NCBI GenBank assembly: GCA_020402865.1
Contig: JADBYT010000001.1
Coordinates: forward strand, 1-64,000
Direction: 5' to 3'
DNA from: Bacteroidota bacterium
Lineage (GTDB): Bacteria; Bacteroidota; Bacteroidia; Palsa-965
Length of the DNA: 64,000 bases
Part shown: positions 1 to 64,000 of the stretch, one piece after another
How the letters are laid out: each line of letters starts with the position of its first letter
How positions within the stretch are numbered: position 1 is the first letter of the stretch
Made by a program: the position numbers and the translations under genes
Notes under the pieces: generated by a model
Database searches by the model: none
Seen by the model: the letters and a program-made list of their open reading frames with translations, nothing else
What the model was told of the DNA's origin: nothing

Positions 1-141
1 ATCCGTTCTGAGCAGCTTAACCAGCGCGGTGCCGGTCAGTTTACCATTAATGCCAACGAACTTGCGCCCGGTATTTACATCTATGCACTTATTGTGGATG
101 GCAAAGCCGCCGACAGCAAGCGCATGATTGTGACCGAATAA
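1..141 (+). CDS. T9SS cargo protein, C-terminal end only
   Basis: This is the 3' end of a gene that begins before the window; 46 residues and a TAA stop are visible. The readable end has the pattern of a type IX secretion C-terminal sorting domain: short beta strands, then APGIYIYALIVDGK and a final KRMIVTE. That domain directs export across the outer membrane and is then cleaved. A strong terminator follows and a PorP/SprF-family gene comes next, an arrangement common in Bacteroidota, where a secreted adhesin precedes its PorP/SprF partner. The function of the missing N-terminal part cannot be judged from here. Confidence 0.75.
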   Translation: MRSEQLNQRGAGQFTINANELAPGIYIYALIVDGKAADSKRMIVTE

Positions 142-165
142 GCCATATTGCCTTTTATGGATCAG

Positions 166-203
166 GGGCCGGAGCGGTTGAAGCCGTTTTCCGGCCCTTT
201 TTT
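166..203 (+). terminator. Intrinsic terminator
   Basis: The arms GGGCCGGA (166-173) and TCCGGCCC (190-197) pair, with an inner CGG/CCG, and a run of six T follows. It ends transcription of the T9SS cargo gene to its left. Confidence 0.8.
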
Positions 204-289
204 ATTTCCCGGCCCTGTTTTTTTTCATTTTCACAGGCAACCCTGCCACACCAGCTCCGTCTTTTCATTGGCAACTCAAAATTACGCAC

Positions 290-1255
290 ATGAAAAACGG
301 CTATGCTCTCCTCCTTACGGCCGGAATTTTTTGTCTTCCGCTCACTACGCTCAAAGCTCAGGATCCCGAGTTTTCGCAGTTTTATGCCAATTCGCTGTAC
401 CTCAATCCGGCGCTGGCGGGAGCAAAAATCTGTCCCAATATCCAAACCAACTACCGGCAGCAGTGGCCCGGCATTTCGGGTACATATTCCACTTTTGCAG
501 CTTCATATGACCAATATGCCTATAAAGTAAAGGGTGGCATTGGTGTAACTGTAGTGCATGATCAGGCCGGGCAAGGCAGCCTCAACACAACCGGAGTAGG
601 TGTGGTGTATGCACCGGTTATTCCGCTCTCGCATCACTCCAGCATCTCGTTTGGCTTTCAGGCGGGCTGGTGGCAGAAAGCAGTAAACTGGAGCCTGCTT
701 AGTTTCGGCGATCAGATTGATCCGCGTGGCGGATTTATTAATCTTACGCAGGAAATACCCGGCCAGGTGCGCGTAAGCAGTTTCGATCTTGCGGCAGGTG
801 CCATGTTTTCGTCGCGTGCTTTTTACGCCGGTGTGGCCACGCATCATATTCTCGAACAAAATGAGTCGCTGCTGAACGGCACCAGTAAACTGCCCCGGAA
901 ATATACTGCGCATGCCGGTGGTATTATTCCGCTGGGTGGCCGCAACAACAGTGAGAGTTATATTTCGCCCAACATCATGTATCGTCAGCAGGGCGATTTC
1001 CGCCGGCTTGATCTGGGCATGTATGTAAAAAACAATGCGCTGGTGGGTGGTTTATGGTATCGCGGCCGCGATGCATTTATTATGCTCATTGGTCTGGATC
1101 TCGATAACGGTATGCGTGTGGGTTACAGTTATGATGTAACTGTATCGCGCCTAACGAATGCTTCTGCCGGAGCGCACGAATTGTCATTAGGCTGGATGTT
1201 TAAGTGCAAAAAGCCCAAAAAGAAATACCGCCTGCATGTTTGCCCAAGCTTTTGA
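290..1255 (+). CDS. PorP/SprF family type IX secretion membrane protein
   Basis: The 321-residue product starts with a signal peptide ending near LKAQ. It continues with the family's typical opening, DPEFSQFYANSLYLNPALAG, and later the YRQQWPG segment. Alternating hydrophobic strands throughout fit an outer-membrane beta barrel of about 300 residues, the usual family length. PorP/SprF proteins help secrete or anchor particular T9SS cargos and usually sit next to the cargo gene, as here, where a cargo gene ends 149 bases upstream. The C-terminus is lysine-rich (KCKKPKKKYRLHV). The family call is secure, but the specific partner is inferred from position only. Confidence 0.9.
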   Translation: MKNGYALLLTAGIFCLPLTTLKAQDPEFSQFYANSLYLNPALAGAKICPNIQTNYRQQWPGISGTYSTFAASYDQYAYKVKGGIGVTVVHDQAGQGSLNTTGVGVVYAPVIPLSHHSSISFGFQAGWWQKAVNWSLLSFGDQIDPRGGFINLTQEIPGQVRVSSFDLAAGAMFSSRAFYAGVATHHILEQNESLLNGTSKLPRKYTAHAGGIIPLGGRNNSESYISPNIMYRQQGDFRRLDLGMYVKNNALVGGLWYRGRDAFIMLIGLDLDNGMRVGYSYDVTVSRLTNASAGAHELSLGWMFKCKKPKKKYRLHVCPSF

Positions 1256-1305
1256 GCAGGTTTGCGTAGCCCGCTCCGGGCGGTAGATTACCCAGGTGTG
1301 TTAAG

Positions 1306-1342
1306 AAAAAGCCGGTGCTTGCAAAGAGACACCGGCTTTTTT
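1306..1342 (+). terminator. Intrinsic terminator after porP/sprF-like gene
   Basis: AAAAAGCCGGTG and CACCGGCTTTTT pair across a 12-base loop and end in six T. The uvrC -7 box begins only 14 bases further on. Confidence 0.85.
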
Positions 1343-1355
1343 ATGTGCACCTCAT

Positions 1356-1363
1356 TATCTTTG
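1356..1363 (+). promoter_or_regulatory. Promoter -7 box TATCTTTG for uvrC
   Basis: This matches the Bacteroidota -7 consensus TAnnTTTG. Only four bases separate it from the uvrC ATG, so transcription would start at or next to the start codon and give a leaderless mRNA. The same 15 bases, box through ATG, recur at 57222-57236. Confidence 0.65.
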
Positions 1364-1367
1364 CCGC

Positions 1368-3176
1368 ATGCCCGCACCCGACCATCTTCAGCCACTTTTG
1401 CAGGTTATGCCCGAAAAACCGGGTGTATATCAGTATTACGATCAGGCCGGGAAACTGCTGTATGTGGGTAAAGCCAAAAGCCTCAAGAAAAGGGTAAGTT
1501 CTTATTTTACTAAAGACCAGCACGAGAGTGGCAAGACATACGTGCTTGTGCGCAAAATTCACGACATCAAATACATTGTGGTGGATACCGAGCTTGACGC
1601 ACTGCTGCTTGAAAATAACCTTATCAAAAAGTATCAGCCGCCTTACAACATCAGGCTGAAAGACGATAAAACCTATCCGTGGATCTGCATCACCAACGAG
1701 CGTTTTCCGCGTGTATTTCCCACGCGAAAACTCCTTGACGACGGTTCGCAGTATTTCGGGCCGTATGCTTCGGGTAAAGTGATGCATACAGTGCTGGAAC
1801 TCGTGCGCAAGGTGTATAAATTGCGAAGTTGCCGGCTTACACTTTCTGATGCCAATATTAAAGCTGGTAAATTCAAGGTTTGTCTGGAATACCACATTGG
1901 CAACTGCAAAGGCCCGTGCGAAGGCCTGCAGCAGGAACTGGAATACAACGGCTATATCCGTGAAATCCGCGATATTATTAAAGGCAATATTTCTATTGTT
2001 ACCCGTATGCTTCGCGAGGAAATGAATGAGCATGTGGTAAACATGGCTTTTGAGAAAGCGCAGGAGGTGAAAGAGAAGCTTCATGCACTCGAAAAATACC
2101 AGGGAAAATCTACAGTGGTGAGTCCCACCATCAGCAACGTGGATGTGTTCACCATCGCATCGGAAGAGAAGGCCGCGTTTGTAAATTTCTTCAAAGTGAT
2201 AGATGGTGCTATTGTACAAGGGCATACGCTGGAAATGAAAAAGCGTTTGGATGAAACCGATTCTGAACTGCTTGAACTTGCCATTGTGGAATTGCGCGAA
2301 CGCTTTCAGAGTAACGCGAAAGAAATTGTGGTGCAGTTTGAACCTGAGCTGAAACTGCCTGGAGTGGAATACACCATTCCGCAGCGCGGCGATAAAAAGA
2401 AACTGCTTGAGCTTTCGGAACGTAATGTGGAATATTACCGCAAAGACAAGGAACGGCAAGACAATCTGGTGGATCCAGAGCGACACACCAAACGCATTTT
2501 GCAAACCATGTTGAAGGATTTGCGCCTTACCGAAGAACCCCGGCTGATTGAGTGTTTTGATAACTCAAACTTTCATGGCGACTATGCTGTTTCGGCTATG
2601 ACGGTGTTCAGGGATGCGAAGCCAAGCAAAAAAGATTACCGCCATTTCAATGTGAAAACCGTAGAAGGGCCGGATGATTTTGCTACGATGGAAGAAGTGA
2701 TTTTCCGCCGCTACAAACGGGTGCAGGAAGAAAACCTCGAAATGCCGCAGCTCATTGTAATTGACGGCGGCAAAGGTCAGCTTGGTGCCGCCATGACCTC
2801 GCTCGAAAAGCTGGGGCTTCATGGCAAAGTGGCGGTGATTGGTATTGCCAAACGCCTCGAAGAAATTTATTACCCCAACGATCCGATTCCGCTTTATCTC
2901 GATAAAAAATCGGAAACACTGCGCATTATCCAGTACATCCGCGACGAGGCGCATCGGTTTGGTATTACACATCACCGCAACAAACGCAGCAAGGGCACTA
3001 TTAAAACGGAATTGGTGGAGATTAAAGGCATAAGCGAAACCACGGCGGCTAAATTGCTCACAGAGTTTCGTTCGGTGAAAGTTATTAAGGAGAAAAGCGA
3101 GGAGGAACTGGCGGCAGTGGTGGGGCCTGCGAAGGCGAAGTTGGTGGCAGAGTATTACAAACAACACCCGCAGTAA
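1368..3176 (+). CDS. uvrC: UvrC, excinuclease ABC subunit C
   Basis: UvrC makes the two incisions on either side of a DNA lesion during nucleotide excision repair, working with UvrA and UvrB. The 602-residue protein has the family's domain order. A GIY-YIG nuclease domain spans residues 15-95 (PGVYQYYD, then LYVGKAKSLKKR). A cysteine-bearing segment and a UVR helical hairpin come in the middle. An RNase H-like second nuclease domain follows (IECFDNSNFHG, later VIDGGKGQLGAA). Tandem helix-hairpin-helix motifs lie at the end (VEIKGISETTAAKLL, AVVGPAKAKL). Length is normal for the family. The start is fixed by the promoter box four bases upstream. The gene stands alone between its own promoter and lysS. 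Confidence 0.97.
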   Translation: MPAPDHLQPLLQVMPEKPGVYQYYDQAGKLLYVGKAKSLKKRVSSYFTKDQHESGKTYVLVRKIHDIKYIVVDTELDALLLENNLIKKYQPPYNIRLKDDKTYPWICITNERFPRVFPTRKLLDDGSQYFGPYASGKVMHTVLELVRKVYKLRSCRLTLSDANIKAGKFKVCLEYHIGNCKGPCEGLQQELEYNGYIREIRDIIKGNISIVTRMLREEMNEHVVNMAFEKAQEVKEKLHALEKYQGKSTVVSPTISNVDVFTIASEEKAAFVNFFKVIDGAIVQGHTLEMKKRLDETDSELLELAIVELRERFQSNAKEIVVQFEPELKLPGVEYTIPQRGDKKKLLELSERNVEYYRKDKERQDNLVDPERHTKRILQTMLKDLRLTEEPRLIECFDNSNFHGDYAVSAMTVFRDAKPSKKDYRHFNVKTVEGPDDFATMEEVIFRRYKRVQEENLEMPQLIVIDGGKGQLGAAMTSLEKLGLHGKVAVIGIAKRLEEIYYPNDPIPLYLDKKSETLRIIQYIRDEAHRFGITHHRNKRSKGTIKTELVEIKGISETTAAKLLTEFRSVKVIKEKSEEELAAVVGPAKAKLVAEYYKQHPQ

Positions 3177-3227
3177 CCTGTTTGGCTTTGTGTGGCCGCC
3201 GCACGATTCCCAAGGCCAATCTTTTTC

Positions 3228-3235
3228 TATCTTTG
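3228..3235 (+). promoter_or_regulatory. Promoter -7 box TATCTTTG for lysS
   Basis: It matches TAnnTTTG and lies 22 bases before the lysS ATG, which leaves a short leader. No clear upstream TTG element stands at the expected distance. Confidence 0.5.
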
Positions 3236-3257
3236 TGCCCAATAAAAAAAGCACCTG

Positions 3258-4775
3258 ATGCACACCGAACTTTCAGAACAGGAAGTACTCCGCCGCCAGA
3301 AACTGGCACGTCTCCGCGAACTGGGCATTAATCCGTATCCGGCCGAAGAATTTACCGTGAATGTAACTGCGAAGGACATTCACGAAAACTACGAACGTGA
3401 TAAAACCAGTTACAAGAGCGTGCGCATTGCCGGTAGGTTAATGACGGTGCGCGATATGGGTAAGGCCGCCTTTGCCAACCTGCAGGATGCTTCGGGCCGC
3501 ATTCAGATTTATGTGCGCCGTGATGATATTTGCCCCGGTGAAGACAAAACGCTGTACAACGAGGTGTGGAAAAAACTAACCGACCTTGGCGACATCATCG
3601 GCATTGAAGGTTTTGTGTTTACCACGCAGGTGGGCGAAATTTCTATTCACGCCACCAGTTTTGTGCTGCTCAGCAAATCGCTGCGCCCGCTGCCGGTGGT
3701 GAAAGTAGATGAAAGCGGCCATAGTTTTGATGAGGTGGTGGATCCCGAATTCCGCTATCGCCAGCGCTATGCCGACCTGATTATTAATCCGAAAGTGAAA
3801 GAGACGTTTGTGAAGCGCACCAAAATGGTTAATGCGCTGCGCAATTTCCTTAACGATATTGGCCTGCTGGAAGTGGATACGCCGGTGCTTCAACCCATTC
3901 CGGGCGGCGCTGCGGCACGTCCGTTTGTTACACACCATAATGCGCTCGATACCGAATTGTTTTTGCGCATTGCCAACGAACTTTACCTCAAACGCCTTAT
4001 TGTGGGCGGTTTCGATGGCGTGTTTGAATTTTCGCGCAATTTCCGCAACGAAGGCATGGACCGCACGCATAATCCGGAGTTTACCATTCTCGAATTCTAT
4101 GTGGCTTACAAGGATTATGAGTGGATGATGCGCACCTGCGAAACCATGCTCGAAAAAGCTGCCATCAATGCAAACGGCACAACCGAACTGCAGGTGGGTG
4201 ATAACACCATCAGTTTTGCCACGCCTTTCCGTCGCGTAACACTTTTTGATGCCATTAAAGAATACGCCGGTATCGACGTGGCGAATATGGATGAAGAGCA
4301 GCTGCGTGCGGCCTGCCGTGAAATGCATATTCATATTGACGGCACCATGGGCCGCGCCAAACTTATCGACAAGATTTTTGGTGAGAAATGCGAAGGCAAC
4401 TTCATCCAGCCCACCTTCATTACCGATTATCCGGTAGAGATGAGCCCGCTCACCAAAAAGCACCGCAGCAAAGAAGGCCTCGTAGAGCGTTTTGAGCTGA
4501 TGATAAACGGTAAGGAAGTAGCCAACGCCTACAGTGAGCTTAACGATCCGGTTGATCAGCGCGAACGCTTTGAAGAACAGGTAAAACTCATGGAGCGCGG
4601 CGACGATGAAGCTATGTATATCGACCACGATTTCCTGCGCGCACTTGAATACGGCATGCCGCCCACTGCCGGTATCGGTATCGGTATTGATCGTTTGGCT
4701 ATGTTGCTCACAAACAGCCACTCAATCCAAGACGTCCTGTTCTTCCCGCAAATGCGACCAGAGAAATTTGATTAA
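3258..4775 (+). CDS. lysS: Lysyl-tRNA synthetase, class II
   Basis: LysS charges tRNA-Lys with lysine. The protein has 505 residues. An OB-fold anticodon-binding domain comes first (VRIAGRLMTVRDMGKAAFANLQD). The class II catalytic core follows, with motif 2 around FEFSRNFRNEGMDRTHNPEF and motif 3 near the end (GIGIGIDRLAMLL). The C-terminus reads FFPQMRPEKFD, close to the usual LysS ending. Its last seven codons, the stop and 3' flank lie in a 62-bp block that is repeated directly downstream (see the repeat entries). Length is typical and nothing in the coding region looks damaged. Confidence 0.97.
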   Translation: MHTELSEQEVLRRQKLARLRELGINPYPAEEFTVNVTAKDIHENYERDKTSYKSVRIAGRLMTVRDMGKAAFANLQDASGRIQIYVRRDDICPGEDKTLYNEVWKKLTDLGDIIGIEGFVFTTQVGEISIHATSFVLLSKSLRPLPVVKVDESGHSFDEVVDPEFRYRQRYADLIINPKVKETFVKRTKMVNALRNFLNDIGLLEVDTPVLQPIPGGAAARPFVTHHNALDTELFLRIANELYLKRLIVGGFDGVFEFSRNFRNEGMDRTHNPEFTILEFYVAYKDYEWMMRTCETMLEKAAINANGTTELQVGDNTISFATPFRRVTLFDAIKEYAGIDVANMDEEQLRAACREMHIHIDGTMGRAKLIDKIFGEKCEGNFIQPTFITDYPVEMSPLTKKHRSKEGLVERFELMINGKEVANAYSELNDPVDQRERFEEQVKLMERGDDEAMYIDHDFLRALEYGMPPTAGIGIGIDRLAMLLTNSHSIQDVLFFPQMRPEKFD

Positions 4776-4811
4776 TCGCCAAGATCAGTCGCATTCACGA
4801 ACACCGATAAA
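4750..4811 (+). repeat. 62-bp direct repeat, copy 1 (lysS 3' end)
   Basis: This block covers the last seven lysS codons, the stop and 36 bases of 3' flank. It is identical to 4832-4893 except for one base (A at 4766, G at 4848). It contains an inverted repeat, AATGCGAC (4751-4758) against GTCGCATT (4788-4795). Confidence 0.9.
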
Positions 4812-4831
4812 AAACAAATTACGTGTGAGCT

Positions 4832-4893
4832 AAATGCGACCAGAGAAGTTTGATTAATCGCCAAGATCAGTCGCATTCACGAACACCGATAAA
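4832..4893 (+). repeat. 62-bp direct repeat, copy 2
   Basis: This second copy of the lysS 3' end starts 82 bases after the first, across a 20-base spacer. It still encodes MRPEKFD and a stop in one frame, but has no upstream coding sequence, so it is a tail duplicate without a gene. It runs straight into the terminator hairpin at 4891. Confidence 0.9.
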
Positions 4894-4937
4894 GCCAGCG
4901 GCCGCAGAAAAACTGTTCTGCGGCCGCTGGCTTTTGG
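4891..4937. terminator. Bidirectional terminator between lysS and the SCO1 gene
   Basis: A perfect 19-base-pair stem (4891-4909 with 4916-4934, core AGCCAGCGGCCGCAG) with a 6-base loop is flanked by A-rich and T-rich tracts. It serves lysS on the + strand and the SCO1 gene on the - strand, which converge here. Confidence 0.9.
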
Positions 4938-4949
4938 ATTATTACCGAC

Positions 4950-5600
4950 TTACTCCTTCAGCAAAAGCTCCAGATCAATCATCAGCCGGTCCACTTCAGC
5001 AGCATTGGTGCCGGTGTAGCGGCCGCGCACGTGCCCGTCGCGGTCAATGAGGCCGATCTGATCTGAGTGTAAAAAGTCTTCTTTGCTGCCGTCGCCATCG
5101 CTGTCGGAAAGCAGATAGCTGGTGCGGGCCATCGCATAAATTTCGTTTTTATTCCCGGTTACAAATTTCCATGTAGCTGCATCCGCTTTGTAGCGTGCGG
5201 CATATTCGGCAAGCACCGGTACCGAATCGTTTTCGGGATTTACTGTGTGCGAAAGGAAACGCACATTGCTGTTGGTGCTGAACTTTTCATACACGCGCGC
5301 CATTTGTTTGTTCATTACCGGACAGACACCTTCGCAGGTAGCAAAGAAGAAATTGACAAGCGTTATTTTCCCTTTGAAATCTGCGTTTGTAACGGTTTTC
5401 CCGGTTTGGTCGGTAAAGCTGAACGCACGTATGGTGTGGCGGCCTTCTGCATCATTGTTTACGGCTGTGGTTTGCACAGGACGGTAATACGGCAGTTTAC
5501 GAAGGGCTTTCTTTTCACCGCTGGCAAGTTGCGGAATGACGAGTATGAGCAGCACGAGCGCAGCAGCACCAATTGCAATGTTTATCCAAAGCTTATTCAT
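4950..5600 (-). CDS. SCO1/SenC family copper chaperone or thiol reductase
   Basis: The 216-residue protein has one N-terminal membrane anchor (residues 7-24) and then a thioredoxin-fold domain. The family's copper ligands are present: Cys89 and Cys93 in CEGVC and His178 in LHSDQIGLID. SCO1 proteins deliver copper to the CuA site of cytochrome c oxidase or keep its cysteines reduced, on the outer face of the cytoplasmic membrane. An acidic SDSDGDGS loop before the His is the usual variable region. No oxidase genes are nearby, so the partner is inferred from family knowledge. A TAATTTTG promoter box lies four bases before the ATG. Confidence 0.92.
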   Translation of the reverse strand: MNKLWINIAIGAAALVLLILVIPQLASGEKKALRKLPYYRPVQTTAVNNDAEGRHTIRAFSFTDQTGKTVTNADFKGKITLVNFFFATCEGVCPVMNKQMARVYEKFSTNSNVRFLSHTVNPENDSVPVLAEYAARYKADAATWKFVTGNKNEIYAMARTSYLLSDSDGDGSKEDFLHSDQIGLIDRDGHVRGRYTGTNAAEVDRLMIDLELLLKE

Positions 5601-5604
5601 GATG

Positions 5605-5612
5605 CAAAATTA
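5605..5612 (-). promoter_or_regulatory. Promoter -7 box TAATTTTG for the SCO1 gene
   Basis: On the minus strand this matches TAnnTTTG and is followed by four bases (CATC) and the ATG at 5600. The spacing equals that of uvrC, thiL and the SDR gene, again predicting a leaderless transcript. Confidence 0.6.
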
Positions 5613-5643
5613 CGCACAATGCGATACTCCGCACTGTCAATTA

Positions 5644-6513
5644 TCAGTTTTTGGGAGGAAGCGGATCCGCTTTAGGCGAAGGAGGTACATCATCAGGCCC
5701 GGCTCCTTTTACAAACTTGGTACGACCGGTTTTTTTACCATTCTCATCGTAATTGGTCCAGTAACCCTCTTTCAGATTGTTCAGGTACTGGCCAGATGTT
5801 TTGGGCTTTTCATTGGGATAGTATTCTGTCCACACACCCACCATTTGCCCCATTTTATACATGCCCTGGGTTTTCAGTTTCCCGTCTTCATAAAACTCCT
5901 TGTATTCGCCATCCATTTCATTATTTACATACTTTACCGAGCTGTTTACATTTTTATTCCGGTAGTAGGTAATCTGAAATCCGTTTAGCAGGCCGTTTAC
6001 ATAGTTTGATTCGGTATTCACCACTCCGTCATCAAAAAACCATTTGCAGGTGCCGTTACGTTGTCCGTTAACATATATTGATTCCTCCTGCTTTTTTCCG
6101 TTCGGATAATACACGCGCTTTATCCCGGTGAGTTTGCCTTTATCGAAAAGCTCTTCCGTTTTGGGTTTTCCGCCTGTATAAAATGTGCGGCGTACACCAT
6201 GCAGTGTATCGTTTACATAGGTTTCTTCGCGATACACAAATCCAGAGCGATCGATACCTACAAACAGGCCGTGTTTTTTTCCATGGAGATAATTCTCCAC
6301 ATTCGCCAGCATGAGGCTGCCAACCGGATACGATTTCCAGGTACCCTCGCGCACGCTGTTTTCATAATTGCCATGCCAGTCGTAGGCGCCCAGCCGTTCA
6401 ACCCAAAACCCCTGTTTCAAACCTTTCGGATCGGTAAAGTTGGTGTCGTTTATGGCCGCTTGTGCTGAGAGTGTGAGCGTGAAGAGCGCGAAAAAAAGGG
6501 AAATACGTTTCAT
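5644..6513 (-). CDS. Secreted MORN-repeat (YwqK-like) protein
   Basis: The 289-residue protein has a signal peptide (ending near SAQA) followed by about nine repeats of roughly 23 residues with the pattern G-x-x-x-x-Y-Y-x-N-G-K-x-x. Examples are RVYYPNGKKQEESIYVNGQRNG and TEYYPNEKPKTSGQYLNNLKEG. These are MORN-variant repeats, often labelled YwqK antitoxin-like. In Bacteroidota such proteins are usually exported, of unknown role, and not part of a toxin-antitoxin pair. The tail is proline-rich (DDVPPSPKADPLPPKN). No toxin gene is adjacent. The fold is clear; the function is unknown. Confidence 0.8.
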   Translation of the reverse strand: MKRISLFFALFTLTLSAQAAINDTNFTDPKGLKQGFWVERLGAYDWHGNYENSVREGTWKSYPVGSLMLANVENYLHGKKHGLFVGIDRSGFVYREETYVNDTLHGVRRTFYTGGKPKTEELFDKGKLTGIKRVYYPNGKKQEESIYVNGQRNGTCKWFFDDGVVNTESNYVNGLLNGFQITYYRNKNVNSSVKYVNNEMDGEYKEFYEDGKLKTQGMYKMGQMVGVWTEYYPNEKPKTSGQYLNNLKEGYWTNYDENGKKTGRTKFVKGAGPDDVPPSPKADPLPPKN

Positions 6514-6561
6514 ACGTTTACTGATGTGTTTTTGCCGGAATTGAAGTTACGCAAACTGTGG

Positions 6562-7581
6562 TTACCAGCGTATCACAAGTTTACCGGTTGTGGATCTGCT
6601 GCCAAGTGCTTCGTGAGCCTCGGGCAGGCTGTTGGCGGGATATTCGCCACCGTTTATGACTATTATTTTTCGATTGTTGTACAGTTCAAGCATGGCCGTC
6701 ATCCCTTCCTGCAACAGCAAGGGATTGCGTTCGGCCACACGCAGCATGTTGAGTCCGGCCACGGTTTGCGATTTCATGAGCCACTGCACCGGATTGTGAA
6801 AGCCAAAACCAAACACCAGCTGCAGGGTGGCAAACGGGCCCCGGCGGCCGAGCCTTTCGGCGGCGCCGTAGCCAACTATGCGGCCCCCCGGCGCCAGCAG
6901 GCCAAGTGCTTTTTTAAATGCACGTCCGCCGAGATTATCAAACACCACATCTAATTTTCTGCCGCCGTTTAGCTGCTTTACGGCATCGGCAAAGTGAGTG
7001 GTGCGGTAGTTGATGGGATAATCGGTGCCGAGTGTGCGCAGGAGTTCGAGTTTACTATCGTTGCCGGCAGTGCCGTACACCACGCAGCCCTGCAGTTTGG
7101 CTAATTGTACAAGCAAACTTCCTACACCACCAGCGGCGGCCTGCACGAGCACGTGTTCACCTTCCCGCAGCCTGAAAAGCTGTGTGGCGGCAAACCAGGC
7201 GGTGCAGCCTTGTGTGGCCAGTGCGCAGGCATCAGCGGCGGGCATGTCTTCGGGAATGGGAATTACACTTCGGGCATCGGTGTTTACGTGTGTGGCATAT
7301 CCGCCAAAGCGGGTAAAGGCCAGTACACGTGTGCCTGCGGGCGGAGCATTGGTGTTTTCACCTGCGGTGGTAATTCGTCCCACCACTTCGTACCCCAGCA
7401 CAGCCGGCAGTGGCGGTGCTTCGCGGTAAAGACCCTGACGCGCCATTACATCGGCAAAGTTGAGTCCGAAAGCTTCTGTGGCAAGCTGTACCTGACCTGA
7501 AGCCGGAGCCTGCAGAGCAAGGGCACGCCGTTCAAACGCGGTGGCTGCAGAGCCGTTTTTTACGAGGTAAAAAGCTTCCAT
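6562..7581 (-). CDS. Zinc-free MDR-family quinone oxidoreductase (VAT-1-like)
   Basis: This medium-chain dehydrogenase/reductase has 339 residues from the ATG at 7581. The N-terminal GroES-like domain has the LNFADVMARQGLY segment of quinone oxidoreductases. The Rossmann domain carries the nucleotide-binding AAAGGVGSLLVQLAKLQG. A later VFDNLGGRAFKKAL and GRIVGYGAAERLG resemble the VAT-1 subgroup. The zinc ligands of alcohol dehydrogenases are absent. It likely reduces quinones or enones with NADPH in the cytosol. The frame stays open upstream, but the ATG two bases after the neighbour's stop is the sensible start. It is the last gene of the corA-led run. Confidence 0.87.
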   Translation of the reverse strand: MEAFYLVKNGSAATAFERRALALQAPASGQVQLATEAFGLNFADVMARQGLYREAPPLPAVLGYEVVGRITTAGENTNAPPAGTRVLAFTRFGGYATHVNTDARSVIPIPEDMPAADACALATQGCTAWFAATQLFRLREGEHVLVQAAAGGVGSLLVQLAKLQGCVVYGTAGNDSKLELLRTLGTDYPINYRTTHFADAVKQLNGGRKLDVVFDNLGGRAFKKALGLLAPGGRIVGYGAAERLGRRGPFATLQLVFGFGFHNPVQWLMKSQTVAGLNMLRVAERNPLLLQEGMTAMLELYNNRKIIVINGGEYPANSLPEAHEALGSRSTTGKLVIRW

Positions 7582-7583
7582 GT

Positions 7584-8045
7584 TCAGTAGCGAAAACCTA
7601 AGTGTAATTCGGAAAATAGTTTGTCGCGCGTGGGAAACAGGGTGCAGAAAAGCAGAAAAGCCACTCCGGCCGGAATAAACATAGCGGGCTGCGTGTCGAG
7701 AAAGGCACCCGCGAGGCAGATAATCACCGCTGCTTCGTGCATTGCCCAGCGTACAATGCACACGGAGCGATAGCCGGCGTAGAGTTTCGCATCGTCTTTT
7801 TCAGTGCGCAGGGTGGCAAGCATTTTTCGTGGCACAAACACCCCGGCCGCAAGCACTACGGCGCTCACAAGCATGAGCACCAGAGTGTATTTCCCGTCGA
7901 ATGAAAACGCAATTGATTTTTCAGTCTGCGAAAACAGCATAAATCCCATACCTGCAAAAAACATTAGCTGTCCGGTAAGCAGTGCTCCAAAAAGCACTTT
8001 TAGTTGCTTTAGCAATGCATCGGAGGGAAGCGGATCAACGCGCAT
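7584..8045 (-). CDS. Small integral membrane protein, unknown function
   Basis: The 153-residue product has four hydrophobic segments (about residues 17-40, 53-72, 100-117 and 123-137). A basic cytoplasmic-type loop between the second and third reads PRKMLATLRTEKDDAKLYAGYRS. I do not recognise a named family; similar four-helix proteins are common in Bacteroidota. Its start overlaps the end of the upstream lipoprotein gene by 11 bases, and its stop is two bases from the next ATG. Translation is therefore probably coupled along the corA, lipoprotein, membrane protein, oxidoreductase run. Confidence 0.75.
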   Translation of the reverse strand: MRVDPLPSDALLKQLKVLFGALLTGQLMFFAGMGFMLFSQTEKSIAFSFDGKYTLVLMLVSAVVLAAGVFVPRKMLATLRTEKDDAKLYAGYRSVCIVRWAMHEAAVIICLAGAFLDTQPAMFIPAGVAFLLFCTLFPTRDKLFSELHLGFRY

Positions 8046-8790
8046 AGAGCAGTTTGAGTTGTTTTGACTGAAGGATATCGGGAATGGTTACTGCGGTTTC
8101 ATTTGCGGGAATACGACTGCCGTATTTCTTTGTCATCAGCGGTTTCAGTGCTTCCCCGTCAAGTTTCAGATCCGCCAGTGTGCGGGTAGGGCACAGTGAA
8201 ATGCCGAGGCCGGTGCTGTAAATTTTCCAAACCATTTCGGCGCTGTACATTTCCTCATCGCTCCAGTTGAAATAGAGGTCGGCCGGTTTTCCCTTGAATG
8301 GTTTGCAGGCTAACCGAAGTTGTTTGGTAGTTTTAGGCACAAGTATGTTCTCGCCGTCTTTGAGTCTGTACAGCGCCAGTTTATTCTCGCGTCCGGCCGA
8401 AATCCATTCCGGCAACGGAGTAAGATGAACCTTGCCTGTGGCATCCATCACCACCAAGGCGCCATCCGCATCGCGCCTGAAGATAATGCCAATGTTCGAC
8501 CATTCCGAACGCATGGCATCGCGCATAATTATACCATTGATGTTTTGAATATCCTGCACAATAATATCGCCTTCCATCAGGTCGGGCAATCCGTTCAGTA
8601 CATCAGCCACGGCTTTCTGGTTACGTTGTGAGGTGTCCACTGCAAAGGCATTTGTTGCGGTGGTCTGTGTGTCGTTTGCCGGTGCATTTGCTGCGGCCTG
8701 TGCCGCCGTATCTTTCCGGGGCGGATTTCGTTTCGGATTATCGCAGGCGGCAAGCGCAAGCAACAGAAGCGGGAAATATTTTACAGCCAT
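8035..8790 (-). CDS. YiiX-like permuted papain-fold lipoprotein with lost catalytic residues
   Basis: The 251-residue protein starts with a lipoprotein signal (LALAAC, Cys16) and a low-complexity Ala/Thr linker. From residue 74 it follows E. coli YiiX (DUF830, permuted NlpC/P60-like peptidases) closely, as I recall that sequence: GDIIVQD, LTPLPEWI, LYFNWSDEEMYSAEMVWKIY, KKYGSRIPANETAV. The positions expected to be catalytic are changed. The His of the family's YSHxG is Asn99 (WSNIG), the Cys of YCSE is Ser183 (YSAE), and the Glu of FEA is Asp116. It is therefore probably a non-catalytic ligand binder facing the periplasm. It overlaps its neighbours by 10-11 bases on each side. The ATG at 8790 is chosen for the lipobox. 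Confidence 0.8.
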   Translation of the reverse strand: MAVKYFPLLLLALAACDNPKRNPPRKDTAAQAAANAPANDTQTTATNAFAVDTSQRNQKAVADVLNGLPDLMEGDIIVQDIQNINGIIMRDAMRSEWSNIGIIFRRDADGALVVMDATGKVHLTPLPEWISAGRENKLALYRLKDGENILVPKTTKQLRLACKPFKGKPADLYFNWSDEEMYSAEMVWKIYSTGLGISLCPTRTLADLKLDGEALKPLMTKKYGSRIPANETAVTIPDILQSKQLKLLYAR

Positions 8791-9854
8791 TTTCTTCGTC
8801 TGAAATAATAAAGCAATCCAATTACGAGCAGCAACATTACACCGCAAAGTTCCCAGAAGCCAATCGGGTTGTTTTTTCCCGGAAGCACTTCGAAATTCAT
8901 TCCGTACACACCGGTAAGAAACGTGAGTGGTACAAAAATGGTGGTAATGATGGTGAGTGTTTTCATCACCTCATTCATGCGGTTGCTCACACTGGAAAGG
9001 TAAAGATCCATCATGCCCGAAAGCAGATCGCGGTAAGTTTCCACGGTATCTATAACGCGTATGGCATGGTCGTGTGCATCGCGCAGATAGATGTAGGTGT
9101 TTTCGGAAATGAGTGATGATTCGGTGCGCTCCATCAGGCTCAGCAGTTCACGCATGGGCCACACGGCTTTGCGGATGTGTACCATTTGCCGTTTGAGCGT
9201 ATGCAATGCGTTAAGTGTACTCGGCCGCGGGTTTTGAAGCATGATGTCTTCAAGTATTTCCACATCGTCGCCAATTTCTTCGAGCACCACAAAATACGAG
9301 TCAATTACCGCATCAATCAGCGCATAGCAGAGATAATCGGCAGCGGCTTTGCGTACGCGGCCTTTGCCCTGGCGTATGCGTGTGCGGATAATATCAAATA
9401 CATCGCCGCTTTCGGCTTCCTGAAAGGAAAGCACGGTGTTGTTGCTGAGCAGAATTATGGTAAGCTGCTCGGTAATAAATCGCTCTTCGTCTGTTTTTTC
9501 ATGTTCATTGTGTGTGTAAATCATTTTCATTACACACACGGCATAGTTATCGTAATCTTCAAACTTGGCGCGCTGGTTGGTGTTTACAATATCTTCCTGT
9601 GTAAGCGGGTGAATATTGAAACGGTTGCATATTTCTTCTACCAGTTCGGTATTATGCACACCATCTACATTAATCCACCGCACCATGTCTTCGTGCGAGT
9701 TGAGGATACAGTCGGAAAAGCTGACGAACGTTTCTTCGTGAAATTCCTTTTCGTTGTATTCGATGAGCGAAATACGAACCGCTTTGCTGGCTTCGCGTCC
9801 TACGTAAAGCAGTGTGCCCGGCGGCGCGCCCGATTTTTCGGAAAGTTGCATCAT
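8781..9854 (-). CDS. corA: CorA family magnesium/cobalt transporter
   Basis: CorA is a pentameric inner-membrane channel for Mg2+ and Co2+. The 357-residue protein has the long soluble N-terminal alpha/beta domain, a long stalk helix and two C-terminal membrane helices. The signature Gly-Met-Asn (YGMNFEV) is at about residues 318-320, at the end of the first membrane helix. The tail YYFRRRKWL is the usual basic ending. Two ATG codons stand next to each other at the start (9854 and 9851); the first is used here. Its 3' end overlaps the YiiX-like gene by 10 bases, so it heads a four-gene run. Confidence 0.95.
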   Translation of the reverse strand: MMQLSEKSGAPPGTLLYVGREASKAVRISLIEYNEKEFHEETFVSFSDCILNSHEDMVRWINVDGVHNTELVEEICNRFNIHPLTQEDIVNTNQRAKFEDYDNYAVCVMKMIYTHNEHEKTDEERFITEQLTIILLSNNTVLSFQEAESGDVFDIIRTRIRQGKGRVRKAAADYLCYALIDAVIDSYFVVLEEIGDDVEILEDIMLQNPRPSTLNALHTLKRQMVHIRKAVWPMRELLSLMERTESSLISENTYIYLRDAHDHAIRVIDTVETYRDLLSGMMDLYLSSVSNRMNEVMKTLTIITTIFVPLTFLTGVYGMNFEVLPGKNNPIGFWELCGVMLLLVIGLLYYFRRRKWL

Positions 9855-9911
9855 TCGTATTGCGAGAGAGGTGTGTTACGAATATACGAAGCCCACCAGA
9901 ATAAGCAGTAT

Positions 9912-10616
9912 TTACTCGTCAGTTTCGGGTTCTTCATGCTCGTTGCCTGTATTTCCGGCTACCACAATTACGATTTCGCCTTTCACGGTTTTGCTTTCAA
10001 AATGTGTTTTTGCTTCGGCGAGTGAGCCGCGATAGGTTTCTTCGTGCAGTTTGGTAAGCTCGCGGCATACGGCTACCTGGCGTGCGGGGCCGAGGTGTTC
10101 GGCCAGTTCGGTCAGGGCTTTTACAAGCCGGAATGGCGATTCGTACAGCACAAAGGTGCGCGGTTCATCGGCCAGCGCGCGCAGGCGTGTTTGCCGGCCC
10201 TTTTTCTGGGGCAGGAAGCCCACAAACACAAACTGATCGCACGGCAGCCCCGATTGAACCAGTGCCGGAACAAAAGCCGTGGGGCCGGGCAGGCATTCTA
10301 CGTGTACACCGGCACGCACACAGGCGCGCACCAGCAGGAAGCCCGGATCGGAAATGCCCGGTGTGCCGGCATCGGTTATGAGTGCTATGGTTTGTCCGGC
10401 TTCTATGCGCGCGGCAATGTCTTCCACAGTACGGTGCTCGTTGTGCGCGTGGTGAGCCTGCAGGGGTTTGCGTATATCGTAGTGCTGAAGAAGTTTTGAA
10501 GAGGTGCGCGTGTCTTCGCACAAAATCAGATCAGCTTCTTTCAGCACACGGATGGCGCGGAGCGTAATATCTTCGAGATTGCCTACAGGCGTGGGAACCA
10601 GGTATAAAGCGGACAT
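9912..10616 (-). CDS. rsmI: 16S rRNA (cytidine(1402)-2'-O)-methyltransferase
   Basis: RsmI methylates the ribose of C1402 in the 16S decoding centre with S-adenosylmethionine. The 234-residue protein begins MSALYLVPTPVGNLEDITLRA and contains LILCEDTRTSSKLL, ALITDAGTPGISDPGF and LPGPTAFVPALVQSGLP, all diagnostic of the tetrapyrrole-methylase-fold RsmI family. The frame extends 13 codons further, but the ATG at 10616 matches the family start. A TATATTTG box lies 20 bases upstream. It is slightly shorter than E. coli RsmI at the C-terminus, as is common in Bacteroidota. Confidence 0.95.
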   Translation of the reverse strand: MSALYLVPTPVGNLEDITLRAIRVLKEADLILCEDTRTSSKLLQHYDIRKPLQAHHAHNEHRTVEDIAARIEAGQTIALITDAGTPGISDPGFLLVRACVRAGVHVECLPGPTAFVPALVQSGLPCDQFVFVGFLPQKKGRQTRLRALADEPRTFVLYESPFRLVKALTELAEHLGPARQVAVCRELTKLHEETYRGSLAEAKTHFESKTVKGEIVIVVAGNTGNEHEEPETDE

Positions 10617-10636
10617 TGCTTGCAGTGTTGCTGCCG

Positions 10637-10644
10637 CAAATATA
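10637..10644 (-). promoter_or_regulatory. Promoter -7 box TATATTTG for rsmI
   Basis: The minus-strand sequence matches TAnnTTTG and lies 20 bases before the rsmI ATG. Confidence 0.5.
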
Positions 10645-10676
10645 CAGGCTTTCATGCTAGGCCTGTGTGTATTTCC

Positions 10677-11447
10677 TCAGCGTTTGATGAAGCTGATTTT
10701 GTTCATCAGTTCGTCAATGCGTTCAGGCGAAACCGATACCTGCATACCGTTATTCATCAGCAGATAACCTCCGTCTGATTTCACATATTCAGAAATGTGC
10801 TGAATGTTTACGATGTATGATTTGTGGCATCGGTAAAACGGAGCAGCGGCATCAAATCCGTCTTCGAAATTTTTCAGCGTGCGGCTTACCACAAGCTGCG
10901 TGCCGTCGGTAAAATAAATTTCGGTGTACGAGCTGTCGGCCTTCAGGCACACAATGTGTTGCGGGTCGATGAATTTGATGGCATTGCCGCTGGGTACGGC
11001 AATACGGCCGGGATTTTGCGGCAAAAGATTTTCGCGCAGTGCGGAATAATCTACAAGCCGTGTTGCATGCTCGCGTGTTTTGCGCAGAAATCGGTCAACC
11101 GATTCACGCAATTCGGCGGGTGAAATGGGCTTAAGCAGATAGTCGATGGCCGAAAGCTTGAATGCCCTTATCGCATAGTTATTGTAGGCCGTGGTAAAGA
11201 TGATTTCAAACCCGACTTCATCATCGTTAAAGAAATCAAGCAGCTCAAGTCCGCTGTGCCCCGGCATTTCAATATCGAGAAATACCAGCTGTGGTTGCAA
11301 ACGGCGAATGGCTTTCACACCATTCGGAAGGTCTTCGGTTTCGGCCACCACTTCTATTTCAGGAGCCACCTCGCCAAGCAGTCCGCGCAGCAGTGATCGG
11401 GCACGTACTTCATCATCAATAATAATTGCGCTGTATTTTTCAGACAT
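10677..11447 (-). CDS. LytTR-family response regulator 1
   Basis: The 256-residue protein has a receiver domain with the acidic pair DDE at residues 11-13, phospho-acceptor Asp58 (LVFLDIEMPG), a Thr in FTTAYNNYA and the Lys of LLKPIS. A C-terminal LytTR DNA-binding domain follows (IVCLKADSSYTEIYF, FYRCHKSYIVNIQHI). LytTR regulators bind pairs of short direct repeats about 21 bp apart. The gene sits 11 bases after the propeller kinase gene and is surely its partner. A direct repeat of exactly that geometry lies at 14450-14491, just beyond the kinase gene, in front of the glycine-rich cargo gene. Confidence 0.93.
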   Translation of the reverse strand: MSEKYSAIIIDDEVRARSLLRGLLGEVAPEIEVVAETEDLPNGVKAIRRLQPQLVFLDIEMPGHSGLELLDFFNDDEVGFEIIFTTAYNNYAIRAFKLSAIDYLLKPISPAELRESVDRFLRKTREHATRLVDYSALRENLLPQNPGRIAVPSGNAIKFIDPQHIVCLKADSSYTEIYFTDGTQLVVSRTLKNFEDGFDAAAPFYRCHKSYIVNIQHISEYVKSDGGYLLMNNGMQVSVSPERIDELMNKISFIKR

Positions 11448-11458
11448 TGTGTGTTATT

Positions 11459-14326
11459 TCAGAGAGGTATTGTAATGATTACGGTAGTGCCAAGCGCCAT
11501 GCCGTGGTGATCGGTTTTATCCACATACTCCACGCCGAGTTTGTTGGTACGGCCTTTATTGAGCAGCTCAAGGCGTTTCTGGTTAGCCTCGCTCGAAAAC
11601 GATTCGTGATGTTCGTTGCGTATTTTATTGAGTTCCTGTGAGCGTTTACGGCCAATACCATTGTCGCTTATTTCAACCGTAAGCAGCTGCTGCTCGCGCG
11701 AAAAGCGAAGCTGCAACTGTTTTTGACCTTTTTTGTGGAGCAGCCCGTGCTTTACCGCATTTTCCACATAGGGCTGAAGAAGCATCGGTGGAATGCGGAT
11801 GAGTTCTTTATCCACATTTTCCGCAAAGTGCATTTCAAAGTTAAAGTCGGTCGTAAAACGTGCTTTCTCCAGCTCAAGATAAAGCTGAAGTGCATCTGTC
11901 TCTTCGCTTAATGTGACCAGATCACGGCCCGACATTTCGAGCACCATGCGGGTGAGTTTCGAAAACTTCGAGAGGTAATTGCCCGCATTCTGCCGGTCGT
12001 TTTCGAAAATGTAAGATTGAATGGTGTTTAATGCATTAAAGAAAAAATGCGGATTCATTTGCGAGCGGATTGCCGTAAGCACTGAACGGTCGAAATTCCG
12101 CTCAAGTTCAAGGCGCTCGGTAACTTGCCGGTTTTTCTTTTCCTGTAGGCGCAGCAGATAGCGATATATAAAATACGCAAGGAGCAGAACAATTAAAACC
12201 AACGCCACATAGGTGAGCGGGTGCTGCCACCAGGGCGGAGCAATCTGAAAGCGGATTTTGCTCAGCAACTTACCTTTGCCAAACTTAAACTCAAGTGTAT
12301 AATCGCCCGACGAAAGGCCCGCCAGTTTCAGTGTGCGGCTGCCGGGATCGCATTGCACCCATTCCTGATTATTCAGCCGGTAATACAACTCGGTAATTGA
12401 CGATGGCCGGTAAGAAAGTATGGAATAATTAATATCAATCTGCTGCTGCGCATTGCTCAGATTAAGCAGCTGTTCGGCAGTGGCGCGGCTGTTGTTTACA
12501 AGGATGGAGTTAATAATAAAAGGAGGGTTGGAAACCGGCACATTGCTTTGTGCATACTTGAGCACAAGAAGCCCTTCGGGTGTGGCAATAAGAAGGTTTG
12601 CGTTATAATACTCCACATCAAAAATGTCTGATGCGTTGGTTTTTATTTCCGTAACCCCGCCGCCATAATTGGTTACATCAAAAATAATCAGCGAGCCCGC
12701 CCTGACCATAATGAGCAGATTGCCGAAATTGTAGAGTTGTTCAATTTGCGAGGGCACCTGAAACCGGCCGCTCAGTTTCTCCATTTTTTGCGCGGAATTA
12801 ATACAAATCAGGTCGCCGTTTACGGTGAGCCCGTAAAGGATTTTTTTTACTGCCTGAATTCTCCGGCATACAATGGCTTCACCATTATGTTTTACCTCCT
12901 TTGCCCCTTGTGGCGTTATCGAATAAAGCTCCTGATTGGTGGCAATCCAGCCCTGTTGTCCATGCTCGGTTACAGCTACATCGCGTCCCCGGAGGTTTCC
13001 GGTTACGTTGTTCGCTTCGTAATTCTCCATGCGCGTAACCCGGTATTTGGTGTAGCATCTGTCCCAAACCGGATCAGGATTATCATTCAGTCGCAATAAA
13101 CCACTTGACCCGGAGCCTGCATACAACGCATAGGTTTCGCTGATCGGGACGGCACCTTTCACTGCGGCATCGCGGGTAATGATGGGCTTGTTGTCTTTAA
13201 GCACAATAAACCCCTGCGAGTGTGTGTAAAACATCAACCCCGATGCCGAATCAAACCGCATCATGTAAATCGCATGGCCTTCCATTCCCGCTACATTTTC
13301 TTCCGTGCCGTTGAGCGGCAGCGGCATAATGGATGCCCCCCCGCTGCGGAATGCGCAGTATAGTTTTGTGCCGGTTATTTCAAGCTGCACCGGAACCCTG
13401 TCTTTAAGCAGCAAATACTGGTCGAAGTCATGCACAAGCAGCATGGCATTATCTTTTGACCCGAACCAGTAGTTGTTTTCTCTGTCTTTCATCAGACAGG
13501 TCATGAGTTCTTTTGCAAAAAGCGGATTTCCTTTATTGAGCGGGACACCGGAAGTAGTATAGATGAAAATACCCTTATCGGTAAAAAACCAGTATTTGTT
13601 TTCGCAGAATGCCTGCGCGTGAATAAAACTTTCAGGCAATTCGAACCCGGGTTCAAAAGACTGTCCATTGAAGCGGAATGCACGTTTTGCGCCAAAAACT
13701 CTGGGCAGAATGAGGAGTTCGTTATTGTTTGAACATACAATAGAGCCGCTTACCGACGGGCGCGGAGTTTGAAAGGTGCTTAGCCGGCCTTCGCTATCAT
13801 AGAGGTAAAGCGAATCGGAAAGTATGCAGTATTTATCCTGATATTGTGTAGCGTTAATGAAGTATTGATTTTTATTGGGGATAGATTTTTTCAGCTTTAA
13901 CGTAAGCAGATCATAAATATCAATGCCGTGGATTGAAGGGGCAAAAACAACCGACTGATTAATTCCGAATTCGACACTGCCTGCGGGCTGTCGTTGTTTG
14001 GGTAAGGCGTAGAGTGAGTCATTCTCCACGTAATGCAGCCAGCCGTCGAAAGTAGTGTACCAGATGCGGCCGTATTTGTCTTCGCGCAGGCAGGTGCCAG
14101 CCGGAGGCCGTTGCAGGGAGAGCGGATATGTTTTAAACGAAAAGCCGTCGTATCGGCATAAGCCGGCTCCTGTGCATATCCATATAAATCCCTTGCTGTC
14201 CTGAAGAATATTGTAAATTTCGTTGGAGGGAAGTCCGTTTCGTTTGGTGACGGGAATGCCGTAGGGGTCTTGCCCGTGAAGCAAGAAAACAAGCACAGAA
14301 GCAAAGAGGGTGAAGACGGCTCTCAT
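11459..14326 (-). CDS. Propeller-type sensor histidine kinase (LytS-like core) 1
   Basis: The protein has 955 residues from the ATG at 14326, which gives a proper signal peptide (MRAVFTLFASVLVFLLHGQ); 43 more in-frame codons lie upstream. A long periplasmic region of beta-propeller repeats (NEIYNILQDSKGFIWICTGAGLCRYDG) is followed by a Y_Y_Y-type beta-sandwich and one membrane helix near residue 700. A short coiled coil and a LytS-type kinase domain complete it, with phospho-acceptor His in MNPHFFFNALNTIQ and ATP-binding PYVENAVKHGL and DNGIGRKRS. It lacks the in-built AraC output domain of classic hybrid propeller kinases and signals to the LytTR regulator downstream. The ligand is unknown. 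Confidence 0.93.
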   Translation of the reverse strand: MRAVFTLFASVLVFLLHGQDPYGIPVTKRNGLPSNEIYNILQDSKGFIWICTGAGLCRYDGFSFKTYPLSLQRPPAGTCLREDKYGRIWYTTFDGWLHYVENDSLYALPKQRQPAGSVEFGINQSVVFAPSIHGIDIYDLLTLKLKKSIPNKNQYFINATQYQDKYCILSDSLYLYDSEGRLSTFQTPRPSVSGSIVCSNNNELLILPRVFGAKRAFRFNGQSFEPGFELPESFIHAQAFCENKYWFFTDKGIFIYTTSGVPLNKGNPLFAKELMTCLMKDRENNYWFGSKDNAMLLVHDFDQYLLLKDRVPVQLEITGTKLYCAFRSGGASIMPLPLNGTEENVAGMEGHAIYMMRFDSASGLMFYTHSQGFIVLKDNKPIITRDAAVKGAVPISETYALYAGSGSSGLLRLNDNPDPVWDRCYTKYRVTRMENYEANNVTGNLRGRDVAVTEHGQQGWIATNQELYSITPQGAKEVKHNGEAIVCRRIQAVKKILYGLTVNGDLICINSAQKMEKLSGRFQVPSQIEQLYNFGNLLIMVRAGSLIIFDVTNYGGGVTEIKTNASDIFDVEYYNANLLIATPEGLLVLKYAQSNVPVSNPPFIINSILVNNSRATAEQLLNLSNAQQQIDINYSILSYRPSSITELYYRLNNQEWVQCDPGSRTLKLAGLSSGDYTLEFKFGKGKLLSKIRFQIAPPWWQHPLTYVALVLIVLLLAYFIYRYLLRLQEKKNRQVTERLELERNFDRSVLTAIRSQMNPHFFFNALNTIQSYIFENDRQNAGNYLSKFSKLTRMVLEMSGRDLVTLSEETDALQLYLELEKARFTTDFNFEMHFAENVDKELIRIPPMLLQPYVENAVKHGLLHKKGQKQLQLRFSREQQLLTVEISDNGIGRKRSQELNKIRNEHHESFSSEANQKRLELLNKGRTNKLGVEYVDKTDHHGMALGTTVIITIPL

Positions 14327-14449
14327 CACGTGTAAAGATAGAATTGCCGCACGGGTTTGAACAGGCGGGTTAGTAAAAACCGGTTTCCAACGTGTAAAAG
14401 TGCGTAATCGCAGATAAAGTTTTTTGTTGAAGGATGGGTAAAAGTCTTT

Positions 14450-14491
14450 TTTCAATTACCCGAAACCAGATTTCAATAACCCAAAGCCGGA
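14450..14491. promoter_or_regulatory. 21-bp tandem direct repeat, candidate LytTR operator
   Basis: Two adjacent 21-base units (14450-14470 and 14471-14491) match at 17 of 21 positions; the shared core is TTTCAATnACCC. Repeats two helical turns apart are the usual LytTR binding arrangement. This one lies 52-93 bases upstream of the glycine-rich T9SS gene and next to the LytTR/kinase operon. Binding is inferred. Confidence 0.45.
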
Positions 14492-14542
14492 TTTTTACGT
14501 TATGGTGCTAAATTCGCACCCTTAATTCCTCCTAAATCCAAT

Positions 14543-16429
14543 ATGAAGACAAAATTACCTCTTTTATCAGGCATAGCCCTGTTAACCTTTGCAGGCTTAC
14601 AGGCGCAAACGACTACCGTTGGCGGGCCTGCACAAATTGTGGACTCGCTCGTATTTACGGGAGCCATGCAAACTTACACTGTGCCCTGCGGTGTTACCAG
14701 CATCAACATTGATGCTTATGGTGCACAGGGTGGCAACGGCGCAGTTGGTGGCAACAGCTCAATTGGCGGTAATGGCGGCCTTGGCGGCTACGCTAGCGGA
14801 ACGCTTTCTGTAGTGCCTGGTCAGGTGCTGTTTGTATATGTAGGTGGCATTGGTGCCACACCCAGCGGCGGTTTTAATGGTGGCGGCAACGGCGGCAACC
14901 AGAACTCCGGCGGCGGCGGCGGTGCTACCGATGTTCGTGTAAACTCATCAGCTGCGGCTGATCGTGTGCTTGTTGCCGGCGGCGGTGGCGGCGGTGGCCG
15001 TGGCGGTTGCGAACAGGCTGTTGTAAACGGCGGTAACGGCGGTAACGGTGGCGGTGGCAACGGTGCTAACGGTGCCGATGCGCCCACCTCAAACGGCGTG
15101 GCCGGTGGTGGTTTTGGCGGTAACGGCGCAAACGCCGGTGCTGCAGGTATTGGCTGCGCAGGCTTCCTTGGCCAGCCCGGCATTACAGCTACCAACGAAA
15201 ATGGCGGTAACGGCGGTAACGGACAAACCTGCTGCTGCTTCAATGCTGCTTCTATTCCCGGCGGCGGTGGCGGCGGCGGCGGCTTCCTCGGCGGCGGCGG
15301 TGGCGGCGGCGGTTCGGCCGGAACCACAGGTTGCTCAGGTAACGACAAAGGCGGCGGCGGCGGCGGTGCCGGTGGCACTAACTACAATGGCGGCATGACC
15401 GTAGCCGGAACCCTGCTCAGCGGCATCCGCACCGGAAACGGCGCCGTGTACATCAGCTATGCTGATCCTACACCTGCTCAGCCCGTATTCACCACCACCA
15501 CAAACACAGTTTGCCCCGGCAACCAGATCAACATCAGCATCAATGCCGTTGCCAATGCAAACAACTACGTGTGGACAGCCACCGGCGGTCTTGTAATCAA
15601 CAGCGGCAATGGTACCACAACTGTTAACGTTACTGCTAATGCGGCCGGTTCAGTTTCTGTGTATGCCGAAGATACCGTGTGCAACCGTCAGGGTGCATTA
15701 GCTACTTTCAACCTCAACACTTTTGCCGCTCCGGTGGTTACTGTTACCGGCCCGCTCACTGCTGCCTGTGCCGGCTCAACCAACACACTCAACGCAGCCG
15801 GTGGCAATACCTACCTCTGGTCTGATAACTCAACCAACTCCTCACTCACGGTATCGCCCACCACCACTACTACTTACACCGTAGTGGGTTACAGCACCGA
15901 CCTCTGCACCGACACAGCTACATTTACCGTGAACGTAAATGCACTGCCCGTGGTAACCCTGGCCCTCAGCCAGAGCACCATTTGTCTCGATGATGCAGCA
16001 CTTACACTCGCAGGTGGTTCACCCGCAGGTGGTATCTACAGCGGCACAGCAGTTAACAATGGCGTGTTTAATCCTGCAACCGCCGGAGTAGGCAGCACAT
16101 CAATCACCTACACCTACACTGATTCAAGCGGCTGTACCAACAACGCATCACAAAACATCTCGGTATCACCCTGCACCGGTGTAACCGAAATCGACAACAG
16201 TGGTTTCGCTATCATGCCCAACCCGGCTGCTTCGTTCATCAACCTCAACTGGACCGAGAACGTAAACACCGTGGTTATTGTTGACATCCGCGGACGTGAA
16301 GTGTTTACACAAAATGTAAGCAACCGCAACACACTTACGGTTGATCTGCAGCAGCTTCCTGCCGGAACTTACTCTGTACGTTTCATTGGCAGCGAAAGCA
16401 CCTCACAGCGTACGTTTGTGAAGCAGTAA
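14543..16429 (+). CDS. Glycine-rich secreted protein with T9SS sorting domain
   Basis: The 628-residue protein has a signal peptide (ending LQAQ) and a beta-strand cap (YTVPCGVTSINIDAYGAQGG). Residues of about 60-310 are packed with Gly runs, including GGGGGATDVRV and ADRVLVAGGGGGGG. This matches the glycine-rich domain family also found in ALK/LTK receptors, which folds as bundled polyglycine II helices. Cysteine clusters (QTCCCF) interrupt it. Ig-like or PKD-like beta modules follow, and then a T9SS type A sorting domain (FAIMPNPAASFINL to RTFVKQ). It should be exported to the cell surface. The start is the only ATG that gives a signal peptide. It diverges from the LytTR/kinase operon. Confidence 0.85.
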   Translation: MKTKLPLLSGIALLTFAGLQAQTTTVGGPAQIVDSLVFTGAMQTYTVPCGVTSINIDAYGAQGGNGAVGGNSSIGGNGGLGGYASGTLSVVPGQVLFVYVGGIGATPSGGFNGGGNGGNQNSGGGGGATDVRVNSSAAADRVLVAGGGGGGGRGGCEQAVVNGGNGGNGGGGNGANGADAPTSNGVAGGGFGGNGANAGAAGIGCAGFLGQPGITATNENGGNGGNGQTCCCFNAASIPGGGGGGGGFLGGGGGGGGSAGTTGCSGNDKGGGGGGAGGTNYNGGMTVAGTLLSGIRTGNGAVYISYADPTPAQPVFTTTTNTVCPGNQINISINAVANANNYVWTATGGLVINSGNGTTTVNVTANAAGSVSVYAEDTVCNRQGALATFNLNTFAAPVVTVTGPLTAACAGSTNTLNAAGGNTYLWSDNSTNSSLTVSPTTTTTYTVVGYSTDLCTDTATFTVNVNALPVVTLALSQSTICLDDAALTLAGGSPAGGIYSGTAVNNGVFNPATAGVGSTSITYTYTDSSGCTNNASQNISVSPCTGVTEIDNSGFAIMPNPAASFINLNWTENVNTVVIVDIRGREVFTQNVSNRNTLTVDLQQLPAGTYSVRFIGSESTSQRTFVKQ

Positions 16430-16459
16430 GTTCTGCTTAGCATAAACCCATGCAATTTG

Positions 16460-16494
16460 GCCCGGCCGCATCAACCGATGCGGCCGGGCTTTTT
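16460..16494 (+). terminator. Intrinsic terminator of the glycine-rich gene
   Basis: A 13-base-pair stem (16460-16472 with 16477-16489, core CCCGGCCGCATC) with an AACC loop is followed by five T. Confidence 0.88.
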
Positions 16495-16551
16495 GTATAG
16501 CAGTACAAAACCAGCAGAAAGAAAACACCCCGACAGCCCTGGTATAAACAC

Positions 16552-16585
16552 AAAATCGGTCGTCTGATTTCAGACGACCGATTTT
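16552..16585. terminator. Hairpin terminator at the sdhB 3' end
   Basis: AAAATCGGTCGTCTGA (16552-16567) pairs perfectly with 16570-16585. It lies 22 bases past the sdhB stop and has T runs on both strands, so it can stop the sdhCAB message from one side and leftover transcripts from the other. Confidence 0.85.
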
Positions 16586-16606
16586 TATGTTTAGCAGCAG
16601 AAGAAA

Positions 16607-17365
16607 TTACTTCTTCAGCGTAGCCATCAAATACTCGCGGTTCATGCGGGCGATGTTGCCGAGCGAAATTTCTTTCGGGCACTCTACTTCGCAGGAGCCG
16701 GTGTTGGTGCAGTTGCCGAAGCCGGCTTCGTCCATGGTTTTTACCATGTTCAGCACACGGTCAGTACGTTCGGCCTGACCTTGCGGCAGCAGGGCAAACT
16801 GCGATACTTTGGCCGATACAAACAGCATGGCCGACGAGTTTTTGCACGATGCCACGCAGGCACCGCAGCCAATGCAGGCCGCCGCAGCAAATGAAGCATC
16901 GGCATCGTCTTTCGGAATCGGAATGGCGTTGGCATCCTGCGCGTTACCGGTATTTACCGATACAAAGCCGCCCGAAGCGATGATCTTGTCGAACGCGGAG
17001 CGGTCAACCACGAGATCTTTAATTACCGGGAATGCTTTTGCGCGCCAGGGCTCCACGGTAATGGTATCGCCGTCTTTAAACGAACGCATGTGCAGCTGGC
17101 AGGTGGTGGTGCCTTTCATGGGGCCATGTGCGCGGCCGTTTATGTACATGCTGCACATGCCGCAAATGCCCTCGCGGCAGTCGTGGTCAAACGCAATCGG
17201 CTCATCGCCGCTATTGATAAGCTGCTCGTTAAGTACGTCGAACATTTCGAGGAACGACATATCGGGCGAAACGTCTTTTACATTGTACGTAACGAATTTG
17301 CCCTTGTCGGAGGCGTTTTGCTGGCGCCACACTTTAAGTGTAAGGTTCATGCCTTTGTGTTCCAT
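16607..17365 (-). CDS. sdhB: Succinate dehydrogenase/fumarate reductase iron-sulfur subunit
   Basis: SdhB passes electrons from the flavin subunit to the membrane quinone through three iron-sulfur clusters. The 252-residue protein has the [2Fe-2S] motif ([16 protein letters not shown], with a further Cys in TTCQLH). The second half has the ferredoxin-type groups [16 protein letters not shown] and [15 protein letters not shown]. Sequence style and single-cytochrome gene order (C-A-B) fit the type B succinate:menaquinone enzymes of Bacteroidota. ATG codons at 17365 and 17350 are both possible starts; the first is used. It follows sdhA by 13 bases. Confidence 0.96.
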
Positions 17366-17378
17366 AGCGATAATGTGC

Positions 17379-19361
17379 TTACTTGTAATTACGTTGTGAA
17401 GGTTTGATGCGCTCGTACTTGAGCTCTTCCTTGTGCAGTTCGTAGTTGTTGGTGCCTTTAAACTCCCACGCAGCTACGTACATGTACTTATCATCATGGC
17501 GCATGGCTTCGCCTTCTTCTGTTTGGTGTTCTTCGCGGAAGTGACCTCCGCAGGATTCTTCGCGATCCAATGCATCAAGGCACATGAGTTCGCCAAGTTC
17601 GAGGAAATCGGCCACGCGGCAGGCTTTTTCAAGCTCCGGATTGAGGCCGTTTGCCGTACCGGGTACGCGCACATCGCTCCAGAATTCTTTCTGCAGCTTG
17701 CGGATTTCTTCAACCGCCCACTGCAAACCTTCCTTGTTGCGCGCCATGCCGCATTTGTCCCACATAATTTTACCGAGACGCTTGTGGAAATAGTCAACCG
17801 ACTTGGTGCCTTTGATGTTCATCAGTTTGTTGATGAGCTCAGCGGTTTCCTTTTCGGCGGCCACAAACTCGGGGCTGTTCACATCGGCTGCTTTATCGCG
17901 GATCTGGCTGCTGAGGTAGCTGCCAATGGTGTAAGGAATTACAAAGTATCCATCGGCCAGGCCCTGCATCAGCGCCGAAGCACCGAGGCGGTTTGCGCCG
18001 TGATCGGAGAAGTTGGCTTCGCCCAGCGCATAAAGACCCGGAATGGTGGTCATGAGTTCATAGTCAACCCAGAGGCCGCCCATGGTGTAGTGAACCGCCG
18101 GGTAAATGCGCATGGGCATTTCGTAGGGATTTTCGTCGGTAATCTTTTCGTACATCTCGAAAAGGTTGCCGTACTTTTCTTTCACTACGTCTTTGCCCAG
18201 GGCAATGATGCGTTCTTTTGTAGCGCCGGTTTCGCCGAGCTTGTTGGCCTGCTGTTTTCCGTAACGCTCAATGGCCGAAGCATAGTCGAGGTAAACCGCC
18301 ATTTTCGAAGCGCCCACACCGTAGCCGGCATCGCAGCGTTCTTTGGCTGCGCGCGAAGCCACGTCGCGCGGAACGAGGTTACCGAAAGCCGGGTAGCGGC
18401 GTTCGAGGTAGTAATCGCGTTCTTCTTCCGGAATCTGGTTCGGATGGCGTGTATCGCCCTGTTTCTTGGGCACCCAGATGCGGCCGTCGTTACGCAGCGA
18501 CTCCGACATGAGCGTGAGTTTCGACTGGTGATCGCCCGATACGGGGATGCAGGTGGGGTGAATTTGAGTAAAGCACGGGTTGCCGAAATAGGCGCCGCGT
18601 TTGTGTGCTTTCCACGCCGCGGTTACGTTGGAACCCATAGCATTGGTGGAAAGGAAGAATACGTTTCCGTAGCCGCCGGTGCAAAGCAGCACTGCATGGC
18701 CCGAATGGCGTTCGAGTTCGCCGGTAACGAGGTTGCGGGCAATGATGCCTTTGGCTTTGCCATCGATCATTACCACATCCAGCATTTCGTGGCGCGAGTA
18801 CATGATGGCATTACCCAGGCCTACCTGGCGCTCAAGCGCACTGTAGGCGCCCAGCAGCAGCTGCTGGCCGGTTTGGCCGGCGGCGTAAAATGTGCGCTGC
18901 ACCTGTGTGCCGCCGAATGAGCGGTTGCTGAGCAGTCCGCCATATTCGCGGGCAAAAGGCACACCCTGCGCCACACACTGGTCAATGATGCTGGTACTTA
19001 CTTCGGCCAGGCGGTGTACGTTGGCTTCGCGGGCGCGGTAGTCGCCGCCTTTAATGGTATCGTAAAACAGGCGCCAAACGCTGTCGCCGTCGTTCTGGTA
19101 GTTTTTGGCGGCGTTAATACCACCTTGTGCGGCAATGGAGTGTGCGCGGCGCGGGCTGTCCTGAAAGCAGAACACCTTTACCTTGTAGCCCATTTCGGCA
19201 AGAGAGGCTGCAGCGGCTGAACCGGCCAGACCTGAACCTACCACAATAATTTCGAGGCTGCGCTTGTTGGCCGGGTTCACCAGAGCTACTTCAGAACGGT
19301 ATTTCGTCCATTTTTGCTCGAGTTCGCCTGCCGGAATTTTCGCGTTGAGTTTGCTGCTCAT
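17379..19361 (-). CDS. sdhA: Succinate dehydrogenase/fumarate reductase flavoprotein subunit
   Basis: SdhA oxidises succinate to fumarate with covalently bound FAD. The 660-residue protein has the dinucleotide fold [17 protein letters not shown] and the FAD-attaching His in [16 protein letters not shown]. Substrate-site segments include [15 protein letters not shown] and the capping-domain ending [12 protein letters not shown], then [17 protein letters not shown]. Length matches the Bacteroidota/epsilon-type enzymes, which are longer than E. coli SdhA. It lies between sdhC (35 bases) and sdhB (13 bases) in one operon. A 495-codon open frame on the opposite strand is a codon-bias shadow. Confidence 0.97.
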
Positions 19362-19396
19362 AGTATTATGATGAATGCGAATGTGCGGTTAATGAA

Positions 19397-20107
19397 TTAG
19401 AGGTTCCAGTTCAGTGCATCAAAACCAATGTACTTGGCCAGCTGGAAGAAAATGGGGAATGCCGCAAAACCCACAAAAATGAGGGCCGCAAATCCGGTAC
19501 TCGCCAGTTTCCAGATTTTACCGTACTTCTGGTTGTTCAAACCCAAAGTCTGGAAAGCCGACTGGAAGCCGTGGTTAAGGTGAAACGCCAGCAGGGCGAT
19601 AGACACAAGGTAAATAATGGCGTAAATAGGATTGGCCATTGCCTCGGCTACTTCCATGGCCAGCGTTTCGCCGCCGGTGGCCAGCGCCTCTTCGGGCCCT
19701 ACCACATGGCCGGTAACACGATACGGCACAAAGAAATTGTAGAGGTGAACTACAATGAAAAAGAAAATTACGCTGCCGGTGAGCAGCATATTGCGCGAAA
19801 ACCAGTTGCTGGTTTTGCTTGCTCCGTTTACGGCATATTTTACCGGGCGGGCATCGCTGTTTTCTTTGGTAAGCAGCAGCGCCTGTGCCACGTGTACCAC
19901 AATGGCAAGGAAAAGCACTACTTCAATAATGCGGATGATGATGCTGTGCACCATGCTGTGTGAAGCCTCGTTGAATTCTTTGCCGCCATCGCCAAAGAAT
20001 AAGTGCACGTTGGTGTAAAGGTGCTCCACGAGGAACAGACAAAGGAATAACCCCGACAGGGCCATCACCGTTTTCTTGCCGAGCGAGGAAGTCAGAAATT
20101 TCGTCAT
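19397..20107 (-). CDS. sdhC: Succinate dehydrogenase cytochrome b subunit (type B)
   Basis: The 236-residue membrane protein has five hydrophobic helices, the layout of single-subunit di-heme anchors. Candidate axial histidines are in LVEHLYTNVHLFF, VHVAQALL, VVHLYNFF and FHLNHGFQSAFQ. It binds the hydrophilic subunits to the cytoplasmic membrane and passes electrons to menaquinone. The frame is open for 43 more codons upstream, but MTKFLTSSLGKKTVMALSG from the ATG at 20107 matches family starts. It is the first gene of sdhCAB, transcribed away from the 20482 gene. Confidence 0.94.
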   Translation of the reverse strand: MTKFLTSSLGKKTVMALSGLFLCLFLVEHLYTNVHLFFGDGGKEFNEASHSMVHSIIIRIIEVVLFLAIVVHVAQALLLTKENSDARPVKYAVNGASKTSNWFSRNMLLTGSVIFFFIVVHLYNFFVPYRVTGHVVGPEEALATGGETLAMEVAEAMANPIYAIIYLVSIALLAFHLNHGFQSAFQTLGLNNQKYGKIWKLASTGFAALIFVGFAAFPIFFQLAKYIGFDALNWNL

Positions 20108-20481
20108 ACTGCGAAATACGAATGTTGATTTTGGAAAACCTGTCCGGACTGGTTTCCGGAAGCGGTTACAAATGTACTTACCGCAACCGATACCACAAGC
20201 CGAAAATGCAGGTTTTTCATTTTGCCTTAATAACAAGCCTCAGCGCGCTTAGTTCAATAATAGCAAGTGTTTCAGGCTTATTAAAAATGAATCTAAATAA
20301 GGCGGTTCCTGCTCTTTTGTGGTTTCAGGAAAAAGGAAAGCGGGTTTGTAAAATTTTCACCCGTTCCCCAACGCAATTCATTCCACAAATGAACTTTTTC
20401 AGTGATTTTGAAAAATCAGATTTTTTTCAAATCTTGCCTGCTCAACCCAAACTCAATAATTAACCCTGATAAACTTATTTT
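20108..20481. other. 374-bp divergent intergenic region
   Basis: This lies between sdhC and the 20482 gene and should hold promoters in both directions. I see no consensus -7 box. A short hairpin, TGATTTT (20403-20409) with AAAATCA (20412-20418), is followed by a run of seven T and could be a weak terminator on the + strand. No coding potential was seen. Confidence 0.5.
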
Positions 20482-20787
20482 ATGATTGTTTACGGATGGA
20501 GCTCTTTCAAGGTGTATTCTGCACCTGTGCATCAATTTGACTTCGGACAAAACTTTGCGCCGGGTATTGAAGTGGAAATTCGTCAGAAATACGCTCATCT
20601 CTTCTGGATTCCTTTTTTCAGTATCGGACAAATCTGGGCACTGAAACAAAACGGACAGATGTTCGAAATGTCGCACGATATTAAGCAGGCGCTGATTCAG
20701 CGTGGTATTGAACCGAAAACACCGTGGTACACCTTTGCCGGGCTTATGCTGGTGGGGGTGGGTTTTATTGTGTTTGCGGTAAAGTAG
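20482..20787 (+). CDS. Small membrane-anchored protein, unknown
   Basis: The 101-residue protein has one hydrophobic C-terminal segment (WYTFAGLMLVGVGFIVFAVK). Its N-terminal part includes FAPGIEVEIRQKYAHLFWIPFFSIGQIWAL. The LFWIPFFxIG phrase is typical of small zinc-ribbon membrane-associated proteins in Bacteroidota, but there is not one cysteine here, so no zinc site. It may be a derived relative. It lies 108 bases upstream of two GIDE-like membrane protein genes on the same strand, which suggests a shared transcript. The function is unknown. Confidence 0.65.
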   Translation: MIVYGWSSFKVYSAPVHQFDFGQNFAPGIEVEIRQKYAHLFWIPFFSIGQIWALKQNGQMFEMSHDIKQALIQRGIEPKTPWYTFAGLMLVGVGFIVFAVK

Positions 20788-20895
20788 GTTGTTTCTGATT
20801 TTTTGAACTACAGCCGGAGCAGGTGGTGCTTTATTGCTCAGAACGGTTCGCTCCATCTGTTTATATTTACCAGGTACAACCAAACGCTTCACCCT

Positions 20896-21540
20896 ATGAT
20901 CTGGGCAATCGTCATCATTGCTGTTGTGGCACTCCTTATTTTTCTCGCCTGGTATTTCGGCGAAAAAACAACGGTGTTCCGCAACATCCGCAAGCACCAG
21001 CCGCAGCAGGTAAGCAGCTTCCGCGAAGGTGAAGCTGGCCGCGTGCAGGGCAAGGTGGTGTTTCACGGACAAACGCTGCGTGCGCCGCTGAGCGGGCGCG
21101 AGTGTTCGTATTACCGCGTAATTGTGGAGGAATACCGCAGCAGCGGAAAATCAGGCCACTGGCATAAGGTAATTGACGATGTGAAAGCCGGTCTTGTATT
21201 GCTGCACGACGGAAGCGGCTATGCCCTGATTAACGCCGAAAGCGCACGCTGCTTTATTGTGCCCGATGCCAACTTCAATTCGGGCACATTTAAAGATGCG
21301 CCTGCACATATTGAAGAATACCTGAAAACCCATGCGAAAAAAAGCACCGGCATTTTTGGCTGGAACAAAAGCATGCGTTACAAGGAAGGCCTGCTTGAAG
21401 AAGGCGAAGTGGTAAATGTGGCCGGCAAAGCCGTTTGGCGCGATGCGAAGTCGCTGGGCTTTCAGTTGCCGGTGGATAAAATTCTGGTGTTCTCGGCTGA
21501 GCAGGATGCGAAGTTGTATTTTACGGATGGGGCGGTGTGA
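20896..21540 (+). CDS. GIDE/MUL1-domain membrane protein (GC-rich paralogue)
   Basis: The 214-residue protein starts at the ATG at 20896 with a membrane helix (MIWAIVIIAVVALLIFLAWYF). A domain like the GIDE (BAM) domain of the mitochondrial ubiquitin ligase MUL1 follows, as in many bacterial proteins. It has VQGKVVFHGQTLRAPLSGRECSYYRVIVEEY, then a HDGSGYALIN strand and LLEEGEVVNVAGKAVW. It lacks a RING finger and a second membrane helix. The domain is thought to sense or bind something at membranes; in bacteria its role is not known. It shares its C-terminal LPVDKILVF with the next gene, its AT-rich paralogue. Confidence 0.75.
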   Translation: MIWAIVIIAVVALLIFLAWYFGEKTTVFRNIRKHQPQQVSSFREGEAGRVQGKVVFHGQTLRAPLSGRECSYYRVIVEEYRSSGKSGHWHKVIDDVKAGLVLLHDGSGYALINAESARCFIVPDANFNSGTFKDAPAHIEEYLKTHAKKSTGIFGWNKSMRYKEGLLEEGEVVNVAGKAVWRDAKSLGFQLPVDKILVFSAEQDAKLYFTDGAV

Positions 21541-21592
21541 GTTTCCCCCAGATTATTATAAGCTGAATGAATTTTCTAAGCTAAATTGTATT

Positions 21593-22246
21593 ATGAATTT
21601 CGTTCCATTGACACCAATTCTTTTGTTAATAACAGCCATTATATTAAGGGTGTTAATTTGGTTTTTTAGTAAAAAAGAGATTGTAAGATCGAATCTGAAT
21701 AGACACAATGTTTCCCAAATATCTGATTGCAAAGACCATGAGGTAGTATGTGTAAAAGGAGAAATAATTGGATGTCAAAATTTATTAACTGCTCCGTTAA
21801 GCGAAACAAGTTGTGTGTTTTATAATTCGAAGATTGAAGAAATGAAATATGGTGCAACTGGCAAGGTAATGTGGAATTTGCTGGTAGACTATATTCCTAG
21901 AACATCTTTGATAATTTATGATGGTACAGGTTATGCCGTAGTGAGAACATTGTCTGCAATTGCCGATATTGGTTTTCATGGGGAAATGATTATTAATTCT
22001 GTTAATGATAATTCCCCTGGCCTTTCTTGGTTATTGAATGAATCGTCGGTTTCTCTAACAACCGCATCTGGTAAAAGTAAAGTATTAAGATGTAATGAAG
22101 GTGTCTTATATGAAGGTGAAGAAATAAAAATAAAAGGATTAGGAATTTGGATTGATACCAAAGAATTAGAATTGGATTATCCTGTGGACAAGATGCTTGT
22201 TTTTGAAGCTGATCCGAATTGCAGATTATACATAGGTTTACCTTAA
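21593..22246 (+). CDS. GIDE/MUL1-domain membrane protein (AT-rich paralogue)
   Basis: The 217-residue protein repeats the architecture of its neighbour: an N-terminal membrane helix (PILLLITAIILRVLIWFF), then CVKGEIIGCQNLLTAPLSETSCVFYNSKIEE, IYDGTGYAVV, LYEGEEIKIKGLGIW and the ending YPVDKMLVFEADPNCRLYI. Base composition is quite different. A 60-base sample (21841-21900) has 23 G/C, against 33 in a matching sample of the first copy (21181-21240). It is therefore either an old divergent copy or came from elsewhere. The ATG at 21593 is chosen because it gives the membrane helix; the frame is open further upstream. Confidence 0.7.
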   Translation: MNFVPLTPILLLITAIILRVLIWFFSKKEIVRSNLNRHNVSQISDCKDHEVVCVKGEIIGCQNLLTAPLSETSCVFYNSKIEEMKYGATGKVMWNLLVDYIPRTSLIIYDGTGYAVVRTLSAIADIGFHGEMIINSVNDNSPGLSWLLNESSVSLTTASGKSKVLRCNEGVLYEGEEIKIKGLGIWIDTKELELDYPVDKMLVFEADPNCRLYIGLP

Positions 22247-22363
22247 AAAAGGGCTTTTGCAATTCAAAATGATTTCTGCAACAAAATAGCTGTTCGAGGT
22301 TTTTAAGAGTATTCATTTCCCCGCAATCCTTTATCTTTAACCCTCATTCCAACACACATACCT

Positions 22364-23662
22364 ATGCGCTACGCATCCATAAACAATTCGCTGTTTACCG
22401 ATAACCGCCGCCGGTTTGCTTCACGCATGAAGCCCAATTCCATTGCAATCTTGAATGCCAATGATGTAATGCCAACCGGGGCCGACGGCACCATGAAATT
22501 CCGCCAGAACAGCGACCTGTTTTACCTTTCGGGTGTGGATCAGGAAGAAACCATTCTGGTGCTTTTTCCCGATTCCATTGACCCCGATCACCGCGAAGTG
22601 CTTTTTGTGCGCGAAACCAGCGAGCATATTGCCATCTGGGAAGGCGAAAAACTGAATAAGGAACAGGCCACCGAGGTTTCGGGTGTGCGCAAAGTGTATT
22701 GGACACACCAGTTCAAACAGATTCTTTACACGTTAATGGTAGAAGCCGAAAACGTGTACCTCAATACCAACGAGCACTACCGCGCCGTAATTGAGGTGGA
22801 AACCCGCGATGCACGTTTTGTAAAATGGTGCCGCGAAACCTACCCGATGCACAATTACCTGCGCTCGGCACCCATTCTGCATGAGCTGCGTGCCATTAAA
22901 TCTGACATTGAAATTGAACTCATGCGCAAAGCCTGCGACCTTACGGAAAAAGGCTTCCGCCGTGTGCTCGGGTTCATTAAACCCGGCGTGTGGGAATACG
23001 AAATTGAGGCCGAACTGGCACATGAATTTATCCGCCACGGTGCCGGCTTTGCTGGCTATGAACCCATTATTGCAGCCGGCAAAAACTCATGCGTGCTGCA
23101 CTACAACATCAACGACAAGCAGTGCCACGACGGAGATATTGTACTCATGGATTTTGCTGCAGGCTACGCCAACTACCAAAGCGATCTTACCCGCACGGTG
23201 CCCGTAAACGGCAAATACACCCCGCGCCAGCGCGATGTGTACAATGCCGTGCTGCGCGTAATGCGTTATGCCACCTCACGTCTTGTGCCCGGCAACATGA
23301 TTGTGGATTACCACAAGGAAGTGGGGCTGGCCATGGAAGAAGAGCTCATTAAACTCGGCCTGCTGGATGCGGCTGAAGTGAAGAAGCAAAACCCCGATGC
23401 ACCGCTGTACAAAAAGTATTTCATGCACGGCACCTCGCACTACCTCGGTATTGATGTGCACGATGTGGGCGCACGCTACCGCAAGTTTGAAGCAGGCATG
23501 GTTTACACCTGCGAGCCCGGCATTTACATTCCCGCCGAAGGCATTGGTGTGCGCATTGAAAACGATATTCTGCTCAGCAACAATGGCCAGATAGACCTCA
23601 TGGCCAATATCCCCATTGAAGCTGATCATATCGAGCAGCTCATGGCTGAGGCACGCAACTGA
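22364..23662 (+). CDS. pepP: Xaa-Pro aminopeptidase (M24B)
   Basis: The 432-residue enzyme releases N-terminal residues that precede proline. The N-terminal creatinase-like domain (FRQNSDLFYLSGVDQEETIL) is followed by the pita-bread catalytic domain. All five metal ligands are visible: Asp263 (MDFAAGY), Asp274 (SDLTRTVP), His359 (GTSHYLGIDVHD), Glu384 (CEPGIY) and Glu399 (RIENDI). Length and order match aminopeptidase P. A TATCTTTA box at 22332-22339 lies 24 bases before the ATG. The next gene starts eight bases after its stop, so the two are probably cotranscribed. Confidence 0.95.
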   Translation: MRYASINNSLFTDNRRRFASRMKPNSIAILNANDVMPTGADGTMKFRQNSDLFYLSGVDQEETILVLFPDSIDPDHREVLFVRETSEHIAIWEGEKLNKEQATEVSGVRKVYWTHQFKQILYTLMVEAENVYLNTNEHYRAVIEVETRDARFVKWCRETYPMHNYLRSAPILHELRAIKSDIEIELMRKACDLTEKGFRRVLGFIKPGVWEYEIEAELAHEFIRHGAGFAGYEPIIAAGKNSCVLHYNINDKQCHDGDIVLMDFAAGYANYQSDLTRTVPVNGKYTPRQRDVYNAVLRVMRYATSRLVPGNMIVDYHKEVGLAMEEELIKLGLLDAAEVKKQNPDAPLYKKYFMHGTSHYLGIDVHDVGARYRKFEAGMVYTCEPGIYIPAEGIGVRIENDILLSNNGQIDLMANIPIEADHIEQLMAEARN

Positions 23663-23670
23663 ACACCGGC

Positions 23671-24858
23671 ATGAAGCGGCTGTTTTTACTTGTTGTTATT
23701 ATGGCCCTGCTGGGCCGCACCGCGCAGGCACAAACAGCCCCGCCGCATCTTCGCTATTTTGGTTTTGCACTTATTGATGTGTTCTGGGACGATCCGCATG
23801 ATACATCTGCAGTGACCAATTACCTGAACGAAGTGGACACGTTCTCGAACGTGGCGCATCTGGCGGTGTACAGCCCCTCGGATAACATTGTGCAGCGCAT
23901 TGCCAATATGAACAGCCGCTGCGTACTGCCCATGCTGCACATACAGTCTGTGTTTTTTGAATACGAAGACACCAACGGCCCCAGCGGCGCCAACTACGGG
24001 CTGCGCAGCGATTACCTGAGCCGCTGGAATCAGTTTCTGGCCATCAACCAAGCAGCCATTACGCCGGCTTCGATAGGCGCATTTTATATTGTGGATGAGC
24101 CGTACTGGAACGGTGTAACCTATGCCGAACTGGATACGGTGTGCACGCTTTTGCAGCAGGCATTTCCGGCTATTCCGGTTTTTCTGGTGGAGGCCTACAC
24201 CATGATGAATCAGTTTCAGGTGCCGCCCTCGGCCGACTGGCTTGCTTTCGATATGTACGGCATTTTTGATCCGCCAAACGATGCGCAGTTTATGCAGAAC
24301 CTGACGCTGCTGAAAAATGCACGCACTTCATCGTCGCAGGAATTGTTTCTGATTATCGACGACCAGTGGATTACGCTTTACGGCCAGGCAGGATATGCGC
24401 CGGATACCATTGAATACATGGTGCAGAACTACTACGATCTGGCGGTGGCCGATACAAGTATTGCCGGACTGATCGGCTATTTATGGCCGGGTGGTTTTGA
24501 TGAGCCGGCACAACTGGGCGTGCGAAACATGCCAGCCAATGTGATACAGAAAAATGTAGCCATTGGCAAGAGCATCAAAAACAATTATAATCCGTGCACG
24601 GCTTCTGACGTGCCGACGATGGCAGAGATTCCTGACGTTGCTGTTTTCCCGAGCCCGGCCAGCGATGTGCTTGAGGTGAAATTTCAGGGGCGCGAAGCCG
24701 TTTGCACGATATACAACAGCGCGGGCAAACAGCTTATGCAGCAGCAGGCGGTAAACCAGTGTGCGTTTGATGTGGCGGCGTATGCGCCGGGAATTTATTT
24801 TGTGCGCATTGAAGCCGGAGAAGCAGTGGTTAGTCAAAAATTTATCATCTTTCGCTGA
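23671..24858 (+). CDS. Secreted TIM-barrel-like protein with T9SS sorting domain
   Basis: The 395-residue protein has a signal peptide (ending AQAQ), a central domain of about 280 residues and a C-terminal T9SS type A sorting domain (VAVFPSPASDVLEV to FIIFR). The central part reads like a glycoside-hydrolase-type barrel, with IGAFYIVDEPYW, VFLVEAYTMM, ADWLAFDMYGIFD and LIGYLWPGG. The acidic residues in VDEPYW and VEAYT stand where such enzymes keep catalytic acids. I cannot name a family, so hydrolase activity is only suggested. Its stop overlaps the ATG of the next gene by one base. Confidence 0.7.
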   Translation: MKRLFLLVVIMALLGRTAQAQTAPPHLRYFGFALIDVFWDDPHDTSAVTNYLNEVDTFSNVAHLAVYSPSDNIVQRIANMNSRCVLPMLHIQSVFFEYEDTNGPSGANYGLRSDYLSRWNQFLAINQAAITPASIGAFYIVDEPYWNGVTYAELDTVCTLLQQAFPAIPVFLVEAYTMMNQFQVPPSADWLAFDMYGIFDPPNDAQFMQNLTLLKNARTSSSQELFLIIDDQWITLYGQAGYAPDTIEYMVQNYYDLAVADTSIAGLIGYLWPGGFDEPAQLGVRNMPANVIQKNVAIGKSIKNNYNPCTASDVPTMAEIPDVAVFPSPASDVLEVKFQGREAVCTIYNSAGKQLMQQQAVNQCAFDVAAYAPGIYFVRIEAGEAVVSQKFIIFR

Positions 24859-25730
24859 TGGCTGCTGCGAAAAACGGAAAGGCTGAACAGAAAAAAGATG
24901 AGGTACGTCCGCTAAAAACAGTGGTGTGCCGTGGTGCGCGTATCCGTTATTCCGATACCGGCAAAGGCCGCGCTATTGTGTTGTTGCATGGCTTTCTCGA
25001 ATCGCTTGAAGTGTGGAACTACAATGGCTTTGCCGACGAGCTTGCCAAAAAATTCCGCGTCATTGCCATTGACCTTCCCGGCCACGGCAAGTCTGATTGT
25101 TTGGGCTACGTACACCGCATGGAGCGCATGGCCGATGTGGTGAAAGATGTAATGGATCAGGCCGGGCTGAGGCGGTATGTTATTGCCGGGCATTCGATGG
25201 GCGGCTATGTGGCGCTGGCTTTTGCCGAGAAGTACCCCGAATTTTTGCGCGGCCTCTGTCTGTTTCACAGCACCGCACTGGCCGACAGCGAAGAGAAGCA
25301 GCTGGACCGCGAGCGCGCCATACGCATTGTGAAACGCAGCGCGGTAAAATACACGCATCCGCTGGTGACCAACCTGTTTGCGCTGGCCAATGTGCGCTAC
25401 ATGAAAAAGGAAATTACCTGGCTGCGCCGCGTGGCCTCACGCACACGCAAACAGGGCATTGTAGCCGCACTCGAAGGCATGAAAATACGCCGTAACCGTG
25501 AGCCCGTGCTTAAATTTGCACAATACCCGGTACTCATTATTGCCGGTAAGCGCGATAATGTAATTCCCTTTCACACACTCGAAGAACAGGCCAGCCTCCC
25601 CAAAACCTGCCGCCTGCTTGCCCTCGATCGTGTTGGCCACATGGGCTTCATTGAAGCGCGCGAACTTACCTTGCAGAAACTCCGCGCGTTTACCGGTGCC
25701 TGTTATAAACGGAAATTTTCGGGCGTGTAA
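24858..25730 (+). CDS. Alpha/beta-hydrolase fold protein
   Basis: The 290-residue protein has the full catalytic set: the HG oxyanion turn (VLLHGFLES), nucleophile Ser113 in AGHSMGGYVAL, Asp in AGKRDNVIPF and His in DRVGHMGF. A helical cap lies between the Ser and the Asp (FALANVRYMKKEITWLRRVA). It is probably a cytosolic esterase or carbon-carbon bond hydrolase; the substrate cannot be told. The first 20 residues are charged and look like an extension. The start overlaps the previous stop in a TGATG arrangement, indicating translational coupling with the secreted barrel protein. Confidence 0.9.
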   Translation: MAAAKNGKAEQKKDEVRPLKTVVCRGARIRYSDTGKGRAIVLLHGFLESLEVWNYNGFADELAKKFRVIAIDLPGHGKSDCLGYVHRMERMADVVKDVMDQAGLRRYVIAGHSMGGYVALAFAEKYPEFLRGLCLFHSTALADSEEKQLDRERAIRIVKRSAVKYTHPLVTNLFALANVRYMKKEITWLRRVASRTRKQGIVAALEGMKIRRNREPVLKFAQYPVLIIAGKRDNVIPFHTLEEQASLPKTCRLLALDRVGHMGFIEARELTLQKLRAFTGACYKRKFSGV

Positions 25731-25752
25731 AACGCATGATCATAATAAAAGC

Positions 25753-25784
25753 AAAAGCCGGCTGCACATTTGCAACCGGCTTTT
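25753..25784 (+). terminator. Intrinsic terminator after the alpha/beta-hydrolase gene
   Basis: AAAAGCCGG (25753-25761) pairs with CCGGCTTTT (25776-25784), with an additional GC/GC pair inside the loop. Confidence 0.8.
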
Positions 25785-26019
25785 AAATTTAGTCACGCCT
25801 TAACCTTAAAAAAACGCGACTGCCAAAATGAACAACTGCATAGGAAAAGCAGTTGGAAACCAATCGGCCTTGTTACACACACAAAACAAGGCTAACCAAA
25901 AACACTTCCCCAACCAGAACGGGTAAGTAACTATAGCGATGCATTACAGCTCCGGAAATCCGGAAAAGCATTGCAGAAACCATATTAATAATAAATAAAA
26001 GAACGGAAGCTGAAAAACA

Positions 26020-26041
26020 AACGAACCTTACGGGGTTCGTT
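26020..26041. repeat. TTACGG-loop hairpin 1
   Basis: AACGAACC (26020-26027), loop TTACGG, GGTTCGTT (26034-26041). The eight-pair stem is perfect. Confidence 0.85.
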
Positions 26042-26049
26042 AAAACAGT

Positions 26050-26067
26050 ACAACCTTACGGGGTTGT
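26050..26067. repeat. TTACGG-loop hairpin 2
   Basis: ACAACC, loop TTACGG, GGTTGT; six pairs, perfect. The outer bases differ from hairpin 1 on both arms. Confidence 0.85.
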
Positions 26068-26111
26068 TTAAAATCAATTTCTCAAAAGAACGTATCCTGA
26101 TTTTTTTGTTT

Positions 26112-26129
26112 GCAACCTTACGGGGTTGC
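26112..26129. repeat. TTACGG-loop hairpin 3
   Basis: GCAACC, loop TTACGG, GGTTGC; six pairs, perfect. Confidence 0.85.
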
Positions 26130-26224
26130 CCAATTACATTGTACAGTAACTAATCTTGCTCATGTCCGGTAAATGAATAATTCAAACTAACCGGGAGTCG
26201 TTTTTTCGATTTCTTAATGCGGAA

Positions 26225-26240
26225 GAACCTTACGGGGTTC
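26225..26240. repeat. TTACGG-loop hairpin 4
   Basis: GAACC, loop TTACGG, GGTTC; five pairs, perfect. Confidence 0.85.
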
Positions 26241-26250
26241 GGAATTTCGC

Positions 26251-26270
26251 CGCAACCTTACGGGGCTGCG
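26251..26270. repeat. TTACGG-loop hairpin 5
   Basis: CGCAACC, loop TTACGG, GGCTGCG, with one A/C mismatch in seven pairs. From 26252 it is the first unit of a 36-bp tandem repeat. Confidence 0.85.
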
Positions 26271-26287
26271 TAATTTCAATTTACACT

Positions 26288-26305
26288 GCAACCTTACGGG
26301 GCTGC
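26288..26305. repeat. TTACGG-loop hairpin 6
   Basis: GCAACC, loop TTACGG, GGCTGC, with the same A/C mismatch as hairpin 5. Its 36-base unit (26288-26323) is identical to the previous one (26252-26287). Confidence 0.85.
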
Positions 26306-26323
26306 GTAATTTCAATTTACACT

Positions 26324-26341
26324 GCAGTCTTACGGGACTGC
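26324..26341. repeat. TTACGG-loop hairpin 7
   Basis: GCAGTC, loop TTACGG, GACTGC; six perfect pairs. Compared with hairpin 3, two stem positions have changed on both arms so that pairing is kept, while the loop is unchanged. Confidence 0.85.
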
Positions 26342-26516
26342 GAAATGGGAAAAGAACGTTTGCATTTCCGTGCCGCACAAAGTCGGAAACGGAGCATAAT
26401 ACTTTCTGTTTCATTCTGCCTGAATCCGGCAAGCCGGGCTATGCAAACAGTGATTGAATACGTACAAGAACTTATTTATTGCGAAGCGGCTTAATTACCG
26501 CTGAAACTCTTAATAA

Positions 26517-26559
26517 ACCCGGTTGTTTACAATCCTTGCCGATCATTCAACAACCGGGT
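26517..26559 (-). terminator. Long hairpin downstream of the small membrane protein gene
   Basis: ACCCGGTTGTT (26517-26527) pairs with AACAACCGGGT (26549-26559), 11 perfect pairs. It lies 12 bases beyond the stop of the 48-residue gene on its strand and is followed there by TTTATT, so it is a plausible terminator. Confidence 0.5.
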
Positions 26560-26570
26560 CCCACACACAC

Positions 26571-26717
26571 TCAGGAAAAAATTAACTGTATAATGCTGTA
26601 AAGAATAATACCCACACAAGCAAGACCAAAAATGAATCCCATAGTACCGAGTCCGTCCACATGATATTCATGTCTATTTTGCATATTGTCTTTTCGGATA
26701 ACATCGTGCCTTTTCAT
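26571..26717 (-). CDS. 48-residue single-helix membrane protein
   Basis: A short ATG-to-TGA frame in otherwise gene-free DNA encodes a charged, His-rich N-terminus (MKRHDVIRKDNMQNRHEYH), then a glycine-containing hydrophobic helix (MGFIFGLACVGIILYSIIQL). Three signs favour a real gene. A consensus TACGTTTG -7 box stands three bases before the ATG. A hairpin terminator follows the stop. The hydrophobic stretch has the right length for one membrane pass. I know no family for it. Its upstream region also carries one of the ACATCCCC stem-loop elements (26828-26864). Confidence 0.5.
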   Translation of the reverse strand: MKRHDVIRKDNMQNRHEYHVDGLGTMGFIFGLACVGIILYSIIQLIFS

Positions 26718-26720
26718 AAC

Positions 26721-26728
26721 CAAACGTA
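26721..26728 (-). promoter_or_regulatory. Promoter -7 box TACGTTTG before the 48-residue gene
   Basis: The minus-strand sequence fits TAnnTTTG exactly and is three bases from the ATG at 26717. No TTG -33 element is visible. Confidence 0.4.
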
Positions 26729-26827
26729 TTTAGAAGGTGAATAGTATTTATGACTTAATATTTACTTCTGACTAAATAATGCAGTAAGTAAAAAAAGATA
26801 CAAGTAAAAAGAAAGAAGGCAGTACCT

Positions 26828-26864
26828 GTTTGAATATGTAACATCCCCACGTACACACACAAAC
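26828..26864 (-). repeat. ACATCCCC stem-loop element 1
   Basis: GTTTG and CAAAC frame a loop that contains ACATCCCC (26841-26848). The 20 bases 26837-26856 recur exactly at 29275-29294. On the minus strand the element reads GTGGGGATGT and lies about 110-145 bases upstream of the 48-residue gene. Confidence 0.5.
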
Positions 26865-27332
26865 CTGTACGTCCTTCTGTTCTCCGTGTTTCAACGAACG
26901 TGTTTGATAATATGACGTTCAGGTATTGGAAACGTTGATTGAATTAACGTTTTTTAGTACTCGGCCGTTCACATTTTAACAACATCCGTATCACACAGTA
27001 TTGAGTTGAAGTGCTTCCAGTATGTCAGAGAACTTACTCTTATTAGTTGGCTTCTTTTTGTTTGGTGAAGCTTTCTATACAATAGTACGCGGACACGCTA
27101 TACAATGTTGTGGACTTTCAACAGGTGGCAAATGATTTGCTTCAGGCGGGACATTTTTTGCGATAAGTGGCAGTGGAATTTGTCGGTATGCTTTGCCTGT
27201 TGGTCTGTTTAGATTACTTGTTGGTCGATTTTGTAAATGAGTGGTAACTAACTGAAAAACAGGAAATTGTAGTATGTGGTGGTTGTAATTTGGCTGTCTA
27301 AAACGAATAAACGAGCAGTATCTGGCCCGGGT

Positions 27333-27374
27333 AAAAAAAACACGCCTGTCTGAATATATACTCAAACAGGCGTG
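27333..27374 (-). terminator. Intrinsic terminator of the 27397-29121 gene
   Basis: CACGCCTGT (27341-27349) pairs with ACAGGCGTG (27366-27374); on the minus strand an eight-T run follows. Confidence 0.85.
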
Positions 27375-27396
27375 CGTGCCGGGGCGTGGCCAAAAG

Positions 27397-29121
27397 TTAT
27401 TGTTTCACGAATCGCGCCTGGGCAATGGTTTGTCCGTCGGCAATGCGCAGGGTGTAAATGCCTGCGGGCAGGTTACTGATATTTACCTGCGAGGAGTTGC
27501 CCGCGGCTATCAGCCCGGTATCCACAGTGCGGCCGGTAATGTCTGTAATGATCCACGAAGCATTCGCAGCTTTCACTTCGTAGTTTACAAACACTACTGT
27601 GCTGGCCGGGTTCGGATACAGGCTGACAGTTCGCGTCGGGGTTAAAGATTGGTGGATGCCGGTGGGGTTTACCGTGTTGCATGCGCAGGGCGGTTGCGGA
27701 TCATACCAGTAGCGGGTGCTGTCGGCTACTTGCTGCAGGCGGGCTACGCTGCTTGCGGGGCCGTTGTTGCCGCGTGCATATAAATACGCATAGTCGAGGC
27801 AAAGCATTTCGCCGGCTTCAAATGTAAACGGACCCGATGTGCCTACACCACGTCGATCGCCAGGTGTTGAACCAGCCGAAACTTCATCCCACGGCGCCTG
27901 AGGAACCATGTTGGTGCCAAAGCCCTGCGGATCAGAACTGCCCGGAAACATAAAATGCGCCTGTGTAGTGCCGCCGTAGCCGTTGCCGCCATAGGTAAGC
28001 GGACTTGTATCACGCCAGTATGAAGTCATGTAGCCGTAGTATTGTGTGGTGTCGGTAGGATTTCCTCTCGGCGAGCCGTCATTATTATAGTACATGAACC
28101 GGTTCACTTTGCAGTATTCGCCGGCTTCATCCACAGCGCCGTCGTAATCGTTATCAATTCCGTCGCCGGCATCAGCCTGCGGGCCGCGCAAAAACATGAT
28201 GCCCTGCGCCGGCGGATTGGCTCCGTAAGTGCCGGTTCCCGGTGCGCTGTTGCCACCATCGTTTACAGCGCCGTTGTAACCATACACCATTCCACGCAAT
28301 ACATCACTGCCAATGAAATCATCACCATACGCACCAATATCAAAATCGGCCCATTTACCTATAAACGTATTTACATAGTCATTCGTGGAGCGATTGTACA
28401 CACGGTAATTGATAAACACGGTACTGTCGAGCCAGTTGCCCGGACGGCTGTAGGCGTAAACCGTCATGTGTATTTCGGTCTTAAACTTGCGTCCGCCGGT
28501 TTCGGTGTGCACATCGCGGTCGTCGTTATAGATGGCAAAGATCATCTGGTCGCCTTTGATGCAGGGGTATTCGCCCTGCATAGGTTCGTAGAGACCATTC
28601 TGATTCAGATCCACAAATGCGGCAAGCATGGTGGCTTGTCCCTGATTCGTATCGCCGTTGCCGGGCCATGTGGTAATTACGGCCGGAATGGTATAATTAG
28701 GATATAACGAAGGGTTGGCATACCAGTTCACAAAACTGTCGATCTGCGTTTTGTTTATTTTCCACACCTGTGCCCACTGGTTGTCAAAAGTGGTGTTATA
28801 GGCCGAAGGACTTGAAACCGGCCCGCCGAAAAAGTCAACACCCGCCTGCGAATATGTTTGTGCAGCCGTGTGCAGCAGGCCCGCTGTATCATAGCCGCCA
28901 ATCCACATGGCATCGGCATAAAAAGTATGTTTGTTTGAATTTGCGGGCACTTCATACTGCGGCCCGAATGTGGTGTAGTTGGTAAACAATGCGCCGTTTG
29001 AATTTACACCCGCATGTGCCTGATTGATATCAAGCACGGAATAACCCAGGGTCGATTGCGCCGAAAGGCTGTGAAATACTGCCGCAACCGCGGCGATACT
29101 GAGGAGTAATTTTTTATTCAT
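27397..29121 (-). CDS. Secreted protein with T9SS type A sorting domain
   Basis: The 574-residue protein has a signal peptide (ending LSAQ), a large domain without a family I can name, and a C-terminal sorting domain (VSLYPNPASTVVFVNYE to ARFVKQ). Visible pieces are a thrombospondin-3-like calcium loop (DAGDGIDNDYDGAVDEAGE), a second DLNQNGLYEP-type loop and many Trp/Tyr/Gly motifs (YGYMTSYWRDTSPLTYGGNG). These suggest a calcium-stabilised beta-rich surface protein. It lies downstream of the second LytTR/kinase operon on the same strand, across 470 bases of structured DNA, and may be under its control. That link is inference. Confidence 0.8.
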   Translation of the reverse strand: MNKKLLLSIAAVAAVFHSLSAQSTLGYSVLDINQAHAGVNSNGALFTNYTTFGPQYEVPANSNKHTFYADAMWIGGYDTAGLLHTAAQTYSQAGVDFFGGPVSSPSAYNTTFDNQWAQVWKINKTQIDSFVNWYANPSLYPNYTIPAVITTWPGNGDTNQGQATMLAAFVDLNQNGLYEPMQGEYPCIKGDQMIFAIYNDDRDVHTETGGRKFKTEIHMTVYAYSRPGNWLDSTVFINYRVYNRSTNDYVNTFIGKWADFDIGAYGDDFIGSDVLRGMVYGYNGAVNDGGNSAPGTGTYGANPPAQGIMFLRGPQADAGDGIDNDYDGAVDEAGEYCKVNRFMYYNNDGSPRGNPTDTTQYYGYMTSYWRDTSPLTYGGNGYGGTTQAHFMFPGSSDPQGFGTNMVPQAPWDEVSAGSTPGDRRGVGTSGPFTFEAGEMLCLDYAYLYARGNNGPASSVARLQQVADSTRYWYDPQPPCACNTVNPTGIHQSLTPTRTVSLYPNPASTVVFVNYEVKAANASWIITDITGRTVDTGLIAAGNSSQVNISNLPAGIYTLRIADGQTIAQARFVKQ

Positions 29122-29212
29122 ACGAATACGTTTTTACGCTGCCTGTTTCAGATAAAACAGCAGCAATTGTGAATGAGTAAAATGCGGGATGCGCGGGGAA
29201 AAGTATGAATAG

Positions 29213-29336
29213 ATGTCCGGGGGATCAGACAGTGCTTTAAAACCGGAAAGAGCGGGGGAACAGCAGACAGCCGATGTAACATCCCCACGTACACCGATCA
29301 TCAGACTGCTCCCCGGACATTGCTGTCCTGCTCTTT
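29213..29336. repeat. Interleaved inverted repeats
   Basis: Arm A ATGTCCGGGG (29213-29222) pairs with CCCCGGACAT (29311-29320). Arm B, AAAGAGC (29247-29253) plus ACAGCA (29260-29265), pairs with TGCTGT (29321-29326) plus GCTCTTT (29330-29336). The order A, B, A', B' means the two helices overlap as a pseudoknot or exclude each other. Confidence 0.6.
29254..29315 (-). repeat. ACATCCCC stem-loop element 2
   Basis: GGGG...GCAG (29254-29266) can pair with CTGCTCCCC (29307-29315) around a loop with ACATCCCC (29279-29286). It includes TCAGACT, also seen in element 4, and shares 20 bases exactly with element 1. It lies about 130-195 bases upstream of the T9SS gene on the minus strand. Confidence 0.5.
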
Positions 29337-29540
29337 GTCTTCAATTTTTTCAGCTAATCTCCGGACGTTCCCGGAGGTACTACATTGCAATTATACATAC
29401 ATCACCCATACCCCGATTCTTCTCTTTGATATGTGGCAGCAGGAAAGCCGTAAATGGAAAAAATAAACATGAAAACTGGCAATGCAAGTGCTTTCAGGTG
29501 TGGTGAAAGGTTAATTAGGCTTACCTGCGGTAATAAATGC

Positions 29541-29573
29541 ATCGAGGCGCAACTTGGGGTGTTGCGCCTCGAT
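29541..29573 (-). terminator. Hairpin after LytTR regulator 2
   Basis: The 13-base-pair perfect stem ATCGAGGCGCAAC (29541-29553) with 29561-29573 lies 18 bases past the regulator's stop. The T run is poor, so termination efficiency is uncertain. Confidence 0.65.
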
Positions 29574-29591
29574 AATAATTTGGTATGAAGT

Positions 29592-30341
29592 TTAGATTTT
29601 ATTTAGACGCTGCAGGAATGCATCTTTTTTACGGCGCGAAATTTCGATTTGCGAGCCGTCGGTCATTACTGCATAGCCGCCATCGGTTTTCAGATAGCGC
29701 ACCACGTGGTTGATATTGATGAGGTGATGATGGTGAACGCGGATGAAATCGTTTTCGGGCAGCAGATCTTCGTAATGTTTGAGGCTGGCTGATACGAGGA
29801 GTTTCTTTTTGCTTTCGAGGAAGAAGCTGGTGTAGCTGCCATCGGCTTCGCAGCGGATAATGTCTTTTACGTTTACAATTTCGTAGGCATTTCCGGTGGG
29901 CAGTGTAATTTTTGTGTACTGCTCAGAAGGCATGCGGAAGTTTTGCAGCAGGAACTTGAGGTTTTCGAGATTATCGTTGCCGCTTTGCTTTTTCACAATT
30001 TTATCTACCGCCGCCTTCAGCTCGTCGCCGTCGATGGGTTTGAGCAGATAGTCGATTGCGCTGTATTTAATAGCGCGCAGGGCATGCTGGTCTGAAGCTG
30101 TGGTAAAAATTACATCAAAGCCGGCCTGCGGCAATTGTTCGAGCAAATCGAAGCCGCTGCCGTCGGCCATTTCAATATCGAGAAAAACCAGTTTTGGGTT
30201 TACTTTTCGAATCAGCTCTACGCCCGAGGCCACAGCGTCGGCCGTAGCCACCACCTGCACATCCGGGCAATTTGTTTTCACTAATGTTTCCAGTACCTCG
30301 CGGCTCTTGGTTTCGTCTTCTACAATAACGGCAGTAATCAT
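29592..30341 (-). CDS. LytTR-family response regulator 2
   Basis: The 249-residue protein has a receiver domain with acidic residues EDE, phospho-acceptor Asp55 (LVFLDIEMADGSG) and Lys in LLKPIDG. The LytTR domain is recognisable from IIRCEADGSYTSFFL and FIRVHHHHLININHV. The gene follows the second propeller kinase gene by 48 bases and is its probable output. Compared with regulator 1 the receiver is clearly homologous but not a recent duplicate. Confidence 0.93.
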   Translation of the reverse strand: MITAVIVEDETKSREVLETLVKTNCPDVQVVATADAVASGVELIRKVNPKLVFLDIEMADGSGFDLLEQLPQAGFDVIFTTASDQHALRAIKYSAIDYLLKPIDGDELKAAVDKIVKKQSGNDNLENLKFLLQNFRMPSEQYTKITLPTGNAYEIVNVKDIIRCEADGSYTSFFLESKKKLLVSASLKHYEDLLPENDFIRVHHHHLININHVVRYLKTDGGYAVMTDGSQIEISRRKKDAFLQRLNKI

Positions 30342-30389
30342 AATGAGTCAGGTAATTGATGTGAATGAAATGTTTCGTGCGGCTGCAAA

Positions 30390-33335
30390 TTAGGAAACAG
30401 GTATGAATATATCAACACGTGTTCCGGCCGGCTCGTCGGCTTCGTCGTATAAGTCGGTGATAGACATGCTCAGGTTGCTTCCGTTCAGGCGGTTGATGAG
30501 TTCAAGCCGGTCGTTGGTAATTTTCATGCCTAACGATTTATGGTCTTTTTGTTTAGACAGTTGCCTGATTGAGCGAGAACGCTCACGGCCAATGCCATTA
30601 TCCACAATGCTGCACACCATTGTATTTTCCTGAAGCCGGAAGCTGAGGTTCAGTTTGCCGTTATCGCCGCGTGGCATGAGTCCGTGCAGGATTGCATTTT
30701 CAATGTAGGGCTGAAGCAGCATGGGTGGTATTTCAATGTAGTCGATGTCGATATCGTCTGAAATATCCACTTCCCAGGTAAACCGGTTTTCGAAACGCAG
30801 GGCTTCGAGGTCGAGATAGAGCTGGAGGTATTCAAGCTCCTCGCGCACGGTGAGTGCAGTTTTTTCGGAGTTGTAGAGGATGATGCGGATAAGGCGGGCA
30901 AATTTATTAAGGTATTTGCCGGCATCGGCCGATTTGTTGTTTAAGATAAAATGCTGAATGGAATTGAGCGAGTTGAATACAAAGTGCGGATTCATCTGCG
31001 CGCGCAGGGCTTTCAGCTCATTGCGCGACATGGCCACATGTGTTTCGGCTTCCAGCCGCTCGCGGCGTTTGATCTGGCGGATACGCAGCAGCACCACGGT
31101 AATGATAAGCAACAATGCCGCCGCCACAATGAGCAGCTGAAACCAGGTGCGCTGCCAGATGGGAGTTTGAATCACAAAAGTAAACTCAGCCGGCTGTGGC
31201 GACCAGAGGCCTTCGTTGTTGCTGCTGATTACTTTGAATTTGTATTTACCCGGAGGCAGGTTGGCATACGTGGCCGCATTTTCATGTGCAGCCGGCGACC
31301 AGGTTTTGTCGAATCCTTCGAGCTGATAGCGGTAGCGTACTTTGCCCGGCTGCGTTAAGCAAATACCTACAAACTCAAACGAAAGGTTGTTGTCGGAATA
31401 CGGCAACTCCACATTGTTTTGCAATGCGGTGTCCTGATAAAAAAGCCGGATGCCTGTAATGTTTGTTTTGGTATAGGCCGGGTTCATACGCTGCCGGGCC
31501 GGGTTGTAGCGTATCAATCCGTTTACCGTACCAAACCACATGATCCCTCTGCTGTCGAGCAGCGCACCGTTCGAGTTACATTCTACCCCCATAAAGCCTT
31601 CTTCCTTGCCCAGTGTGGTAATTTGTTTGGAGCCGTTGCGCCTGTAGGTTTCAAGGTCAAACCGGTTGAGGCCCTGATTGGTGCCTATCCACAAATAACG
31701 CTGTTCTTTATCAAGCAGCATGGCATACACCAGATCAGAATTCATCCCGTCGAGCTCTGAAATCTTATCGCCGCGTTTCCCGTCCCAGATAAACACCCCG
31801 TCGAGTGTACCAAAAAACATACGTCCGGTTTTATCCTGACAAATTGAAAAGTACGATTCTGTTTTCAGTCCGGTGAGTGAAGTCGCATCGGCAAACGTTT
31901 TCCCGTCAAACACATACAATCCGCCCAAATAGGTGCCTACCCAGATTTTACCATCAGCAGTTTCGGTGAGGTACCAGACATTGAATGCTTTTTTATTACC
32001 GGGAGGAATTTCGAAAGCGGTAAATTTTTCGTTTTCGAAAAGTGTAATGCCTTGTCCGCCGCCAATCCAAAGCCGCCCCTTCCGGTCGGTCATCAACGTA
32101 TTTACCGTATCGCTTTCCAGTCCGTTTTTTTTGGTGTATGTGGTAAAGCGTCCGTTTTTCCAGCGTGCCAGCCCGTTGCCGGTCCCAATCCACACTGATC
32201 CGTCGGGAGTGGTTTCGGCGTCGTTGGTGCGGTTTGAGGGGAGTCCGTCTTTTGTGGTATAGTTTACAAATTTCTCGTCATCGGCCATCTTAAACACGCC
32301 GCCGGTTTCGGAGCAGGCCCAGATGTTTCCGTCATTATCTTCCGTAACACCAAAAATGAAATAGTTGCTCAGGCCTTCGTGCACGCCGTAGCTGATAAAC
32401 GCATCACCCCGGTAGCGATACATGCCTGCATGTGTGCCCAGCCACAAACTGCCTTCATAGTCCTGGTAAATACAATCAATTTTTTCGGCATTAATATTTC
32501 GCGCTACCAGAATACGCCTTATCGTTTTGCCGTCCCACGCAAAAAGCCCGTTGCCTGCGCCAATCCAGGTGGTGTTTTCATTGTCGGTAAACAAGGCATT
32601 CACATCGGGCATATCCACGCTCGAAGGCGGCAGCAGCAGCCTGAACCGGCCTTCCTCAAAAATGAATATCCCGTCGGACGTGCCGGCCAGCAAATCGCCG
32701 TTTATGTCGTGTGCAATGGCTTTTACATCATTATTAAAAAGCGCCGGCATCGGGAAATGCGTAAACTGCCCGTCGGCATAACGGTAAATTCCGTTTCGCG
32801 TGCCGATCCAGAGTACCGATGTGTTTTTCTGTTCGTAAAGGCATAGTATTTCCTGTCGCCCTGGTCCTTGCGCGGAGAGCGAAATAAAATTGATGCCGTT
32901 GTAAAGCGTCAGTCCGCTTTCGGTGCCAAACCAAAGCGCACCAGTGGTTGTTTGAAGCAGGCAGTTTACGTGGTTTCCCGCAAGTCCGTTGGAAGCATTA
33001 AAGTTTTCAAACCTCCCGTTTCGAAGGCGGCTGGCTCCGTCAATGGTGCCTACCCACAGGTTTTTCTGTTTGTCTTCGGTTATGCCTGTTACCCAGTGGT
33101 TAGGCAATCCGTTGCGGGGTGAATAATTGCTGAACGTAAGCCCGTTAAACTGGCTCAAACCACCATACCCGCCCGACCAGAGGTAACCTTTACTGTCTTG
33201 AAAAATGGTGTAAACCTGCACAAAAGCCAGCCCGTCATCAACCGAGTAATTACGGAAATGCCTCGTTTGTGCAAAATCAGGCAGTGCTGCCAGCGAGAAC
33301 AGCCAGATCAAAAACAGGTTGAGGCGAAAGTGCAC
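30390..33335 (-). CDS. Propeller-type sensor histidine kinase (LytS-like core) 2
   Basis: From the GTG at 33335 the protein has 981 residues: signal peptide (FLIWLFSLAALPDFAQ), more than ten propeller repeats (TIFQDSKGYLWSGGYGGLSQF, YQDYEGSLWLGTHAGMYRY), a Y_Y_Y module (FKVISSNNEGLWSP), one membrane helix and a LytS-type kinase. The phospho-acceptor His is in MNPHFVFNSLNSIQH and the ATP site in PYIENAILHGL and DNGIGRERS. The frame is open to a TTG at 33419. GTG is preferred because it gives a normal signal peptide and follows TACGTTTC, a near-match to the -7 box, by seven bases. It should sense an extracellular or periplasmic ligand and signal to LytTR regulator 2. Confidence 0.9.
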   Translation of the reverse strand: MHFRLNLFLIWLFSLAALPDFAQTRHFRNYSVDDGLAFVQVYTIFQDSKGYLWSGGYGGLSQFNGLTFSNYSPRNGLPNHWVTGITEDKQKNLWVGTIDGASRLRNGRFENFNASNGLAGNHVNCLLQTTTGALWFGTESGLTLYNGINFISLSAQGPGRQEILCLYEQKNTSVLWIGTRNGIYRYADGQFTHFPMPALFNNDVKAIAHDINGDLLAGTSDGIFIFEEGRFRLLLPPSSVDMPDVNALFTDNENTTWIGAGNGLFAWDGKTIRRILVARNINAEKIDCIYQDYEGSLWLGTHAGMYRYRGDAFISYGVHEGLSNYFIFGVTEDNDGNIWACSETGGVFKMADDEKFVNYTTKDGLPSNRTNDAETTPDGSVWIGTGNGLARWKNGRFTTYTKKNGLESDTVNTLMTDRKGRLWIGGGQGITLFENEKFTAFEIPPGNKKAFNVWYLTETADGKIWVGTYLGGLYVFDGKTFADATSLTGLKTESYFSICQDKTGRMFFGTLDGVFIWDGKRGDKISELDGMNSDLVYAMLLDKEQRYLWIGTNQGLNRFDLETYRRNGSKQITTLGKEEGFMGVECNSNGALLDSRGIMWFGTVNGLIRYNPARQRMNPAYTKTNITGIRLFYQDTALQNNVELPYSDNNLSFEFVGICLTQPGKVRYRYQLEGFDKTWSPAAHENAATYANLPPGKYKFKVISSNNEGLWSPQPAEFTFVIQTPIWQRTWFQLLIVAAALLLIITVVLLRIRQIKRRERLEAETHVAMSRNELKALRAQMNPHFVFNSLNSIQHFILNNKSADAGKYLNKFARLIRIILYNSEKTALTVREELEYLQLYLDLEALRFENRFTWEVDISDDIDIDYIEIPPMLLQPYIENAILHGLMPRGDNGKLNLSFRLQENTMVCSIVDNGIGRERSRSIRQLSKQKDHKSLGMKITNDRLELINRLNGSNLSMSITDLYDEADEPAGTRVDIFIPVS

Positions 33336-33429
33336 GTGTTCCGAAACGTAATTGGTTTGGGTTAAAGATACTGTTTCCCGCCTGCGCAGGTATGCAAATA
33401 CCTCGGATAGCTGCAACAAAAAACAATCA

Positions 33430-33456
33430 ACAGGCGCACATCCCCATGTTACCTGT
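33430..33456 (-). repeat. ACATCCCC stem-loop element 3
   Basis: ACAGG (33430-33434) and CCTGT (33452-33456) frame a loop that contains ACATCCCC (33438-33445). It lies upstream of the second propeller kinase gene on the minus strand. Confidence 0.5.
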
Positions 33457-33492
33457 CAATTGTTTTCTTAGTGTGATTCATTTTGCGTTGAC

Positions 33493-33530
33493 CCGGAGCC
33501 TGACGCACATCCCCGTTTATCAGACTCCGG
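33493..33530 (-). repeat. ACATCCCC stem-loop element 4
   Basis: CCGGAGCCTGA (33493-33503) pairs with TCAGACTCCGG (33520-33530), 10 of 11 positions, around a 16-base loop that contains ACATCCCC (33507-33514). It is the best-formed of the four elements. Confidence 0.6.
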
Positions 33531-33838
33531 ATCTCGGCTTGTTGATCAATACAATGCAAACCTACATCCACACCGTTTGCTTCACAAATCAATTATTGAG
33601 CAAAATATACAGATCAAAGATATATTTTTATAGTATAATATATTGAAAATCATTTTAATACATGTGTTATGATTTGATATGTGCAGTCAAATAAAAAGAT
33701 CACCCATAAATATACATGTTAAAGGTGTAATTATTTGACGATTCACATGCGGTGGGAATGCCATATTTCTGCTAAATTGCTTTCTTAAAAGCTGTTTGAG
33801 ACAATAGTGTTCCGGTTTCCCGATTAAAAATTACTTAC

Positions 33839-35386
33839 ATGTCAAAGACGAGTTCTGATCAATTGCATAAATTAATCCTTTCGCTCAACAAAGCCGAGCG
33901 GCGGCATTTCAAGATTTTCTCATCGCGGCATACCATTGGCGAAAGCAACAACTATGTGCTGTTATTCGACGCCATCGCTGCGCAGGAAAATTACAATGAG
34001 GAAGCATTGCTGAAAAAATTCAGGAAGGAGGCTTTTATCAGGCAATTCAGCATAACCAAAAACCGGTTGTACGAAAGTATTCTGCGCAGTCTGGATGTGT
34101 TTCATCATAACAGCTCGGTTGATGCACAGCTTTGGAAAGAATTGCATTACACGGAAATTCTGTATAAAAAAACACTGTATGACCAGTGTGCCAAACGGCT
34201 TCGCAGCTTGAAAAAGCTGGCCCTGCGCAACGAAAAGTATGCGGTGCTGGTGCAGGTGCAGGCGCTCGAAAAACTCCTTGCCGAAAAAGATAATTACTCC
34301 GGCATAAGTGATGCGCAGGTGGCCGGGATGCTTGAAAACGACAGGCTGGTGGCCGAAGAAATACGTGTGATAAATGATTTATGGCATGTAAAAAGCCGCT
34401 TGTTTATGCAGCTCAACCGCACAGGCCGTGCACGCGAAACCACCCAGCTCGAACACCTGCGCAGCCTGCTCGATCAGGCATTGCCCGCCGAAATTGCCGG
34501 CCGGCACAGTGTAAATGCCCGCTATCTCTATCATCACACCAGCAGTGCCTATTACTTTGCGGCCAACGACTACGAAAACTGCTATGCCCAGCTGGCCGCC
34601 AATGCCACGCTGATTGAAGAAAACACCACCATTTTCAGCGATGAGCCGAATGCCTATTTTTCGGTGCTCACTAACCTGATTTATGTGGCCGGCCGCCTGC
34701 GCAGGTACGATGCTGTGGATATCTACCTCGAAAAACTGCGCCGCCTGCCCGAACAGCTCGACACCGGCGGCAACGAAGATCTTGAAATCAAACTCTTCTC
34801 CTCCGCATTCAGTCTCGAACTGGCTTTATACAACAGTATCGGCCAGTTTCAGAAAGCCGCCGATCTTGCTCCGCGTATCAGCGAAGGACTTGATAAATAC
34901 GAAGGCCGCCTGAGCAAACTCCGCGAAGCACATTTCTGCCTAAGCCTTGCAGTGGCTTTTTTCGGCATTGCAAAACCTCATATTGCACTGCGCTGGATTA
35001 CACGCCTGCTCAACGATACGGCAATCGGGCTGAATGAATGGATTTATGCCGTGGCCCAGCTTTTTCAGGTCATCCTCCATATCGAACTCGATAATCATGA
35101 AGTACTGCCGTATGTGTTGCGTTCGGTAACGCGCTATTTCAAAACACGTAACCGCGTTTACCAATTCGAAACACGCTTTCTCGCATTTGCCGAAAACCTT
35201 AGCCAGCAAAACAAAGCCACAATTGCCGATTACGAGGCTTTCCTGCAAAACATTGCCCCGCTGGCCGACGATCCGTTTGAGCGTTCGGCTTTCGAATATT
35301 TCGATTTCCCCGCCTGGGCAGAAAGCAAAACCTCAGGCAAAAGCTTTGCTGAAATTGTAGCGGCGAGGGCTGGTGTTGATAGTTAA
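33839..35386 (+). CDS. Cytosolic helical-repeat (TPR-like) protein, unknown
   Basis: The 515-residue protein has no signal peptide. It is almost wholly alpha-helical, with paired helices of TPR-like spacing, such as NARYLYHHTSSAYYFAANDYENCYAQL and NLIYVAGRLRRYDAVDIYLEKL. The N-terminus (SSDQLHKLILSLNKAERRHFKIFSSRH) is characteristic of a protein family found in many Bacteroidota with no assigned role. It lacks enzyme motifs. It probably acts as a protein-binding scaffold. The next gene begins 55 bases downstream on the same strand. Confidence 0.75.
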   Translation: MSKTSSDQLHKLILSLNKAERRHFKIFSSRHTIGESNNYVLLFDAIAAQENYNEEALLKKFRKEAFIRQFSITKNRLYESILRSLDVFHHNSSVDAQLWKELHYTEILYKKTLYDQCAKRLRSLKKLALRNEKYAVLVQVQALEKLLAEKDNYSGISDAQVAGMLENDRLVAEEIRVINDLWHVKSRLFMQLNRTGRARETTQLEHLRSLLDQALPAEIAGRHSVNARYLYHHTSSAYYFAANDYENCYAQLAANATLIEENTTIFSDEPNAYFSVLTNLIYVAGRLRRYDAVDIYLEKLRRLPEQLDTGGNEDLEIKLFSSAFSLELALYNSIGQFQKAADLAPRISEGLDKYEGRLSKLREAHFCLSLAVAFFGIAKPHIALRWITRLLNDTAIGLNEWIYAVAQLFQVILHIELDNHEVLPYVLRSVTRYFKTRNRVYQFETRFLAFAENLSQQNKATIADYEAFLQNIAPLADDPFERSAFEYFDFPAWAESKTSGKSFAEIVAARAGVDS

Positions 35387-35440
35387 ATTTTATATGCTGC
35401 CAGTGCCTGCTTGTCGTGCCATATTAATTATCTTGTGGTG

Positions 35441-36847
35441 ATGCAATACGATGTAGCCATTATTGGAGGCGGGCCGGGCGGTTCTGCCTGTGCAAATTAT
35501 CTCAGGCAAAATGGCTATGCCGTAGCCGTTTTTGAAAAAGAATTTTTTCCGCGTGATCATGTGGGCGAATCGCTGATTCCTTACACCTATTACAAGCTGC
35601 AGGAAATGGGTGTGCTTGAACAGGTATTGCCGTTTACCACCAAAAAGCCCGGCGTTAACTTTGTGGATCGCGACGGGCTGCGGCAATCGGTGTGGTGTTT
35701 TGATAAAATTATGAATGATGGTGCCGAGATGAGTATGCACACCCTGCGCGCACCCTTTGACCACGCCCTGCTTAAACGTGCAGCACAGCTGGGTGCCGAT
35801 GTGTTTGAAGGTGCCACCGTGAAAAATGTCGATCTCACCAATCCGTCTCAAGCTACGATCGACGTGCTGCATCACGACGGTACACGCAAAAATTACGCTG
35901 CACGTTTTCTGGTCGATGCCAGCGGACAAAATGCATTCCTCGCCTCGCGCCGGCGCACACGTGAACCGTATGAAGGGCTGGATCGTGTGGCCTTGTTTAC
36001 ACATTGGGTAAACACGAATTATGATTCGGCCCTCAGCAGCGGACTCATCAAAATTGTGTACATAGGCGGCGAAAAATTAGGCTGGCTCTGGGTTATTCCG
36101 GTGGGGCGCAATCACCTCAGCATTGGTGTTACACTCAATAATGCCTATGTAAAAGAACAAAAAAAGCTGCTTGGCGACGATTGGAAAACTGCGCTGTACA
36201 AGCAGCTTATTGAAGAAGCAATGTGCCTTAAACCGGTGCTTGAAGGTGCTTCCATTGAACACGAAGTACAGGTAATGGGCGATTATTCCTATCGCGTTAC
36301 GCAGAAATTCGGTTCAAACTATGCGCTTGCCGGCGACTCAGCCGCGTTCCTCGATCCTATTTTTTCGAGCGGTATTTATGTCGCAATGGAAGTAGCGCAC
36401 CGCGTGGCCAATTGCCTGCATGTGAAATTCACGCAAGGCGATGAAGCCGGGCGGGCAGCATTTGAAAAACAATACAAAGAAGTGGATGCTGCGTATGCAC
36501 TTATCGAAAAATTCATCCGCCTTTTCTACGATCCCAATCTGCTCAACTTTGCTCACGCCGGCGCGGGCGACAATGGCTATCAGAAATTCCTCGCCGCCTA
36601 CGAAATATTCCACTATCTCCTTGCCGGCGATTTCTTCAACAACACCGAAAAGTACACCGCTTTCATCGACACGCTCACCCGCGAACGCAACTACAACCAG
36701 TTCATCCACTTCATCAAAAACAAAGTGAATGAATTTCCCACCGAGCATTACTGCGGCTACTCATTCGAAGAAGTGTACGGCCACCTTCCTCCCGGACAGC
36801 AGGTGGCGCCGGGTTTGCTGGCAGCGCATGCAAACTCAAACAGATAA
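35441..36847 (+). CDS. FAD-dependent halogenase-like monooxygenase
   Basis: The 468-residue flavoprotein has the FAD-binding GGGPGGSACANYL (residues 9-21), then FPRDHVGESLIP, a hallmark of the phenol/pyrrole flavin-dependent halogenases. The halogenase fingerprint GWLWVIP is at residues 214-220, and GDSAAFLDPIFSSGIYVAM closes the FAD site. A lysine occupies the expected catalytic site (KKPGVNF, Lys68 or Lys69). Such enzymes make hypohalous acid from FADH2, O2 and halide and pass it through the lysine. The superfamily also has members that do not halogenate. No flavin reductase or carrier protein gene is nearby. The ATG at 35441 follows TATCTTGT by four bases. Confidence 0.8.
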   Translation: MQYDVAIIGGGPGGSACANYLRQNGYAVAVFEKEFFPRDHVGESLIPYTYYKLQEMGVLEQVLPFTTKKPGVNFVDRDGLRQSVWCFDKIMNDGAEMSMHTLRAPFDHALLKRAAQLGADVFEGATVKNVDLTNPSQATIDVLHHDGTRKNYAARFLVDASGQNAFLASRRRTREPYEGLDRVALFTHWVNTNYDSALSSGLIKIVYIGGEKLGWLWVIPVGRNHLSIGVTLNNAYVKEQKKLLGDDWKTALYKQLIEEAMCLKPVLEGASIEHEVQVMGDYSYRVTQKFGSNYALAGDSAAFLDPIFSSGIYVAMEVAHRVANCLHVKFTQGDEAGRAAFEKQYKEVDAAYALIEKFIRLFYDPNLLNFAHAGAGDNGYQKFLAAYEIFHYLLAGDFFNNTEKYTAFIDTLTRERNYNQFIHFIKNKVNEFPTEHYCGYSFEEVYGHLPPGQQVAPGLLAAHANSNR

Positions 36848-36850
36848 AAA

Positions 36851-36884
36851 AAACGCCGGAAGTCAGCGCTGACCTCCGGCGTTT
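36851..36884. terminator. Bidirectional terminator
   Basis: AAACGCCGGA (36851-36860) pairs with TCCGGCGTTT (36875-36884), with GTCAGCGCTGAC inside. It separates the convergent halogenase-like gene and thiL. Confidence 0.85.
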
Positions 36885-36910
36885 TGTGTTTGCGCAACGC
36901 AAACAGCAAT

Positions 36911-37960
36911 TTATTTTCCGCTTGTAAATGCATTCCAGCCCTGCGCCGTGATCGGATGCACGGTGTTGGATTTTGAAACCAGATTAATACCGTTTGATTC
37001 GTCGGCAATGTGGCCGATGATGGTGATATCGGGGTGATGCTGTACTTTTTCGAAATCGTTGATGTCGATGGTGAACAGCAGTTCGTAATCTTCGCCGCCG
37101 CTGAGCATGCAGGTGGTGGGATCAAGATTGAAGCCACGGGCACGTTCGTAGGTCATCGGGTCGATTGGAAGTTTTTCTTCAAACACCTGTGCCCCGGTTT
37201 TCGACTGCGAGCAGATGTGCAGCAGTTCGGAGGCCAGCCCGTCGGAAATATCAATCATGGCGGTAGGTTTCACGCCTCTGTCGGCAAGCAGCTGCACCAC
37301 GTCTATGCGGGCTTCGGGTTTGAGCTGGCGTTCGAGCACGTAATCATTGCCTTCAAGGTCGGGCTGGATGTTGGGGTTTTCTCTGAACACCTGCTTTTCG
37401 CGCTCCAGCAGCATCAGGCCAATGTAAGCCCCGCCAAGGTCGCCGGTTACGCAGAGTAAATCGCCGGGCTTTGCGCCGTTGCGGTACACCACTTTGTCGG
37501 GTGCGGCTTCGCCAATGATGGTGAGCGAAAGCACCAGCCCCGATTTCGATGAGGTCGTGTCGCCGCCAACCAGATCCACATGGTAGCGGTTGCAGGCCAG
37601 CAGCAGTCCGCTGTACAACTCTTCAATGGCATCGAGCGGAAAACGGCTTGATACCGCCATTGATACCAGCAGCTGTTTGGGCGTGCCGTTCATGGCGCAG
37701 ATATCGCTGAAATTTACAGTGGCCGCCTTGTAGCCCAGATGCCGCAACGGCATGTAACCCAGATCAAAATGCACGCCCTCGGCCAGCATATCGGTTGAAA
37801 CAAGCGTTAGCATGTTTTCGGCAGGCTTCAGCACGGCGGCATCGTCGCCCACACCTTTTACACTGCCGGTGTGGCGCAGTTCAACATGCTGGGTAAGGTG
37901 GCGGATTAGGCCAAACTCGCCCAGTTCGGCAAGTTCAGTGCGCGAAGAATTGTCAAGCAT
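36911..37960 (-). CDS. thiL: Thiamine-monophosphate kinase
   Basis: ThiL makes thiamine diphosphate from thiamine monophosphate and ATP. The 349-residue protein has GVGDDAAVL, LVSTDMLAEGVHFDL, GYKAATVNFSDICAMNG, DLVGGDTTSSKSGLVLSL, MIDISDGLASELLHI and LSGGEDYELLFTI, all ThiL signatures with their Mg/ATP-binding aspartates. Length is slightly over the E. coli protein, as usual in Bacteroidota. A TAACTTTG box four bases before the ATG predicts a leaderless transcript. No other thiamine genes are in the window. Confidence 0.96.
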   Translation of the reverse strand: MLDNSSRTELAELGEFGLIRHLTQHVELRHTGSVKGVGDDAAVLKPAENMLTLVSTDMLAEGVHFDLGYMPLRHLGYKAATVNFSDICAMNGTPKQLLVSMAVSSRFPLDAIEELYSGLLLACNRYHVDLVGGDTTSSKSGLVLSLTIIGEAAPDKVVYRNGAKPGDLLCVTGDLGGAYIGLMLLEREKQVFRENPNIQPDLEGNDYVLERQLKPEARIDVVQLLADRGVKPTAMIDISDGLASELLHICSQSKTGAQVFEEKLPIDPMTYERARGFNLDPTTCMLSGGEDYELLFTIDINDFEKVQHHPDITIIGHIADESNGINLVSKSNTVHPITAQGWNAFTSGK

Positions 37961-37964
37961 GCCG

Positions 37965-37972
37965 CAAAGTTA
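37965..37972 (-). promoter_or_regulatory. Promoter -7 box TAACTTTG for thiL
   Basis: The minus-strand sequence fits TAnnTTTG; four bases (CGGC) separate it from the ATG at 37960. Confidence 0.65.
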
Positions 37973-38068
37973 CGCTTTCCCCCTCACTCACACTTTAATT
38001 TCGTGGAGTGAACAACAGGAAAACATGGTTGTTTAGTTCAACAAAATAAGCTCAAAACATTTATTTTA

Positions 38069-38857
38069 ATGAGAACTGAACAACGAACCGTGCCGGGTGT
38101 TATACTTGCAAATTACACCCAAAGAAGAGCGAGCATGTTGCCAGTGATTAAGGGATTGATTGCATTACGTGTAATGATTAATTACACGGTTGACCCTGAA
38201 GTAGCCCAGCGGCTGTTGCCCTCACCGTTTCGTCCGAAATTGGTGAAAGGCAGAGCTATTGCTGGCGTATGCCTTATCCGGATGAAAGAAATGCGGGTAA
38301 AAGGCATGCCCAAAATGCTTGGCCTCAGTTCAAAAAATATCGCCTACCGCATTGCGGTAGAGTGGGAGGAAGACGGCGTAAAGCGCGAAGGCGTTTATGT
38401 GCCCCGCCGCGATAATTCCTCGTTCATCAATAACATTACAAACGGCCGCATTTTTCCTGGCCGCAATCAGGATGCCTATTTCCACTTCGAAGAAGTAGGC
38501 GACCGTTATCTTGTTGATATCATCAGCACAGACAATACCAGCCTTTCCATTGATGCCCGCATAATTAACGGACTTCCTGAAGGTTCTGTGTTTGATAGTG
38601 TAGAGCAGGCTTCCCTGTTTTTCCGTGGCGGCTCCGTAGGCTATTCCCGCACCGGTGATAAAATGGTAGGTCTTGAATTCCGCCCCGATAACTGGGAACC
38701 CAAATTTATCGCTCCCAAAACACTTCGTTCTTCCTTTTTCGAGGATACCGATATGTTTCCCAAAGGCACCATAAAGTTCGATAATGCACTCGTGTTGCAT
38801 GATATTGAGCACGAGTGGCATGATACGGGCGATATCCGTCCGTGCCCGGTGGGGTAA
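38069..38857 (+). CDS. DUF2071 (YqjF-like) family protein
   Basis: The 262-residue protein resembles the DUF2071 family, whose fold is related to acetoacetate decarboxylase. It has VDPEVAQRLLPSPFRPKLVKGRAIAGVCLIRMKEMR and YVPRRDNSSFINNITNGRIFPG. I see no catalytic motif to name a reaction. There is no signal peptide, so it should be cytosolic. ATGs at 38069 and 38135 are possible starts; the first leaves a short basic extension. It has its own terminator downstream. Confidence 0.65.
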   Translation: MRTEQRTVPGVILANYTQRRASMLPVIKGLIALRVMINYTVDPEVAQRLLPSPFRPKLVKGRAIAGVCLIRMKEMRVKGMPKMLGLSSKNIAYRIAVEWEEDGVKREGVYVPRRDNSSFINNITNGRIFPGRNQDAYFHFEEVGDRYLVDIISTDNTSLSIDARIINGLPEGSVFDSVEQASLFFRGGSVGYSRTGDKMVGLEFRPDNWEPKFIAPKTLRSSFFEDTDMFPKGTIKFDNALVLHDIEHEWHDTGDIRPCPVG

Positions 38858-38877
38858 CTTCATAACAACTGTATAAG

Positions 38878-38901
38878 CCCGGATTTGTCCGGGTTTTTTT
38901 T
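38878..38901 (+). terminator. Intrinsic terminator of the DUF2071 gene
   Basis: CCCGGA (38878-38883), loop TTTG, TCCGGG (38888-38893), then eight T. Confidence 0.9.
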
Positions 38902-38989
38902 GAATATAATGGGGTAATTATCTATATTATACCTGTAAGAAATTTTAACCGCAAGGGTTACCTTTTATAGTTTAGTGCAATTAACAGGT

Positions 38990-40264
38990 ATGAAACATAT
39001 ACTTCTCACCCTCGTTTTACCGGCTTTGCTTCTTGCCGGATGTTCGGCACCCGTAGAAATCAAGCAACCCGCAACAACCCGTCAGCCCGAACAAGTTGCT
39101 GAAATTGCACCAGCACCACAGCCTGCGCCGGTTGCTGCACCTGAAAAAATTACTCCAAAAATTAAAAGTAATCGTCGCAAACCACGCCGGTACAAGCCTG
39201 CATTAGTATTTACACCGAATGTGTTAGAGAAGCAGGAATGGAAAGTAAACCCGTTTCGCGATACTGTTATTCAGGGAAAATACGGCACACAACTTCGCAT
39301 ACCGGCATCAGCCTTTTGCTTTGCCGATGGGAGTGAAGTAAAAACGCCGGTAGAAGTAAGTCTCCGCGAGGCCGTAAGGCCAGAAGATATTGTGCTGGCC
39401 GGACTTACCACACTTCATAACGGGCGGGTGTTGGAAAGCGGAGGTATGATTGAAATAACTGCCCGAAGCAATGGCCGTGAGCTGAAATTAAACCGCAATG
39501 CGGCTGTGGATGTAGAAATTCCTGCTGCAGCTAAACAAGCGGGAATGTCGGTGTTTGAAGGTAAAATTAGTAATGGATTAATGAACTGGGTTAACCCGGT
39601 AAAAATTGATCAGGAATCAGAAAATCCATCAATCCAAAGTCGAGATGAATATGATTCGTCTTCGGATGATTTAACTCCTAATCCAATTGCAATATATATC
39701 GGTGAGGATACCGTTTTTCTGAGAGAGGGAGATGATACATTGATTTATAGACCAGAAAAAATCAGACAATATTATCGTTCTCTGATCCCGAATGGCGGTA
39801 GAACTACTGGTGCGGGAAATGTTATTTTAGAAGGAAATTTCAACACTAATTATTTAGTTTCAGACCCTTCACAGTCGTATGTATTCAGTATGAAAAAACT
39901 TGGTTGGGCAAACATTGACCGGCTGAGTAACGATCCGCGCACCCGACAGGTAGATTTTGTTACAGATCTGGAAGACAAGAAATTATATAACAGTGTGAAT
40001 ATTACACTTGTTTTTCCAGGAAAAAACATATTTCTCCCCGGATACCAGAAAGCGGATGGCACCTATGGTTTTTCTCACGGCGATTATGAACCCATGCAAT
40101 TGCCGGTAGGCGAAGAAGCTGTACTTGTTGTTACCGCCCAAAAAGAAAGCCAGTCCTATTTTGCATCAGAGAAATTAATCATCCAACCACAACAAAAAAT
40201 AGTACTTGCAGCAAAACCAGCTTCTGAAGAGGAAATAAAACAAAAACTGGCTGCCGCTTTGTAA
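38990..40264 (+). CDS. Lipoprotein of unknown function
   Basis: The 424-residue protein begins MKHILLTLVLPALLLAGCS, a clear lipoprotein signal with the lipidated Cys in LAGC. A Pro/Ala/Gln-rich linker follows. The first folded part (NPFRDTVIQGKYGTQLRIPASAFCFADGSEVKTPVEVSLREA) looks like a beta-sandwich domain seen in other Bacteroidota lipoproteins. I have no firm family name for it. The middle (about 39620-39870) is AT-richer than the ends. A GTG five codons upstream is the alternative start. TAACC/GGTTA hairpin bases at 38947-38961 lie in the leader. Confidence 0.75.
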   Translation: MKHILLTLVLPALLLAGCSAPVEIKQPATTRQPEQVAEIAPAPQPAPVAAPEKITPKIKSNRRKPRRYKPALVFTPNVLEKQEWKVNPFRDTVIQGKYGTQLRIPASAFCFADGSEVKTPVEVSLREAVRPEDIVLAGLTTLHNGRVLESGGMIEITARSNGRELKLNRNAAVDVEIPAAAKQAGMSVFEGKISNGLMNWVNPVKIDQESENPSIQSRDEYDSSSDDLTPNPIAIYIGEDTVFLREGDDTLIYRPEKIRQYYRSLIPNGGRTTGAGNVILEGNFNTNYLVSDPSQSYVFSMKKLGWANIDRLSNDPRTRQVDFVTDLEDKKLYNSVNITLVFPGKNIFLPGYQKADGTYGFSHGDYEPMQLPVGEEAVLVVTAQKESQSYFASEKLIIQPQQKIVLAAKPASEEEIKQKLAAAL

Positions 40265-40295
40265 CCCTGTATCCTTTTAATCTTTTATACCCCGC

Positions 40296-40327
40296 ACGCA
40301 GCCCTTGCATTTTTGCAAGGGCTGCGT
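40296..40327 (+). terminator. Strong hairpin after the lipoprotein gene
   Basis: ACGCAGCCCTTGCA (40296-40309) pairs perfectly with 40314-40327 around a TTTT loop. There is no T run on the + strand, so it may end transcripts weakly or only stabilise the 3' end. Confidence 0.55.
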
Positions 40328-40441
40328 ACCATTAACAGGTTTTAATGGTTGTAAATCACGCTATTACTAAAGCCACATCCATTAGTTCCGCTCATTTGTC
40401 GAAAACTTGTTAATCTGCTTGCCCAGCTACCTAAAAGTAGG

Positions 40442-40449
40442 TATTTTTG
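40442..40449 (+). promoter_or_regulatory. Promoter -7 box TATTTTTG of the suf operon
   Basis: It matches TAnnTTTG. A TTG at 40419-40421 lies 20 bases upstream, the spacing expected for the Bacteroidota -33 element. The start of transcription would fall near 40454-40457. Confidence 0.6.
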
Positions 40450-40457
40450 CACCCAAG

Positions 40458-40474
40458 TTTAGAATTAGTCTAAA
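40458..40474. promoter_or_regulatory. 17-bp dyad overlapping the suf start site, candidate operator
   Basis: TTTAGA (40458-40463), five bases, TCTAAA (40469-40474): a perfect inverted repeat. It begins right at the predicted transcription start of the iron-sulfur operon, so a bound protein would block initiation. The AT-rich form recalls Fur/PerR-type boxes, but the actual regulator is not known. Confidence 0.45.
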
Positions 40475-40506
40475 TAAAGATTCTGAGTTTTAAAACTGAT
40501 AATCAA

Positions 40507-40833
40507 ATGATTACGGTAACTGATAATGCCAAAGAGCACGCGCTGCACCTGATTGCAGAGGAAAACCGCCCTGCTGATACGTTTATTCGTGTGGGAGTGG
40601 ATAGTGGTGGTTGTTCGGGGCTTTCGTACAAGCTGGAGTTCGACAACAATTTGCTGCCCACTGATCAGGTGTTTGAAGATAAAGGCATCAAAATAGTGGT
40701 TGACCGCAAGAGTTTCCTTTATCTGGCCGGCACCGAGCTCGATTACACCGGCGGCCTCAACGGCAAAGGGTTTGTGTTTAACAACCCCAATGCCTCACGC
40801 ACCTGCGGCTGCGGCGAAAGTTTCTCGGTGTAA
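40507..40833 (+). CDS. sufA: HesB/IscA-type iron-sulfur assembly protein
   Basis: The 108-residue A-type carrier protein has the three conserved cysteines: Cys36 in GGCSGLSY and Cys100 and Cys102 in RTCGCGESFSV. It accepts Fe-S clusters from the SufBCD scaffold and passes them to target enzymes. It leads the suf operon, with sufB 67 bases downstream. The operon has a clear promoter and an overlapping dyad upstream. Confidence 0.93.
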   Translation: MITVTDNAKEHALHLIAEENRPADTFIRVGVDSGGCSGLSYKLEFDNNLLPTDQVFEDKGIKIVVDRKSFLYLAGTELDYTGGLNGKGFVFNNPNASRTCGCGESFSV

Positions 40834-40900
40834 TTCATTGCACGGCTGAACTTCGCGCGTTTTCCACTGTTTCTATAGCGATCACATCTAGCACACCACT

Positions 40901-42364
40901 ATGGCTGCTGAACAAAATCCGGTTCTCGAAGAACATATTTCCTCCGAATACAAATACGGCTTTGTATCGGATATTGATACTGAGTTTGCCCCGCTCGGAC
41001 TCAACGAAGATATTGTGCGTTTCATCTCGGCCAAGAAAAACGAGCCGGAATGGATGCTCGAATATCGTCTTAAAGCCTTCCGCCACTGGCTCACACTCGA
41101 AGAGCCGAAGCATTGGGCGCATCTCGATTATCCTTCCATCGACTTTCAGTCCATCAGCTACTACGCGGCGCCCAAGAAAAAAGCAACCGTAGGGAGCCTC
41201 GAAGAAGTGGATCCCGAGCTGCTCAAAACCTTTGAAAAGCTCGGCATTTCGCTCGAAGAGCAGAAACGCCTCGTGGGGGTGGAGTCGAAAATTGCCGTGG
41301 ATGCGGTGATAGACAGCGTATCGGTAAAAACTACCTTTAAGGAAGTGCTGGCCGAAAAAGGCATCATCTTCTGCTCGTTCAGCGAAGCCGTGCAGGATCA
41401 CCCCGAACTGGTGCGCCAGTACATGGGCTCGGTGGTGCCTTATACCGATAACTACTACGCTGCACTAAACTCAGCCGTGTTCAGCGACGGTTCGTTCTGC
41501 TACATTCCCAAAGGCGTGCGCTGCCCGATGGAACTTTCCACCTATTTCCGCATCAACTCGGCCGGAACCGGTCAGTTTGAACGCACACTTATTGTGGCCG
41601 ACGAAGGCGCTTACGTGAGCTACCTCGAAGGTTGCACCGCCCCGCAGCGCGACGAAAACCAGCTGCATGCGGCCGTGGTGGAAATTGTGGCCCAGCGCGA
41701 CGGTGAAGTGAAATACTCAACCGTGCAAAACTGGTATCCCGGCGATAAAGAAGGCCGTGGCGGTATTTACAACTTTGTCACCAAGCGTGGCATTTGCCTC
41801 GGTGCCAATTCAAAAATTTCGTGGACTCAGGTAGAAACCGGTTCGGCCATTACCTGGAAGTATCCTTCGGTAATCCTGAAAGGCGATAATTCGGTAGGCG
41901 AATTTTACTCGGTAGCTGTTACCAACAACATGCAGCAGGCCGACACCGGTACCAAAATGATTCACCTGGGCCGCAACACGCGCAGCACCATTATTTCAAA
42001 AGGTATTTCGGCCGGTTTCAGCAACAACAGCTACCGCGGATTAGTGCGTATTGCCAAAGGCGCCAAAAATGCGCGCAACTTCTCGCAGTGCGATTCGCTG
42101 CTGATGGGCGATAAATGCGGTGCGCACACATTCCCCTACATCGAAATAAACGATAAGTCGGGCATTGTGGAGCACGAAGCCACCACTTCGAAAATTGGCG
42201 AAGACCAGATTTTCTATTGCAACCAGCGCGGCATTGATACCGAAAAAGCAATCGGTCTTATTGTAAACGGCTATTGCCGCGAAGTGCTCAACCAGCTTCC
42301 CATGGAGTTTGCCGTGGAAGCACAAAAACTGCTTTCGGTAAGCCTCGAAGGCAGTGTGGGTTAA
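40901..42364 (+). CDS. sufB: Fe-S cluster scaffold protein SufB
   Basis: SufB, with SufC and SufD, forms the scaffold on which iron-sulfur clusters are built. The 487-residue protein has the conserved beta-helix core ([44 protein letters not shown]) and the C-terminal [19 protein letters not shown] and [18 protein letters not shown]. It is of normal length. Cys and Glu residues used in sulfur transfer ([15 protein letters not shown]) are kept. The start is the ATG at 40901, which gives the family's N-terminal sequence. Confidence 0.97.
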
Positions 42365-42403
42365 TTCATTCATCGTTACAAACGCATCCGCATATTCATA
42401 ATC

Positions 42404-43165
42404 ATGATTACCATAAACAATCTCCACGCTTCTGTTGAAGGAAAAGAAATTCTTCGCGGACTCAATCTCGAAGTGAAACCGGGCGAAGTGCATGCCATTA
42501 TGGGCCCCAACGGCTCGGGCAAAAGTACACTTGCTTCGGTACTCGCCGGCCGCGAAGAGTATGAAGTGACACAGGGCAGTGTTTCATTCAACGGCAAAGA
42601 TCTCCTCGAACTTTCGCCCGAAGACCGCGCCCGCGAAGGACTGTTTCTCGCCTTCCAGTATCCGGTAGAAATTCCGGGTGTGAGCAACATCAACTTCCTC
42701 AAAACAGCCATCAACGAAATTCGCGAATACAAAGGCGAAGGCCCCATGGAAGCGAAAGACTTTCTGGCGCTGGTGAAAGAGAAGCAGAAGCTGGTGGAGC
42801 TTGATGGTAAACTTGCCGGCCGTTCGGTAAACGAAGGTTTCAGCGGTGGTGAGAAAAAACGCAACGAAATTTTCCAGATGGCCATGCTCGAACCGAAACT
42901 GGCTATTCTCGATGAAACCGATTCGGGTCTTGATATTGATGCGCTGCGCATTGTAGCCAACGGTGTAAACAAACTCCGCAGCCCCGAACGTTCGTTTATT
43001 GTGGTTACACACTACCAGCGCCTGCTCGATTATATTGTGCCCGATGTGGTGCATGTACTCTGGAACGGCCGCATTGTAAAGTCGGGCCCGAAAGAACTGG
43101 CGCTTGAGCTTGAAGAAAAAGGCTACGACTGGATTAAGGCAGAAGCAAATACAGTTGAGGCATGA
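42404..43165 (+). CDS. sufC: Fe-S cluster assembly ATPase SufC
   Basis: SufC is the ABC-type ATPase that drives the SufBCD scaffold. The 253-residue protein has Walker A (GPNGSGKST), Q-loop (FQYPVEIPG), signature (FSGGEKKRNEI), Walker B (LAILDETDSGLDIDAL) and the switch His (VTHYQRLL). It is a soluble ATPase without membrane partner genes. Its last codon overlaps the sufD start in an ATGA arrangement, so the two are translationally coupled. Confidence 0.97.
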   Translation: MITINNLHASVEGKEILRGLNLEVKPGEVHAIMGPNGSGKSTLASVLAGREEYEVTQGSVSFNGKDLLELSPEDRAREGLFLAFQYPVEIPGVSNINFLKTAINEIREYKGEGPMEAKDFLALVKEKQKLVELDGKLAGRSVNEGFSGGEKKRNEIFQMAMLEPKLAILDETDSGLDIDALRIVANGVNKLRSPERSFIVVTHYQRLLDYIVPDVVHVLWNGRIVKSGPKELALELEEKGYDWIKAEANTVEA

Positions 43166-44469
43166 GTACAGCCACACAAGCCATGACACTGAAAGAGCAG
43201 CTGCTGGAAAAGTTTGAAACCGAACTTCCCTCGCTGTTCGGCGAGGCCGCACTGCGCCGCTCGGCTGCACAACAGTTTGCAGCCACAGGTTTTCCTACAC
43301 GTAAATCGGAAGACTACAAATACATCAACCCTGATGCCGTGCTTAAAAAAGGCTTCGGCACACGGGTAGCTGCTTTCCGCGATGTAACAGCCGAAGATGT
43401 GGCCGAACTTTCGCCGGTAAAAGAAGCAATGGTATTTGTGGTGATCAACGGTCACTTTGTACCTGATCTTTCGTTTGCAGGCGAACTGCCCGAAGGACTT
43501 ACCGTTGAATCCATTGCCGATGCAGTAGTTTCTGATCCGGCTGCAAAAGCACACTACGCCGAACTGGCCGACAGTGCCGCCGATCCGTTTATTGCCATAA
43601 ATACAGCACTGGCCGACAGCGGGTTATTTGTACATATCGACAAAGATGCGGTGGTGGAGAAGCCGGTGCATATTCTGCACATTGCCACCAACGAGGTTTC
43701 GGCCTTCCTGCAGCCACGTCATCTGGTTGTGGCCGAAACAAATTCGAAAGCCACACTCATTGAAACATTCGAAAGCATTGGTCCGGTACGCTCGTTTACA
43801 AACGTACTGGCCGAAGTAGTAGTGGCCAACGGCGCCAAGCTCGATCACTACCGCCTGCAAACAGAAAACGAAGCCGGTTACCTGCTCAGTACTGTGCAGG
43901 CACATGTATCGGCCGATGCGCTTTACAATACCTACACCTTTACCACCGGCGGTGCATTTGTGCGCAACAACCTGAATGTGGAAATTGCCGGTGAGCATGC
44001 CGAAGCACATCTCTACGGACTGTATCTGCCTTATGGCAATGCCGTGGTGGATAACCACACGCTGGTTGACCATCAGGTGCCCAACTGCATGAGCAATGAG
44101 TTGTATAAGGGTGTAATGAGCGACCGCTCGCTGGCTGTGTTTAACGGAAAGATTTTTGTACAGCGCGATGCGCAGAAGACCAATGCGTTTCAGAACAACA
44201 AAAATATTCTGCTCAGCGACGATGCTTCGATAAACACCAAGCCGCAGCTTGAAATTTATGCCGATGATGTAAAATGCAGTCACGGCACATCAACCGGCCG
44301 CATGGATGAAGAAGCCTTGTTTTACCTGCGCGCACGCGGCATTGGCGAAGAAAGCGCACGCAAGCTGCTGGTAAACGCATTTGCCGAAGAAGTGGTAAAT
44401 GCCGTGCCGCACGACGAGCTTCGTAATTACATTGATACACTTATTGCCCGCCGTATGGGCGCCATTTAA
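43162..44469 (+). CDS. sufD: Fe-S cluster assembly protein SufD
   Basis: SufD pairs with SufB in the scaffold. The 435-residue protein has the SufB-like right-handed beta helix (AHVSADALYNTYTFTTGGAFVRNNLNVEIAGEHAEAHLYGLYL) and the conserved C-terminal KCSHGTSTGRMDEEALFYLRARGI, with the His involved in cluster binding. The N-terminal region has FPTRKSEDYKYINP, typical of SufD. It overlaps sufC by four bases and is followed by sufS after five. Confidence 0.95.
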   Translation: MSTATQAMTLKEQLLEKFETELPSLFGEAALRRSAAQQFAATGFPTRKSEDYKYINPDAVLKKGFGTRVAAFRDVTAEDVAELSPVKEAMVFVVINGHFVPDLSFAGELPEGLTVESIADAVVSDPAAKAHYAELADSAADPFIAINTALADSGLFVHIDKDAVVEKPVHILHIATNEVSAFLQPRHLVVAETNSKATLIETFESIGPVRSFTNVLAEVVVANGAKLDHYRLQTENEAGYLLSTVQAHVSADALYNTYTFTTGGAFVRNNLNVEIAGEHAEAHLYGLYLPYGNAVVDNHTLVDHQVPNCMSNELYKGVMSDRSLAVFNGKIFVQRDAQKTNAFQNNKNILLSDDASINTKPQLEIYADDVKCSHGTSTGRMDEEALFYLRARGIGEESARKLLVNAFAEEVVNAVPHDELRNYIDTLIARRMGAI

Positions 44470-44474
44470 TACGT

Positions 44475-45749
44475 ATGCACGTGTCTGCCGAAAACGAAAT
44501 CACCGCCGCCGCTGCTTTTGATGTGCAGCGCTTCCGTGCCGATTTTCCTATACTCGGTCGTCATGTGCATGTTACTGCAAAATCGCCCGGCAGGCCGCTG
44601 GTGTATCTTGATAATGGTGCCACCACACAAAAGCCGCAGCAGGTAATTGACGCGCTTATAAAATACTACACACATTATAATGCCAACATTCACCGCGGTG
44701 TACACGCGCTTAGTCAGGAAGCTTCCGCAGCCTACGAAGCAGCGCGCGTTACCGTGGCCGGCTTTGTAAATGCATCATCGGCGCAGGAAATAATTTTTAC
44801 GCGCGGCACCACAGAAAGCGTGAACCTTGTAGCGCATGCCTACCTGCGTAACCGCCTGCAGCCGGGCGATGAAGTGCTTATTACCGGCATGGAACATCAC
44901 TCAAACATTGTTCCGTGGCAATTGGTATGCGAAGAAAAAGGCGCTGTGCTCAAAGTAGTACCCGTTACCGATAACGGTGAGCTGGACTACGAAGCGGCGG
45001 CCGGGATGCTTTCATCGCGCACTAAATTATTTGCGTTTACCCATGTGTCAAATACGCTGGGCACGGTAAACGATGTGCAGCGGCTTACTGCCATGGCACA
45101 TGCGCAGCAGATACCGGTACTGGTTGATGGCGCTCAGGCTGCGCCGCATCTGCGTGTAAACGTACAGGAAATCGGCTGCGATTTCTACTGCTTCTCGGCG
45201 CACAAAACATACGGCCCCACGGGCATTGGTATGTTGTATGTGCGTGGTGAAATGATGAATAAATTGCAGCCCTATCAGGGCGGTGGCGGAATTATTTCGC
45301 ACGTTACGTTTGAGAAAACGACTTATGTGGAAGGCCCGCTGCGCTTTGAAGCCGGTACACCAAATATAGAAGGCGCCATTGGTTTTGCCACCGCACTCGA
45401 TTATATGAATGCGGTGGGCGTAGAAGCCATTGCCGCGCATGAACACGATTTGCTGACCTACACCACTGCACAGCTTGAGCAGATTGAAGGCATGCGTATC
45501 ATTGGCACAGCGCCGCATAAAGCCGGAGTCATTTCGTTTGTGGTGGGCAATCTGCATCCTTATGATGTGGGCACCATTCTCGACCAGCAGGGCGTAGCGG
45601 TGCGTACAGGCCACCACTGCACACAGCCGCTTATGCAGCGCTTTGGTGTGCCTGGTACTGTGCGTGCGTCGTTTGGTTTGTATAATACCCGCAGCGATGC
45701 GGATGTGTTTATTGCAGCGTTGCACAAGGCGCTTAAAATGCTTGCGTAA
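44475..45749 (+). CDS. sufS: Cysteine desulfurase SufS
   Basis: SufS takes sulfur from cysteine and holds it as a persulfide for SufE. The 424-residue PLP enzyme has YLDNGATTQKP, the cofactor Lys244 (CFSAHKTYGPTG) and the catalytic Cys382 (RTGHHCTQP). The RTGHHC context marks it as the class II (SufS) type that needs SufE, which is the next gene, two bases downstream. An N-terminal extension of about 20 residues precedes the conserved FRADFPIL. Confidence 0.97.
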   Translation: MHVSAENEITAAAAFDVQRFRADFPILGRHVHVTAKSPGRPLVYLDNGATTQKPQQVIDALIKYYTHYNANIHRGVHALSQEASAAYEAARVTVAGFVNASSAQEIIFTRGTTESVNLVAHAYLRNRLQPGDEVLITGMEHHSNIVPWQLVCEEKGAVLKVVPVTDNGELDYEAAAGMLSSRTKLFAFTHVSNTLGTVNDVQRLTAMAHAQQIPVLVDGAQAAPHLRVNVQEIGCDFYCFSAHKTYGPTGIGMLYVRGEMMNKLQPYQGGGGIISHVTFEKTTYVEGPLRFEAGTPNIEGAIGFATALDYMNAVGVEAIAAHEHDLLTYTTAQLEQIEGMRIIGTAPHKAGVISFVVGNLHPYDVGTILDQQGVAVRTGHHCTQPLMQRFGVPGTVRASFGLYNTRSDADVFIAALHKALKMLA

Positions 45750-45751
45750 TT

Positions 45752-46174
45752 ATGAGCATACACGAACAGGAAGAAGAAATTATCGGCGAATTTGAAATGT
45801 TCGATCAGTGGGACGATAAGTACCAGTATCTGATCGATATGGGAAAATCGCTTGCTCCGTTGTCAGATGAACTCAAAACCGATGACCGTTTGATACGCGG
45901 CTGTCAGAGTCGTGTATGGCTGCACAGCGAACTGAAAGACGGCAAAGTAACCTTTGCGGCCGACAGTGATGCAATAATTACCAAAGGCATTGTGGCGCTT
46001 ATGGTGCGTGTGCTTTCGGGCCACACACCCAAAGAAATTACGGAGGCACAACTGCCTTTTATTGATACAATCGGTCTGAAAGAACATTTGTCGCCCACGC
46101 GCGCAAACGGACTGGTGGCCATGATTAAACAGATGAAAATGGATGCGCTTGTACTTCAGGCCAAAGCATCCTGA
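45752..46174 (+). CDS. sufE: Sulfur acceptor protein SufE
   Basis: SufE receives the persulfide from SufS and hands it to SufB. The 140-residue protein has the single conserved acceptor Cys51 in IRGCQSRVWL and the family's start-helix pattern (DQWDDKYQYLIDMGKSL). It is of normal length. It lies directly after sufS and shares its transcript. Confidence 0.95.
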   Translation: MSIHEQEEEIIGEFEMFDQWDDKYQYLIDMGKSLAPLSDELKTDDRLIRGCQSRVWLHSELKDGKVTFAADSDAIITKGIVALMVRVLSGHTPKEITEAQLPFIDTIGLKEHLSPTRANGLVAMIKQMKMDALVLQAKAS

Positions 46175-46189
46175 TCAAATATTTCGCTT

Positions 46190-46519
46190 ATGTCGGCAAT
46201 CATTATTTCAAAAGATACGGACCTTGCGCAGCGCATCATTGATGCCATTAAAACGTGCTATGATCCTGAGATTCCGGTTGACATCTGGGAGCTTGGTCTC
46301 ATTTACGAGATTAATGTCAATGACGAAAAAGAAGTGAGTGTACGTATGACGCTCACATCGCCCAACTGCCCGGCTGCTGAGTCGCTGCCGGCAGAAGTGG
46401 AACAACGTGTGAAAGAAGTGGAAGGGGTGAAGGAAGGGAAAGTGGAAATTACGTTTGAGCCACCGTGGGAAAAAGACATGATGAGCGAAGTGGCACAGCT
46501 GGAGCTTGGATTTATGTAA
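46190..46519 (+). CDS. sufT: SufT/MIP18 (DUF59) family Fe-S assembly protein
   Basis: The 109-residue protein is a stand-alone DUF59/MIP18-type protein. It has DPEIPVDIWELGLIYEINV, then LTSPNCPAAESLP with the family's conserved Cys and VEITFEPPWEKDMMSE. Such proteins help mature Fe-S enzymes, and in Bacteroidota and Firmicutes are often found in suf operons, as here. The exact client is not known. Confidence 0.92.
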   Translation: MSAIIISKDTDLAQRIIDAIKTCYDPEIPVDIWELGLIYEINVNDEKEVSVRMTLTSPNCPAAESLPAEVEQRVKEVEGVKEGKVEITFEPPWEKDMMSEVAQLELGFM

Positions 46520-46521
46520 CT

Positions 46522-46600
46522 ATTGGGTGGAACGACAGGCTCACCAACCAATAGCAAAGTACACAACCCCGGGTCGGTGAGCTTGTCGAACCGAACCCGG
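46522..46600. repeat. BIME-like palindromic intergenic element within the suf operon
   Basis: Three overlapping inverted repeats fill the 96-base gap. ATTGGGTGG/CCAACCAAT is at 46522-46530 and 46544-46552. CGACAGGCTCACC/GGTGAGCTTGTCG is at 46533-46545 and 46576-46588. CCGGGTCGGT/ACCGAACCCGG is at 46569-46578 and 46590-46600. The GGTGAGCTTGTCGAACC phrase resembles widespread REP-like repeats, as I recall them. It lies between sufT and the DUF2480 gene. Confidence 0.65.
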
Positions 46601-46615
46601 TAGTACAATGTTACA

Positions 46616-47140
46616 ATGGAAAACGAAATTGTAAATCGCGTTGCACAGAGCGGACTTATCACCATTGATCTTGGAGAGTGGTATCCTGCGGGCGAACGTA
46701 AAGTCATCGACATTAAAGACCAGTTGTTTCAGGGTTTGATTTTGCGTGAGAAGGATTTCCGCGAATACATTAAAACCAACAACTGGGCGCAGTATCAGGA
46801 TGCGTTTGTAGCCGTGCATTGCAGTGCCGATGCCATTATTCCCGATTGGGCATGGATGCTGCTTTCGGTTTCGCTGGCGCCGTTTGCAAAGAAAATTGTG
46901 TTTGGCAATTTAGAAATGCTTGAAACGGTGCTTTACAGTGAAATACTCTCCAACTTTGATATTGCACAATACAAAGATGCCCGCGTAGTGGTAAAAGGCT
47001 GTGGCGATAAGCCGGTGCCGCTTACGGCGTATGTAGAACTTACACGTATGCTGCAACCCGTGGTGAAAAGTCTGATGTATGGTGAGCCGTGTTCGACCGT
47101 ACCGGTGTATAAGCAGCCGAAACTAACCGGCACCTCATGA
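46616..47140 (+). CDS. DUF2480 family protein
   Basis: The 174-residue cytosolic protein belongs to DUF2480, a family nearly confined to Bacteroidota. Recognisable stretches are NRVAQSGLITIDLGEWYP, GLILREKDFREYIK, CSADAIIPDWAWMLL and VVKGCGDKPVP. It is often found right after the suf genes, which suggests an unstudied role in Fe-S metabolism. Here the palindromic element separates it from sufT, so part of its transcription could be uncoupled. The ATG at 46616 is used; another stands at 46608 in a different frame. Confidence 0.85.
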   Translation: MENEIVNRVAQSGLITIDLGEWYPAGERKVIDIKDQLFQGLILREKDFREYIKTNNWAQYQDAFVAVHCSADAIIPDWAWMLLSVSLAPFAKKIVFGNLEMLETVLYSEILSNFDIAQYKDARVVVKGCGDKPVPLTAYVELTRMLQPVVKSLMYGEPCSTVPVYKQPKLTGTS

Positions 47141-47210
47141 TATAGCTGGTGGTAGATTACTTCGATGGGCTTTTACCGCCTCAACTAAATTTATCATTTA
47201 TTATAATATT

Positions 47211-47256
47211 AAAGCAAAGAAGCTGTCTCTTCCTTTTGAGACAGCTTCTTTGCTTT
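47211..47256. terminator. Bidirectional terminator after the suf operon
   Basis: A perfect 19-base-pair stem (47211-47229 with 47238-47256, core GAAGCTGTCTC) lies between the convergent DUF2480 gene and a T9SS gene. A related sequence forms the hairpin at 51074-51111. Confidence 0.88.
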
Positions 47257-47270
47257 GAGTTGATTTCTGG

Positions 47271-48887
47271 TTAATGCTGCACCGCTACATTCCGGTTTTC
47301 AACAGTACCGTCGTTGTTATGAATAATGAACAGATAAATACCATTATTCAGGTGCGAAGTGGAGAACGTAACAGCTGTTCCATTTTCCGGACGAATACGC
47401 TCAATGAGCTGTCCGTTGAAAGAATAGATTTCAATCTGTGTAATTTCTTTTTGTTCAGCCGCATTGATCTGAATATAATCGTTTGATGGATTAGGGGCAA
47501 TAAGCGAAGAAGAACCAATTCGGGAAAGTGTTTGATTATTCGATTCGGTTTCATTTTGTGCGAATGTCTGGCATTGAGCGGTTTGAGTAAGTAAATAACT
47601 AACTGTAGCGTAGGTCATATTCATCAGCACAGGATCATTAAGTTTCCATGCAGGGGTTATTGTTGTTACCGGAACCGTAATCGACTTTGGGAGTGAAGTG
47701 ATCGAACTGTGGCAATTAGTTGCTGTGCTGTTTACATCTGTTCGGAGGTTGTAGAGTACATTAACAGAATTATCACATAAGGCTGTAAATATCCGTTGCG
47801 AAGCACTGCAGTATATTCCATACGGCTTTACATTTGATCCGGTTGTGGAATAGCTGGATAGACTGGTTAATGAAGCTGTGCTTGTATTGAACAGGAATTG
47901 TTGGGGTTGTGAGTTTGTGGCGTTTGTACTTCCAATCAGCAGATAATTCGAACGAAAATCAACAGATACAATTTTTAGCATGGAATAGTTATACGTGCTG
48001 GCGTTGTTTACCGTGAAGCCACTTCCGGTGTCTGTAACTCTCATTAATACAAGCGGTGAGGTAGAATTAAGGGAGTTGTTCATATCGCACGAAAGCCACA
48101 GGGTTGTTCCCGATGCTTTCACATAACAATGTGCCGGAGTTAAGCTCGATGTACTGTAAGCAAACTGATAAATATTATTTGGAGTAAGAATATTATCAAC
48201 AAAGAACCTTTTTGTTCCCTGAAATTCAGTTACACCTGAAACATAAATATGTGTATTATCCACATACTCAATATCATTGGGGTATTTATTGATGCCAGTT
48301 TTGGCGGACGCGTCAATTGCAAACGTATTCACACTTCCGTTCATTACGTTTATTTTTAAAAAACCAAATGATCTGACGCTGGTGGAAAAAGCGCTAGTCA
48401 CGGTCGATTCAGTTAGTAAATAACAAAACAGACCACCATCGTAAACAATGTCAACAGGAATCGCATCCTGATACAAATTGATTCCGGTAATATTCGTTTT
48501 AGCAAAACCGAAACTATATAATACCACACCCGTATTTGAATATACCAGCGTGTAGTAAATATTATCCCGGTCCTGTCCAACAACCATCTGCATGTTGCCT
48601 ACCTGAGCCATAGCCACCGGATGATATCTGTTGAGTGCACCTCCGTTTAAGTCAATGCCAAATCCGGCTAAAAGTGCCCCGTTAGATTCATTGAAGTTCA
48701 TCAATGCAAATCCTGAAGTTTTATCCATCAGTACGGTCGGGTTATTGATCCCGCTGTTCCATTCTGTTTCTATCACTTCATTAATTTGTCCGGCAGATGC
48801 ACCGGTTACTGCATTTACATAACGCTGGGCGGATAAGCCCAATGCAATGCAACTGCATACTGCGAGTAACGTCAGTTTGTTTTTCAT
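47271..48887 (-). CDS. Secreted protein with T9SS type A sorting domain
   Basis: The 538-residue protein has a signal peptide (ending LSAQ), about 430 residues of repeating beta-strand sequence (DRDNIYYTLVYSNTGVVLYSFGFAKTN, YVDNTHIYVSGVTEF) that look like a beta-propeller, and a C-terminal sorting domain (SSLIAPNPSNDYIQI to NVAVQH). The gene is visibly AT-richer than its neighbours. No catalytic motif was seen. It ends close to the terminator at 47211-47256 and lies 78 bases after the first lysyl-oxidase gene, which could share its transcript. Confidence 0.78.
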   Translation of the reverse strand: MKNKLTLLAVCSCIALGLSAQRYVNAVTGASAGQINEVIETEWNSGINNPTVLMDKTSGFALMNFNESNGALLAGFGIDLNGGALNRYHPVAMAQVGNMQMVVGQDRDNIYYTLVYSNTGVVLYSFGFAKTNITGINLYQDAIPVDIVYDGGLFCYLLTESTVTSAFSTSVRSFGFLKINVMNGSVNTFAIDASAKTGINKYPNDIEYVDNTHIYVSGVTEFQGTKRFFVDNILTPNNIYQFAYSTSSLTPAHCYVKASGTTLWLSCDMNNSLNSTSPLVLMRVTDTGSGFTVNNASTYNYSMLKIVSVDFRSNYLLIGSTNATNSQPQQFLFNTSTASLTSLSSYSTTGSNVKPYGIYCSASQRIFTALCDNSVNVLYNLRTDVNSTATNCHSSITSLPKSITVPVTTITPAWKLNDPVLMNMTYATVSYLLTQTAQCQTFAQNETESNNQTLSRIGSSSLIAPNPSNDYIQINAAEQKEITQIEIYSFNGQLIERIRPENGTAVTFSTSHLNNGIYLFIIHNNDGTVENRNVAVQH

Positions 48888-48965
48888 CGTTTTTGTGTTG
48901 AGTTAAAAAAGACCGAAAGGTTTTTCCCTTCAGTTTATCGTGAATACTTCCGTACGAAACATATA

Positions 48966-50783
48966 TCAGTGCTGATACACAAGCCGTGTTACCAAGGTGC
49001 GCTCATCACTAATTAAACGAACGATATATACCCCCTGACTGATTCCCAGCTGTTCAAAGTCGAGGGTAAAACTGTTCCATCCGCGCTGTACATTTGATTC
49101 AGCCTGAGCATATACTACCTCACCATTTAAATTGAGTAGCGAAAGCTGGCATTTACCAGCAGAAGTTTGCAGGTGTGTAATTTCGGCAACCGATTGTGTG
49201 GGGTTGGGATACACTTTCAAGGCTCGCTGGCTGTAGTCGCTGCTTTCTTCAATGCCGGTAATTACTATTGTTTGCGTGGTTGTGTAACTGCCGCACGGAT
49301 TAGTTTGTGTGAGCGTAATTGTGTAGGTTCCCGGTGCTGAATAAGTATGTGTGGCAGGATTATTTATAGTATCTGTATGGCCGTCGCCAAAATCCCAGAT
49401 AAATCCGGTTAAATCAGAATTGTTATTGGAGGCTATGATAGCCGATCCGGAAATTGAAACGGAAAAGCTGCTGGTAATGGCCGACGACTGCATGTTTAAA
49501 CTTACAGGAACGGCAACCCAGTTGTTGTTGTTATTTGATTCGATGAAATTGTTGTCGGGGTCGGTAATTGAAACGAGGTAATAATTACCGTTGCATACAC
49601 CGGTAAGATCAATATTCATATCGGGCAATGCCTGACCGTATATATCCAGTTTCCCGGTATAAATTCCCTGATCCATACCACAGCCGCTTACTTCACCAAA
49701 GGGTGCATTCGGGATATCATTCATGGTAAGAATATTTCCCGCACTGTCACGGCAATACCCCGGATTGTTTGTGCAATCACCAAGATTTACAAGACAGAAA
49801 CTAACCTTTGAGCCTGATTTTACAATCGGCCAGGTAGTCGCATCTGGATTTGATGTAGGTGTGCGCAATGTAAACCACGACCAGTTATTGATGTGTATAT
49901 GTCCGTGCGTGGGGTGATAACTCATTGTAGCGCCTGTGAGCGTATCGTATGAAGTAATTGAAGCCCCGTTTTTGTGATAAATGCGCTGAAGAAGTTTTTC
50001 GGTTGGCGGGTTTCCGTCCGGACAAATGGTGGTTGAGCAGGGTACACTAACCGTGTCGCAGTAGCACAGCCCAGAACTATGTATTTCCATCGGCCCCCAG
50101 CCGATATTGGGTGTGGCATTGCTCAGCGTAAGCAAGCCCGGAAACTCGGTATGCTCGGCCTGAATAATATCGGCTGAGGCTGTCATGTCGGGAAGCAGAT
50201 CGCAATCGCTGCTTCCGTCGGGGCAAACGCATGAATTACCATTTAATATTCCGCAAGGCCCAACGGCAAGCGAGTCGTTCGGAGGATTACTGCAAAAGAG
50301 AATTGCTCCGTAAACAATGTATCCCTCTGCGGTGGGTACTTCATCCTTCACGCATAGAAACCAGGTTCCGTTTGGATTCTGCCCCGTGTTAAAATAGTTC
50401 AGGCTGTTTTCAGGAATGTAGGTGTTTGAAAAAGGGCTCGAACCATTGGCAATTTGTGTAATTCCCGAATTGGATAAACAGGTGCCCTGATAGCTTGTTC
50501 CCGTTCCGCCCTGGTTGTTGATGAGCTTTACCGTGTCGCCCGCAGGCGAAACCATACTCACGTCCAGATTACCAATGTTGGCGTGATTAATACTAAAGCA
50601 CACGGTGCAAATACCAAAACTACTGTCGGTGCTACCAGGTAAACCACTTACCACAATAGGTAAACAGGTTTGCTGATTATCATGAATACTGTCGCCTGAA
50701 TTGCTAAAAAACGACTGTGCATTTGCTTCTGTATAGCAGATGCAAAACAGCCCTGCGAGGCTAACGAGGATCTTGTGTAGCAT
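48966..50783 (-). CDS. T9SS-secreted lysyl oxidase-like protein 1
   Basis: The 605-residue protein has a signal peptide, a proprotein-convertase P domain (about 30-165: LDVSMVSPAGDTVKLINNQGG, NPNGTWFLCVKDE), a lysyl-oxidase domain (about 196-430), a PKD domain (FIWDFGDGHTDTINNPATHTY) and a T9SS sorting domain. The copper site H-x2-H-x-H-x-H is at His290, His293, His295 and His297. Lys326 (KVSFCL) and Tyr382 (DIYG) match the Lys320 and Tyr355 of human LOX (sequence recalled), which form the lysine tyrosylquinone cofactor. It should therefore oxidise amines or lysine side chains at the cell surface. The gene is AT-richer than its tandem paralogue. Confidence 0.85.
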   Translation of the reverse strand: MLHKILVSLAGLFCICYTEANAQSFFSNSGDSIHDNQQTCLPIVVSGLPGSTDSSFGICTVCFSINHANIGNLDVSMVSPAGDTVKLINNQGGTGTSYQGTCLSNSGITQIANGSSPFSNTYIPENSLNYFNTGQNPNGTWFLCVKDEVPTAEGYIVYGAILFCSNPPNDSLAVGPCGILNGNSCVCPDGSSDCDLLPDMTASADIIQAEHTEFPGLLTLSNATPNIGWGPMEIHSSGLCYCDTVSVPCSTTICPDGNPPTEKLLQRIYHKNGASITSYDTLTGATMSYHPTHGHIHINNWSWFTLRTPTSNPDATTWPIVKSGSKVSFCLVNLGDCTNNPGYCRDSAGNILTMNDIPNAPFGEVSGCGMDQGIYTGKLDIYGQALPDMNIDLTGVCNGNYYLVSITDPDNNFIESNNNNNWVAVPVSLNMQSSAITSSFSVSISGSAIIASNNNSDLTGFIWDFGDGHTDTINNPATHTYSAPGTYTITLTQTNPCGSYTTTQTIVITGIEESSDYSQRALKVYPNPTQSVAEITHLQTSAGKCQLSLLNLNGEVVYAQAESNVQRGWNSFTLDFEQLGISQGVYIVRLISDERTLVTRLVYQH

Positions 50784-50840
50784 AATTTAAGTACTGAGCA
50801 CGATGAAGGTAATTCTGCACCACAGGGTGTGAGTGGCAGA

Positions 50841-50893
50841 TGTATATTCGTGGGCTTCGGCTGTATATTCGTTGTGCTTAAATGTATTTTTGT
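50841..50893. promoter_or_regulatory. Triple 21-bp-spaced direct repeat, candidate LytTR operator
   Basis: TGTATATTCGT at 50841 and 50862 and TGTATTTTTGT at 50883 are spaced exactly 21 bp apart. They lie 58-110 bases upstream of lysyl oxidase gene 1. Spacing by two helical turns is the LytTR pattern; binding is inferred. Confidence 0.4.
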
Positions 50894-51010
50894 AGGCAAC
50901 ACAGTAGGGCTACATCTGCCTTTTAAGTCCCAGGCTATAGATGCCTGATGGCACGCGGGCAGTTTAATAATGCAAATATGAAACAACCACAAGCGGGAAA
51001 TCGTTGCGTG

Positions 51011-51061
51011 TAACCAACACACCTATACTGTAACGAACGGTAAATACAAAGTAACTAACGG
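51011..51061. promoter_or_regulatory. Triple TAACnAAC direct repeat, candidate LytTR operator
   Basis: TAACCAACAC (51011), TAACGAACGG (51031) and TAACTAACGG (51052) are 20 and 21 bp apart. ACGAACGGT is the complement of the ACCGTTCGT core recognised by the LytTR protein AlgR, as I recall it. They lie about 230-280 bases upstream of lysyl oxidase gene 1. Confidence 0.4.
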
Positions 51062-51073
51062 CTATACAGCAGC

Positions 51074-51111
51074 AAAGAAGGCTGCCTCAAAAGTGTGAGA
51101 CAGCCTCCTTT
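51074..51111 (-). terminator. Hairpin after lysyl oxidase gene 2
   Basis: 51074-51089 pairs with 51096-51111 (core AGGCTG.CTCA) with two wobble-type mismatches. It lies 46 bases beyond the gene's stop and resembles the hairpin at 47211-47256. Confidence 0.65.
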
Positions 51112-51157
51112 TATTAACGTACTATTTCAATGCTAAATTTCTAACCGGCTCAATGCA

Positions 51158-52978
51158 CTACCGGCTCAGCACCACCCGCTTCACAGCCGAGTAATTGCCG
51201 GCCGATACACGCACAAGGTAGCTTCCGTTTGCAAGCCCCGCTGCATCCAGATCAAGCGGCAGGGTGTATTTTCCGGCGGGCATACGTTGCTGCACATTCA
51301 GCACACGCTGGCCAAGTACATCAAACAACTCCACGTGCATCATTTCTCCATCCGGTAGTATGCCGCTGAGCTGCACAATGCCCGGTGTGGGATTGGGCGC
51401 CACCTGCAGCAACTGTTCGTTGAAGCCTTCCGTTTCGCCAATGCCGGTAATGGTCACAACCTGCGTGGAGGTGTAGCTGCCACAGCCGTTTATTTGCGTA
51501 AGCGTAATGGTGTATGTGCCCGGCTGCGCATACACGTGTGTGGCCGGATTGTTAAGCGTGTCGGTATTGCCGTCGCCGAAATCCCATTCAAAGCCCAGCA
51601 GGTCGGTGTTGTTGTTGTTTACTACTACCGCAGTGCCGCTCTGGCTCATATTGAAACCGGTACTGATGGGGTTTGACTGCAGGTTGAGGGTAATGGGCAC
51701 GGCAACCCAGTTGTTTTCGTCGTTTGTTTCGAGGAAGTTGTTGTCGGGATCAGTTTCTGATACGACGTAGTAGCTGCCGTTGCACACGCCGGTTAAATCA
51801 ATATGCATATCGGGCAGGCCGGAACTGTAAATGTCGAGCATGCCGGTGTAAATTCCCTGTTCGGTGCCGCAGCCGCTTACGCGGCCAAACGGGGCATTGG
51901 GAATACTATCCATGGTTAGTACATTGTTGAGTGTGTCGCGGCACCAGCCGTTGTTGCTTGTGCAATCGCCAAGGTTGATGAGGCAGAAGCTGATTTTTGA
52001 TCCGCGCGCCACAATGGGCCAGTTGCGTGCATCGGGTTCGTTGGGGTCAAATGTGCGTAGCGTAAACTCCGACCAGTTGTTCACATGTACGTGCCCGTGC
52101 GAAGGGTGATTGCTCATGCGTCCCTGTGTGAGGGTGTCGTAGTAAGTAATTACGCCATTGTTTTTGTGATAGATGCGCTGGTAAAGTTGCTGTGTAGGTT
52201 GTCCGCCGTTGGGGCATACGCTGGTGGTGCAGTTTACCGGCACGGTATCGCACCAGCAGAAGTTTGAAGCGCGTATTTCCATGGGCCCCCAGCCAATATT
52301 GGGTGTGGCGTTGCCCACGCGTATAATGCCCGGCTGCTCCTGATGATCCTGAATAATGTAATCGTAAGAAGCCGTCATGTCGGGCAACAGGTCGCAGTTA
52401 GTTGAAAAGCCGTCGGGACAAAAGCAGTTACCGCCGTTGTAGTAGTCGCACGGGCCGGGCATTTGCGGCGGATCGGGCGGCGGGTTATTGCAGAAGGTGA
52501 GTGAGGCCTGCACAATCATTCCCGTATCATTCGGAGCCTCATCACGTATGCCAAAACGCCATGTGCCGTTGGGGTTTTGCCCCTGATTGTAATAGTTCAG
52601 GCTCACTTCCGGAATGAATGTGCCGGTAAACGGGGCCTGTCCAAGCAGTACCGATGTAGTGGCCGCCATGTTCAGGCAGGTGCCGCTGTAATTGTTGCCG
52701 CCGCCGCCCTGGTTATTGATGAGCCTGATTGAGTCGCCGGCAGGAGAAATCACATACACATCAAGATCGCCAATGTAGCTGTGTGCTACATCAAAACAAA
52801 CCGTGCATAAGCCAAACGTACTGTCGAGCGTATTGGGGAGGCCGCTTACGTTAATGGTGGTGAAGTGGTACTGATTATCCTGAATAGGTGCAGTAGCTGT
52901 GCTGCTGAACGTTTGTGCATGCAGCGTTGCGGTAACTGCAAGCAGGAGAATACAAAGAATGCGGAGGCGTTTTTTCAT
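51158..52978 (-). CDS. T9SS-secreted lysyl oxidase-like protein 2
   Basis: The 606-residue paralogue of the previous gene has the same architecture: signal peptide, P domain (LDVYVISPAGDSIRLINNQGG), lysyl-oxidase domain, PKD domain (FEWDFGDGNTDTLNNPATHVY) and T9SS sorting domain (LQVAPNPTPGIVQL to KRVVLSR). The copper motif is at His291, His294, His296 and His298 (HPSHGHVH). Cofactor residues are Lys328 (KISFCL) and Tyr384 (DIYSSG). The many cysteines of the LOX domain are kept in both copies. It is GC-richer than gene 1 (32 of 60 bases at 51481-51540 against 25 of 60 at 49321-49380), so the duplication is not recent or the copies have different histories. Confidence 0.85.
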   Translation of the reverse strand: MKKRLRILCILLLAVTATLHAQTFSSTATAPIQDNQYHFTTINVSGLPNTLDSTFGLCTVCFDVAHSYIGDLDVYVISPAGDSIRLINNQGGGGNNYSGTCLNMAATTSVLLGQAPFTGTFIPEVSLNYYNQGQNPNGTWRFGIRDEAPNDTGMIVQASLTFCNNPPPDPPQMPGPCDYYNGGNCFCPDGFSTNCDLLPDMTASYDYIIQDHQEQPGIIRVGNATPNIGWGPMEIRASNFCWCDTVPVNCTTSVCPNGGQPTQQLYQRIYHKNNGVITYYDTLTQGRMSNHPSHGHVHVNNWSEFTLRTFDPNEPDARNWPIVARGSKISFCLINLGDCTSNNGWCRDTLNNVLTMDSIPNAPFGRVSGCGTEQGIYTGMLDIYSSGLPDMHIDLTGVCNGSYYVVSETDPDNNFLETNDENNWVAVPITLNLQSNPISTGFNMSQSGTAVVVNNNNTDLLGFEWDFGDGNTDTLNNPATHVYAQPGTYTITLTQINGCGSYTSTQVVTITGIGETEGFNEQLLQVAPNPTPGIVQLSGILPDGEMMHVELFDVLGQRVLNVQQRMPAGKYTLPLDLDAAGLANGSYLVRVSAGNYSAVKRVVLSR

Positions 52979-53009
52979 GAGTCTGGGAGTTTGACTTAAT
53001 CAAGATATG

Positions 53010-53041
53010 AAAAAAAACATCCGGCCTGTAAAAGCCGGATG
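53010..53041 (-). terminator. Intrinsic terminator of purF
   Basis: CATCCGGC (53018-53025) pairs with GCCGGATG (53034-53041); on the minus strand an eight-base T run follows. Confidence 0.88.
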
Positions 53042-53073
53042 CAAACTGTATAAACAAAACAGAATTTGAAGCC

Positions 53074-54969
53074 TTAATACGCCCGCACGTTTTTACCTTC
53101 CATGTAATTCATAAAGGCTCTGTTTACTACGCGGTTGCCACCCGGCGTGGGATAATCGCCGGTAAAATACCAGTCGCCGGTGTGGCCGGGGCAGGCATTG
53201 TGCAGGCCTTCAATAGACTGGAACACAATTTCAATGTTGGCATTTACGCCGGCGGGTGTAAGCAATTCGGAGATCTTGGCCGAAACTTCATCGGCGGTAA
53301 AGGGTTTGTAAATTTCCTTCACCACATTTACAATCTGCTCGTCAGGTAAATCTTCCTGCGCCTTGGCTTTTTCATACACCTCATCCAGCAAATTTTCGCG
53401 GAATGTCTTGCGCAGCAATTCTACGGCAGCCTGAAAGGCAATGAAATCGCCCATTTTGGCCATGTCAATGCCGTAGCAGTCGGGGTAACGAATTTGCGGT
53501 GCCGATGATACGATTACAATTTTGCGCGGCTTCAGACGGTCGAGGATTTTGATAATGCTGTGCTTGAGCGTAGTGCCGCGCACAATCGAATCGTCGAGCA
53601 CCACCAGATTATCGCCGGGTTTTACAATGCCGTAGGTGGTATCATACACGTGCGCCACCATGTCGTCGCGCTGGCGGTCGCTGGTAATGAATGTGCGGAG
53701 CTTGGCATCTTTGAGCGCAATTTTCTCAATGCGCGGTTGCATGGAGAGGATGTCTGAAAGCTCCGGCTCGGTCACATTTTTCAGTGAGAGTATTTTGTGG
53801 CGTTTTACAGTATTCAGGTAATGGTGCAAACCGTCAACCAGACCGTAAAAGGCAATTTCGGCTGTATTGGGTATGAATGAAAACACGGTATTGTGCAGAT
53901 CATAATCAACCGTTTTCAGCACCTTGTCGGTAAGCTGGTGGCCGAGGCTTTTGCGTTCGGTGTAAATATCGCGGTCGCTGCCACGCGAAAAGTAAATACG
54001 CTCAAACGAGCACGATTTTTTCTCGCGGGGTGTGCGCACCTGTTTCTCGGCGTAGCTGCCGTTTTTCTTGATAATAAGTGCGTGTCCCGGCTTCAGTTCG
54101 TTGATGCTGTCGATGGAGACATTGAACGCCGTTTGAATTTGCGGACGTTCGGAAGTTACCACCACCACTTCTTCATCGGCATACCAGAACGCCGGACGGA
54201 TGCCGTTCGGGTCGCGCAGTACAAACGCATCGCCATGACCAAGCATACCGGCCATGGTGTAACCGCCATCCCATTTCTTGCCGGCGTCTTTCAGTATCTT
54301 CTGTATGTCAAGGTGCTCCGCAATGAGTCCGGTAATTTCTTCGTTGCTGTGGCCTTTGCGCTTGAACTCCTGAAAAAGTCCTTCCACTTCCCGGTCAAGG
54401 AAGTGACCGATTTTCTCCATCACTGTAACCGTGTCGGCTTTTTCTTTGGGGTGCTGGCCCAGTTCCACCAAATGGTGGAAAAGCTCGTCCACATTGGTAA
54501 GGTTAAAGTTGCCGGCCACCACCAGATTGCGGGTAATCCAGTTGTTCTGGCGCAGAAACGGATGGCAGTTTTCCACGCTGTTTCCGCCGTATGTGCCGTA
54601 GCGCAGGTGCCCCAGCAATAACTCGCCGCTGAACGCCACGTTTTTCTTAAGCCAGGCCGCATCGGTTATCTTGTCGGGATGTTCGCGCAGCGCATGCTCA
54701 AACTTCGTATTGATCTTGCCGAAAATCTCCTTAATTGCAGCCGGATCGGTAGAGCGGTAGCGGCTTATGTAGCGCGTACCCGGTGGCACATCAAATTTTA
54801 TGGTAGCCACACCCGCGCCGTCCTGCCCCCGGTTGTGCTGCTTTTCCATTAACAAATACAGCTTGTTCAGCCCGTACATGGGCGTGCCGTATTTGTCTAT
54901 ATAATACTGATAGGGTTTAAGCAGGCGGATAAGAGCTATGCCGCACTCGTGTTTGATCTGATCGCTCAT
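53074..54969 (-). CDS. purF: Amidophosphoribosyltransferase
   Basis: PurF makes phosphoribosylamine from PRPP and glutamine, the first step of purine synthesis. From the ATG at 54969 the protein has 631 residues, the long form typical of Bacteroidota. The N-terminal glutaminase begins at Cys9 (KHECGIALIRL), so eight residues must be removed to free the nucleophile; HNRGQDGAGVAT follows. The phosphoribosyl-transfer site VVLDDSIVRGTTLKHSI is in the second half. The frame is open 14 codons upstream, but a TAACTTTG promoter box overlaps that part, which supports the shorter start. Confidence 0.95.
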   Translation of the reverse strand: MSDQIKHECGIALIRLLKPYQYYIDKYGTPMYGLNKLYLLMEKQHNRGQDGAGVATIKFDVPPGTRYISRYRSTDPAAIKEIFGKINTKFEHALREHPDKITDAAWLKKNVAFSGELLLGHLRYGTYGGNSVENCHPFLRQNNWITRNLVVAGNFNLTNVDELFHHLVELGQHPKEKADTVTVMEKIGHFLDREVEGLFQEFKRKGHSNEEITGLIAEHLDIQKILKDAGKKWDGGYTMAGMLGHGDAFVLRDPNGIRPAFWYADEEVVVVTSERPQIQTAFNVSIDSINELKPGHALIIKKNGSYAEKQVRTPREKKSCSFERIYFSRGSDRDIYTERKSLGHQLTDKVLKTVDYDLHNTVFSFIPNTAEIAFYGLVDGLHHYLNTVKRHKILSLKNVTEPELSDILSMQPRIEKIALKDAKLRTFITSDRQRDDMVAHVYDTTYGIVKPGDNLVVLDDSIVRGTTLKHSIIKILDRLKPRKIVIVSSAPQIRYPDCYGIDMAKMGDFIAFQAAVELLRKTFRENLLDEVYEKAKAQEDLPDEQIVNVVKEIYKPFTADEVSAKISELLTPAGVNANIEIVFQSIEGLHNACPGHTGDWYFTGDYPTPGGNRVVNRAFMNYMEGKNVRAY

Positions 54970-55008
54970 GGCGCTTTGCCTTGTTGTTTCTGATGTTACA
55001 AGGAAGTG

Positions 55009-55016
55009 CAAAGTTA
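55009..55016 (-). promoter_or_regulatory. Promoter -7 box TAACTTTG for purF
   Basis: The minus-strand sequence fits TAnnTTTG and lies 39 bases before the purF ATG, giving a normal short leader. Confidence 0.55.
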
Positions 55017-55197
55017 CGATTTTTATGTGGGTTGTGGTTAATGCAGATTAAGTGCTCCGGCCGTATTTACGGATAGCACTGTTTACCTGCATTATGGATC
55101 AATCTTGCGCTCAACTGCAACCGTAGGCTGCTTGATAAAAAGAAAAGTAACCACCGCCGCCGGCACGGTTTCGCCCAAAATCGCCACCTTTGTGTTC

Positions 55198-56217
55198 ATG
55201 GCGCATTACTTCACCATCGACATTCACACCCATATTCTTCCCGAACATATTCCCAACTGGAAAGAAAAATTTGGATACGGCGGTTTTATTCAGCTGGATC
55301 ACTACAAACCCTGCTGCGCACGCATGCTGCGCGACGATGGTAAGTTTTTCCGCGATATTGATGACAATTGCTGGAGCGCCGAAACCCGCATGCGCGAAAG
55401 TGATGAACAACTGGTCGATGTACAGGTGCTTTCAACCGTGCCGGTCATGTTCAGCTACTGGGCCAAGCCCGAAGATTGTCTCGAATTATCGAAATTCCTC
55501 AACGATCATATTGCCGAAATCGTAACGCGTTATCCTAAACGTTTCGTTGGTCTTGGCACTGTGCCCATGCAGCATACCGAATATGCCATACAGGAATTGC
55601 GGCGCTGCAAGGAAATTGGTTTGCGCGGCATTCAGATTGGTACCAATGTAAATCAGCTCAACCTCAACGAGCCGCAGTTTTTCGAGATTTTCGCCGCCTG
55701 CCAGGAGCTCGAAATGGCCGTGTTCATTCACCCGTGGGAAATGATGGGCGAGGAAAACATGCAGCGTTACTGGCTGCCGTGGCTGGTAGGCATGCCCGCC
55801 GAAACATCACGTGCAATCTGCTCCATGCTCTTTGGCGGTGTATTTGAAAAACTGCCGCATTTGCGGGTGGCCTTTGCCCATGGCGGCGGCTCGTTTCCCG
55901 CTACAATCGGTCGTGTACAGCATGGGTTCGACTGCCGGCCTGATCTGGTGGCTATCGACAATCCCGTACCGCCCCGCAACTACCCCGGCCGTTTCTGGAT
56001 CGACAGCCTTGTGCATGATCCAAAAGTCCTCGAACTGGTGGTCGATCAATTTGGCGCAAACCGCGTAGCCCTGGGCAGCGACTATCCTTTCCCCCTCGGC
56101 GAAAACCGCCCCGGCGAACTCATCCGCAGCATGCCCTGGCCCGACGAAAAGAAAAACATGCTGCTGCATGGCGCCGCTCTGGAATGGCTCGCGCTGGATA
56201 AAAGCTTTTTCGCGTAG
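55198..56217 (+). CDS. 2-amino-3-carboxymuconate-6-semialdehyde decarboxylase
   Basis: ACMSD decarboxylates the unstable product of 3-hydroxyanthranilate cleavage, steering tryptophan breakdown away from quinolinate. The 339-residue amidohydrolase has the metal motif IDIHTHILPEHIPNW, IHPWEMM, FAHGGGSFPATIGRVQHGF and the metal Asp in LGSDYPFPLG. The stretch PWLVGMPAETSRAICSMLFGGVFEKLP is typical of animal and bacterial ACMSD. The frame is open upstream, but the ATG at 55198 starts right at the metal-binding strand and follows a CACCTTTG box by five bases. It converges with the dioxygenase gene that makes its substrate. Confidence 0.92.
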   Translation: MAHYFTIDIHTHILPEHIPNWKEKFGYGGFIQLDHYKPCCARMLRDDGKFFRDIDDNCWSAETRMRESDEQLVDVQVLSTVPVMFSYWAKPEDCLELSKFLNDHIAEIVTRYPKRFVGLGTVPMQHTEYAIQELRRCKEIGLRGIQIGTNVNQLNLNEPQFFEIFAACQELEMAVFIHPWEMMGEENMQRYWLPWLVGMPAETSRAICSMLFGGVFEKLPHLRVAFAHGGGSFPATIGRVQHGFDCRPDLVAIDNPVPPRNYPGRFWIDSLVHDPKVLELVVDQFGANRVALGSDYPFPLGENRPGELIRSMPWPDEKKNMLLHGAALEWLALDKSFFA

Positions 56218-56286
56218 CGTCTCCGGTGGCGCCCGGCTCCCTCCCCAGCTCCCTCCCCAGCTCACTCCCCGGGCGCGAACCTCGCG

Positions 56287-56424
56287 CCCCACCGCACAGC
56301 CCCACCGCACAGCCCCACCGCACAGCCCCACCGCACAGCCCCACCGCACAGCCCCACCACACAGCCCCACCACACAGCCCCACCGCAAAGCCCCACCGCA
56401 CAGCCCTACCACACAGCCCCATCC
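56287..56424. repeat. 13-bp minisatellite (CCCCACCGCACAG, 10 copies and a part)
   Basis: Ten full 13-base units run from 56287 to 56416, with an eight-base partial unit to 56424. Units 1-5 and 9 are identical; units 6, 7, 8 and 10 have one or two changes. It fills the gap between the convergent ACMSD and dioxygenase genes. The minus strand has a GGGG run in nearly every unit. Confidence 0.95.
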
Positions 56425-56446
56425 AAAAATCCCCCTCCCGCACTCC

Positions 56447-56968
56447 TCACGCAATCACCGGCGGCGGCTCCATCACATGCCCGCAGGCCTTGCACGTGCG
56501 CAGTGCCTCGCTGCCATAAAACTTCGAAAACACTCCCTGAAACTGATTCGCAATATCAGTAAGTACAAAATACTCTTCATACAATTTGGTATTGCATTTC
56601 TCGCAAAACCAAAGCAGTCCGTCCTTTTCACCTTCACGGCGCTTACGCTCCATTACAAGCCCTACGGTGTTGGGCCCGCGCATCGGGTTGTGCGGCACGC
56701 GCGGCGGAAGCAGAAAAATATCGCCTTCGCGTATCGGCACATCCACCGCTTTGCCGTCTTCCTGTATGCGCACGGTTACATCGCCTTCAAGCTGGTAGAA
56801 AAATTCCTCGCTCTCGTTGTAGTGAAAATCCTTGCGCGAGTTCGGCCCGCCTACCACCATCACAATAAACTCAGCGTCTTTATACACCACTTTATTGTTT
56901 ACCGGCGGTTTAAGCAGGTGGCGGTTTTCTTCTATCCAGACTTTAAAGTTAAACGGACGTGTAATCAT
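56447..56968 (-). CDS. 3-hydroxyanthranilate 3,4-dioxygenase
   Basis: This ring-opening enzyme converts 3-hydroxyanthranilate to ACMS in the kynurenine pathway. The 173-residue cupin has the iron ligands His49 and Glu55 (FHYNESEEFFYQLEGD) and His93 (RVPHNPMRG), and conserved active-site Arg residues. The C-terminal rubredoxin-like metal site is present: Cys122 and Cys125 (WFCEKCN), Cys159 and Cys162 (RTCKACG). The ATG at 56968 gives the usual MITRPFNFKVWIEENRHLLKPP-like start; another ATG lies two codons upstream. Its 3' UTR would include the G-rich strand of the minisatellite. Confidence 0.94.
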   Translation of the reverse strand: MITRPFNFKVWIEENRHLLKPPVNNKVVYKDAEFIVMVVGGPNSRKDFHYNESEEFFYQLEGDVTVRIQEDGKAVDVPIREGDIFLLPPRVPHNPMRGPNTVGLVMERKRREGEKDGLLWFCEKCNTKLYEEYFVLTDIANQFQGVFSKFYGSEALRTCKACGHVMEPPPVIA

Positions 56969-57221
56969 GAGCATCTGTTTTTTTGAAGAACGAATATAAA
57001 CAAGTACCTGCGATTGGGTGCAATTTTGTTTCCTGATAACTGTCAATGAAAGTAAAATGATTTGCAGGAGCGAACCTCACACGCAGTTAAATTCGGTCAG
57101 GCTCTTGCTTTCGCTATTGCGGAGAAAGCGCTCAATCAAGGCTAGGAATTCATACCAGCCGTGTTTCAAATTAGCGTCCGTCTGGCAGCTTCGCGGCAAC
57201 CGTCCGTCAAGGGTTTTCCGG

Positions 57222-57229
57222 TATCTTTG
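57222..57229 (+). promoter_or_regulatory. Promoter -7 box TATCTTTG for the SDR gene
   Basis: It fits TAnnTTTG and is four bases from the ATG. The whole 15-base stretch through ATG is identical to that of uvrC (1356-1370). Confidence 0.65.
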
Positions 57230-57233
57230 CCGC

Positions 57234-58016
57234 ATGAATCTCGATCTTACCGGAAAAACAGCATTGGTGTGCGGCAGCACGCAGGGTATTGGCCGCGCGG
57301 CTGCGCATGAACTTGCGTTGCTTGGTGCAAACATCGTACTCATGGCGCGCAACCAAGAAAGTTTAAAACAAACGCTCGCCGCGCTTCCCGGCACAGGCCA
57401 TCACAGCTATATCGTGGCCGATTTTTCGCAGCCCGCGCAGGTGGGTGCAGCGGTGCAGCAGTTTGTAGCGGCCGGTCACACCATTCATATTCTGGTAAAC
57501 AACACCGGCGGCCCTCCCGGCGGCCCCATTACCGACGCTACGGTTGATGCGTTCGTAGGCGCATTTCAGTCGCACCTGCTGTGCAACCATCTGCTGGCGC
57601 AGGCCGTGCTTCCGGGCATGAAAGCTGCGGGTTTCGGCCGCATCATCAATATCATTTCCACCTCCGTAAAACAGCCCCTCAAAGGCCTTGGGGTGTCCAA
57701 CACCATACGCGCCGCAGTGGGCAACTGGGCCAAAACACTCTCGCTCGAAGTGGCCGCGCACGGCATTACCGTAAACAACGTTTTGCCTGGTGCCACCGCC
57801 ACACAGCGCCTGCACAGTATTATTGATGCCAAACAGCAAAAAACCGGCCGCCCTGCCGAAGAGCTTGAAGCCGAAATGCTGCACGAAATTCCCGCAGCCC
57901 GCTTTGCCCAGCCCGAGGAAGTAGCCGCAGCCGTGGCATTCCTCGCTTCGCCAGCCGCCGCCTACATCAATGGCATCAACGTACCGGTTGACGGCGGCCG
58001 CACCGGCTCGCTCTGA
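57234..58016 (+). CDS. Short-chain dehydrogenase/reductase
   Basis: The 260-residue classical SDR has the nucleotide motif GSTQGIGRAAAHEL, LVNNTGGPPGG in place of the usual NNAG and catalytic Ser in IISTSVKQP. The usual Tyr-x3-Lys is replaced: the segment after the Ser reads LGVSNTIRAAVGNWAKTLSLEV, with no Tyr at the expected place. This variant (GGP motif, no catalytic Tyr) occurs in a subgroup often found near tryptophan or aromatic degradation genes. It diverges from the dioxygenase gene. The ATG at 57234 is fixed by the promoter box and the family start; the frame is open further upstream. Confidence 0.85.
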   Translation: MNLDLTGKTALVCGSTQGIGRAAAHELALLGANIVLMARNQESLKQTLAALPGTGHHSYIVADFSQPAQVGAAVQQFVAAGHTIHILVNNTGGPPGGPITDATVDAFVGAFQSHLLCNHLLAQAVLPGMKAAGFGRIINIISTSVKQPLKGLGVSNTIRAAVGNWAKTLSLEVAAHGITVNNVLPGATATQRLHSIIDAKQQKTGRPAEELEAEMLHEIPAARFAQPEEVAAAVAFLASPAAAYINGINVPVDGGRTGSL

Positions 58017-58112
58017 TTATTTTCAAACAAAAAAACTGGTCGCTAACCTCTACGAGATCTTTAAGATCTCGTAGAGGTATAGTTTGTTTTTTGTTTTTGT
58101 TTGGAAATAATC
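58015..58112. repeat. 98-bp nested palindrome between convergent genes (bidirectional terminator)
   Basis: Outer arms GATTATTTTCAAAC (58015-58028) and 58099-58112 match at 13 of 14 positions; A-rich and T-rich tracts follow inside. The inner arms ACCTCTACGAGATCTT (58046-58061) and 58063-58078 pair perfectly around a single T. The outer arms include the stop codons of both flanking genes. Confidence 0.85.
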
Positions 58113-58986
58113 AGGCCGGAATATTCAAAAACTTCGTAGCTGCAGCTACGCCCGAATTAAACAGGGCTGTTTGCTGCTGTGCAGTAAGCCCGAAATCCGT
58201 GGCCGACATGCCCAGGTTGTCAATCTGCATCGTGCGCGAAAGATCAGCCGGGTCGTTGAAGAAATTGATGTTCTGCGCGTTCAGTATCGTGTCGAATGTA
58301 ATCTTTACATATTGTTCCAGATGGTCGTAGCCAAGCGTGTTTGGCGGCTGCGGTGTAAGGTTGGTCAGGAACAGGCCCAGTGTTTGCGGATTGGGCGTTG
58401 TACCCGTGTCAAATGTGCGGATAGGGAAATTGAGCACCATGCCGCCGTCCACATAAATATGGTTGTCGGGGTTGTTGTTTGAAAACTGCCAGGCGCGGAA
58501 AAAGAGCGGAATAGACATAGATGCACGCACGGCTTCGGCCACTACCACATTGGGCGATGTGGCAAACGAAAATTCGCGCACCGTTCCCAAATTCAGATCG
58601 GTAGAAAATACGTGCAGATCCATCATGCCCGCATTTTTAAAATCGGCAAAGGTGGCGGTGGCTGCAAGGCCTTTTCCGGTTATGCGCTGCTGCATCCAGC
58701 TTAAAAACGCATCACCTTCGTAGAGCCCGTATTTGGTAGCCACACGCAGCGGATTCAGTCCGTCTTCAAACGATTTGAAGTTGGTGGCGTTTACAATACT
58801 TTTTATTTCGGCGGCGGTGTAACGCAGGCTCACCAGTGCTGCTGTAATGGCACCGGCCGATGTGCCTGCCACGCGCTGAATATTTTGTAAAATGTTTTGC
58901 TGTTCAAGCACCTGTAGTGCGCCGGCATAGGCAATGCCAAGCACACCGCCACCTTTGAATACCAGATTTTCGTAATTTGTTGCCAT
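58111..58986 (-). CDS. Patatin-like phospholipase
   Basis: The 291-residue protein has the patatin features: oxyanion-hole glycines (VFKGGGVLGIAYAGAL), nucleophile Ser43 (AGTSAGAITAAL) and the catalytic partner Asp180 (YVDGGMVLNFPI). It probably hydrolyses lipid acyl esters. There is no signal peptide, so it is either cytosolic or delivered by other means. The ATG at 58986 gives the canonical N-terminus; the frame is open for 36 more codons. Confidence 0.92.
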   Translation of the reverse strand: MATNYENLVFKGGGVLGIAYAGALQVLEQQNILQNIQRVAGTSAGAITAALVSLRYTAAEIKSIVNATNFKSFEDGLNPLRVATKYGLYEGDAFLSWMQQRITGKGLAATATFADFKNAGMMDLHVFSTDLNLGTVREFSFATSPNVVVAEAVRASMSIPLFFRAWQFSNNNPDNHIYVDGGMVLNFPIRTFDTGTTPNPQTLGLFLTNLTPQPPNTLGYDHLEQYVKITFDTILNAQNINFFNDPADLSRTMQIDNLGMSATDFGLTAQQQTALFNSGVAAATKFLNIPA

Positions 58987-59080
58987 GCTGTGTGAGTTTG
59001 ATTGATTTACAAACAAACCATTTTTGCAGACAACGAAAAAAGGCAGAAATACTTGTTTACCACAAGCGTGAAAAATATTC

Positions 59081-59255
59081 AGAGCCTGTGTCAATTTTGT
59101 TTTTGAGGTTTGTTACGCCCTCATTTTTTGCCAGATTATTCCTCCGCTTGTGAGCGGGGGCGGCCCAAATCGGAGATGATACGGTCAAAAACACCAGTGA
59201 AGCAGTTTGAAAAAAGAGCCATGACAAAGCCAAATGATGAAATTTAACAGGCTCT
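59081..59255. mobile_element. MITE-like element with GAGCCTGT ends
   Basis: A 175-base non-coding block has imperfect terminal inverted repeats: AGAGCCTGTGTCAATTTT at the left, and the complement of AAATTTAACAGGCTCT at the right. No transposase is encoded and no clear target duplication is seen. The right end touches the stop codon of the hybrid kinase. The ends recall those of some insertion sequences. Confidence 0.4.
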
Positions 59256-62200
59256 TAGCCCAGTTCGGTCAGGCGTTCACCAATGAGTTTCAGAAAACCC
59301 GCTCCAAGCTGGTGCAATTTGCCGGATGCGGCTGCGTCGTGTTGTGGGGAGTTCTTCTCAAGCTGCGCAAGAAAGAGCGCAAATTCTTTATCACCCGCAA
59401 GCGATACGGTTGACTTGAGCCGGTGTGCGGCATTTTTCACAGCTGCGGCATCGTTTCGGTTCAGGGCTTCTGTAATGGCGGCTACATCGTCCGGTGCCGA
59501 TTGCTGCATCAGACTAAGCATTTCAATTTCAAATGCGGTATTTCCTGCAGCCAGCATTTGCAGCGGAGTGCCTGTTTGTTCGGTTTCGTGCAGGTTACTT
59601 GCCGCTATCGGATCGGTTTGGCCGCCAAGCTGCCGGGCAATGCGGTAGTAAAGTTCCTGAGCGCGGTAGGGCTTGGAGAGGTAGTCGTTCATGCCTTCTT
59701 CCAGACAGCGTTCGCGTTCGGCCTGCGAGGAATGTGCCGTTAGCGCAATTACCGGAAGTGTAAGGCCGAGCTTTTTTCTGATCTGCAGTGTGGTCTCGTG
59801 TCCATCAAGCACGGGCATGTTCAGGTCCATCAGCACCAGATCAAAATCGTTTCCCGGCTCGGTAAGTTTGGTAATTGCTTCCTGCCCGTTGCCGGCCAGC
59901 GCCGTTTTAAAGCCGAAACTGGTCATCAGGTTAAGCGCCAGCTGCTGGTTGAGCGGATGATCTTCTACCACCAGAATTTTGTACTGCCCCGGATTGGCAA
60001 GCTGTACCAGCGCATTGTCCATTTCTTTTACTGCACTTGTACCCACACGGGCTACCGGAAGCAATACGGTAAATTCCGATCCCTGTCCCTCTTCGCTTTT
60101 CACCTGTACCGATCCGCCCTGCAGTTCAGCAAGGTCTTTTACAATGGTAAGTCCGAGGCCCGTTCCGCCATAACGGCGCGTCGATTCACTGCTGGCTTGT
60201 GTAAATGGTTCAAAAATACGTGCCAGCTTATCGGCCGGAATACCAATGCCGGTGTCGGTTACTTTAAAACAAAGCAGTATCGACTCGTCGGTTTCTTCCT
60301 GTATCTGGCAATGCATGCTCACGCGTCCGGCCGGCGTAAATTTTATGGCGTTGCCGGCCAGATTAATCAGTATCTGCCGCAGGCGCAAATCGTCGCCAAC
60401 CACATACGGAGGCACGTTTTCGGCGCAGGTCCAGTTGAACTCAAGTCCGGCCTCCTGCGCGCGTTGTTGCAGGAGCCGGTAGGTGTCTTTCATGGTTCCG
60501 GCCACATTAAAAGGTACGCTGCTGAACTCAATCTTACCCGCCTCAATCCGTGCAAGATCCAGAATATCTGAAATAACGGCAGTCAGTGTTTCACCTGCAA
60601 TCTTAAGTGCGCCCACATATTCCTGCTGTTCGCTGTTAAGCGGTGTGTTGCCAAGCACGTCGGCAAAACCAATAATGGCATTCATGGGTGTGCGCAGTTC
60701 GTGACTAATATTAGCTACAAAACGGTCTTTGGCTACAAGTGTTTCTTCGGCTGTTTTTTTGGCAATACGCAACTCGTTTTCCATGCGGTAACGATCGGTA
60801 ATGTCCACATTGCTGCACAGAATAAAATCTTCGCCCTGTGCATCTTTCAGCCGTACATTATTAAAGAGCCAGATACTCACCGTGCCATCACGGCGCAGAA
60901 GATTAAACAGCCCCGACGCACTGCCGGTTTCGCGTAGTGCTTTCAGGTATTTCGGGAAGTTTTCCTGACTTGTTGCGGTTAGAAATTCGCTGAGGTTGCG
61001 GCCAATCAGTTCTTCAGGTTCGTAGCCGCCTGCGTGTGCGCCGGCAGGGTTTACACTCAGCAGCACACCATCCATATCGTGCGTGCCAATGAGGTGCTGC
61101 AAATGTTCGAAGAGTTGCCGGTACTGCACTTCCGCCATGCGCATTGACTCTTCAAGCAGTTTGCGCTCGGTAATGTCCTGTATGGTACCAATCATCCGGC
61201 GCTTGGAGGCATCGTACTGACCGGTTAAATACATTTTATATTCAATATTCTTCACCACTATGCGCGTATCTATTTCAAAAGGCGATTTGCGGTAGCGGCT
61301 GTTGTCAATTACCCGTTTTACAATTATGCGGTCGTCGGGATGTATAAATTCGTAAAAATGTATCGGAGCCAGCAAATCGTTTTTCCGCAGGGCAAGCATC
61401 TGGCAAAGTTTGTCTGAGCACTGTATGCGGTTGTCGGCATCAAACCAAACCCAGCTGCCTATTTTTGCCTGATGCTGTGCCACATTCAGCTGCTCCTGGC
61501 TCACGCGCAATTCTTCGTCTTTCAGCTTGCGGCTGGTGATGTCTTCCTGAATCGCAATCCAGCGTGTTACCCGTCCGTCATCATCAAGCAACGGAGCTAC
61601 GTTCAGCTCCATCCATACCGGCGAACCATTGCGCCGGTAGTTCAGAATTTCCTCTACAAACGGCTCCGGATTGAGTTTACGCTGTTCAATGCGCCGCACT
61701 GTGGTAAGATCTGTGTCAGGCCCGCGCAGGAACGACGGGTCGCGGCCAATTACTTCCTCCGCAGTAAATCCGGTAATGTCTGTAAATACAGAATTTACCC
61801 ATTCAATTTTATCGGCCGATGAAGTAATCATCACCGCGGCATTGGCCCGGTTGGCTACCAGCGATAGCAGCTGCTCGTGTGTAAGCTGCTCGGCAAGTTG
61901 GGTCTGCCGGTCAATGAGTTGCCTGTTTTCGGCCGATATGCGTTCGTTTTGCTGGCGCAGCGATGAGAAATAACTGCGTGTGGTTTGCGAGAGTCCAAGA
62001 ATAAGTATATCGCCAAGCAGCAACCGGATAATGAAAATGGAGGTATCTATTTTCGGTTCATCAACCAGCAACGTCCCCAGCAGAGCAATCAGAAAAGTGG
62101 CTCCGAGGTAAATGAGCAAACCCCGAAGCGTGCGGAAATACATGCTGCAGATTACAATAATGCCCAGCAGCGTAAGCGTATTGTCGGCATCAAACGAACG

Positions 62201-62476
62201 GTCAACACAAACCCAAACCGAGAAGCCTATCAGCATGCTCATTGCCAGAAAAGCAAATAGACGCAGCATTCCCCGGCTTATCTGCGGATAAAACGACAAC
62301 GAAAACAACAGCAGTGCACCAATAAAAATAAAACAGCGCAATACGGCTTCTTCTCCAAACGGAACAAATACGTTATTTATCAGCCCGTCAACCATAATGC
62401 CTCCGGCAAGTGCCAGAAATAATATGCGTTCGGCAAATGTGTTTCGGGTAAAAATGAGTTTAAGGAACCCTTTCAT
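59255..62476 (-). CDS. Hybrid sensor histidine kinase with PAS, receiver and Hpt domains
   Basis: The 1073-residue protein has six or so membrane helices (residues 15-165), a coiled coil and three PAS domains (VMITSSADKIEWVNSVF, KIGSWVWFDADNRIQCS, LIGTHDMDGVLLSVNPAG). The kinase core has His in NISHELRTPMNAIIGF, ATP-site LINLAGNAIKFTPAG, DTGIGIP and GGTGLGLTIVKDL. A receiver with Asp in LVLMDLNMPVLDG and a C-terminal Hpt domain (KNAAHRLKSTVSLAG) follow. The full His-Asp-His relay must pass on to a separate regulator. The LytTR gene two genes upstream on the same strand is the nearest candidate. Confidence 0.94.
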   Translation of the reverse strand: MKGFLKLIFTRNTFAERILFLALAGGIMVDGLINNVFVPFGEEAVLRCFIFIGALLLFSLSFYPQISRGMLRLFAFLAMSMLIGFSVWVCVDRSFDADNTLTLLGIIVICSMYFRTLRGLLIYLGATFLIALLGTLLVDEPKIDTSIFIIRLLLGDILILGLSQTTRSYFSSLRQQNERISAENRQLIDRQTQLAEQLTHEQLLSLVANRANAAVMITSSADKIEWVNSVFTDITGFTAEEVIGRDPSFLRGPDTDLTTVRRIEQRKLNPEPFVEEILNYRRNGSPVWMELNVAPLLDDDGRVTRWIAIQEDITSRKLKDEELRVSQEQLNVAQHQAKIGSWVWFDADNRIQCSDKLCQMLALRKNDLLAPIHFYEFIHPDDRIIVKRVIDNSRYRKSPFEIDTRIVVKNIEYKMYLTGQYDASKRRMIGTIQDITERKLLEESMRMAEVQYRQLFEHLQHLIGTHDMDGVLLSVNPAGAHAGGYEPEELIGRNLSEFLTATSQENFPKYLKALRETGSASGLFNLLRRDGTVSIWLFNNVRLKDAQGEDFILCSNVDITDRYRMENELRIAKKTAEETLVAKDRFVANISHELRTPMNAIIGFADVLGNTPLNSEQQEYVGALKIAGETLTAVISDILDLARIEAGKIEFSSVPFNVAGTMKDTYRLLQQRAQEAGLEFNWTCAENVPPYVVGDDLRLRQILINLAGNAIKFTPAGRVSMHCQIQEETDESILLCFKVTDTGIGIPADKLARIFEPFTQASSESTRRYGGTGLGLTIVKDLAELQGGSVQVKSEEGQGSEFTVLLPVARVGTSAVKEMDNALVQLANPGQYKILVVEDHPLNQQLALNLMTSFGFKTALAGNGQEAITKLTEPGNDFDLVLMDLNMPVLDGHETTLQIRKKLGLTLPVIALTAHSSQAERERCLEEGMNDYLSKPYRAQELYYRIARQLGGQTDPIAASNLHETEQTGTPLQMLAAGNTAFEIEMLSLMQQSAPDDVAAITEALNRNDAAAVKNAAHRLKSTVSLAGDKEFALFLAQLEKNSPQHDAAASGKLHQLGAGFLKLIGERLTELG

Positions 62477-62623
62477 TTCAAGACCAATTTAACAAGAACT
62501 TCCGGGGATTTCCCCCGTGGTCTTTGTTTATCCGAAATTTGATTGTTTTCGGGTAGTCTGTTTAAACGAAAACTTCGGCTGGCAGGTTTGCTTTACTTGT
62601 TAATTAATTTAATAATATCAGCA

Positions 62624-62654
62624 AATAAAAAAATGGGGCGACCGAAGCCGCCCC
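62624..62654 (-). terminator. Intrinsic terminator of the small 62683 gene
   Basis: On the minus strand GGGGCG and CGCCCC (62635-62640, 62649-62654) frame a CTTCGG loop and are followed by A and seven T. A terminator here supports the small upstream gene and separates it from the kinase gene. Confidence 0.85.
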
Positions 62655-62682
62655 TGTCCGGAAGCACAAAACAGCATAACCC

Positions 62683-62946
62683 CTACACATTTGTTTGCAC
62701 TTCCGTATCCTTCATTCCTCCCTGTTCCTCCACGAGAAGATTATACATTTCAGCAATTTTTGAATCCGTACAGGTATCAAACCTGAACGTTTCATAGATC
62801 GGGTGAAACTGTTTTATCAGCATCACCTGCATATCACGCCGCTGATTGCTCAGCTCTTTGTGATAAAGTGACTCGGTGGATCCCATACTAACTTTGTGCA
62901 GTTTCAGATTCATTTTCTTCGCTGACCGAGTAGGGGAGCCGATCAT
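62683..62946 (-). CDS. Small soluble protein, unknown
   Basis: The 87-residue product is helical and charged, with KELSNQRRDMQVMLIKQFHPIYETFRFDTCTDSKIAEMYNLLVEEQGG. There is no signal or membrane segment and no family I recognise. Evidence for a real gene is the ATG start, a sensible composition and a strong terminator 29 bases past the stop. ATG at 62913 (MNLKLHKVSMG) is an equally good start. It lies between the LytTR regulator and the hybrid kinase on the same strand, so a link to that signalling pair is possible. Confidence 0.55.
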   Translation of the reverse strand: MIGSPTRSAKKMNLKLHKVSMGSTESLYHKELSNQRRDMQVMLIKQFHPIYETFRFDTCTDSKIAEMYNLLVEEQGGMKDTEVQTNV

Positions 62947-63051
62947 TTACATTGCAAATATGAGAGCATATTTGATATAAAATTCAGAAAACCGACATGT
63001 TTTTATCATTTTCCGACCAACGGAAGATTTTGCCGGATGAATGAAAGCGGG

Positions 63052-63744
63052 TTAGAGCATATTGAGTCGTTTAAACAAATCTTCTTTGTGCGAGCGGCTC
63101 ACAGGCAACGATTTTCCACCTACGTTTACCGAGTTTTCTTCAATTTCCTGAATCTTATCGAGGCGCACAATGTATGAACGGTGAATGCGGGCGAAATCAC
63201 GCTGCGGCAAACGGCTTTCTATTGATTTCATGGTAGAAAGTATCGTATGCCTGCCGTCTTTGGTATTAATCTGTACATAGTCAGCCAGGGCTTCTACCCA
63301 AATAATTTCATTCATGGGCAGGCGCAAAAAGCGGGTGCCTTCTTTTTTGATAAACAGCGCTTCTTCTTCACCGTCCTGCTGTGTTTTGAGATTGTCCTGA
63401 ATATTTTGTGCCCTCATTGCCGCTTTCAGAAAGCGTGTGTAGTCAATAGGTTTAAGCAGAAAGTCGGTAACATCGTAGTCAAACGCTTCAGCGGCGTATT
63501 CTTTTTTACCGGTAATCAGAATGATCTGAGGAATCTCTTTAAACGTGCGCAAAAAATCCATTCCGCTCATTTCCGGCATTTCCACATCAAGGAATATCAG
63601 GTCGATTTTCTGTTTTCTGATCAAGGTAAGTGCCTCAGGAACAGAGGTGCAACTTCCTGAAAGTGTCAGAAAGTCGGTTCGACTGATACATTGCTCAACT
63701 ACTTTGCGGGCAATTTCATCGTCATCAACAATAAGACAGTTCAT
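63052..63744 (-). CDS. LytTR-family response regulator 3
   Basis: The 230-residue protein has a receiver with acidic DDDE at residues 7-10, phospho-acceptor Asp53 (LIFLDVEMPEMSG) and the Lys in LLKPIDYTRF. The LytTR domain follows (IIWVEALADYVQINT, FARIHRSYIVRLDKI). The ATG at 63744 begins right at the receiver; 13 more in-frame codons lie upstream. Unlike the other two it has no propeller kinase beside it. The nearest kinase is the hybrid one at 59255-62476. Confidence 0.92.
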   Translation of the reverse strand: MNCLIVDDDEIARKVVEQCISRTDFLTLSGSCTSVPEALTLIRKQKIDLIFLDVEMPEMSGMDFLRTFKEIPQIILITGKKEYAAEAFDYDVTDFLLKPIDYTRFLKAAMRAQNIQDNLKTQQDGEEEALFIKKEGTRFLRLPMNEIIWVEALADYVQINTKDGRHTILSTMKSIESRLPQRDFARIHRSYIVRLDKIQEIEENSVNVGGKSLPVSRSHKEDLFKRLNML

Positions 63745-63826
63745 GGGTTTTCGATTGTAATGCAATATAGTGAAATGCCACAAACGAAAAATGTGTTTAA
63801 CGATTGCTTATCTGAAGAAATACGAA

Positions 63827-64000
63827 TTAATCAGTGTTAAAACCGGCAGCGAAGCGGTATAGCTGAAAGGTGCCGTTTTCGAGCTGGCGGCTTATTTCGG
63901 CGGTAAGTTCCGGTCTGGATACATTACGCATCCGGTTTCGTTGTATAAGTTTCCAGGCTTTTTCGGCAAAGAGCAGGGCGCGGCGCGGATTGGAAACCGG
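63827..64000 (-). CDS. Partial gene, C-terminal 57 residues, unknown
   Basis: The frame runs from the window edge to a TAA at 63827 and ends RQLENGTFQLYRFAAGFNTD. The visible part is basic and helical (RALLFAEKAWKLIQRNRMR). It is transcribed toward the LytTR regulator 3 gene, 82 bases upstream of it. I do not recognise the family from this piece. Confidence 0.5.
   Translation of the reverse strand, partial: PVSNPRRALLFAEKAWKLIQRNRMRNVSRPELTAEISRQLENGTFQLYRFAAGFNTD

Follow-up and report, generated by a model that had tools for sequence, protein, structure and literature searches.

Two adjacent genes for lysyl oxidase-family proteins with predicted type IX export in a Bacteroidota genome

In the genome of an uncultured member of the Bacteroidia (phylum Bacteroidota), two adjacent genes encode proteins, P0001 and P0002, that are probably exported copper/lysine tyrosylquinone (LTQ) amine oxidases of the lysyl oxidase (LOX) family, acting at the cell surface; we put the probability of this reading at roughly 0.75. 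From homology in sequence and modelled fold, residue conservation, domain architecture and the presence of a translocon, we infer copper binding, cofactor formation, catalysis, location and substrate for the pair. The oxidase reading is also favoured because an archaeal LOX with the same residues, HTU-LOX, is active (PMC6452851). In the proposed mechanism, a signal peptide would be followed by outer-membrane passage through the type IX secretion system (T9SS) by means of the C-terminal sorting domain, and the proteins would end up either at the cell surface or free in the medium. Copper on His294, His296 and His298 (P0002) would oxidise Tyr384, to which Lys328 would add to give LTQ. The mature enzyme would then turn primary amines, either peptidyl lysine or small amines, into aldehydes, releasing H2O2 and ammonia, and the P and PKD domains may serve as adhesive or spacer modules that keep the catalytic domain near its substrate. 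The genes lie in a window of 64,000 nucleotides (contig JADBYT010000001.1, positions 1 to 64,000), the whole stretch of DNA that was analysed.

The gene pair and its LOX domains

Both reading frames exist exactly where a preliminary description of the window had placed tandem LOX genes (Table 1); an additional frame at 50648-51022(-), which overlaps P0001 in another frame, was set aside as spurious. The two proteins run from a signal peptide-like N-terminus through a P domain, the LOX domain and a PKD domain to a T9SS sorting domain. This fusion had been proposed earlier and is borne out by Pfam and NCBIfam matches in both proteins, the Pfam families being P_proprotein, Lysyl_oxidase (PF01186), PKD_4 and Por_Secre_tail. 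The proteins are 54.7% identical overall, 67.5% in the LOX domain and 23.8% in the sorting domain. The P domain of P0002 has the proprotein convertase P-domain fold with no protease attached.

Table 1. Positions of the LOX genes, their domains and key residues, and flanking features in the window
Feature	Coordinates	Strand	Basis
P0002, first LOX protein of the pair, 606 aa	51158..52978	-	ORF and domain search
P0002 P domain	52463..52909	-	Pfam PF01483, 39 bits; model vs Kex2/furin P domain, Z 13.1
P0002 LOX domain	51662..52405	-	PF01186; profile A1; model vs LOXL2 5ze3, Z 13.7-14.4
P0002 copper motif HPSHGHVH (H291, H294, H296, H298)	52085..52108	-	Sequence motif
P0002 Lys328, LTQ-precursor Lys (LOXL2 K653, human LOX K320)	51995..51997	-	Profile alignments
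P0002 Tyr384, LTQ-precursor Tyr (LOXL2 Y689, human LOX Y355)	51827..51829	-	Profile alignments
P0002 PKD domain	51437..51661	-	PF18911, 53.7 bits; model vs PKD structures, Z 11.9
P0002 T9SS type A sorting domain	51170..51403	-	PF18962 / TIGR04183
P0001, second LOX protein of the pair, 605 aa	48966..50783	-	ORF and domain search
P0001 LOX domain	49473..50216	-	PF01186; profile A1
P0001 copper motif HPTHGHIH (H290, H293, H295, H297)	49893..49916	-	Sequence motif
P0001 Lys326, LTQ-precursor Lys	49806..49808	-	Sequence motif
P0001 Tyr382, LTQ-precursor Tyr	49638..49640	-	Sequence motif
P0001 T9SS type A sorting domain	48981..49214	-	PF18962 / TIGR04183
P0003, downstream T9SS-secreted protein, 538 aa	47271..48887	-	Domain search
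Terminator-like hairpin (11 pairs and a T run) between purF-like gene and P0002	53017..53042	-	Consensus match only
Terminator-like hairpin after P0001	48912..48934	-	Consensus match only

Judged by the Pfam cut-off, the copper site, the Lys/Tyr pair and the predicted fold, P0001 and P0002 belong to the lysyl oxidase family. Their PF01186 scores (26.3 and 27.0 bits) exceed the curated cut-off of 20.4 by a margin of merely 6-7 bits. When a profile of their branch, here called type 2, was compared with the PDB, human LOXL2 (5ze3, E 3.8e-6) was the sole match under E 0.05, and the DIY of the branch aligned over the DMY of LOXL2 (Y689). For a second Bacteroidota LOX branch, the profile search gave 5ze3 at 6e-34 and put the His motif, the Lys of GHKASFCL and the Tyr of DMY in register with LOXL2, and hhalign of the two Bacteroidota branches aligns the His, Lys and Tyr positions at 98.4%. 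These alignments uphold the earlier proposal that the copper motif, the Lys of KxSFCL and the Tyr of DIY match the cofactor residues of animal LOX; the four-His motif of the pair corresponds to LOXL2 His623/626/628/630. The LOX domain as modelled by AlphaFold2 (pLDDT 92.8, pTM 0.89) superposes on 5ze3 with an rmsd of 3.1 over 163 residues. The preliminary description had also taken a model with the Lys and Tyr far apart as grounds for refutation. This condition is not valid, as the Lys-Tyr distance in a model cannot discriminate because the two residues lie 16.6 A apart in the crystal of the human LOXL2 precursor (5ZE3; PMC9659206); for human LOX, AlphaFold places them 4 A apart.

The LTQ-precursor residues lie within GSKISFCL and LDIY in P0002 and within GSKVSFCL and LDIY in P0001. 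Among distinct Bacteroidota relatives, the Lys and Tyr are kept in 107/107 and three copper His in 104/107; the first His varies within the branch and is present in 86/107. Such conservation of the Lys and Tyr is far from chance because only 21 columns, these two included, are invariant across 97 aligned LOX domains with a mean column identity of 47%. Three relatives (L009, L013 and L022) have lost the copper His and retain the Lys and Tyr, and therefore conservation of the Lys/Tyr pair alone is no proof of cofactor formation.

Export, gene neighbourhood and distribution

P0001 and P0002 qualify as predicted T9SS cargo, with a putative signal peptide (judged from sequence only), a sorting domain and a host translocon. 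The Por_Secre_tail scores of the pair are 40.5 and 32.0 bits, with 38.8 and 36.7 for TIGR04183. The same genome encodes the SprA translocon (a 2457 aa frame, E 2e-164) and has at least 150 sorting-domain matches.

The genes that flank the LOX pair seem to be transcribed separately from it, and neither a conserved partner nor a substrate for the pair was found in the window. A purF-like gene precedes a LOX gene at nine other loci, but an operon with it was rejected in view of the terminator-like hairpin between the genes in the window; common descent is a more probable reason for the conserved order than a functional link. P0003 was likewise rejected as a conserved partner and is not supported as a substrate, being an orphan passenger with a terminator-like hairpin in front. 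Residues 1-348 of P0003 have no relative in 59 related genomes, where its matches fall on the sorting domain and the longest begins at residue 349. The P-LOX-PKD region of P0002 has two lysines only, one of them the cofactor Lys. Self-protection by lysine depletion was considered and set aside, since the LOX family is not clearly below other T9SS passengers of the same loci (median lysine 1.23% versus 1.92%; paired test p = 0.10).

The P-LOX-PKD-sorting architecture was found in 51 proteins, and a hand count gave strong matches to the branch in 65 of 395 Bacteroidia genomes sampled. A third LOX gene, missed by the preliminary description, is present elsewhere in the same genome. The distribution of the branch is patchy: a profile search found no match in two genomes that belong to the same genus and are near-complete, so the branch is not essential. 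In the plasmid collection, matches were to PKD and sorting domains only, none to LOX. A palsa_967 metagenome-assembled genome has 16 LOX copies, mostly beside a gene for a T9SS SBBP beta-propeller protein and often accompanied by an Omp28-like gene.

Possible physiological roles

Two objections concern whether the LOX domain is an oxidase at all. PF01186 could have hit the domain falsely, in which case it would be just a beta-sandwich of CARDB or Ig-like type; Pfam gives a weak, sub-threshold CARDB match at its C-terminal end, and CARDB structures are the runner-up in the fold comparison. We regard this as very improbable, as LOXL2 is far ahead in that comparison (Z 13.7 versus 7.5 for the next chain) and in the profile search, and the catalytic motif set is conserved. 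It is also unlikely, if less so, that the domain is an inactive surface module whose fold is kept for binding and whose Lys and Tyr are structural. The variable first His and the three relatives without copper His would fit such a pseudo-oxidase, and L013 and L022 sit within copper-type sequences in the tree. Yet P0001, P0002 and nearly all their relatives combine the three copper His with the Lys and Tyr, and animal LOX is stated not to need the first His.

If the pair are exported oxidases, as we favour, they may serve to cross-link, covalently, either proteins secreted by the same cell or the matrix of a biofilm. This is the role that the preliminary description suggested; we hold it only tentatively, as one of several possible outcomes. 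The surface export route (sorting domain and SprA) is consistent with it, as is the best-known animal function of the family (PMC4448552), and in some relatives the LOX genes directly adjoin genes for large T9SS proteins, with repeats or a beta-propeller, which could be substrates. Against it, the co-oriented T9SS neighbour in the window is the orphan P0003 behind its hairpin, the secreted T9SS passengers examined here are lysine-poor (median about 2%), LOX neighbours differ among lineages, and a 2015 survey judged cross-linking of bacterial collagen-like proteins unlikely (PMC4448552). A nutritional or other small-molecule role is about equally conceivable, with deamination of polyamines, amino compounds or amine antibiotics, or use of H2O2 against competitors. 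HTU-LOX, the one characterised prokaryotic LOX in the literature found, is relaxed in its specificity, with small amines, glycine, aminoglycosides and polymyxin among its substrates (PMC6452851), and the patchy, non-essential distribution would also suit such a role. However, P and PKD domains fused to the oxidase point to large binding partners, and no transport or amine-catabolism genes were seen beside the LOX genes.

The palsa_967 loci, where the LOX gene would have been copied about 15 times, mostly together with the SBBP gene and often the Omp28-like gene, might be enzyme-substrate cassettes. By extension, LTQ oxidases exported by T9SS, forming a large family not described before, might act in Bacteroidia on dedicated partner proteins at the surface, with the palsa_967 LOX/SBBP cassettes building a cross-linked surface layer or matrix and the pair in the window a minor local expansion; we consider this broader proposal a long shot. 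If active, P0001 and P0002 would be amine oxidases with an in-built quinone exported to a bacterial surface by T9SS. LOX chemistry on bacterial surfaces and matrices, apart from the animal extracellular matrix, would then become testable, as would the original role of the family. The genus-mates without the branch can serve as natural comparisons, and concrete candidate substrates are at hand in the repeated LOX/beta-propeller cassettes.

Comparison with known LOX proteins

The preliminary description held that little work exists on bacterial LOX. This is correct only in part, as LOX with conserved copper His and Lys/Tyr was reported from Bacteroidetes and other bacteria in 2015 (Grau-Bove et al., PMC4448552) and an archaeal LOX was shown to be active in 2019 (PMC6452851). 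The T9SS-secreted multi-domain branch is large, and the literature searched seems not to describe it: no paper joining LOX, Bacteroidetes and type IX secretion was found in the open-access literature, to which this statement is confined, and the ten top results of a broader search included none on LOX in this setting. The bacterial LOX of the 2015 survey were mostly LOX-only architectures without the first His (PMC4448552), whereas the present branch often has that His and includes the P/PKD/T9SS fusions.

The active archaeal enzyme, HTU-LOX of Haloterrigena turkmenica, is a beta-aminopropionitrile-sensitive amine oxidase (PMC6452851) and has the copper and LTQ residues in common with P0001 and P0002. 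No P, PKD or T9SS modules are described for it, and amine oxidase activity of the present branch is a prediction. Within the same phylum, the second Bacteroidota branch, type 1 (L004-L008, L019, L026), shares the aligned His, Lys and Tyr with type 2 but forms a separate clade in the tree. It has a CH-x-H-x-H motif without the first His and is much closer to animal LOX (PF01186 scores of 90-118 versus 22-40 bits).

With human LOXL2 and LOX, the pair share the fold, the H-x2-H-x-H-x-H motif, the Lys in GxKxSFCL, with a Phe after it and then directly a Cys, and the Tyr in DxY. Identity is about 20%, and the differences include extra loops and cysteines. Where LOXL2 FSHYDLL has its His (His637), P0002 by eye has Glu and P0001 has Trp. 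In place of the SRCR domains of LOXL2, P0001 and P0002 have the P, PKD and T9SS sorting domains.

Architecture and predicted export of the tandem proteins

The two lysyl oxidase (LOX) ORFs lie where the preliminary description had placed them, on the minus strand with 374 bases between them. Judged from sequence, both products, P0001 and P0002, have a signal peptide-like start. They share matches to a P domain, the LOX domain PF01186 (scoring above its curated threshold), a PKD domain and a type A sorting domain of type IX secretion (T9SS), in agreement with the fusion proposed earlier, and the motifs H-x2-H-x-H-x-H, KxSFCL and DIY are present in both exactly as quoted. Overall identity between P0001 and P0002 is 54.7%, rising to 67.5% in the LOX domain and falling to 23.8% in the sorting domain. 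The same genome encodes SprA and at least 150 sorting-domain matches, a gene content that makes a working T9SS plausible and the sorting-domain fusion no isolated oddity. A third LOX in this genome (L001, 730 aa) begins with the LOX domain, ends with a sorting domain and retains the Lys and Tyr along with a HPTHGHNH motif.

Coordinates of the LOX genes, their surroundings and related loci
Feature	Position	Strand	Remark
P0002, LOX protein	51158-52978	-	606 aa
P0001, LOX protein	48966-50783	-	605 aa
P0003, T9SS-secreted protein	47271-48887	-	538 aa; downstream of the pair
purF-like (amidophosphoribosyltransferase) gene	53074-55011	-	immediately upstream of the LOX pair
Terminator-like hairpin	53042-53017		between purF-like gene and P0002; consensus match only
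Terminator-like hairpin	48934-48912		between P0001 and P0003 genes; consensus match only
Near-perfect 20-pair hairpin	47210-47257		between two convergent genes
12-base array	56232-56270		directly before the 13-base array
13-base tandem array	56286-56421		~10.5 copies of GCCCCACCGCACA, 94% matches
Adjacent amidohydrolase and 3-hydroxyanthranilate dioxygenase-like genes	55105-57046		read from translations
L001, third LOX	G000:C2:42911-43120
L009, LOX-family protein	L009:328-2412	-	all three copper His absent
L013, LOX-family protein	L013:340-2421	-	all three copper His absent
L022, LOX-family protein	L022:784-2862	+	all three copper His absent
LOX loci of palsa_967	L066, L068, L070, L072-L080, L082-L084, L089

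Cofactor residues and predicted fold

In human LOXL2, lysine tyrosylquinone (LTQ) is built from Lys653 and Tyr689, and the metal ligands are His626/628/630 (PMC9659206). A profile of P0001, P0002 and their Bacteroidota relatives (the window-type branch) had LOXL2 (5ze3) as its sole match under E 0.05, at E 3.8e-6, the Tyr of DIY falling on Y689 in the DMY of LOXL2. With the profile of a second, more animal-like Bacteroidota branch (6e-34 against 5ze3), the His motif, GHKASFCL and DMY were all in register, as were His, Lys and Tyr between the two branches (hhalign 98.4%). Together these alignments bear out the earlier assignment of the motif residues to the animal copper and LTQ residues.

Among relatives gathered from whole genomes and a named genome collection, the Lys and Tyr are present in 107/107 distinct window-type LOX domains and the three copper His in 104/107. 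Only 21 columns are invariant in 97 LOX domains (mean column identity 47%), both Lys and Tyr among them. Three LOX-family proteins retain the LTQ Lys and Tyr with the copper site replaced by NVLSSSFY, HGGGSLYN and RGGGSLYN (L009, L013, L022); L013 and L022 cluster together in the tree, within copper-type sequences.

An AlphaFold2 model of the LOX domain (97 sequences, pLDDT 92.8, pTM 0.89) matched LOXL2 at Z 13.7, the next chain, a CARDB domain, being at Z 7.5. In a P-LOX-PKD model (46 sequences, pLDDT 90.2), the LOX part matched LOXL2 (Z 14.4, rmsd 3.0, 164 residues), residues 1-144 Kex2/furin P domains (Z 13.1) and the C-terminal part PKD domains (Z 11.9). The Lys-Tyr distance proposed earlier as a check would not be decisive, since it is 16.6 Å in the LOXL2 precursor crystal (PMC9659206) and ~4 Å for human LOX as modelled by AlphaFold.

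Distribution, origin and gene neighbours

Any match to the LOX branch was found in 115 of 395 sampled Bacteroidia genomes, 65 of which (counted by hand) had a best E < 1e-50. Within the genus itself, two near-complete genomes gave no match, indicating that the LOX genes are dispensable. The P-LOX-PKD-sorting order occurs in 51 of 107 proteins; the other main form has LOX followed by the sorting domain, without the N-terminal P domain. In a quick tree with moderate branch support, P0001 groups with L031, a gene of the same family, and P0002 adjoins them, so the pair arose by duplication inside this family.

The MAG palsa_967 (PLYJ01) carries 16 P-LOX-PKD loci, 70-90% identical in LOX with one pair at 98.8%, as if one cassette was copied repeatedly. 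A T9SS SBBP beta-propeller protein is encoded at 14 of these, mostly directly downstream, and at the other two the contig or fetched stretch ends shortly past the LOX gene; an Omp28-like protein occurs at 9/16. Weaker SBBP-like proteins come directly after LOX or near it in other loci: they follow it in L050, L052 and L053 and are present in L131. These neighbours are candidate partners of LOX. For the pair itself, residues 1-348 of P0003 have no relative among 59 related genomes, and thus no conserved partner was found. A purF-like gene also precedes LOX at nine other Bacteroidia loci. Elsewhere in the window, the 20-pair hairpin is probably a bidirectional terminator, and the amidohydrolase and dioxygenase-like genes appear to belong to a pathway that degrades tryptophan/kynurenine.

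Putative function and relation to known lysyl oxidases

Given the homology, residue set, predicted fold and export signals shown here, P0001 and P0002 are most likely copper/LTQ amine oxidases at the cell surface; that they bind copper, form the cofactor, are catalytically active and reach the surface is inferred. Functionally, the nearest evidence comes from the archaeal Haloterrigena turkmenica LOX (HTU-LOX), which oxidises polymers of lysine and numerous small amines (PMC6452851). Because of its relaxed specificity, a nutritional or antimicrobial role would be as plausible as the cross-linking of secreted proteins or biofilm matrix suggested earlier.

The preliminary description held that there was little work on bacterial members. 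This does not apply to the family or its conserved His, Lys and Tyr, already published in a 2015 survey covering bacteria including Bacteroidetes (Grau-Bove et al., PMC4448552), but it stands for the branch that combines several domains with T9SS export, and for how large that branch is, of which we found no account in the open-access literature searched. According to the survey, bacteria lack the first His of the copper motif, whereas 86/107 window-type domains have it, the others mostly having Asp. Similarly, the prokaryotic members surveyed were mostly LOX-only, while those of the window-type branch are multi-domain and, by their signals, exported by T9SS.
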